Of a stretch of 22,036 nucleotides of DNA, positions 1 to 22,036 are shown piece by piece. The stretch is taken from positions 1-22,036 of the IMG/VR virus record IMGVR_UViG_3300034062_003009, one strand, 5' to 3'. Position 1 is the first letter of the stretch. Each line of letters starts with the position of its first letter. A program made the translations under genes and the position numbers. Below the pieces are notes generated by a model. That model made no database searches. It was not told the origin of the DNA and worked only from the letters and a program-made list of their open reading frames with translations. Source of the stretch: a virus.

Positions 1-60
1 TCAAGCCGCGAGCAGCCGACTGTTGATACAGGGTTATTCCCCGGGAAAAACGCCGGTTTT

Positions 61-2145
61 ATGACCACCAGCAAGGCGGCCACCGCAGCCTACGAGCGGC
101 ACAAGAAACGCGCCGCCAGCGCGAAACGTGTGCAGTCTGCCGAGGGGCGCGAGATCGGCGAGATGCCGCCGGTCGCCGATCCGAAGCGGCGGGAGTCGTG
201 CCGGCTGGCGTTCCGCGCGTTCTGCGAGACCTACCTGCCGGACCTGTTCCCGCTGGCGTGGTCGCCGGATCACCTGACGGCCATCGGCAAGATCGAGGGT
301 GCGGTCCTGCGGGGCGAGCTGTTCGCCTTTGCGATGCCGCGCGGCTCGGGCAAGACGACGCTGTCGGAGGCGGCCTGCCTGTGGGCCATGCTCTACGGCC
401 ACCGGCAGTTCATCGTCCTGGTGGGTGCCGACCAGAACATCGCCTCGGCCATGGCCGACAGCCTGAAGGCCCAGATCGAGAACAACGACGCGCTGCTCGA
501 GGACTTCCCGGAGGCCTGCTATCCGGTGCGGTGCCTCGACCGGATCGCCCAGCGGGCCAAGGGCCAGACCTACCAGGGCGTGCCCACCGAGATGCAATGG
601 GCCGCCGACCAGATCACGCTCCCGTGGATCAAGGGCAGCGTGTCCGCCGGGGCCTGCGTCCGGGTCGCCGGCATCACCGGCCGCATCCGCGGCCTGAAGC
701 ACACCCGGCCCGACGGGTCGAGCATCCGGCCGAGCCTGGTCCTGATCGACGACCCGCAGACCGACGAATCGGCGGCGAGCCCGTCGCAGTGTGCCACCCG
801 GGAGAAGATCCTGTCGGGGGCGATCCTGGGCCTGGCCGGCCCCGGGTCGAAGATCGCCGGCCTGACCACGATCACCGTCATCCGCAACGACGACCTGGCC
901 GACCGGCTGCTGGACCGCACCCGCCACCCGGCGTGGCAGGGCGAGCGGTCGCAGCTGGTGTACGACTGGCCCACGGCCGAGGATCTGTGGCTGGAGTACG
1001 GCGAGCTGCGCCGCAGCGGCCAGCGAAACGGCACGGGCACAGGCGAGGCCGACGCTTTCTACGCCGAGCGGCGCGAGGCCATGGACGCCGGCAGCCGGGT
1101 GGCCTGGCCCGAGCGGCACAACAGTGACGAGCTGTCGGCGATCCAGCACGCCTGGAACCTGCGGATCGACCGTGGTGATGCCGCGTTCTTCGCTGAGTAC
1201 CAGAACCAGCCGCTGGCCGACCACGTCGAGAGCGACAAGCTCGACAAGCGGGCCCTGGCGGCCCGGGTGACCAACGTCCCGCGCGGCACGGTGCCGGCCA
1301 ACCACCACCGGCTCACGGCGTTTGTCGACGTCCAGGACCGGGTGCTGTTCTGGCTCGTGGCCTCGTGGTCGGACACGTTCGGCGGGCACGTCGTGAGCTA
1401 CGGCGTCTACCCGGACCAGGGCGTGACGTTTTTCGAGGCGGGCAGCGCCAAGCGGACGCTGGCCGCGGCGGCCGGCGGGGCCGGCTTCGAGGCGGCGCTG
1501 TCAGCCGGCCTCGAGCACGTCACGCAGACGCTGATCGGCCGGGACTGGCCGCGCGAGGACGGCACGGCCATGCGGATCAGCCAGATGATGATCGACGCCA
1601 ACTGGGGCAAGAGCACCGCCACGGTGCGGACGTTCGCCAAACGGTCAGCGTTCGCGGGCGTGATCCTGCCCAGCCACGGCCGCGGCATCGGGGCCTCGTC
1701 GCCTGCGCTCAACGACAAGGGCAAGGCCCGCGGCGACCGGCTGGGGCTCAACTGGCGGATCGGCCAAGTTCAGGGCCAGCGGAGCTGCACCTACGACACG
1801 AACTACTGGAAGACGTTCGTGGCCTCGCGGCTGCGGCTGGCCACGGGCGACCCCGAGGCGATCGTGTTCTGTGCCGGGGAGCACGACATGCTCTGGGACC
1901 ACCTCACCAACGAGTACCCGGTGCGGACGGAGAGTGCCCGGGGCCGGGTGGTGGACGAGTGGAAGCTGTCGGGCACCCGGTTTGAAAACCACTGGTGGGA
2001 CTGCCTGGTCGGCTCGGCGGTCTCGGCCAGCATCGCGGGCGTGAGCCCGGCGGCCACGGACACGGGCGGCCGGCAACGCCGCAAGGTGGCCCTGCCCACA
2101 CCGGGTGCCGGCAAGCGGATCGAAATCCGCAAGATGGGCGAATGA
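61..2145 (+). CDS. Phage terminase large subunit, GpA-like
   Basis: ATP-driven DNA packaging motor and nuclease that cuts concatemeric phage DNA and pumps it through the portal. The 694-aa product has a Walker A loop at about residues 91-100 (AMPRGSGKTT) and a Walker B strand at 226-231 (LVLIDD). The C-terminal half carries acidic residues in a nuclease-like arrangement: D423 in FVDVQD, D512 in MMIDANWGKS, and the Asp of WWDCLVGSA near the C-terminus. Length and layout fit GpA-type large terminases. The N-terminus is basic. The frame is open to the window edge, so a start upstream of 61 cannot be excluded; ATG 61 lacks a strong Shine-Dalgarno sequence. No small terminase is visible; it may lie upstream. 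The stop overlaps the next start (ATGA). Confidence 0.93.
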   Translation: MTTSKAATAAYERHKKRAASAKRVQSAEGREIGEMPPVADPKRRESCRLAFRAFCETYLPDLFPLAWSPDHLTAIGKIEGAVLRGELFAFAMPRGSGKTTLSEAACLWAMLYGHRQFIVLVGADQNIASAMADSLKAQIENNDALLEDFPEACYPVRCLDRIAQRAKGQTYQGVPTEMQWAADQITLPWIKGSVSAGACVRVAGITGRIRGLKHTRPDGSSIRPSLVLIDDPQTDESAASPSQCATREKILSGAILGLAGPGSKIAGLTTITVIRNDDLADRLLDRTRHPAWQGERSQLVYDWPTAEDLWLEYGELRRSGQRNGTGTGEADAFYAERREAMDAGSRVAWPERHNSDELSAIQHAWNLRIDRGDAAFFAEYQNQPLADHVESDKLDKRALAARVTNVPRGTVPANHHRLTAFVDVQDRVLFWLVASWSDTFGGHVVSYGVYPDQGVTFFEAGSAKRTLAAAAGGAGFEAALSAGLEHVTQTLIGRDWPREDGTAMRISQMMIDANWGKSTATVRTFAKRSAFAGVILPSHGRGIGASSPALNDKGKARGDRLGLNWRIGQVQGQRSCTYDTNYWKTFVASRLRLATGDPEAIVFCAGEHDMLWDHLTNEYPVRTESARGRVVDEWKLSGTRFENHWWDCLVGSAVSASIAGVSPAATDTGGRQRRKVALPTPGAGKRIEIRKMGE

Positions 2146-2546
2146 TCACGCTGACCACCGTCGACGGCCTGACGCCTGCCGATTGCACGGCGATCAAGTT
2201 TCGGCTGACGTGGCCCGGCAGCGAGTTCCAGGCCGAAGTCTCCAGCCGGCTGGCCGGCAAGACCTCGAGCTCCACGCCGATCGCGCTGTGGCATGACCGC
2301 GGGGCATTGTTGGCCTGGTCTTGCTCCCACGAGTGGCGTGACATGCAGACGCTGGAGATGTGGACCGACGAGCGGCACCGGGGCGCTGGTATAGCCTTGG
2401 CGCTATCGGCCACGCTCGCCGCGGCCGGAGTGCTCGACCGCGACCTGGTGCTGGCCGTGTTTTCACCGGCTACCGAGGCGATCGCCAGGCGGCTGGGGTT
2501 CGTGGACGTGCAGCGTTACACCCACGACTGGCACCGCGTCCAGTAG
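2142..2546 (+). CDS. GNAT-family N-acetyltransferase
   Basis: A 134-aa protein with the GNAT acetyl-CoA-binding pattern: a strand LEMWTDERHRGAGIALAL with the R-x-x-G-x-A loop near residue 83, and the C-terminal AIARRLGFVDVQRYTHDW, typical of the last helix and strand of the fold. The start ATG overlaps the terminase stop, so it is probably translationally coupled. Small acetyltransferases do occur between phage packaging genes, but their substrate is generally unknown and none can be read from this sequence. Length is at the short end for a single GNAT domain. Family confidence is good; its biological target is open. Confidence 0.8.
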   Translation: MITLTTVDGLTPADCTAIKFRLTWPGSEFQAEVSSRLAGKTSSSTPIALWHDRGALLAWSCSHEWRDMQTLEMWTDERHRGAGIALALSATLAAAGVLDRDLVLAVFSPATEAIARRLGFVDVQRYTHDWHRVQ

Positions 2547-2586
2547 CCAGACCCCCTGCGGGTTTCTCGGGGCAATCGCCTACCGT
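2546..2586 (+). promoter_or_regulatory. Shared intergenic element, copy 1 (GACCCCCTGCGG ... CTACCGT)
   Basis: Starts at the GNAT stop codon. GCCAGACCCCCTGCGG is followed, 30 bases after its GACCCCC, by CTACCGT, seven bases before the next start codon. Copies of parts of this element occur at 14882 and 19552, again directly after a stop codon and in front of a new module. ACCC/GGGT can form a four-pair hairpin. It may be a promoter, terminator or processing site; sequence alone does not decide. Confidence 0.5.
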
Positions 2587-2592
2587 CGCAGC

Positions 2593-2790
2593 ATGAGCGA
2601 CGACCTCACCGACGCGATCGAAGCGGCGGCCAAGAACCCGCAGCGCGTCCGCACCGACGCCGGCGAGGTCGAGGCCCACCCGCTGCCCGACCAGATCGAG
2701 GCGGACAAGTACCTGAAGGCCAAGGCGGCGGCCTCGACCAAGGCCCGCGGCCTGCGGTTCAACCAGATCGTTCCCGGCGGATTCCAGTGA
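2593..2790 (+). CDS. Small protein in the gpW position (head-completion candidate)
   Basis: A 65-aa protein between the terminase and portal genes, the place where lambda encodes gpW, a small head-completion protein that joins DNA-filled heads to tails. It is acidic at the N-terminus (MSDDLTDAIEAAAK), has a central PLPDQIEADKYL segment predicted helical, and ends with a basic to aromatic turn RGLRFNQIVPGG. I do not recognise the gpW sequence signature, so the assignment rests on position and size. The stop TGA overlaps the portal ATG at 2790, indicating coupled translation. Confidence 0.65.
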   Translation: MSDDLTDAIEAAAKNPQRVRTDAGEVEAHPLPDQIEADKYLKAKAAASTKARGLRFNQIVPGGFQ

Positions 2791-4697
2791 TGGCGTTCCT
2801 TGACCTGTTTCGCGGCAAGACAGAGCCCCGCCAGCCGGCGGCTCCGGTGACCCGCGCCCGGTTCGAGGCTGCCGAGCAAGGCGACGACTACAAGCACTGG
2901 GTCGCGGCCGACGCATTCAGTGCCGATGCGGCCCTGTCGCCGGCCAAGCGGCGCATCATGCGGAACCGGGCCCGCCACGAGCGGGTCAACAACTCCTACC
3001 TCGCCGGGATCTCGGCCACGCTGGCCGGCGACCTGATCGGCACCGGCCCCCGGCTGCAGCTCGACATCGGCGACGTCGATGCCGCCCGGAGCGTGGAGCG
3101 GGCGTTTTACGACTGGGGCACGCTGATCGACCTGCCGGCCAAGCTGCGGACGATGCGGGAGGCCCTGGTCACCGACGGCGAGGCGTTCGCCCTGATGATC
3201 AACAACGCCCGGCTGCCGGGCGTGCAGCTCGACCTCCGCCTGGTCGAGGCCGAGATGGTGGCCACGCCCACCGAGCTGATGTCGCAGACGATCACGCCCG
3301 AGGGCAACACGGTCGACGGGATCGAGTTCGACGCCACGGGTAACGTGGTGTCCTACCAGGTGCTCAACTTCCACCCGGGCAGCAACTACCGGATCAACAA
3401 CCTGATGTTCAATCGGGTGCCGGCCGCGGCCATGATCCACTGGTTCCGCCGGGTGCGGCCGGGCCAGAACCGCGGCTACCCCGAGGTGGCCCCGGCCCTG
3501 CGGCTGTTCGGCCAGCTGCGGCGCTACACCGAGGCCGTGATCGCGGCCGCCGAAACCGCCGCCGACTTCGCGGCGTTCATCCACAGCAACTCCCCGGCCG
3601 CGGAGGTGGACGAAGTCGATTCGTTCGCGGAGCTGGAAATCCGCAAGCGGTCGCTGGTGACGCTGCCCGAGGGCTGGGACATCTCGCAGCTGAAGGCCGA
3701 GCAGCCGACGAGCACCTACAAGGACTTCAAGCGGGAGATCCTCAACGAGATCGCCCGCTGCTTGCAGCTCCCCTACAACGTCGCCGCCCTCGACAGCTCG
3801 TCGTACAACTACGCCAGCGGCCGCATGGACCACCAGGTCTATGCCATGAACCAGCGGGTGGACCGCGACCACCTCGAGCGGATCTGCCTCGACCGCGTGC
3901 TGGCGGCCTGGGTCAACGAGGCCAGCTTGGCCGGCGTGATCCCCGACGGCCTGCCGCCGTTCAGCGAGTGGAACTGGGCCTGGGTGTGGGACGGCAAGGA
4001 TCACGTCGACCCGGCCAAGGAAGCCAACGCCTGCCAGACCCGGCTGGCCACGCTCACCACCACGCTCGCGAGCGAGTACGCCCGCCAGGGCAAGCGGTGG
4101 GACGTCGAGCTGCGGCAGATCGCGGCCGAGCGGCAGCTGATGGCCGAGCTGGGCCTGTCGATGGCTCCGGCCGGCCAGCCGGCTCCGGCGGCCCCGCAGA
4201 ACGGTGCAGACCCGGTCGAGGCGGCCCGGCCCGCCGCGAAGGTCAAGGCGGTCGTCGTCCACGGTGCCCCGGCGTCGGGCAAGAGCACCTACGTCAAGCA
4301 GAACAAGGGCCCGCGGGACGTCGTCTTCGACTTCGACCGCATCATGCAGGCGCTCAGCGGCAACGATCCGCACCAGCAGACGCGGCCGCTGATCGAATAC
4401 TGCCTCGACATTCGCGACCTGATCATCCAGAAGGCCAGAACGGCCCGCGGCATCGAGACGACTTGGGTGATCACCACGCGGGTGAAGGACGAGTTTCGGC
4501 AGGCCATGGCCGACTTGTCGCCCGAATACGTCCACATGAACACCTCGCTCGAGGAGTGCCTGCGGCGCGTCGATGCCGACCCGCACCGCTCCGCCGTGGC
4601 CGAGCAGATGAAGAAGGTCATCCGCGACTACTTCGCCGAGCAAGCGCCGCCGCAGCCGGCCGCTGCGGCCTACGAGCTCGAGGAGGTGCCCGCGTGA
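2790..4697 (+). CDS. Portal protein (lambda GpB-like) with C-terminal P-loop kinase domain
   Basis: The portal is the dodecameric ring at the capsid vertex through which DNA enters and leaves. Residues about 1-460 read as a GpB-type portal: a basic RNRARHERVNNSY segment, a LIGTGPRLQLD turn, a RVRPGQNRGYPEVAPAL loop and a long helical ETAADFAAF region. A Pro/Ala-rich linker (about 455-482) joins this to a second domain with Walker A GAPASGKST at residues 492-500, then VVFDFDRIMQALSG, LDIRDLIIQKA, TTWVITTR and CLRRVDADPHRS. That order resembles the polynucleotide-kinase-like ATP-binding domains that many phages encode as separate genes beside packaging genes. I chose ATG 2790, which overlaps the previous stop, over GTG 2787. 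The fusion is unusual and the kinase substrate is unknown. Confidence 0.88.
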   Translation: MAFLDLFRGKTEPRQPAAPVTRARFEAAEQGDDYKHWVAADAFSADAALSPAKRRIMRNRARHERVNNSYLAGISATLAGDLIGTGPRLQLDIGDVDAARSVERAFYDWGTLIDLPAKLRTMREALVTDGEAFALMINNARLPGVQLDLRLVEAEMVATPTELMSQTITPEGNTVDGIEFDATGNVVSYQVLNFHPGSNYRINNLMFNRVPAAAMIHWFRRVRPGQNRGYPEVAPALRLFGQLRRYTEAVIAAAETAADFAAFIHSNSPAAEVDEVDSFAELEIRKRSLVTLPEGWDISQLKAEQPTSTYKDFKREILNEIARCLQLPYNVAALDSSSYNYASGRMDHQVYAMNQRVDRDHLERICLDRVLAAWVNEASLAGVIPDGLPPFSEWNWAWVWDGKDHVDPAKEANACQTRLATLTTTLASEYARQGKRWDVELRQIAAERQLMAELGLSMAPAGQPAPAAPQNGADPVEAARPAAKVKAVVVHGAPASGKSTYVKQNKGPRDVVFDFDRIMQALSGNDPHQQTRPLIEYCLDIRDLIIQKARTARGIETTWVITTRVKDEFRQAMADLSPEYVHMNTSLEECLRRVDADPHRSAVAEQMKKVIRDYFAEQAPPQPAAAAYELEEVPA

Positions 4698-4759
4698 TCG
4701 ACGAATGGCTTGACTGGGACGACGACTCCGACGGCCTCGTGCAGGAGATCTGGGTATGA
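4694..4759 (+). CDS. 21-aa acidic micro-ORF between portal and protease-capsid genes
   Basis: The GTG start overlaps the portal stop (GTGA) and its stop overlaps the capsid gene start (ATGA). A perfect AGGAGG lies at 4681-4686, seven bases before the GTG. The product, about MIDEWLDWDDDSDGLVQEIWV, is strongly acidic with three Trp. A ribosome-binding site this strong together with double overlap suggests it is translated. It may act as a coupling element that delivers ribosomes to the protease-capsid start, or the peptide may have a structural role. No family is recognised. Confidence 0.6.
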   Translation: MIDEWLDWDDDSDGLVQEIWV

Positions 4760-6609
4760 GCGACAAACTCGCATTCTCGGGCGGCGTGGAGTTTCTGCAG
4801 GCTGCCGACGGCGAGGCCGCGGCCGGCCCGAAGCGGTTCCGTATCGTCGCCTACACCGGTGCCCCGATCCGGCAGGGCTGGAGCCGGGAGCCCGTGATCA
4901 TCGACATGGCCGGCATGACGCTGCCGCAGACCGTGCCGATCGTGGTCGGCCACGACTACGCCATCGGGTCGATCCTCGGCCAGGGCACGCCGAGCGTGCA
5001 GGGCGGGCAGCTGATCGTGGAGGGCGAGATCCTCGCCGACAACGACAACGCCCGCCAGGTGCTCGCCCTCGCGGCCGCCGGCTACCAGTGGCAGGCCAGC
5101 GTCGGGGCCGACGTCGGCCGCCACCTGCGATTCGGCGAAGACCAGGCTACCTCCGTCAACGGGCAGACCGTCACCGGTCCTGTCCGCATCGTTCGGGCCT
5201 CCACGCTGCGGGAGACCTCTTTCGTCACCTTGGGGGCCGATCGCAGCACGGCCGTTTCCATCGCCGCAGACGCGGCAGAGGAGAACACCATGGCGGCTGA
5301 CGCCACCACCAAGCCCACGGACGAGGTCATCGAGACCTTGGTCGTGGCGGCCACGGCGGAGGTCGCCGTGGAGCCCGTCCCCACCCCCGCCGTTTCGGCC
5401 GACACCAGCGAGCTGCTGGCCAAGCTGACGGCAGTTTCCGAAAGGCTCGACAAGATGGAGAAGCTGCAGTCGACCCGTGACGAGCGGCCCGTGGCTCCGG
5501 CCGGGCACGTCGTGACGCCGGTGGCCCCGACCGCCGAGGTGATCGAGGCCTCGTTCGCCCTGCAGGGCAACCTGCCCGGCGTCGAGAAGAAGTACCGTCC
5601 CGAGGTGCTCGAGGCGGCCGACAAGGCCCGCCGCGACATCAGCCTCGAGACGGTGCTGGTGCAGGCCGCCGTGGCCAACGGCTACGACGGCAGCCCGCGG
5701 ATCAACTCGTCGACGCTGCGGCCGATCCTCGCCGCCGCGTGGGCGACCCACTCGATCGCCGGGATCCTGTCGGCGACGGTGAACAAGTTCCTCCTGGCCG
5801 GTTTCGACTCGGTCGAACAGGCCTGGCGGAGCATCTCGGCGACCCGGAGCGTGAACGACTTCAAGACGCTGACGAGCTACCGGCTCAACGGCGGCTTCAA
5901 GTTCAAGAAGGTGCCCAACGGTGGCGAGCTGAAGAACGCCGCGGCCTCCGACGAGAGCCGGACGATCTCGGCCGAGACCTACGGCATCATGACCAGCGTG
6001 ACCCGGACGGACCTGATCAACGACGACCTCGGTGCCCTGACCGCGGTCCCGCAGCGGATCGGCCGGGGCGGTGCTCTCAGCCTCAACGACGTCTTCTGGA
6101 CGGAGTTCCAGGCGAACCACTCCAGCTGGTACACCGCGGCCCGTGGCAACATCAAGACCACGGCCGGGGCGCTCAGCCTGGCGAACCTGAAGAACCTGAC
6201 GACGCTGTTCAGGAAGCTGAAGGATCCCGACGGCAACCCGGTGGCGGTCGAGCCGAGGATCCTCCTGGTGCCGGCCGACATCGAGCTGGCGGCGGCCGAG
6301 ATCATGGGCACCAACCTCCTCATCGGCCAGGGTGCCAACGAGGCGGCGCGGCCCAACGTGAACGTCCTCGCCGGCCGGTATCAGGTGGTCCCCACGACCT
6401 ACCTGACCAGCGCGGAGGACTACTACCTCGTCGCCAGCCCGGCCGACCTGCCGGCGATGGAGGTGGCGTTCTTGAACGGCGTGCAGAGCCCGATCGTGGA
6501 GACGGCCGAGGCCGACTTCAACACGCTGGGCGTTCAGATGCGTGGCTACTTCGACTTTGGCGTGGCCAAGGCCGAGTACCTCGCCAGCGTGAAGGGCGAC
6601 GTGTCGTGA
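4756..6609 (+). CDS. Prohead protease fused to gpT-like major capsid protein
   Basis: A 617-aa polyprotein. Residues about 25-165 match a phage prohead protease: conserved His66 in VVGHDYAIG, Ser115 in WQASVGADV and the RETSFVTLGADRST end strand. Residues 179-240 are Ala/Val/Glu-rich with a predicted coiled coil (LLAKLTAVSERLDKMEKL), as expected of a scaffold or delta domain. From about 255 on it reads as a major head subunit, with SAETYGIMTSVTRTDLINDD and GRGGALSLNDVFW resembling Mu gpT-type capsids. The protease would release the capsid subunit during assembly. An internal in-frame ATG at 5290 has its own ribosome site. The start overlaps the micro-ORF stop. Confidence 0.9.
   Translation: MSDKLAFSGGVEFLQAADGEAAAGPKRFRIVAYTGAPIRQGWSREPVIIDMAGMTLPQTVPIVVGHDYAIGSILGQGTPSVQGGQLIVEGEILADNDNARQVLALAAAGYQWQASVGADVGRHLRFGEDQATSVNGQTVTGPVRIVRASTLRETSFVTLGADRSTAVSIAADAAEENTMAADATTKPTDEVIETLVVAATAEVAVEPVPTPAVSADTSELLAKLTAVSERLDKMEKLQSTRDERPVAPAGHVVTPVAPTAEVIEASFALQGNLPGVEKKYRPEVLEAADKARRDISLETVLVQAAVANGYDGSPRINSSTLRPILAAAWATHSIAGILSATVNKFLLAGFDSVEQAWRSISATRSVNDFKTLTSYRLNGGFKFKKVPNGGELKNAAASDESRTISAETYGIMTSVTRTDLINDDLGALTAVPQRIGRGGALSLNDVFWTEFQANHSSWYTAARGNIKTTAGALSLANLKNLTTLFRKLKDPDGNPVAVEPRILLVPADIELAAAEIMGTNLLIGQGANEAARPNVNVLAGRYQVVPTTYLTSAEDYYLVASPADLPAMEVAFLNGVQSPIVETAEADFNTLGVQMRGYFDFGVAKAEYLASVKGDVS
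5277..5292 (+). promoter_or_regulatory. Internal ribosome binding site and in-frame ATG within protease-capsid gene
   Basis: AGAGGAGA at 5277-5284 is followed six bases after its GGAG by ATG 5290, in frame with the polyprotein (Met179). Starting here would produce scaffold plus capsid (439 aa) without the protease. In lambda, the scaffold Nu3 likewise begins inside the protease gene C. Function here is inferred. Confidence 0.6.
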
Positions 6610-6617
6610 TCCATGTG

Positions 6618-6651
6618 GCCCGGCGGGCCGGGGCTTCCCAGCCCGCCGGGC
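6618..6651 (+). terminator. Strong GC hairpin after the capsid gene
   Basis: GCCCGGCGGG (6618-6627) and CCCGCCGGGC (6642-6651) form a perfect 10-bp stem with a 14-base loop, nine bases after the capsid stop. There is no T-run, so it may be a partial terminator or an mRNA-stabilising structure that sets capsid against decoration protein levels. Confidence 0.55.
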
Positions 6652-6694
6652 ATCTGACCTCCAACCTCTCCAACGACAGAAAGCAGGTGATCCA

Positions 6695-7024
6695 ATGGCT
6701 TATGAGCAGAAGGGCGGGCTGATCGAGCACACCGCGTCGGGGGCCATCGCGGCCGGCGACGTGGTCGTGATCGGCTCGCTGGTGGGCGTGGCGCCGCGGC
6801 CGATCGCGAACGGTGCGGTCGGCACGGTGGCGATCCAAGGCGTGTGGAGCGTGCCCAAGCTGGCGACCGGCACCGAGGGTGCCGTGACGGCCGGGCAGCG
6901 CGTCTACTGGTACGCCGCGTCGGGCGTGGTGGCCGTGAGCCACGCGACCGGCACGGCGATGGGCTACGCGGTTTCGGCTGCGGCCGCCCAGACCACCTCG
7001 GTCGACGTCTACCTCGAGCGGTAG
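6695..7024 (+). CDS. DUF2190 capsid decoration protein
   Basis: A 109-aa protein of the DUF2190 type, a family found directly after major capsid genes and thought to decorate or stabilise capsids. The sequence is almost entirely short beta strands with Gly turns: VVVIGSLVGVAPRPIANGAVGTVAIQGVW and GQRVYWYAASGVVAVS, ending AVSAAAAQTTSVDVYLER. An AGCAGGTGA ribosome site precedes ATG 6695. Position, length and repeat-like pattern all agree with the family. It sits between two strong hairpins, which may give it its own transcript level. Confidence 0.85.
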   Translation: MAYEQKGGLIEHTASGAIAAGDVVVIGSLVGVAPRPIANGAVGTVAIQGVWSVPKLATGTEGAVTAGQRVYWYAASGVVAVSHATGTAMGYAVSAAAAQTTSVDVYLER

Positions 7025-7051
7025 TCCGACAGCCCGTGAACCTACCCGCAA

Positions 7052-7092
7052 CCCCCGGACGGCGCGCCATCGCTACCGCGCGCCGCCGGGGG
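7052..7092 (+). terminator. Long GC hairpin after the DUF2190 gene
   Basis: CCCCCGGACGGCGCGC (7052-7067) pairs with GCGCGCCGCCGGGGG (7078-7092): a 15-bp stem with one bulged A and a 10-base loop. It sits in the 90-base gap between two genes. A terminator without a T-run, or an RNA-protecting structure, is likely. Confidence 0.6.
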
Positions 7093-7114
7093 CTTGCCGG
7101 GTGTGGAGGATCCG

Positions 7115-7546
7115 ATGCCCGACATGCTCGCCGCCGGTGCCGCCTGGCTCACGGCCCAGCTCAACGCTGCGGCCGCCGCCACGGTCACCTACCGGCGGGG
7201 CGGCGACGAGGCCGAGATCAGCGCCACCATCGGGAGAAGCGACTTCGAGGCCCAGGGCCAGGAGGGCGTGATCGAGAACTGGGAGTCGCGCGACTTCCTG
7301 ATCCCGACCGCGAGCCTGCCGTTCGGGGAGCCCAAGCGGGGTGACCTGATCGTTGAGACGTCCGGCGACCTCGAGCTGGTCTACGAGGTCTCGGCCCCGC
7401 GGGGCGTGCCCGTGTTCCGCTACGGCGATGCGTTCCGCTCGATCGTGCGGGTGCATACCAAGCAGACCGACGACGGCGTCGAACTGCTCCTGACCGAGGC
7501 GGGTGACCAGCTCGTCACCGAAACCGCTCAACCCCTGGTGCTCTGA
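7115..7546 (+). CDS. Head-tail adaptor or virion protein candidate
   Basis: A 143-aa beta-rich protein right after the head genes, where small head-tail connector proteins usually lie. It opens with a helix (MLAAGAAWLTAQLNAA), then VTYRRGGDEAEISATIGRSDFEAQ, ESRDFLIPTASL, GEPKRGDLIVET and VYEVSAPRGVPVFRYGDAFRSIVRVHTKQ. This alternation of strands resembles gpFII-like joining proteins, but I would not claim a family match. GGAGGA at 7105-7110 precedes ATG 7115; ATG 7124 is a possible alternative. The stop overlaps the next start (TGATG). Confidence 0.65.
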   Translation: MPDMLAAGAAWLTAQLNAAAAATVTYRRGGDEAEISATIGRSDFEAQGQEGVIENWESRDFLIPTASLPFGEPKRGDLIVETSGDLELVYEVSAPRGVPVFRYGDAFRSIVRVHTKQTDDGVELLLTEAGDQLVTETAQPLVL

Positions 7547-7830
7547 TGGCGAACAAGAAGATCTCGGCGTTGCCCCTGGCCGCGAGCGTGACCGGCCCCG
7601 ACCTGATCGCGGTCGTGAGCGGCGGGGCGACCAAGCGGGCCACGATGAACGCGGTGCAGACGTTTTGCGCCGTGACCGGCCCGACGGGCCCGGCCGGCGT
7701 GGGCGAGCACTACGAGGCCTCGTCGGCCCCGGCGTCGGGCTCGACCGGGGCGACGTGGTTCAACCCGGACACGGGCGAGTTCTACATCCGCTCGGCGGGA
7801 TCGTGGCTGAAGGTCGGTCAAACGTCTTGA
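7546..7830 (+). CDS. Small surface or fibre protein with short Gly-X-Y stretch
   Basis: 94 aa. The N-terminus (MANKKISALPLAASVTGPDLIAVVSGGATKRATM) resembles the base-binding segments at the front of phage fibre proteins. It is followed by a short collagen-like GPTGPAG and a C-terminal GATWFNPDTGEFYIRSAGSWLKV of the type seen in tail-fibre and hydrolase accessory modules. It is coupled by TGATG to the preceding gene and lies eight bases before another collagen-like gene. It probably forms part of a trimeric surface fibre; the exact site on the virion is unknown. Confidence 0.6.
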   Translation: MANKKISALPLAASVTGPDLIAVVSGGATKRATMNAVQTFCAVTGPTGPAGVGEHYEASSAPASGSTGATWFNPDTGEFYIRSAGSWLKVGQTS

Positions 7831-7837
7831 GGTAGCC

Positions 7838-8500
7838 ATGCCGTTTTACGTCCTGCCGACTGGCGGCGCTTCACCGGTGCTCGTGGGCAACGAGGCCCCG
7901 ACCGGCGGCATCGGCAACCTCAACGATCTGTTCCTGCAGAAGCCCGAGGGGATCCTGTACGGCCCCAAGACGGTGGGCGGATGGTCCACGGGCATCGATC
8001 TCAGGATCACCGGGCCCACGGGGGCGGGCGTGACGGGCCCGGCGGGCACGATCGGTGTTGACGGAGCCACCGGTCCTACGGGCGCCGCCTCGAATGTCAC
8101 CGGCCCGGCGGGCGCGACGGGCGCGCAGGGCGCCACGGGCCCGAGCGTGACGGGGCCCACGGGGCCGATCGGCCAGAACACGGTCGCCACGCCCACGGCG
8201 TTTGAGGCCGGCAGCACCGTGACCGGCCTCGACCTCTCGGCCGCCGACATTCACCGCCTGGCGGTGACCGGCACGACGGGCGTGAACGTGCAGGGTCTCG
8301 GGGCCACGGCCCCCGACGGCACCGCCGTGGTCGTGGTCAACGTCGGGGCCACGGCCCCGATCCTGCTCCAGCACGCCACCGGCCCTCTGGCAAACGCCCA
8401 GTTCGCCGTACCGTGGCAGGGCGACTACGAGCTGTCGGTGAACGGCGGGTCGGCCCTGCTGTTTTATGACAGCACGTCGGGAGTCTGGCGAGTCGTATGA
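7838..8500 (+). CDS. Collagen-like fibre protein
   Basis: 220 aa in three parts. Residues 1-55 form a globular N-terminus (VLVGNEAPTGGIGNLNDLFLQ). Residues about 58-112 hold Gly-X-Y repeats rich in GPT, GPA and GAT triplets, interrupted in places, which should form a collagen-like triple helix. Residues 115-220 form a beta-rich head with TGLDLSAADIHRLAVTGTTGVNVQGL, ending LLFYDSTSGVWRVV. Such proteins are trimeric phage fibres or capsid surface fibres. Low-complexity codons are nearly all GC-ended. The stop overlaps the next start (ATGA). Confidence 0.7.
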   Translation: MPFYVLPTGGASPVLVGNEAPTGGIGNLNDLFLQKPEGILYGPKTVGGWSTGIDLRITGPTGAGVTGPAGTIGVDGATGPTGAASNVTGPAGATGAQGATGPSVTGPTGPIGQNTVATPTAFEAGSTVTGLDLSAADIHRLAVTGTTGVNVQGLGATAPDGTAVVVVNVGATAPILLQHATGPLANAQFAVPWQGDYELSVNGGSALLFYDSTSGVWRVV

Positions 8501-8793
8501 AATCCGCCCCGCGATACTTCCGCTCGACTCCCGCCGTCTATGCGTCGATCGGCGAGCAGCTCGACCAGGCCTACGGCTACCCGCGGCCCGAGACGCTCAC
8601 CGACCGCACGCTGCCGCCGGTGGATCGGCTGCCCACCGACGAGCAGGGGCGGGTGTATCTGGCGGTGTCGGCCGCCTACTGCGACTACGTCCTGCCGGGC
8701 CAGCTGCTGCCCGATCTGCTCGCCGCCGGTCACGTCGAGGAGCTGTCGGCCGCCGAGTTCCACGCCATCTTCTCCGACTCCGGTGACGCATGA
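8497..8793 (+). CDS. Hypothetical protein, 98 aa, in fibre cluster
   Basis: No family recognised. The sequence has a basic start (MKSAPRYFRSTPAVYASIGEQLDQAYGYP), a region PPVDRLPTDEQGRVYLAVSAAYCDYVLPGQLL and an acidic helical end (ELSAAEFHAIFSDSGDA). It has no signal peptide or membrane segment. Both ends overlap neighbours by ATGA, so it is made together with the collagen-like protein and the first LamG-like protein; a structural or assembly role for the fibre is the simplest guess. Confidence 0.55.
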   Translation: MKSAPRYFRSTPAVYASIGEQLDQAYGYPRPETLTDRTLPPVDRLPTDEQGRVYLAVSAAYCDYVLPGQLLPDLLAAGHVEELSAAEFHAIFSDSGDA

Positions 8794-9638
8794 CGCTCGC
8801 AATCAGAACCATGCGTCCGGTGTCGCGGTCTTCGCTGCCGCGCCGCATCCGCGGCCTCGGGTTGTGGCTCGACGCGTCGGTGCGGTCGTCGCTGACGTTT
8901 AACGGCGACGGCGTGAGCGAGTGGCGCGACCTCTCCGGCCGCGGGCGGCATTTCACGCAGGCAACCGCTGCCAGCCAGCCCAGCGGCGCGAGCCGCACTT
9001 ACAACGGGCTAAGGGTGCTGGACTTCGACGGCACGCAGTATTTGGAGGGCAACGCGGCCACGCTGAATCTCGCACGCAACGTGCCGGGGCTCACGATGCT
9101 GCTCGTCGGCAAGTTCGATTCGGTTGTGGGAGGGGGGGCGGCCCAGCGGTTCTTCTCGGCCAGCGTGGGCGGGGATGTCCTAAGCCGGGCGTCGATTTTC
9201 CAAAACGTAAATGGCATCGTCTTGCGCGGCCGCCGGTTGGATTCTGATGCTTTTGCCTACGCCATCTACGATCCGGGCAGTAGCGTGCGGGACGCCAACG
9301 TCTACTCCAGCGTGATCGACTACGAAAACGCCGAGGCACGCATTTTCTCCGGCGGGACGCTGCGAGACACGAATGCCGCGTTCCAGACGCCGGGGGCTAC
9401 CCAGGACACGGACAGCAATGTGTTCCTGCTCGGCGCGTTCGAGCCGTCGCTGCTTCAAGGGCTGAACGGCTTTGTCGCCGAGATGATCGTCTACCCGCGC
9501 GTGCTCTCCGACCTCGAGCGGTGGCGGCTGGAGCAGTACCTGATCCGCAAGTGGCACCCGCAGCCCGAGCCGCCGGTGGCGGCCCGGTCGCTGTGGCTCG
9601 AAGAGATTTCCGACCCCGTCTATCACTGGAGCGTGTGA
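8790..9638 (+). CDS. LamG/concanavalin-like virion protein 1
   Basis: 282 aa. A short basic N-terminus leads to LGLWLDAS (about residue 29), then VSEWRDLSGRGRHFTQAT, LRVLDFDGTQYLEG, a central beta sandwich and a closing FVAEMIVYPRVLSDLERWRLEQYLIRKWH. This order is that of LamG-type jelly-roll domains that bind carbohydrate or cell-surface ligands, common in planctomycete and phage proteins. It is likely part of the receptor-binding or surface apparatus. It is a paralogue of the gene at 10433, sharing the same opening and closing motifs. The middle (around 9180-9340) is less GC-rich than the ends. Confidence 0.75.
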   Translation: MTLAIRTMRPVSRSSLPRRIRGLGLWLDASVRSSLTFNGDGVSEWRDLSGRGRHFTQATAASQPSGASRTYNGLRVLDFDGTQYLEGNAATLNLARNVPGLTMLLVGKFDSVVGGGAAQRFFSASVGGDVLSRASIFQNVNGIVLRGRRLDSDAFAYAIYDPGSSVRDANVYSSVIDYENAEARIFSGGTLRDTNAAFQTPGATQDTDSNVFLLGAFEPSLLQGLNGFVAEMIVYPRVLSDLERWRLEQYLIRKWHPQPEPPVAARSLWLEEISDPVYHWSV

Positions 9639-9639
9639 C

Positions 9640-9981
9640 ATGCCCGGCCCCGATCTCAACGGCCCCACGAAGGTGGAGGCGAAGTTTCACAGCCTGACCG
9701 CGGGCACCAACTCCACGGGCGTGCTGACCTGCCCGACCGGGGCGGTGCTGCGGATCGTGTCGCTGACGGCCGACAACATCGACGGCACGAACGCCGCCGA
9801 CATCACGCTCGAGGTGGGCAGCACAAAACTCCGCAGCACGATCGCGGTGCCGGCCGACGCGAGCCTGATCCTCGTGGACCGCAACTACCCGCTCTACGTC
9901 ACCGAAAACGTGGCGCTCAAGTGCCAGGCCTCGGCCGCCGGCGACATCCAGATCAACGTGTCGTACGAAGAGATCACCTGA
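9640..9981 (+). CDS. Small beta-rich virion protein
   Basis: 113 aa, with alternating strands throughout: KVEAKFHSLTAGTNSTGVLTCPTGAVLRIVSLTADNID, DITLEVGSTKLRSTIAVPADASLILVD, YPLYVTENVALKCQASAAGDIQINVSYEEIT. It looks like a single beta-sandwich or jelly-roll domain, as found in phage head or fibre accessory proteins. No named family is recognised. It is separated from the LamG gene by a single base and overlaps the next gene by TGATG. Confidence 0.55.
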   Translation: MPGPDLNGPTKVEAKFHSLTAGTNSTGVLTCPTGAVLRIVSLTADNIDGTNAADITLEVGSTKLRSTIAVPADASLILVDRNYPLYVTENVALKCQASAAGDIQINVSYEEIT

Positions 9982-10436
9982 TGCCCGCCCTCAACGATCC
10001 CTGCTGGCGCGACGCCAGCGGCGTGGCTCACCTGAGCCTCCCGCACCGCGTCCACCTGCCCGACGGCACGACCCGCACCGACCCGAGCCAGTGGTCGCTC
10101 GACCAATTCGTGCTCGCCGCCACCGGCTGGACGCGATCAACGCTGACGCAGGCCGACCTTGATCGGCTGTTCCCGCCGCCCCCCGAGCCGACCTGGGAGG
10201 AGGCGGGCTTCCTGACGCCGGGAGGCTGGCGGCTTGGCTGGACGGCCGACCGCGTGGCGTTGCTCACGGGGCTGTATGTCCTCGCTGCGAGGGCAGCCCA
10301 GCTCGGCATCGACCAGCCCATCGTCGTGAGCGACATGGCGGGCGAGCGGCACACGCTGACGTTCCAAGAGTTCGAGCAGTTGATGCTCGCGTATGGTGCG
10401 GCCCGGGCTGCGGCGAGTGCAGGAGGTGAGGCATGA
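9981..10436 (+). CDS. DUF4376-like fibre-associated protein
   Basis: 151 aa. The N-terminus holds a short beta region (DASGVAHLSLPHRVHLPDGTTRTDPSQW). The C-terminus, after a Pro-rich PPPPEPTWEEAGF linker and a helical DRVALLTGLYVLAARAAQLG, reads IVVSDMAGERHTLTFQEFEQLMLAYGAA. That pattern resembles the DUF4376 domain of tail-fibre assembly proteins. It may be a fibre chaperone or component for the LamG proteins on either side. An excellent AGGAGGTGAGGC ribosome site for the following gene lies in its last codons. Confidence 0.5.
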   Translation: MPALNDPCWRDASGVAHLSLPHRVHLPDGTTRTDPSQWSLDQFVLAATGWTRSTLTQADLDRLFPPPPEPTWEEAGFLTPGGWRLGWTADRVALLTGLYVLAARAAQLGIDQPIVVSDMAGERHTLTFQEFEQLMLAYGAARAAASAGGEA

Positions 10437-11323
10437 GTCGGGCAAGAGGCGGTTACATCGGCTTCAATCGCGTGCCGGCGGCGGCGGCGTTGAACTCTGC
10501 GGCGAGCGGGGTGTGGAGTCTCAGGGAGGCCGAGGCTCTCAAGCGGGCGGGGACGTGGCCCCTTGCTGCTCCGGGCGGCGTCGGTTCCGGCCTGCAACTG
10601 TGGCTCGACGCTTCCGACGCCAGCACGCTTTACGATGCCACCAGCGGCGGCTCGCTCGTTGCGGCGGATGGCGGCGTAGCGCGGTGGGAGGACAAGTCTG
10701 GAAACTCGCGGCACATGACGCAAGCGACGAGCGGCAGTCGGCCTGCACGCAAGACGGCGATTCAAGGCGGGCTGGATGTGCTGCGGTTTGACGGTAGTAA
10801 TGATTTCATGCAGCGAGACTCGTTTAGCTTCTTCAATGCCACCGGGTTTACCGGCTTTGTTGTCGCCAAATCCGACGAGACAGCAGATCGCTGGATGCTA
10901 ACGTGGACAATTCCGGGCGACAACGATGACTATGGACTGATTGCATTACGTCGCAACGGCGCAAGCCCGGCTCGGAATCATTTTGTTTTCGGCGGCAGCA
11001 ATACTAGCATCACCGAAACAACCGAGACAACAGGCTTTGCCGCGCTAACGCATCGCGTCACAAGCGGCTCAATGTCTGCGCATCGAAACGGCAATTTGAT
11101 CGGCACTCAGTCTGTGACTGCTACTGGAACGGGCCAAGGAGGCCGTAACATTCCGACGCGAAGCGTTCTCAATATCGGCGCGCTTGTGCGGCCAGGAAAC
11201 CCTAACGGAACTGTTTTCTTCAAGGGCGATATCGCGGAAATCATTTGGTATGACAGTGGGCTGTCCGACGCCAACCGCTCCGCCGTCGAGACCTACCTCC
11301 TCGCCAAGTGGGGCATCACATGA
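10433..11323 (+). CDS. LamG/concanavalin-like virion protein 2
   Basis: 296 aa. Following an Ala-rich N-terminus it repeats the plan of the protein at 8790: LQLWLDASDASTLYD (about residue 54), VARWEDKSGNSRHMTQAT, LDVLRFDGSNDFMQ and a final GDIAEIIWYDSGLSDANRSAVETYLLAKWGIT. From about 10780 to 11230 the DNA drops to near 50% GC, whereas the first 300 bases are as GC-rich as the rest of the phage. The ligand-binding core therefore looks exchanged with foreign DNA while the ends are kept. AGGAGG at 10421-10426 supports ATG 10433. Confidence 0.75.
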   Translation: MSRARGGYIGFNRVPAAAALNSAASGVWSLREAEALKRAGTWPLAAPGGVGSGLQLWLDASDASTLYDATSGGSLVAADGGVARWEDKSGNSRHMTQATSGSRPARKTAIQGGLDVLRFDGSNDFMQRDSFSFFNATGFTGFVVAKSDETADRWMLTWTIPGDNDDYGLIALRRNGASPARNHFVFGGSNTSITETTETTGFAALTHRVTSGSMSAHRNGNLIGTQSVTATGTGQGGRNIPTRSVLNIGALVRPGNPNGTVFFKGDIAEIIWYDSGLSDANRSAVETYLLAKWGIT

Positions 11324-11421
11324 CGCTCTACTACGCCGTGACCGACGAGGCCACCATTTTTCTCCTCTGCGCGATCCTCCAAACGCTCTGCCTCTGCTAC
11401 CTCGTGTGGCGGTCGCCGTAG
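11320..11421 (+). CDS. 33-aa single-pass membrane peptide
   Basis: The ATG overlaps the LamG stop (ATGA), so translation is probably coupled. The product has an N-terminal TLYYAVTDEA and a hydrophobic segment TIFLLCAILQTLCLCYLV long enough to span a membrane, with three Cys, and ends WRSP. A holin or spanin-like role is possible but unsupported. It is the last gene before a hairpin-rich gap. Confidence 0.5.
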   Translation: MTLYYAVTDEATIFLLCAILQTLCLCYLVWRSP

Positions 11422-11449
11422 ACTGCCCTGCCATGTGCGGGGGCAGATG

Positions 11450-11500
11450 GCCCCGCCGTCGCTGACCTCGCGTGCCACGCGAGCGAGGCGGCGGCGGGGC
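11450..11500 (+). terminator. Large two-part hairpin ending the surface-protein operon
   Basis: Outer arms GCCCCGCCGTCGC (11450-11462) and GCGGCGGCGGGGC (11488-11500) pair with one mismatch. Inside, CTCGCGTG (11467-11474) and CACGCGAG (11476-11483) pair perfectly around one base; the actual loop must open slightly. A smaller stem CTGCCC/GGGCAG lies at 11423-11446. This is the most convincing transcript end between the surface genes and the cassette array. Confidence 0.6.
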
Positions 11501-11546
11501 GAAATCAGGCGTAGACTCGCTGGACGGCGGCGGTAGGATGGCGGGC

Positions 11547-11648
11547 ATGAAGATTACAATCACGGCGCGGTATGTGGTTATTTGGCGTGACGGAGCAGCG
11601 GTGCGGATTCCGTACGCGCGACGACTGACGCTAGAGGACGGAAAGTAA
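11547..11648 (+). CDS. Possible 33-aa basic protein
   Basis: A small open frame, MKITITARYVVIWRDGAAVR then IPYARRLTLEDGK, between hairpins. Amino-acid composition is protein-like (alternating beta pattern, basic) rather than shadow-like. ATG 11538, three codons upstream, is an alternative start. No family is recognised, and the ribosome site is poor. Confidence 0.35.
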   Translation: MKITITARYVVIWRDGAAVRIPYARRLTLEDGK

Positions 11649-11679
11649 CGCCCCAACCGTAAGAAAAAGTCACCACTTT

Positions 11680-11699
11680 TCGTATCATATACGATACGA
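11680..11699. promoter_or_regulatory. Palindrome TCGTATC-N6-GATACGA
   Basis: A perfect 7-bp inverted repeat around ATATAC, enclosed by a second inverted repeat CGCCCCAA (11649-11656) and TTGGGGCG (11700-11707). A shorter relative, TCGTAT-GTG-ATACGA, lies at 14330. It could be an operator or recombinase site, or part of a terminator stem. Confidence 0.45.
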
Positions 11700-11731
11700 T
11701 TGGGGCGGCCGAAACTGCGTAATGTCAACGA

Positions 11732-11754
11732 AAACTAGGTAGCAAACTAGGTAG
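11732..11754. repeat. Tandem direct repeat AAACTAGGTAG x2
   Basis: AAACTAGGTAG occurs at 11732-11742 and 11744-11754, one base apart. Two exact 11-base copies in a non-coding gap just before the cassette array suggest a protein-binding site. There is not enough to call it an attI. Confidence 0.5.
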
Positions 11755-11771
11755 AACCGAAGAGTGGCACA

Positions 11772-11831
11772 GCGATCCCGGCGGGCAGGCACCGCACCGA
11801 TAAAGCGGCCCGCCGAACCCGCCGGGATCGC
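11772..11831. repeat. 14-bp inverted repeat before first array gene
   Basis: GCGATCCCGGCGGG (11772-11785) and CCCGCCGGGATCGC (11818-11831) are exact inverted copies. An alternative inner pairing GGCGGGC/GCCCGCC (11780-11786, 11807-11813) exists. It lies 19 bases before the start at 11851. A terminator, attenuator or decayed attC-like site are possible; no GTT end is present. Confidence 0.5.
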
Positions 11832-11850
11832 CATTCTGGAGCATGGACAA

Positions 11851-12126
11851 ATGAGCGACATCCTGGCCGACTACCGCGAGTGGCGTGACCAACAGGCGGC
11901 TCGCGTCAGCACCCACAGCGGCGGGTGCCATATGTGGCACAAGGACTGCATGATCCACCGGCTCGCGGATGCGCTGGAGCGAGCGAGGCTCACCGACGAG
12001 GAGCGGCACGCCATCGCGGTCGTCCGCAACTGCGCCATGACGCGAGCCGAGAGGTTTCTGACGCAGAGCGATGCGGAGAGGGAAGCGACGCTTGTGCTGT
12101 GGAGATTGCGGGAACGGCTGGGCTGA
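11851..12126 (+). CDS. LTDEER-type small protein (array gene 1)
   Basis: 91 aa. The N-terminal half is MSDILADYREWRDQQAARVS followed by a Cys/His patch (SGGCHMWHKDCMIHRL). The C-terminal half has LTDEERHAIAVVRN and ends LVLWRLRERLG. The LTDEER-x-AI motif with a Leu/Arg-rich end also occurs in the array gene at 13719; I associate this kind of protein with planctomycete genomes, but the function is unknown. I chose ATG 11851 (GGAG at 11838-11841) over GTG 11764, because the longer form would run through the inverted repeat at 11772-11831. The stop overlaps the first attC-like site. Confidence 0.6.
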   Translation: MSDILADYREWRDQQAARVSTHSGGCHMWHKDCMIHRLADALERARLTDEERHAIAVVRNCAMTRAERFLTQSDAEREATLVLWRLRERLG

Positions 12127-12172
12127 GAACGCCAGCGATCAGCGGCTCGTCCGCTGCATCGCGTGGTTATGC
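12124..12172 (+). repeat. attC-like site A
   Basis: 49 bases. The outer box TGAGAAC overlaps the stop codon of the preceding gene and the other end is GTTATGC (12166-12172). Inner arms CAGCGG (12140-12145) and CCGCTG (12151-12156) pair around CTCGT, and GCGAT pairs with ATCGC outside. One base on the 3' side is left unpaired, as in attC sites. The loop holds no start codon. Confidence 0.75.
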
Positions 12173-12197
12173 CGGGTTGAATCACAAGGAGACGCAG

Positions 12198-12488
12198 ATG
12201 CGAATCGTTGGCTTTGAAGAGTTTTGCAGCCTGCCCGAAGGCACCGTGTTTTCCTACTGGAAGCCGTGCCAAACGTCTGGCTTGTACCGGCGAGGCGAAG
12301 TCATCTCGTTCGACGGCGGGCCGCGTGATTTCTACGAGGCTTCGCTTTTGGCAGAGAGCCGCAACGGGGAGCCGCCGGCTGTCGATTTGACTGAGGGTCG
12401 CTGGGGTATGTTTGACTACGACCAGCAGTTCGCCGTTTATGAAGACCAAGACATTTACGACATGATCTATGGGCTGGGGATAGCATAG
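12198..12488 (+). CDS. Hypothetical acidic protein (cassette 2)
   Basis: 96 aa with its own ribosome site (AAGGAGACGCAG before ATG 12198). Sequence: MRIVGFEEFCSLPEGTVFSY, YRRGEVISFDGGPRDFYEAS, GRWGMFDYDQQFAVYEDQDI, ending YGLGIA. It is aromatic-rich and acidic, without membrane segments; it resembles small accessory proteins of phages and cassettes, but no family is recognised. Its cassette begins with TTATGC, and the repeat directly after its stop begins GCATAAC, the exact complement. The gene following site A thus has its own start, in contrast to those following sites B-E. Confidence 0.65.
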   Translation: MRIVGFEEFCSLPEGTVFSYWKPCQTSGLYRRGEVISFDGGPRDFYEASLLAESRNGEPPAVDLTEGRWGMFDYDQQFAVYEDQDIYDMIYGLGIA

Positions 12489-12577
12489 GCATAACGCCAG
12501 AGATCTGCGGCATCGAACACAGGAGCAACCATGAGTGACGAGGTAGATGAGATGTCCGCTGGATCGCTTGGTTCTCG
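12489..12577 (+). repeat. attC-like site B, start-carrying
   Basis: 89 bases. Outer boxes are GCATAAC (12489-12495) and GTTCTCG (12571-12577); inner arms are CTGCGG and CCGCTG. The loop contains CACAGGAGCAACC and ATG 12531, so the next gene starts inside the site. Because the two outer boxes belong to different cassettes, only AAC/GTT pair here. Confidence 0.7.
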
Positions 12578-12719
12578 CCTGCTGTCTATGGTGGCGATTG
12601 TCATTGCCGGCCTTGCGCTGTGGCGGTTTGGGGAAATGGCTGTCGTTGTGCAAAACCTGATCGTAGCCCAGCAAAGCGACAATCGAAGGCTTGACGAACT
12701 TGAGGCAGCAAGGAGATAG
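12531..12719 (+). CDS. Small membrane protein with attC-encoded leader (cassette 3, gene 1)
   Basis: 62 aa. The first 14 residues (MSDEVDEMSAGSLG) are encoded by the loop and 3' arm of site B; the cassette itself contributes from Ser15. A transmembrane segment (SMVAIVIAGLALWRFGEMAVVV, about 19-40) is followed by a helical, charged tail (AQQSDNRRLDELEAARR) that could form a coiled coil. AGGAG lies before the ATG, inside the site. N-out/C-in topology is not decidable. A role in the cell envelope, in exclusion or in lysis is possible but not shown. AAGGAGA in its last codons serves the next gene. Confidence 0.65.
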   Translation: MSDEVDEMSAGSLGSRLLSMVAIVIAGLALWRFGEMAVVVQNLIVAQQSDNRRLDELEAARR

Positions 12720-12724
12720 ACGAA

Positions 12725-13027
12725 ATGGACGTTGTAACTGGTGAAAAATCGTATCTGCTCACGGACTACTGCCCGAGCCGGAAGTACGCGCTGGCGAAGT
12801 TCACGGACGGCAACGGCAAGCAGTGGTGGCAACTCGCCTACCGCTGGGGATTGTGGACGTACTATCTGAATCGGCTCACGCGATTTGCGAGCGGCTCAAC
12901 CGGCGTGAGGCATCCGATGGTGTTCGATACGCCGGAAGAGGCGAAGGAGCATCTGGCGTGGGAGCGAGATGAGATCGACCGCGAGGCGAAGTCGCAGGAC
13001 ATCTCTATGGAGTTTGTGGACGGCTGA
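12725..13027 (+). CDS. Hypothetical Trp/Tyr-rich protein (cassette 3, gene 2)
   Basis: 100 aa, five bases after the membrane protein in the same cassette, with AAGGAG before ATG 12725. Features: MDVVTGEKSYLLTDYCPSRK, GKQWWQLAYRWGLWTYYLNR, then a helical acidic C-terminus FDTPEEAKEHLAWERDEIDRE. It is the only cassette here with two genes, so the pair may act together (for example a membrane protein and a soluble partner). No family is recognised. Its stop TGA overlaps the outer box of site C. Confidence 0.6.
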   Translation: MDVVTGEKSYLLTDYCPSRKYALAKFTDGNGKQWWQLAYRWGLWTYYLNRLTRFASGSTGVRHPMVFDTPEEAKEHLAWERDEIDREAKSQDISMEFVDG

Positions 13028-13114
13028 GAACGCCAGAGATGAATGGCTGCGAACACAGGAGCATGACACCATGAAAGACGAAGCCGAGCAGTCCATTCCA
13101 TCGCGTGGTTCTGT
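13025..13114 (+). repeat. attC-like site C, start-carrying, second arm type
   Basis: 90 bases. Outer boxes are TGAGAAC (13025-13031) and GTTCTGT (13108-13114). Inner arms differ from site A (GATGAATGG-CTG against CAG-TCCATTCCATC) but still pair with each other, so the change is compensated on both sides, with an extra base on the 3' side. The loop carries AGGAGCATGACACC and ATG 13071. Confidence 0.72.
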
Positions 13115-13385
13115 GGGCGAAGTGCTGGCGAAGGGCATCGCGGACATCATTCGGATTGCGACCGAGCCGGATTGGATTCCGGTGGCGGAGCAGAGACCTC
13201 CTGACTGCCAGGCGGTGCTCGCCTATGATCCGCGAGTGCCAGCCGACGACGCAATCGCCATGCTGTCGTTCAACGTATCCAGCGGAGAGTGGTCGTGTCC
13301 GTGTGCTCGCGAGAGCGATCCCGCATATGACTACGAGCCGACCCACTGGATGCCGCTCCCGGCCCCGCCACAAGCCGACAGGTAG
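13071..13385 (+). CDS. DUF551-domain protein with attC-encoded leader (cassette 4)
   Basis: 104 aa. Residues 1-13 (MKDEAEQSIPSRG) come from site C. After a helical VGEVLAKGIADIIRIATE, the domain from Trp35 (WIPVAEQRPPDCQAVLAYDP) to THWMPLPAPP near the C-terminus has the W-I-P-V opening and T-H-W-M-P-L-P ending of DUF551, a small domain frequent in phages and prophages with no settled function. The leader is additional to the normal DUF551 unit. The cassette starts TTCTGT, and the site after the gene begins ACAGAAC. Confidence 0.75.
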   Translation: MKDEAEQSIPSRGSVGEVLAKGIADIIRIATEPDWIPVAEQRPPDCQAVLAYDPRVPADDAIAMLSFNVSSGEWSCPCARESDPAYDYEPTHWMPLPAPPQADR

Positions 13386-13387
13386 CC

Positions 13388-13476
13388 ACAGAACACCAGC
13401 GATCAGCGGCATCGAACGCAGGAGCGACCATGACAGACGAGGTGAATGAGATGTCCGCTGCATCGCGTGGTTCTGG
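13388..13476 (+). repeat. attC-like site D, start-carrying
   Basis: 89 bases. Outer boxes are ACAGAAC (13388-13394) and GTTCTGG (13470-13476). Inner arms GCGATCAGCGG and CCGCTGCATCGC pair with one extra base on the 3' side. The loop holds CGCAGGAGCGACC and ATG 13430. Confidence 0.75.
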
Positions 13477-13672
13477 CGGCGGATCCGCAGGGTTCACCGC
13501 AGAACTTTCCGACCTGCTCAACAGGTACACCATGGAGAGCGCGAGCGGCACACCAGACTTCATCCTCGCAAGGTATCTCACCGACTGCCTTCTCGCGTGG
13601 AATCGGTCGATGCAGGAGCGTGAGGCATGGTACGGCCGACAGGCCAACCCCGACATGAGCGGATTGGATTGA
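13430..13672 (+). CDS. Small helical protein with attC-encoded leader (cassette 5)
   Basis: 80 aa. Residues 1-14 (MTDEVNEMSAASRG) derive from site D, followed by a flexible SGGGSAGF. The body ELSDLLNRYTMESASGTPDF then ILARYLTDCLLAWNRSMQER and EAWYGRQ is mostly helical and reminds me of small phage-associated proteins with a TPDFILA..L..CL..W pattern; I cannot name a family. The Gly/Ser stretch would act as a linker between leader and body. The cassette start (G)TTCTGGC is the exact complement of GCCAGAAC in the site following the gene. Confidence 0.65.
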   Translation: MTDEVNEMSAASRGSGGGSAGFTAELSDLLNRYTMESASGTPDFILARYLTDCLLAWNRSMQEREAWYGRQANPDMSGLD

Positions 13673-13762
13673 GCCAGAACGATTGCGATCAGCGGCATCG
13701 AACACAGGAGCATGACACATGACAGACGAGAATGAGCAGTCCATTCCATCGCGTGGTTCTCA
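13673..13762 (+). repeat. attC-like site E, start-carrying, chimeric arms
   Basis: 90 bases. Outer boxes are GCCAGAAC (13673-13680) and GTTCTCA (13756-13762). The left half is like site D (GCGATCAGCGGCATCG), while the right half is like site C (CAGTCCATTCCATCGCG). The inner arms therefore pair imperfectly. The loop holds ACAGGAGCATGACAC and ATG 13719. Confidence 0.68.
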
Positions 13763-14009
13763 GGTGGTGGCCTACGCCGTGATCGACGACGAAGGCGTTC
13801 AGCACTCGCTATGGTTTCTGGAGAGCGACGCGACGAGCGAGGCCGCGATGGTCGGTGGGACTGTGGTGCGGCTTGGCTCGCCCACGCTCACCGACGAGGA
13901 GCGGACGGCCATCGGACTTGCTCGCTCTGTGTTTGAGGATTACAAGATGAGTCGGCTCCATAGCGCTGCCGACGAGGTGCTGGAACGTCTCTTGGAACGG
14001 ACGAAGTGA
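13719..14009 (+). CDS. LTDEER-type protein with attC-encoded leader (cassette 6)
   Basis: 96 aa. Residues 1-13 (MTDENEQSIPSRG) come from site E. The body has a beta part (VVAYAVIDDEGVQHSLWFLE) and the helical C-terminus LTDEERTAIGLARSVFED then YKMSRLHSAADEVLERLLER. The LTDEER-x-AI motif is shared with the array gene at 11851, so related proteins occupy two positions in the array. ATG 13712 is out of frame and rejected as start. The stop overlaps the TGAGAAC box of site F, the complement of the cassette start TTCTCA. Confidence 0.65.
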   Translation: MTDENEQSIPSRGSQVVAYAVIDDEGVQHSLWFLESDATSEAAMVGGTVVRLGSPTLTDEERTAIGLARSVFEDYKMSRLHSAADEVLERLLERTK

Positions 14010-14096
14010 GAACGCCAAGGATCAGCGGCTCGCGACCGCTGACGAAACTACAACCAGACGGCGGTATCGCGAGTCCGCTGCATCCGTTGGTTCTCA
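14007..14096 (+). repeat. attC-like site F
   Basis: 90 bases. Outer boxes are TGAGAAC (14007-14013) and GTTCTCA (14090-14096). This is the longest stem: GGATCAGCGGCTCGCG against CGCGAGTCCGCTGCATCC, with two extra bases on the 3' side (read on the bottom strand as G and A). The 33-base loop has no ribosome site or ATG, and the next gene has its own. Confidence 0.78.
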
Positions 14097-14114
14097 ACGT
14101 AAAGGAGCAGTGAA

Positions 14115-14270
14115 ATGCCGTGTCCGAGATGCAATGGTTTTATGGGGCCGATGAGCGACATCTGCCATGATTGCGGCCATGTTGACGGCGAGCCTGGAAT
14201 GTCGCGATGGCTTCTATTCATGATTGTGATGGCTGCGGTTGTCGCAATAACGTCGGCCCTGATCCCGTAG
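14115..14270 (+). CDS. 51-aa zinc-ribbon membrane protein (cassette 7)
   Basis: Own ribosome site AAAGGAG and ATG 14115. The N-terminus has two Cys pairs, CPRC (3-6) and CHDC (about 17-20), spaced as in a small zinc ribbon, then GHVDGEPGMSRW and a transmembrane segment LLFMIVMAAVVAITSALIP to the end. Such ribbon-plus-helix mini-proteins are common in bacteria and phages; the function of this one is unknown. The stop codon overlaps the GTAGAAC of a decayed attC-like site. Confidence 0.6.
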   Translation: MPCPRCNGFMGPMSDICHDCGHVDGEPGMSRWLLFMIVMAAVVAITSALIP

Positions 14271-14307
14271 AACGCCTTAGCGCCGCTGGGGTCGCTGATG
14301 TAGGCGG
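14267..14307 (+). repeat. Decayed attC-like site G
   Basis: GTAGAACGCC resembles the left side of the other sites, followed by TTAGCG and CGCTGATGTAGGCG, which pair as CGCCT/AGGCG and AGCG/CGCT. No GTT end follows; instead a small GGTCGG/CCGACC hairpin (14308-14320) lies downstream. It is probably a broken site that left two genes in one unit. Confidence 0.4.
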
Positions 14308-14326
14308 GTCGGGGCCGACCTAAATC

Positions 14327-14575
14327 ATGTCGTATGTGATACGAAAAATGCCCAACGAAATGCCTTGGTATGCGTGGTTTTCTCTGGCCGTACTCATTCC
14401 GGCGTCGTTCTTTGGGTCGGCTTGGTTGATGCACTGGGCAACAGGATCTGACCCGCTGGTTGAGGAGATATGGCGGCTGCGTGGGCAGAACTCGGTGCTG
14501 CGGGAAAGGCTGGAGCAACTGGAGGGCGAACGGCGGCGCGATGCCGACACGCTCCGTAAGGTGATCGGGAAGTGA
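14327..14575 (+). CDS. Small membrane protein with coiled-coil tail (cassette 7/8)
   Basis: 82 aa. A basic N-terminus (MSYVIRKMPNEMPWYAW) is followed by a transmembrane segment FSLAVLIPASFFGSAWLMHW and a helical tail EEIWRLRGQNSVLRERLEQL then EGERRRDADTLRKVIGK with heptad-like Leu spacing. It has the same plan as the protein at 12531. ATG 14327 lies next to a palindrome and has no clear ribosome site; ATG 14348 is an alternative that would shorten the N-terminus by seven residues. The stop overlaps the TGAGAAC of site H. Confidence 0.58.
   Translation: MSYVIRKMPNEMPWYAWFSLAVLIPASFFGSAWLMHWATGSDPLVEEIWRLRGQNSVLRERLEQLEGERRRDADTLRKVIGK
14330..14344. promoter_or_regulatory. Palindrome TCGTAT-GTG-ATACGA
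   Basis: A perfect 6-bp inverted repeat around GTG directly behind the ATG at 14327. It shares TCGTAT...ATACGA with the palindrome at 11680. If 14348 is the true start, it would sit as an operator in front of the gene. Confidence 0.4.
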
Positions 14576-14622
14576 GAACCATGCAATTGAGCCGCACTCA
14601 GTGCGGCCTAACACCGTTAGAC
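14573..14622 (+). repeat. attC-like site H, canonical 3' box
   Basis: 50 bases. The left box TGAGAAC overlaps a stop codon, and the right box GTTAGAC (14616-14622) fits the textbook GTTRRRY. The inner stem GCCGCACT-CA-AGTGCGGC shares two bases of the loop, so the actual stem is about GCCGCAC/GTGCGGC; CTAAC follows, recalling class 1 integron attC sites (GCGGCTTAAC). It is the last site of the array. Confidence 0.7.
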
Positions 14623-14678
14623 GCCGGATTATCCGGCTGACGCCGTTCGCGAATGCACAGAAACTAACGCAAAGTGAC

Positions 14679-14882
14679 ATGATCTGCACACTCCGATTCC
14701 GACTCCCCGACGACCAGGGCGAGTACGACGCCGCCCGGCTGGGCCGCGCCGCCCTCGCCGCCCTCTGGCAGATCGACCAGCACTGCCGAAGCCTGATCCA
14801 GCACGGCGAGCCCACCGACGAAGGGCGGGGGCTGGCAGAGGCGATTCGGGCGATGATCCCGGCGGAGTTGCTTGAGGTGTAG
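14679..14882 (+). CDS. 67-aa hypothetical protein after last cassette site
   Basis: MICTLRFRLPDDQGEYDAAR followed by LGRAALAALWQIDQHCRSLI and helical DEGRGLAEAIRAMIPAELLE. One strand and three helices are likely. The open frame runs back to 14601, but ATG 14679 is chosen because the upstream part would be site H. GC content returns to phage level in this gene, so it may be the resident phage gene that bounded the array on insertion. No family is recognised. Confidence 0.6.
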   Translation: MICTLRFRLPDDQGEYDAARLGRAALAALWQIDQHCRSLIQHGEPTDEGRGLAEAIRAMIPAELLEV

Positions 14883-14927
14883 CCGACCCCCTCCGGGTCT
14901 GGCCCGCCGCCCCGGACAATCGCCGGG
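14882..14927 (+). promoter_or_regulatory. Shared intergenic element, copy 2
   Basis: GCCGACCCCCTCCGGG directly after the stop, folding as GACCC/GGGTC, then ACAATCGCC three bases before the next start. The GACCCCCT motif is shared with 2546 and 19552, and CAATCGCC with 2573-2580. It precedes the first of the carbohydrate genes. Confidence 0.5.
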
Positions 14928-15998
14928 ATGCTCGAGCACCTCCAGGCCCTGGCCACCCACTGCTATTACGCCGGCGAGATCGACGCCGGCCGGCGGGCGT
15001 GTGAACGCATCCTGGCGATTCCCGGGCTGGCCCCGGAGGTCGGCATGCACACCCGCTCCACCAGGCTCTGGTACACGCCCACGCTCGACGAGCTGGCCGA
15101 CGCCACCTTTCAGCGGGTCGACGTGGAGCCGGCCCACGAAGGCTGGTCGCTCTTCAACCCGGCCCTGATCAACCACGCCGGCGACCTGCTGGGGATCGTG
15201 CGGTCCAGCAACTACGCGATCGTCGATGGGCGGTACGTCATGCCCGACGAGGATGCCGGCCGGATCCGTACCGAGAACCTGCTGGTGCGGTTCGGGCCCG
15301 ACCTGCTGCCGGTCTCGCGCCGGCGGATCGCCTGCGACTATCCGCAGACCGAGTATCCCGTCGACGGCCTGGAGGACTGCCGGCTGCTCTATACCAAAAC
15401 AGGTATAGGCGTGTCGGCCACGGTGCGAAACGTCTCGCCCTTCGACGGCCGGTGCCGGATCGCCACGGGCGACCTCGACCTCACCACGGCCACGGTCACC
15501 GGCTTGAAGGTGCTCGACGGCATCGACGTCCAGATGCACGAAAAGAACTGGATGCCGATCGAGGGCCGCGGCGGCTGGCTGTACGCGGCCAGCCACGGCG
15601 GCCACACGGTCACCGTGGACGCCGATCCCAACCTGGCCGGCGGCTGGCAGCTCGTGCAGCGGTCGGCCGCACCGGCCATCGCCAGCGAGTTCCGCGGCGG
15701 CTCGCAGCTGGTCCGCTCCCGCGACGGGTGGCTGGCCGTGATCCACGAGGTGGCGGCCCTGGACGGCCGCCGCTGCTACGAGCACCGCCTGGTCGCGTTT
15801 GACGCCGCCCTGCGGATCAGCGGGCTGTCGCCGCCGTTCGCGTTTCGCGAATCGCGAACGATCGAGTTTGTGGCGGGCATGGCCCGGCAAGGCGACCGGC
15901 TGGTGATTTCCTTCGGCGTGCGGGACGCCGAGGCCTGGCTGGTCAGCATCACGGAGGACGATGCGTGGCGACTCTTGTCACCGGTTACGTCCGCTTGA
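14928..15998 (+). CDS. GH130-like beta-propeller protein (carbohydrate-related)
   Basis: 356 aa. A short helical N-terminus (LEHLQALATHCYYAGEIDAG, TPR-like) precedes a propeller-type region with FNPALINHAGDLLGIVRSSN, VDGLEDCRLL, VQMHEKNWMPIEGRGGWLYA, GGSQLVRSRDGWLAVIHEV, YEHRLVAFD and LVISFGVRDAEAWLVSI. The blade motifs E-D-C-R, E-K-N-W, H-E...Y-x-H-R and S-F-G-x-x-D-A are those of GH130-type mannoside phosphorylases/hydrolases and related proteins. Whether the catalytic Asp is kept cannot be judged here. It overlaps the next gene by 34 bases, and four such genes in a row suggest modification of virion or host glycans. Confidence 0.65.
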   Translation: MLEHLQALATHCYYAGEIDAGRRACERILAIPGLAPEVGMHTRSTRLWYTPTLDELADATFQRVDVEPAHEGWSLFNPALINHAGDLLGIVRSSNYAIVDGRYVMPDEDAGRIRTENLLVRFGPDLLPVSRRRIACDYPQTEYPVDGLEDCRLLYTKTGIGVSATVRNVSPFDGRCRIATGDLDLTTATVTGLKVLDGIDVQMHEKNWMPIEGRGGWLYAASHGGHTVTVDADPNLAGGWQLVQRSAAPAIASEFRGGSQLVRSRDGWLAVIHEVAALDGRRCYEHRLVAFDAALRISGLSPPFAFRESRTIEFVAGMARQGDRLVISFGVRDAEAWLVSITEDDAWRLLSPVTSA

Positions 15999-16660
15999 AC
16001 AGCGGGCACCGCCGGCACGACCGCTACCTCGAGCTGGGCCGCCGGCTGCTCGGCCTCGGCCTGCCCATGGTCTGCTTCTACGACGGGCCCGCCGACGAGC
16101 TGGACGCCCCCGCCACGGTCGACGTCCGGCCGGCCAGCCTCGACGCCTGCTGGATGCGGGAGCCCGCCCGCGGCGCGGTGGCCCCCGTGCCCGGCGATGC
16201 CAAGGACACCGCCGAGTACGTCACCGTCCAACACCAGAAATCCGCCTGGCTCGCCGAGGCGGCCCGGCACAGCGATCCCGTGATCTGGATCGACTTCGGC
16301 ATCTTCCACCTGCCCTGCGGCCTGACCGACCGCCAGATCGTGGAGTTTTACGAGCGGGTGGCCGCCGACCCGCCCCAGCGGATCTGCCTGCCCGGGATCT
16401 GGCCCGGGCCGATCCCGGCCGACGTGTGCCCGACCCGGCCGGCCTGGTACGCCGCCGGCGGCGTGGTCGTGATGCCGGCCGCCGGTGCCGCATGGTTTGA
16501 CGCTGCCGTCCGCTACCACGCCCTCTCGGCCCTCCACGCGACGGGCCGCGCGACCTGGGAGGTCAACACCTGGGCCGCCGTCATCCGGGCCCACCCGGAC
16601 CGGTTCGCCGTCTGGCCGGCCAACCACGACGCCAGCCTCTTCGCCTACCGGAGCTGCTGA
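15965..16660 (+). CDS. HtrL/YibB-like protein, probable sugar-transfer role
   Basis: 231 aa. The start is GTG 15965 with GGAGG at 15954-15958; ATG 15961 would put it out of frame. It begins ATLVTGYVRLNSGHRRHDRY then LELGRRLLGLGLPMVCFYDG, and has the acidic DPVIWIDFGIFHL strand, EFYERVAADPPQRICLPGIW and a final EVNTWAAVIRAHPDRFAVW. This pattern is similar to the HtrL/YibB family and to GT-A folds with a W-I-D-F/A-G metal site. Overlap with the preceding gene and TGATG coupling to the next point to one operon. The acceptor is unknown. Confidence 0.6.
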   Translation: MATLVTGYVRLNSGHRRHDRYLELGRRLLGLGLPMVCFYDGPADELDAPATVDVRPASLDACWMREPARGAVAPVPGDAKDTAEYVTVQHQKSAWLAEAARHSDPVIWIDFGIFHLPCGLTDRQIVEFYERVAADPPQRICLPGIWPGPIPADVCPTRPAWYAAGGVVVMPAAGAAWFDAAVRYHALSALHATGRATWEVNTWAAVIRAHPDRFAVWPANHDASLFAYRSC

Positions 16661-17346
16661 TGAACGACTACGTCGTCGTGATCCCGACCCGCAACCGCTA
16701 CCTCGACTGCCTGCGGGCGGTCCGCTCGGCCCTCGGCCAGACGCAGCCGCCGGCCGAGGTGATCGTGGTGGACGACGCCTCGACTGACCGCCGCTACGAG
16801 TGGCTGGCCGAGATCGTCAACGACGCCCGGCTGACCATGATCCGCCGGCCGGTGTGCAGCCAGGAGGAGCAACTGGCCGGATTCGCCGTGGGCGCGGTGC
16901 GAAACACGGCTCTGGACGTGATCTATCGCTGCAGCGGGCCCGACTGGGTGGCGTTTCTCGACGACGATGACGAATGGTTGCCGACCAAGATGGCCACGCA
17001 GTTTGGCGCGGCGGCCGCCTTCAAAAACGCTCAGGTGTTCTGCACCAACGCGATCAACCGCCGGCCGGACGGACGGCTGGACGGCACCCACCACCCCCGG
17101 CAAGGCCGGCAGCTCGCCCACGACTGCTGCGACGTCACGGCCTGCCTGGCCGAGTTCAACCCGGTCATCAACTCCTCGGCGATCCTGCGAGCCCGCCTGG
17201 CCTGCGAACTGGGCCAGCAGAACCCGTCGGGATTCGGGGAGGACTACGACTACTGGCGGCGGGCCGGCCGGCGCTCGCCCGTGATCCGCCTGCACGAGTC
17301 GCTCGTCTACTACACCGTCGGCAACGCGAAGGAGTACGTCCTGTGA
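16660..17346 (+). CDS. GT2-family glycosyltransferase 1
   Basis: 228 aa. It opens VVVIPTRNRYLDCLRAVRSA and VIVVDDASTDRRYEW, the nucleotide-sugar-binding start of GT-A enzymes. FLDDDDEW (about residue 100) holds the metal-binding DXD. GFGEDYDYWRRAG near the C-terminus contains the ED/Y-W motif that usually provides the catalytic base. It lacks membrane segments, so it is soluble. It probably transfers a sugar to a phage structural protein or a cell-surface glycan; no specificity can be read. The start is coupled by TGATG. Confidence 0.85.
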   Translation: MNDYVVVIPTRNRYLDCLRAVRSALGQTQPPAEVIVVDDASTDRRYEWLAEIVNDARLTMIRRPVCSQEEQLAGFAVGAVRNTALDVIYRCSGPDWVAFLDDDDEWLPTKMATQFGAAAAFKNAQVFCTNAINRRPDGRLDGTHHPRQGRQLAHDCCDVTACLAEFNPVINSSAILRARLACELGQQNPSGFGEDYDYWRRAGRRSPVIRLHESLVYYTVGNAKEYVL

Positions 17347-18398
17347 AAATCGGCGTCTACGCGCTCGCCAAGAACGAGGAGCGGCATGTTTTCGACTGGG
17401 CCGAGTCGGCCGCCGACGCCGACGTCCTGGTCGTCACCGACACCGGCTCGACCGACACCACCGTCCAGCGGCTCAAGGCGGCCGGCGTCACAGTGGCCAC
17501 CGGCAACGTGGTCCCGTGGCGGTGGGACGACGCCCACAACCTCTCGCTCTATCACCTGCCTGCCGACGTGGACGTGTGCATCCGCCTCGACCTCGACGAG
17601 CGGCTGCAGCCCGGCTGGCGGGCGGCGATCGAGCGGGCCTGGACGGGCCAGATCAACAACCTGCGGTATAGGTATGTCTGGAGCTGGGCCGACCATCCCG
17701 GGGGCGTGCCGGGGCTCGTGTTCCAGTGCGACCGCGTCCATGCCCGGCGGGGCTACCGGTGGACGGGGGCCACCCACGAGGGCCTTTCCTGCTGGCACGG
17801 CGATCGGCATGTGGCCGTGGCCGAGGGGCTGGAGATCTGGCACTACCGCGAGCCCGGCAAGAAGCACGGCACCGACCTCGAGCTGCTGCGGATCGCGGTT
17901 GCCGAAGCGCCGCACGATGCCCGGATGCGGTGGTATCTGGCCCGCGAGTGCGAATACGCCGGGCTGCCCGAAGCGGGGGCACAGTTTGCAAAGTATTTGA
18001 GCATGGCGGGCGGCTCGGCGTCGGAGCGGAGTTACGCCTACCGGGCCATGCACCGGCTGACCGGCGACGAGTCGCACCTGCACCGGGCGGCCAAGGAGGC
18101 GACCTGGGAGCCCGACGCCTGGGAGCGGCTGGCGTTCGTCCGGTACACGCAGGAGAACTGGCTGGAGTGCTACGGCTTCGCCCAGGCGGCCCTCGCGGCA
18201 CCGGGCCCGCTGTCGCATGCCACCGATCCCAACGTGCCCGCCCGGGCTGCGGACGTGGGCGCGATCGCGGCCTGGCGGCTGGGCAAGCGGCCAGAGGCCC
18301 TGCAGCTCGCCGAGCTGGCCGTGGCACGATGCCCGGGTGACCCGCGGCTGGCGGGGAATCTGGCCGAGATTCGCACTGCCCTGGAGGCCGCCGCGTGA
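17343..18398 (+). CDS. GT2-family glycosyltransferase 2 with TPR-like tail
   Basis: 351 aa, starting at GTG 17343 which overlaps the previous stop (GTGA). The N-terminal GT-A region has IGVYALAKNEERHVFDWAES, VVTDTGSTDTTVQRLKAAGV and VCIRLDLDERLQPGW, where DLDE takes the place of the DXD motif. WTGATHEGL and LEIWHYREPGKKHG follow. From about residue 180 the sequence is helical with repeats LRIAVAEAPHDARMRWYLAR, ALQLAELAVARCPGDPRLAG resembling TPR units. This two-part design is common among glycosyltransferases that act on proteins or cell-wall glycans. It ends in GTGA overlap with the first tail gene. Confidence 0.82.
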   Translation: MKIGVYALAKNEERHVFDWAESAADADVLVVTDTGSTDTTVQRLKAAGVTVATGNVVPWRWDDAHNLSLYHLPADVDVCIRLDLDERLQPGWRAAIERAWTGQINNLRYRYVWSWADHPGGVPGLVFQCDRVHARRGYRWTGATHEGLSCWHGDRHVAVAEGLEIWHYREPGKKHGTDLELLRIAVAEAPHDARMRWYLARECEYAGLPEAGAQFAKYLSMAGGSASERSYAYRAMHRLTGDESHLHRAAKEATWEPDAWERLAFVRYTQENWLECYGFAQAALAAPGPLSHATDPNVPARAADVGAIAAWRLGKRPEALQLAELAVARCPGDPRLAGNLAEIRTALEAAA

Positions 18399-18832
18399 GC
18401 CGTGCCCGCGAGATCGCCGACGCCCTGGCCGACAGCCTCGACGCCTACACGTTTTCGCTCACGCCCTCGGTCGTGCGGCAGAACTGGCCCAGCTACGACA
18501 TCGAGGACATGGCCGAGCCCGTGGTGGCCGTGATGCCCGGCGGGATCGAGACGACCCGGGCCGACCGCACCCACTGGCAATACGACTACGGGATCATCGT
18601 GTTCGTCGGCCGCCACGCCCCGACGGAGCAGCTCGCCGACGAGACGCTCGCCCTGGCCGAGGAGATGGTCGACGCCATCCGGCAGCACACCTGGGATCCG
18701 GGGGTCACCTGGCCCACGGGCGTGACGAGCCCGATGGAGGTGGAGGTGAACCTGAACCCCGACGAGGGCCTCCAGGATCGCAACGTCTGGCGGGCCGTGA
18801 TCACGGCCACCTATCGCGTCCACCGGACGTAA
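18395..18832 (+). CDS. Tail-completion/neck protein candidate
   Basis: 145 aa, starting at GTG 18395. The helical N-terminus (SRAREIADALADSLDAYTFS) is followed by VVAVMPGGIETTRADRTHWQ YDYGIIVFVGRH strands, ALAEEMVDAIRQHTW and VEVNLNPDEGL, ending VWRAVITATYRVHR. That order (helix, strand with tyrosine-rich turn, long helix, end strand) is like the minor tail or tail-completion proteins that terminate the tail at the head side. Position between head genes and tail tube supports it. No exact family is named. Confidence 0.6.
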   Translation: MSRAREIADALADSLDAYTFSLTPSVVRQNWPSYDIEDMAEPVVAVMPGGIETTRADRTHWQYDYGIIVFVGRHAPTEQLADETLALAEEMVDAIRQHTWDPGVTWPTGVTSPMEVEVNLNPDEGLQDRNVWRAVITATYRVHRT

Positions 18833-18842
18833 GGGGGCGGCC

Positions 18843-19550
18843 ATGAAGACGACGGTGCGGGTGCGGGGCAAGGTCAACACGGCCCACGTTAAGAAGCGGT
18901 ATCAGGCCGGGCGGAACAAGAGCCTGGACAGGATTGGCTCGTTCACGATGAAGTCGGCCCGCAAGCAGTTTTCCAACCGGGATCCGAAGGCAAAGCCTAA
19001 GTGGCGTCAGGTCGGCGAGCGAAACGGGTATCCGGTGCTGGACATCACGTTCCGGCCGCCCATGTCTGACCGGGTGACAAGCTGGAAAACAGGCCGCGGC
19101 CGGGCCGCCAAGGGCTTCCTGAAGCACAGCATTTTCTACGACCGGGACGACCGGAAAGGCTCGGTTGTCATCGGGCCAAACGAGGCAAAGGTCGTCTGGC
19201 TCAACAGGATCCAAGAGTTCGGCGGGTCGCGGCCGGTCGTCTACCAGTACCTGTCGCGGCGGCCGCTCGAGCAGCTCAACGAAAAAGCCGGCGGCCACAA
19301 GATTCCCCCGAGCATGGGCCGCAAAACAGGCTCACAACGCCGCAACAAGCGAGGCCGATTCATGCGGGGTCGCAACCCCGAGGCCTACGTCGTCATGCGG
19401 AAGGACGCTCAGACCGGCCGCAAGTCGAAGGCCGGCGAGTTTGCGACCGGCCGCGGCAAGGTCAAGCCGGGCCGCTACATGTCCAAGGGGCTCGACAAGG
19501 TCCGGCCCAGAATCCCGCAGGCATTCCGCAACTTCGTGTCCGGCCCCTGA
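18843..19550 (+). CDS. HK97 gp10-like neck protein candidate
   Basis: 235 aa, very basic (many Lys and Arg, pI clearly high). KTTVRVRGKVNTAHVKKRYQ, SFTMKSARKQF, a beta part VVIGPNEAKVVWLNRIQEFG and the C-terminal Gly/Arg/Lys region KIPPSMGRKTGSQRRNKRGR. The I/V-x-E-F-G-G end and the location directly before the tail tube match gp10-type head-tail joining proteins; the long basic tail is an addition to the usual 100-150 aa length, and may bind DNA or capsid. GC content is slightly lower between 18890 and 19100. Confidence 0.55.
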   Translation: MKTTVRVRGKVNTAHVKKRYQAGRNKSLDRIGSFTMKSARKQFSNRDPKAKPKWRQVGERNGYPVLDITFRPPMSDRVTSWKTGRGRAAKGFLKHSIFYDRDDRKGSVVIGPNEAKVVWLNRIQEFGGSRPVVYQYLSRRPLEQLNEKAGGHKIPPSMGRKTGSQRRNKRGRFMRGRNPEAYVVMRKDAQTGRKSKAGEFATGRGKVKPGRYMSKGLDKVRPRIPQAFRNFVSGP

Positions 19551-19551
19551 C

Positions 19552-19592
19552 GCCAGACCCCCTGCGGCCCGGCCCCCGGCCCGGGCTACCGT
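19552..19592 (+). promoter_or_regulatory. Shared intergenic element, copy 3
   Basis: GCCAGACCCCCTGCGG right behind the stop codon is identical to copy 1 over 16 bases, and CTACCGT (19586-19592) lies at the same distance, 30 bases after GACCCCC. A CCGGCCCCCGGCCCGG stretch lies between. It precedes the tail tube genes. Confidence 0.55.
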
Positions 19593-19619
19593 GAGCGCCA
19601 CCGCCCACAGGAGACACCC

Positions 19620-19940
19620 ATGGCCGTCACGCTCGGCAAGGACGTCACGATTACCGGCGTCAACAACGCCCGGACCGTCACGATCAACAACACCGCCGCC
19701 GAAGTCGATGTCACCAAGCTCGGCGACACGTCGCGCAAGTTCCGCAAGGCGATGATCGAGCAGACCGTCGAGGTCGAATGCGTGGACGTGCCCGGCGTCT
19801 CGGAGGGCGACACCTTCACGCTGACTGGCACCGACACCGGCAACGTCAAGTACGTCGTGACGAGCGTGGCGGAGGCCGACCCGATCGACGGGATCAAGAC
19901 CTTCACCGTCTCGGCCAGCCGCAACCACGATCAATCGTAA
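19620..19940 (+). CDS. Tail tube-like protein 1
   Basis: 106 aa, start ATG 19620 with CAGGAG. It begins AVTLGKDVTITGVNNARTVT, followed by AAEVDVTKLGDTSRKFRKAM and EQTVEVECVDVPGVSEGDTF, ending FTVSASRNHDQS. The D-V-T-x-L-G-D motif with beta strands before and after is the pattern of small tail tube proteins that polymerise into hexameric rings. It shares the opening MAxTLGKD with the next two genes, indicating tandem duplication. Confidence 0.72.
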   Translation: MAVTLGKDVTITGVNNARTVTINNTAAEVDVTKLGDTSRKFRKAMIEQTVEVECVDVPGVSEGDTFTLTGTDTGNVKYVVTSVAEADPIDGIKTFTVSASRNHDQS

Positions 19941-19961
19941 CCACCGAGGGGAACCACACAC

Positions 19962-20282
19962 ATGGCGATCACGCTTGGCAAGGACGGCAGCGCTCCTCCG
20001 TTCGGCAACGACATCATCTCGGCCACGCTGACCGAGGAGAAGGAGGTCGTCGATGTCACCAACCGCACGAACATGGGCGGCACGACCGGCAATCCCGGCT
20101 ACCGGGCCTACAAGGCGGGGCTGACCAGCAAGACGTGGGAGATCGAGTGCCACGACGCCACCGGCCTGATCGCCAAGTTGGAGACGAACACCGGCACGAA
20201 CGGTTACATCGTCATGGGCGTGACCGAGAACATCGGCATTGACGGAGCGGTGACGTTCACCGTGACCGCCCGGGAGGCCTGA
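19962..20282 (+). CDS. Tail tube-like protein 2
   Basis: 106 aa, with GAGGGGAACC before ATG 19962. It starts AITLGKDGSAPPFGNDIISA, then TLTEEKEVVDVTNRTNMGGT, YRAYKAGLTSKTWEIECHDA and GIDGAVTFTVTAREA. It has the same size and strand order as the preceding gene with diverged sequence. The VDVTNRTN segment sits where the first copy has VDVTKLGD. Confidence 0.7.
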   Translation: MAITLGKDGSAPPFGNDIISATLTEEKEVVDVTNRTNMGGTTGNPGYRAYKAGLTSKTWEIECHDATGLIAKLETNTGTNGYIVMGVTENIGIDGAVTFTVTAREA

Positions 20283-20286
20283 CCCC

Positions 20287-20643
20287 GTGGCGATCACGCT
20301 GGGCAAAGACGGTTCGGTGACGGTCGGCGGCTCGATCGTCGGCGTCACCAACGTCAGCGTGTCGAGCGCCGCCCGGACGATCGACGTGGACGAGTACGGC
20401 AGCCGTGACGTGACGGTCTACCAGACCGGCAAGGACGCCACCTTGTCCATGGAGGTGATCGACGACGCCGGGGTGCAGAATCTGTTCACCGGCCTCAACA
20501 ACGGCACCGACGCCACCGTGACCGTCTCGCCGGGCAACTGGTCGTTTCAGGCGGTGATCACGAACATCACGCAGCAGATGGGCATCGACGGCGTGGTGGT
20601 GTGGCAAGTCGAGGCCCGCATGACCAGGAGCGGCTTACGATGA
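20287..20643 (+). CDS. Tail tube-like protein 3
   Basis: 118 aa, starting at GTG 20287, preceded by GGGAGG at the end of the previous gene. It begins AITLGKDGSVTVGGSIVGVT, then TIDVDEYGSRDVTVYQTGKD, TLSMEVIDDAGVQNL and QMGIDGVVVWQVEARMTRSG. It shares the opening motif and the final MGIDG-x-V strand with copy 2. The three may form a mixed tube, or one may be a tail terminator or tip ring. It overlaps the next gene (ATGA). Confidence 0.7.
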   Translation: MAITLGKDGSVTVGGSIVGVTNVSVSSAARTIDVDEYGSRDVTVYQTGKDATLSMEVIDDAGVQNLFTGLNNGTDATVTVSPGNWSFQAVITNITQQMGIDGVVVWQVEARMTRSGLR

Positions 20644-21311
20644 AAGAGTTTCGGGACGACCAGGGCCGGCCGTGGATGGTGGCCTTGACGGTCGCCTCCG
20701 CCGAGCGGGTCCGCGGCCTCGTCCAGATCGACGTTACCGAGGACGTGGACCAGCCCGACGGCAGCGTGACGCGGCAGACCCGCCAAGTGCCGTTCGACCT
20801 GATCGACGCCGGCAACATCAACCGCACGCTTGAGGTGCTGCGCAGCAACTACGGCAAGATCGGCGAGATCCTCTACGCCATCTGCCGGGCCCAGGTCGAG
20901 GACCGCAAGCTCTCGAAGGAGCAGTTTCTGGACGGCCTGCGGGGCGACTCGCTCGAGGCGGCCCAGCAGGCCCTCGAATCGGAGCTCGTCGATTTTTTCC
21001 CGCCGGGCCTCCGCAAGATGGTCGGACTCATGGTCGCAAAGGTCCGCGAGATGGCGGCGACGCTCATGGGGCAGGCGGAGGCCCAGCTCGAAACGACGAC
21101 GGTCGAGGAGCTCCTCGCACGGTCTGGGACACCATCTGGGAGTGTGCCGGCATCCTCGGATGTCACCCCGGCGAGTGGACCCTCCGCGGACTCCTCGCCG
21201 CCCGACAGGCCCGCCTCGAAATGGACTGGTGGCACACCGCCAACCTCCTCGCCCAAACCGCAAACATCAACCGGGCGAAGCACGCGCCCTCGGTCGATCC
21301 CCGCAAGCTGA
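20640..21311 (+). CDS. Tail assembly chaperone, upstream frame (gpG-like)
   Basis: 223 aa if read without frameshift; clear protein-like sequence ends near residue 160. It starts MKEFRDDQGRPWMVALTVAS, then RVRGLVQIDVTEDVDQPDGS, NINRTLEVLRSNYGKIGEIL, ELVDFFPPGLRKMVGLMVAK and QLETTTVEELLA. This is the fold type of siphophage tail assembly chaperones, which keep the tape measure soluble before tail polymerisation. After VEELLA, about 60 residues (SGTPSGSVPASSDV and on) are Ser/Pro/Thr-rich, as expected when a reading frame runs over another gene. The true product therefore likely shifts into the -1 frame. Confidence 0.72.
   Translation: MKEFRDDQGRPWMVALTVASAERVRGLVQIDVTEDVDQPDGSVTRQTRQVPFDLIDAGNINRTLEVLRSNYGKIGEILYAICRAQVEDRKLSKEQFLDGLRGDSLEAAQQALESELVDFFPPGLRKMVGLMVAKVREMAATLMGQAEAQLETTTVEELLARSGTPSGSVPASSDVTPASGPSADSSPPDRPASKWTGGTPPTSSPKPQTSTGRSTRPRSIPAS
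20993..20999 (+). other. Candidate -1 slippery heptamer T TTT TTC
   Basis: In the chaperone frame the codons GAT TTT TTC read as T TTT TTC, a perfect X XXY YYZ heptamer, and the -1 frame is open from here to 21406. It lies over 100 bases before the place where coding character visibly changes (about 21110-21125), so its use is uncertain. Confidence 0.35.
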
Positions 21312-21406
21312 ACCCGTTCACCAAGAAGCCGCGCGGCCGCCAGGCCACGCCCGAAGAGATCCAGAAGCTGCTCGGCCCCAACTGGCATGAGGTAGACACC
21401 AAATGA
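21119..21406 (+). CDS. Tail assembly chaperone, -1 frame extension (gpT-like)
   Basis: The -1 frame encodes TVWDTIWECAGILGCHPG, EWTLRGLLAARQARLE and MDWWHTANLLAQTANINRA, ending NPFTKKPRGRQATPEEIQKL. The W-x-x-x-W-x-C/L-A-G-x-L-G...T-L-R-x-L pattern is typical of the second part of tail chaperones. No ATG, GTG or TTG exists in this frame before ATG 21221, which would cut the conserved region in half, so it must be joined to the upstream frame by a -1 shift, or the gene is broken. The stop overlaps the tape measure start (ATGA). The start coordinate marks where coding character begins, not a start codon. Confidence 0.65.
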   Translation, partial: TVWDTIWECAGILGCHPGEWTLRGLLAARQARLEMDWWHTANLLAQTANINRAKHAPSVDPRKLNPFTKKPRGRQATPEEIQKLLGPNWHEVDTK

Positions 21407-22036
21407 GCAGGGTCAGGGGCGGGCAAGTCTTCGTCGAGATCGGGGCCGATCCCCGCCGGCTGTTCAAGTCGCTCCAGGACTTAAACAAACACATCGGCAA
21501 GATCGGCAGCCAGCTCTCCAGCCTCGGCACCCGGATGACCGCGTTCGGGGCGGCGCTCACGGCTCCGCTGGCCTTGGCGACCCGGCAGTTTGCGACGTTT
21601 GACGACGCGATCCGCGCGACGGCCGCCGTGTCGGGGGCGAGCGGCTCGGCCCTCCAGAGCCTCAACGACAAGGCCCGCGAGCTCGGGGCGACGACGTCGT
21701 TCACGGCGGTCCAGGTGGCCAACCTGATGACCGAGTTGGGCCGGGCCGGCTTTCGGCCGGACGAGATCGAGGCCATGACCGGGGCGGTGCTGGACCTCGC
21801 CCGGGCCACCGGCACCGATGCCACGCTGGCGTCGGGCATCATGGCGGCAACACTGCGGCAGTTCGGCCTAGGGGCCACGGAGGCCACCAGGGCGGCCGAC
21901 GTGCTGACAAAGGCCGCCAACTCCACCTTCAACACGGTCGAGGGCCTGGGCGAATCGCTGAAGTACGCCGGCCCGGTGGCCAAGTCGCTTGGCATGTCGC
22001 TGGAGGACACGGCGGCCGTCCTGGGCGTGCTGGGCA
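21403..22036 (+). CDS. Tape measure protein, TP901-type (cut by window end)
   Basis: 211 residues visible, no stop. The tape measure sets tail length and enters the host with DNA. N-terminal GGQVFVEIGADPRRLFKSLQ and a helical LGTRMTAFGAALTAPLALAT are followed by TFDDAIRATAAVSGASGSAL, LNDKARELGATTSFTAVQVA, LMTELGRAGFRPDEI and GLGESLKYAGPVAKSLGMSL. The motifs A-x-x-L-G-x-T-T-x-F-[T/S] and M-x-x-L-x-x-A-G are those of the TP901 core domain. Its position after the chaperone pair is standard. Full length cannot be judged. Confidence 0.93.
   Translation, partial: MSRVRGGQVFVEIGADPRRLFKSLQDLNKHIGKIGSQLSSLGTRMTAFGAALTAPLALATRQFATFDDAIRATAAVSGASGSALQSLNDKARELGATTSFTAVQVANLMTELGRAGFRPDEIEAMTGAVLDLARATGTDATLASGIMAATLRQFGLGATEATRAADVLTKAANSTFNTVEGLGESLKYAGPVAKSLGMSLEDTAAVLGVLG

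Follow-up and report, generated by a model that had tools for sequence, protein, structure and literature searches.

A phage-borne, integron-like cassette array in which attC-like hairpins appear to carry the start codon and N-terminal leader of the gene behind them

The nearest structural precedent for the array described here is provided by the integron cassettes and CALINs of phages reported by Qi et al. 2023 (PMC9892861), a study in which start codons within attC are not discussed. The nearest translational precedents are ORF-11 of attI1 and the short ORFs of attC sites (PMC8876359). In attI, the stop codon of ORF-11 is supplied by the cassette core and the ORF acts by coupling (PMC8876359), whilst attC stem-loops hinder translation, a block that short ORFs in attC have been proposed to relieve (Jacquier et al., as presented in PMC8876359). 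The extrahelical bases of attC are assigned by definition to its R''-L'' arm, and the crossover moves when they are inverted (Bouvier 2009, PMC2727003); known sites, when folded as the bottom strand, show T-N6-G or T-N6-C (PMC3053210).

The window, meaning the whole stretch of DNA analysed, is an entire IMG/VR virus record of 22,036 bases. It encodes a terminase large subunit, a lambda-type portal, a capsid/protease and tail genes, and the record therefore represents a tailed phage. Six attC-like sites, A to F, lie at approximately 12128-14578, with the structural genes on one side and a small conserved gene (14679-14882) on the other. Their features are as follows, with AA|C and G|TT denoting the junctions at the 5' and 3' ends of a site, respectively.

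12130-14578, plus strand: cassette array, its units inferred by the AA|C junction rule
12130-12494, 12495-13030 and 13031-13393, plus strand: inferred units A, B and C, bounded by AA|C junctions
13394-13679, 13680-14012 and 14013-14578, plus strand: inferred units D, E and F, bounded by AA|C junctions
12128-12168, plus strand: site A, attC-like hairpin of 41 nt with a non-coding loop
12198-12488, plus strand: gene of cassette A, 96 aa, with its own Shine-Dalgarno (SD) and its own start, AAGGAGacgcagATG
12493-12573, plus strand: site B, attC-like hairpin whose loop and 3' arm contain SD AGGAG, ATG at 12531 and leader MSDEVDEMSAGSLGS
12531-12719, plus strand: gene B1, 62 aa, starting within site B
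12725-13027, plus strand: gene B2, the other gene of cassette B, 100 aa, with its own SD (AAGGAG)
13029-13110, plus strand: site C, ATG at 13071, leader MKDEAEQSIPSRGS
13071-13385, plus strand: gene C, 104 aa, in which the leader is joined to a DUF551 domain (PF04448, residues 35-101)
13392-13472, plus strand: site D, ATG at 13430, leader MTDEVNEMSAASRGS
13430-13672, plus strand: gene D, 80 aa
13678-13758, plus strand: site E, a hybrid with a 5' half of the site D type and a 3' half of the site C type
13719-14009, plus strand: gene E, 96 aa, starting within site E
14011-14092, plus strand: site F, attC-like, 82 nt, without a leader ORF, a strong hairpin (DNA z -5.4)
14115-14270, plus strand: gene F, 51 aa, with its own SD and its own start, AAAGGAGcagtgaaATG
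14327-14575, plus strand: second ORF of the last unit, 82 aa
14577-14620, plus strand: right-hand edge of the array, fixed in sequence (AAC|CATGCAATTGAGCCGCAC...), a candidate attI-like end

The preliminary description had placed AGGAG and an ATG in the loops of sites B to E (ATGs at 12531, 13071, 13430 and 13719), and both these coordinates and the leaders it quoted proved exact. All four leaders cross G|TT in one phase (GG|T TCT), and sites A and F, as it had stated, lack a loop ORF and are followed by genes that start, behind their own SD and ATG, at 12198 and 14115. Two corrections apply. Site E is a hybrid whose arms are mismatched and give no stable fold, although the leader MTDENEQSIPSRGS from the ATG at 13719 is still intact; the hybrid junction of this site falls inside the conserved loop. 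Cassette B contains a second gene, at 12725-13027. Site D folds well as both DNA and RNA (z of about -2.5 to -3), and for sites B, C and E folding was not better than that of shuffled sequence. For gene C, the mechanical reading frame extends upstream to 12969, but the SD is at 13071.

Some further observations concern the layout of this region. The block carrying the 82-aa ORF (14327-14575) recurs in L036, L042, L081, L084 and L011. Non-coding sites of 80-83 nt (L002 at 4342, L003 at 262 and 14011-14092 in the window) contain a second conserved hairpin, CCCGCGACCGCTGAC...CATCGCGGG, and match the coding sites in total length, as if site length itself were constrained. A conserved hairpin, GATCCCGGCGGG...CCCGCCGGGATC, precedes the first gene of the array region (11769-11830) and is also present in L002, L017, L024, L027, L036 and L084. 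The region is flanked by a 28-nt inverted repeat at 11674-11701 and 14323-14350 (CGTATCATATACGATACG type, 86% complementary), the copies of which are perhaps operators or promoters. No known RNA family was detected in the window with Rfam.

Contigs for the wider survey were fetched with a relative of gene C, with the loop motif and with two 3'-arm patterns, the latter chosen to avoid selecting on the SD or the ATG; a purely mechanical search for AAC/GTT palindromes was too noisy and arm-based matching was used instead. After de-duplication this gave about 367 sites in 164 loci, all from uncultured phage contigs. The same site pattern produced 3 chance matches, none with a leader, in the genomes of approximately 85,000 prokaryote species (one genome per species), and among INPHARED phages there was nothing resembling the array at the DNA level. 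That the prokaryote genomes yielded only chance matches suggests a cassette-exchange pool carried by phages, which would hold small genes of mostly unknown function.

The phase rule seen in the window extends well beyond it. Across the three samples, 235 sites carry an SD and ATG in the loop, and the ATG-entered frame crosses the junction in phase 1 at 224 of these, in phase 0 at 11 and in phase 2 at none. Strict SD and ATG sites in the loop-motif contigs gave 127:4:0 in phases 1:0:2, once one false site, the source of the sole phase-2 case, had been removed, and the samples fetched by 3' arm only gave 27:3:0 and 70:4:0 (together 104 coding sites, 97:7:0). This bias is far beyond chance; the counts are not independent events, as sites within a family share ancestry, and around a dozen unlike loop families agree. 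The gap between AGGAG and ATG is free to vary (5, 6, 7, 8, 9 or 10 nt), irrespective of multiples of three, and the length from ATG to GTT is always 40, 43, 46, 49, 52, 55 or 58 nt in phase 1 and 42 or 48 nt in phase 0. None of the 224 phase-1 leaders meets an in-frame stop within the site. Behind G|TT, the ATG-entered frame continues without a stop for a median of 88-91 codons, compared with 20-30 in the other two frames, and in complete cassettes 76 of 98 leader ORFs end between -2 and +14 bases from the next AAC. The GC content by codon position is equal in the first 15 codons past G|TT and in codons 16-45, and more than half of the leader-dependent genes (46/83) lack an in-frame ATG in their first 20 codons. 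Phase-0 leaders (MNKPTDALAGPLHRVV, MSSDVDASPLHPVV) precede cassettes in which phase 0 is often open, and those cassettes beginning GTTAG would hit TAG in phase 1. A few coding sites stand before genes with their own SD and start, and there the leader stops early. Taken together, the phase and the open frames support the proposal of the preliminary description that it is the site, rather than the cassette body, which would supply the ribosome site, start codon and leader, with a fixed phase that keeps many unrelated genes in frame.

The leaders themselves are diverse (167 unique), with residues that vary freely whilst acidity is kept: the part encoded in the loop is net negative in 157 of the 167. 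The stem arm encodes their last residues, S-x-A-S-x-G-S or similar, and the proteins fused to them are many and unlike: DUF551, a mosaic LTDEEREAI family, and methyltransferase-like and membrane-protein-like sequences, the last two as read from sequence. Leader-bearing homologues outside arrays had been named at the outset as evidence that would count against such a device; the homologues of gene D outside arrays align from residue 22, without the leader, and one of them, gp117 of Mycobacterium phage Cuke, begins at the domain (MSDFDEFEKELASLINRHSMENGSGTPDFI), an outcome that favours the device. Cassette genes are also mosaics, in which unlike N-terminal halves precede a common C-terminal LTDEER...LLERTK/LRERLG module, found in the window at 11851-12126 and 13719-14009 and in the L032 cassette at 1508; this sharing implies that exchange also occurs within genes. 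The tail LTDEERHAIAVVRN is common to the gene before site A and to c57.

The 193 unique sites form imperfect inverted repeats with AAC...GTT ends and paired L boxes, a result that is partly by construction given that the site finder demanded AAC/GTT ends and arm pairing. Most stem positions are more than 95% paired, with covariation. An extra base is present in the 3' arm at 192 of the 193, and the mRNA-sense strand reads T-N6-C in 175 and T-N6-G in 10 (together 185/193). As the extrahelical bases lie in the 3' arm and the strand reads T-N6-C/G, the mRNA-sense strand corresponds to the attC bottom strand; the crossover is therefore expected at AA|C, the 5' end of the site, and the genes run antisense to attC. 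The start and end of a cassette are complementary, as expected of integron cassettes, where this lets the circular form restore the R arms, at 4.55 of 6 bases against 2.68 for shuffled ends, which couples the terminal stop (TGAGAAC, CATAAC) to the first codons past the leader (GGT TCT CA, GGT TAT GC). The seven-base core GTTRRRY / RYYYAAC fits only 5 of 366 sites, and GTTCT is present in most of the 366. Nor is the integron order found, in which attC follows the 3' end of the gene with a boundary at G|TT; the boundary here lies at AA|C and the site goes with the gene behind it.

Comparison of related genes in different arrays bears directly on which gene a site belongs to. In the first sample, the upstream site was more alike than the downstream site in 12/12 gene families (p = 0.0005), with mean site likeness of 0.87 upstream, 0.65 downstream and 0.63 for random sites. 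In an enlarged sample, for which neighbours were required to differ on both sides, the upstream site was better kept in 13/15 families (0.83 vs 0.67, p = 0.006), the rule being broken in the other 2/15. Leader-dependent genes need coding sites, which accounts for part of the raw upstream excess, though not all of it: against a class-matched null, upstream-site identity in the enlarged sample was 0.807 vs 0.740, a moderate excess. The profile across near-identical genes falls away on either side, from 0.91-0.96 in the gene to 0.84 in the upstream site and 0.32 in the neighbour before it, and to 0.71 in the downstream site and 0.30 beyond. In the best pairs, from L033 and L037, two units with identical site and gene stand in the opposite order, and the junctions lie at AA|C, 5' of the site. 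Given the kept upstream sites, the AA|C junctions and the extrahelical bases, a site and the gene that follows it appear to form one mobile unit, and the start codon would normally be part of the gene's own cassette and not lent onward. This reverses one element of the preliminary description, in which the site of one cassette was donated to the gene that the following cassette carries.

Near-identical genes do sometimes carry differing sites or leaders, which indicates that exchange at G|TT or inside sites also happens. A gene in L001 that is 87% identical to gene C bears a different leader, MSDDTKRSVASDGS; the pairs L082/L219 and L068/L206 differ up to G|TT; L002 and L227 have different sites with a common 3' arm; and of L008 and L053 one has a coding and the other a non-coding site. 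Leader swaps at G|TT on one gene appear to be a minority, secondary route. The idea that any gene can stand behind any site thus holds with respect to the fixed phase and to leader swaps (window gene C/L001, L082/L219, L002/L227), but probably only as that secondary route.

We also considered which recombinase might act on these sites. A search for IntI (TIGR02249) found none in 8 records, and another 48 gave a single weak match, below the cut-off, although these records may be fragments. A tyrosine recombinase is present in 27 of 49 contigs tested, and 13 of 17 examined form one coherent family of approximately 300 aa (L099-L106, L108-L111, L115). These enzymes score as Xer/lambda type and not as IntI, and the ~300-aa family scores with XerD/XerA. 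Where positions are known, the recombinases lie mostly far from the array. The shared Xer-like enzyme may be the array recombinase, or may serve only as a lysogeny integrase. At the other end of the question, the right edge of the window's array (AAC|CATGCAATTGAGCCGCAC...) recurs in L011, L077 and L081 behind differing last cassettes, and fixed right edges AAC|CATGCAATT and AAC|CAGTGTTTCTGCGG occur in several phages; such an edge is a candidate attI-like site. Edges of the form AAC|CATGCAATTGAGCC or AAC|CAGTGTTTCTGCGG adjoin the conserved small gene (14679-14882 in the window) in the window, L027, L036, L037, L067 and L070, and arrays occupy the same place in different phages.

The reading that we consider very probable is that of a phage-borne, integron-like array whose unit is an attC-like hairpin plus the gene that follows it; this gene would run opposite to the usual attC orientation, and the leaders would start in the loop. 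The hairpins, their phase, the open frames, the unit boundaries and the strand polarity are results read from sequence; leader translation and the recombination step are inferred. One folded strand would serve recombination, carried out by a tyrosine recombinase in trans, and with the crossover at AA|C, on the 5' side, a moving unit would keep the hairpin ahead of its own gene. An mRNA with the sense of this strand would offer the SD and ATG in the hairpin loop. At most hairpins the ribosome would start there, translate the 3' arm into a short flexible linker (S-x-A-S-x-G-S) and pass over G|TT into the gene in a set phase, so that the protein would gain an acidic N-terminal extension of 14-20 residues. 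At hairpins that lack a start codon, the unit's own SD and ATG just behind G|TT would be used. Starting in the loop would spare the ribosome the upstream half of the stem, with the 3' arm melted during translation, and may in this way avoid the known hindrance of attC stems to ribosomes.

A related view, which we hold only tentatively and judge rather less likely than its opposite, takes the separation from integrons further. Here the arrays would be a phage-specific system, distinct from integrons but related to them, with a GTTCT core, no IntI and possibly an Xer-like recombinase; the hairpin would again provide the start and the N-terminus, with genes moving at AA|C and leaders being swapped at G|TT.

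A mosaic could also arise from ordinary homologous recombination between recurring hairpins and stretches of genes, without any site-specific recombinase. The hybrid site E, joined in the conserved loop, is consistent with this, as are the C-terminal halves common to different genes (for example the LTDEERHAIAVVRN tail) and the failure to find IntI in the 8 + 48 records beyond one weak sub-cut-off match. However, such a process gives no role to the conserved extrahelical bases and strand polarity, nor to the compensatory stem changes and self-complementary cassette ends, and we regard it as an unlikely account of the arrays. More doubtful still is the textbook arrangement, attC after its gene, under which shuffling at G|TT would let every site provide the start and leader for whatever gene the next cassette brings. 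The fixed crossing phase fits this arrangement, as do the differing leaders on one gene (window gene C/L001, L082/L219, L068/L206, L008/L053), but homologous genes hold their upstream site far more than their downstream one, the clearest pairs are joined at AA|C and the extrahelical bases point to a 5' crossover, such that lending as the main route is largely refuted. Least probable of all is that the leaders are untranslated relics, with internal starts or termination-reinitiation and a loop ORF that serves only to clear the hairpin, as has been suggested for short ORFs of class 1 attC sites (Jacquier et al., as reviewed in PMC8876359). Coupling is the known mode of action of both ORF-11 in attI1 and short attC ORFs (PMC8876359), and a few coding sites do precede genes with their own SD and start where the leader ends early, but the leader frame runs stop-free into a gene of full length, with codon bias from the junction onwards, and a usable internal ATG is lacking in many genes.

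If hairpin and gene do form one unit with a leader started in the loop, then a natural DNA recombination site would be at once a ribosome landing site and a protein-coding sequence, under joint constraint from folding, phase and peptide. This would answer two problems posed by integron cassettes, namely how promoterless shuffled genes are translated and how attC stems are kept from blocking ribosomes. A literature search, which reached few subscription papers, found no description of attC sites that encode the N-terminus of their own gene. Nivina et al. 2020 reportedly placed synthetic attC sites in coding sequences, where they encode a peptide in frame; in comparison with those engineered sites, the ones considered here are natural and widespread. 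A large natural set of folded, coding attC-like sites would offer a template for in-frame gene shuffling in the laboratory.

We have called these arrays integron-like, and not integrons, because they depart from integrons in the GTTRRRY core, in the gene-then-attC order and in the search for IntI. They resemble the phage CALINs (PMC9892861) in being clusters of attC-type sites without a nearby integrase in phages, with small cargo genes and with folded sites that have R and L boxes. They differ from these in having genes antisense to attC, a site at the 5' end that encodes the N-terminus along with the SD and ATG, and a GTTCT core, and in recurring across well over a hundred contigs. With ORF-11 of attI1 in class 1 integrons (PMC8876359) they share an SD and ATG within a recombination site and a small ORF that crosses the crossover point, but here the leader would be fused to a full protein, and this occurs in attC-like sites throughout the array. 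Finally, as in the effect of attC on translation described by Jacquier et al. (as reviewed in PMC8876359), an attC hairpin lies in the mRNA beside a cassette gene; whereas the hairpin in that case is an obstacle between genes, in these phages it would start its own.
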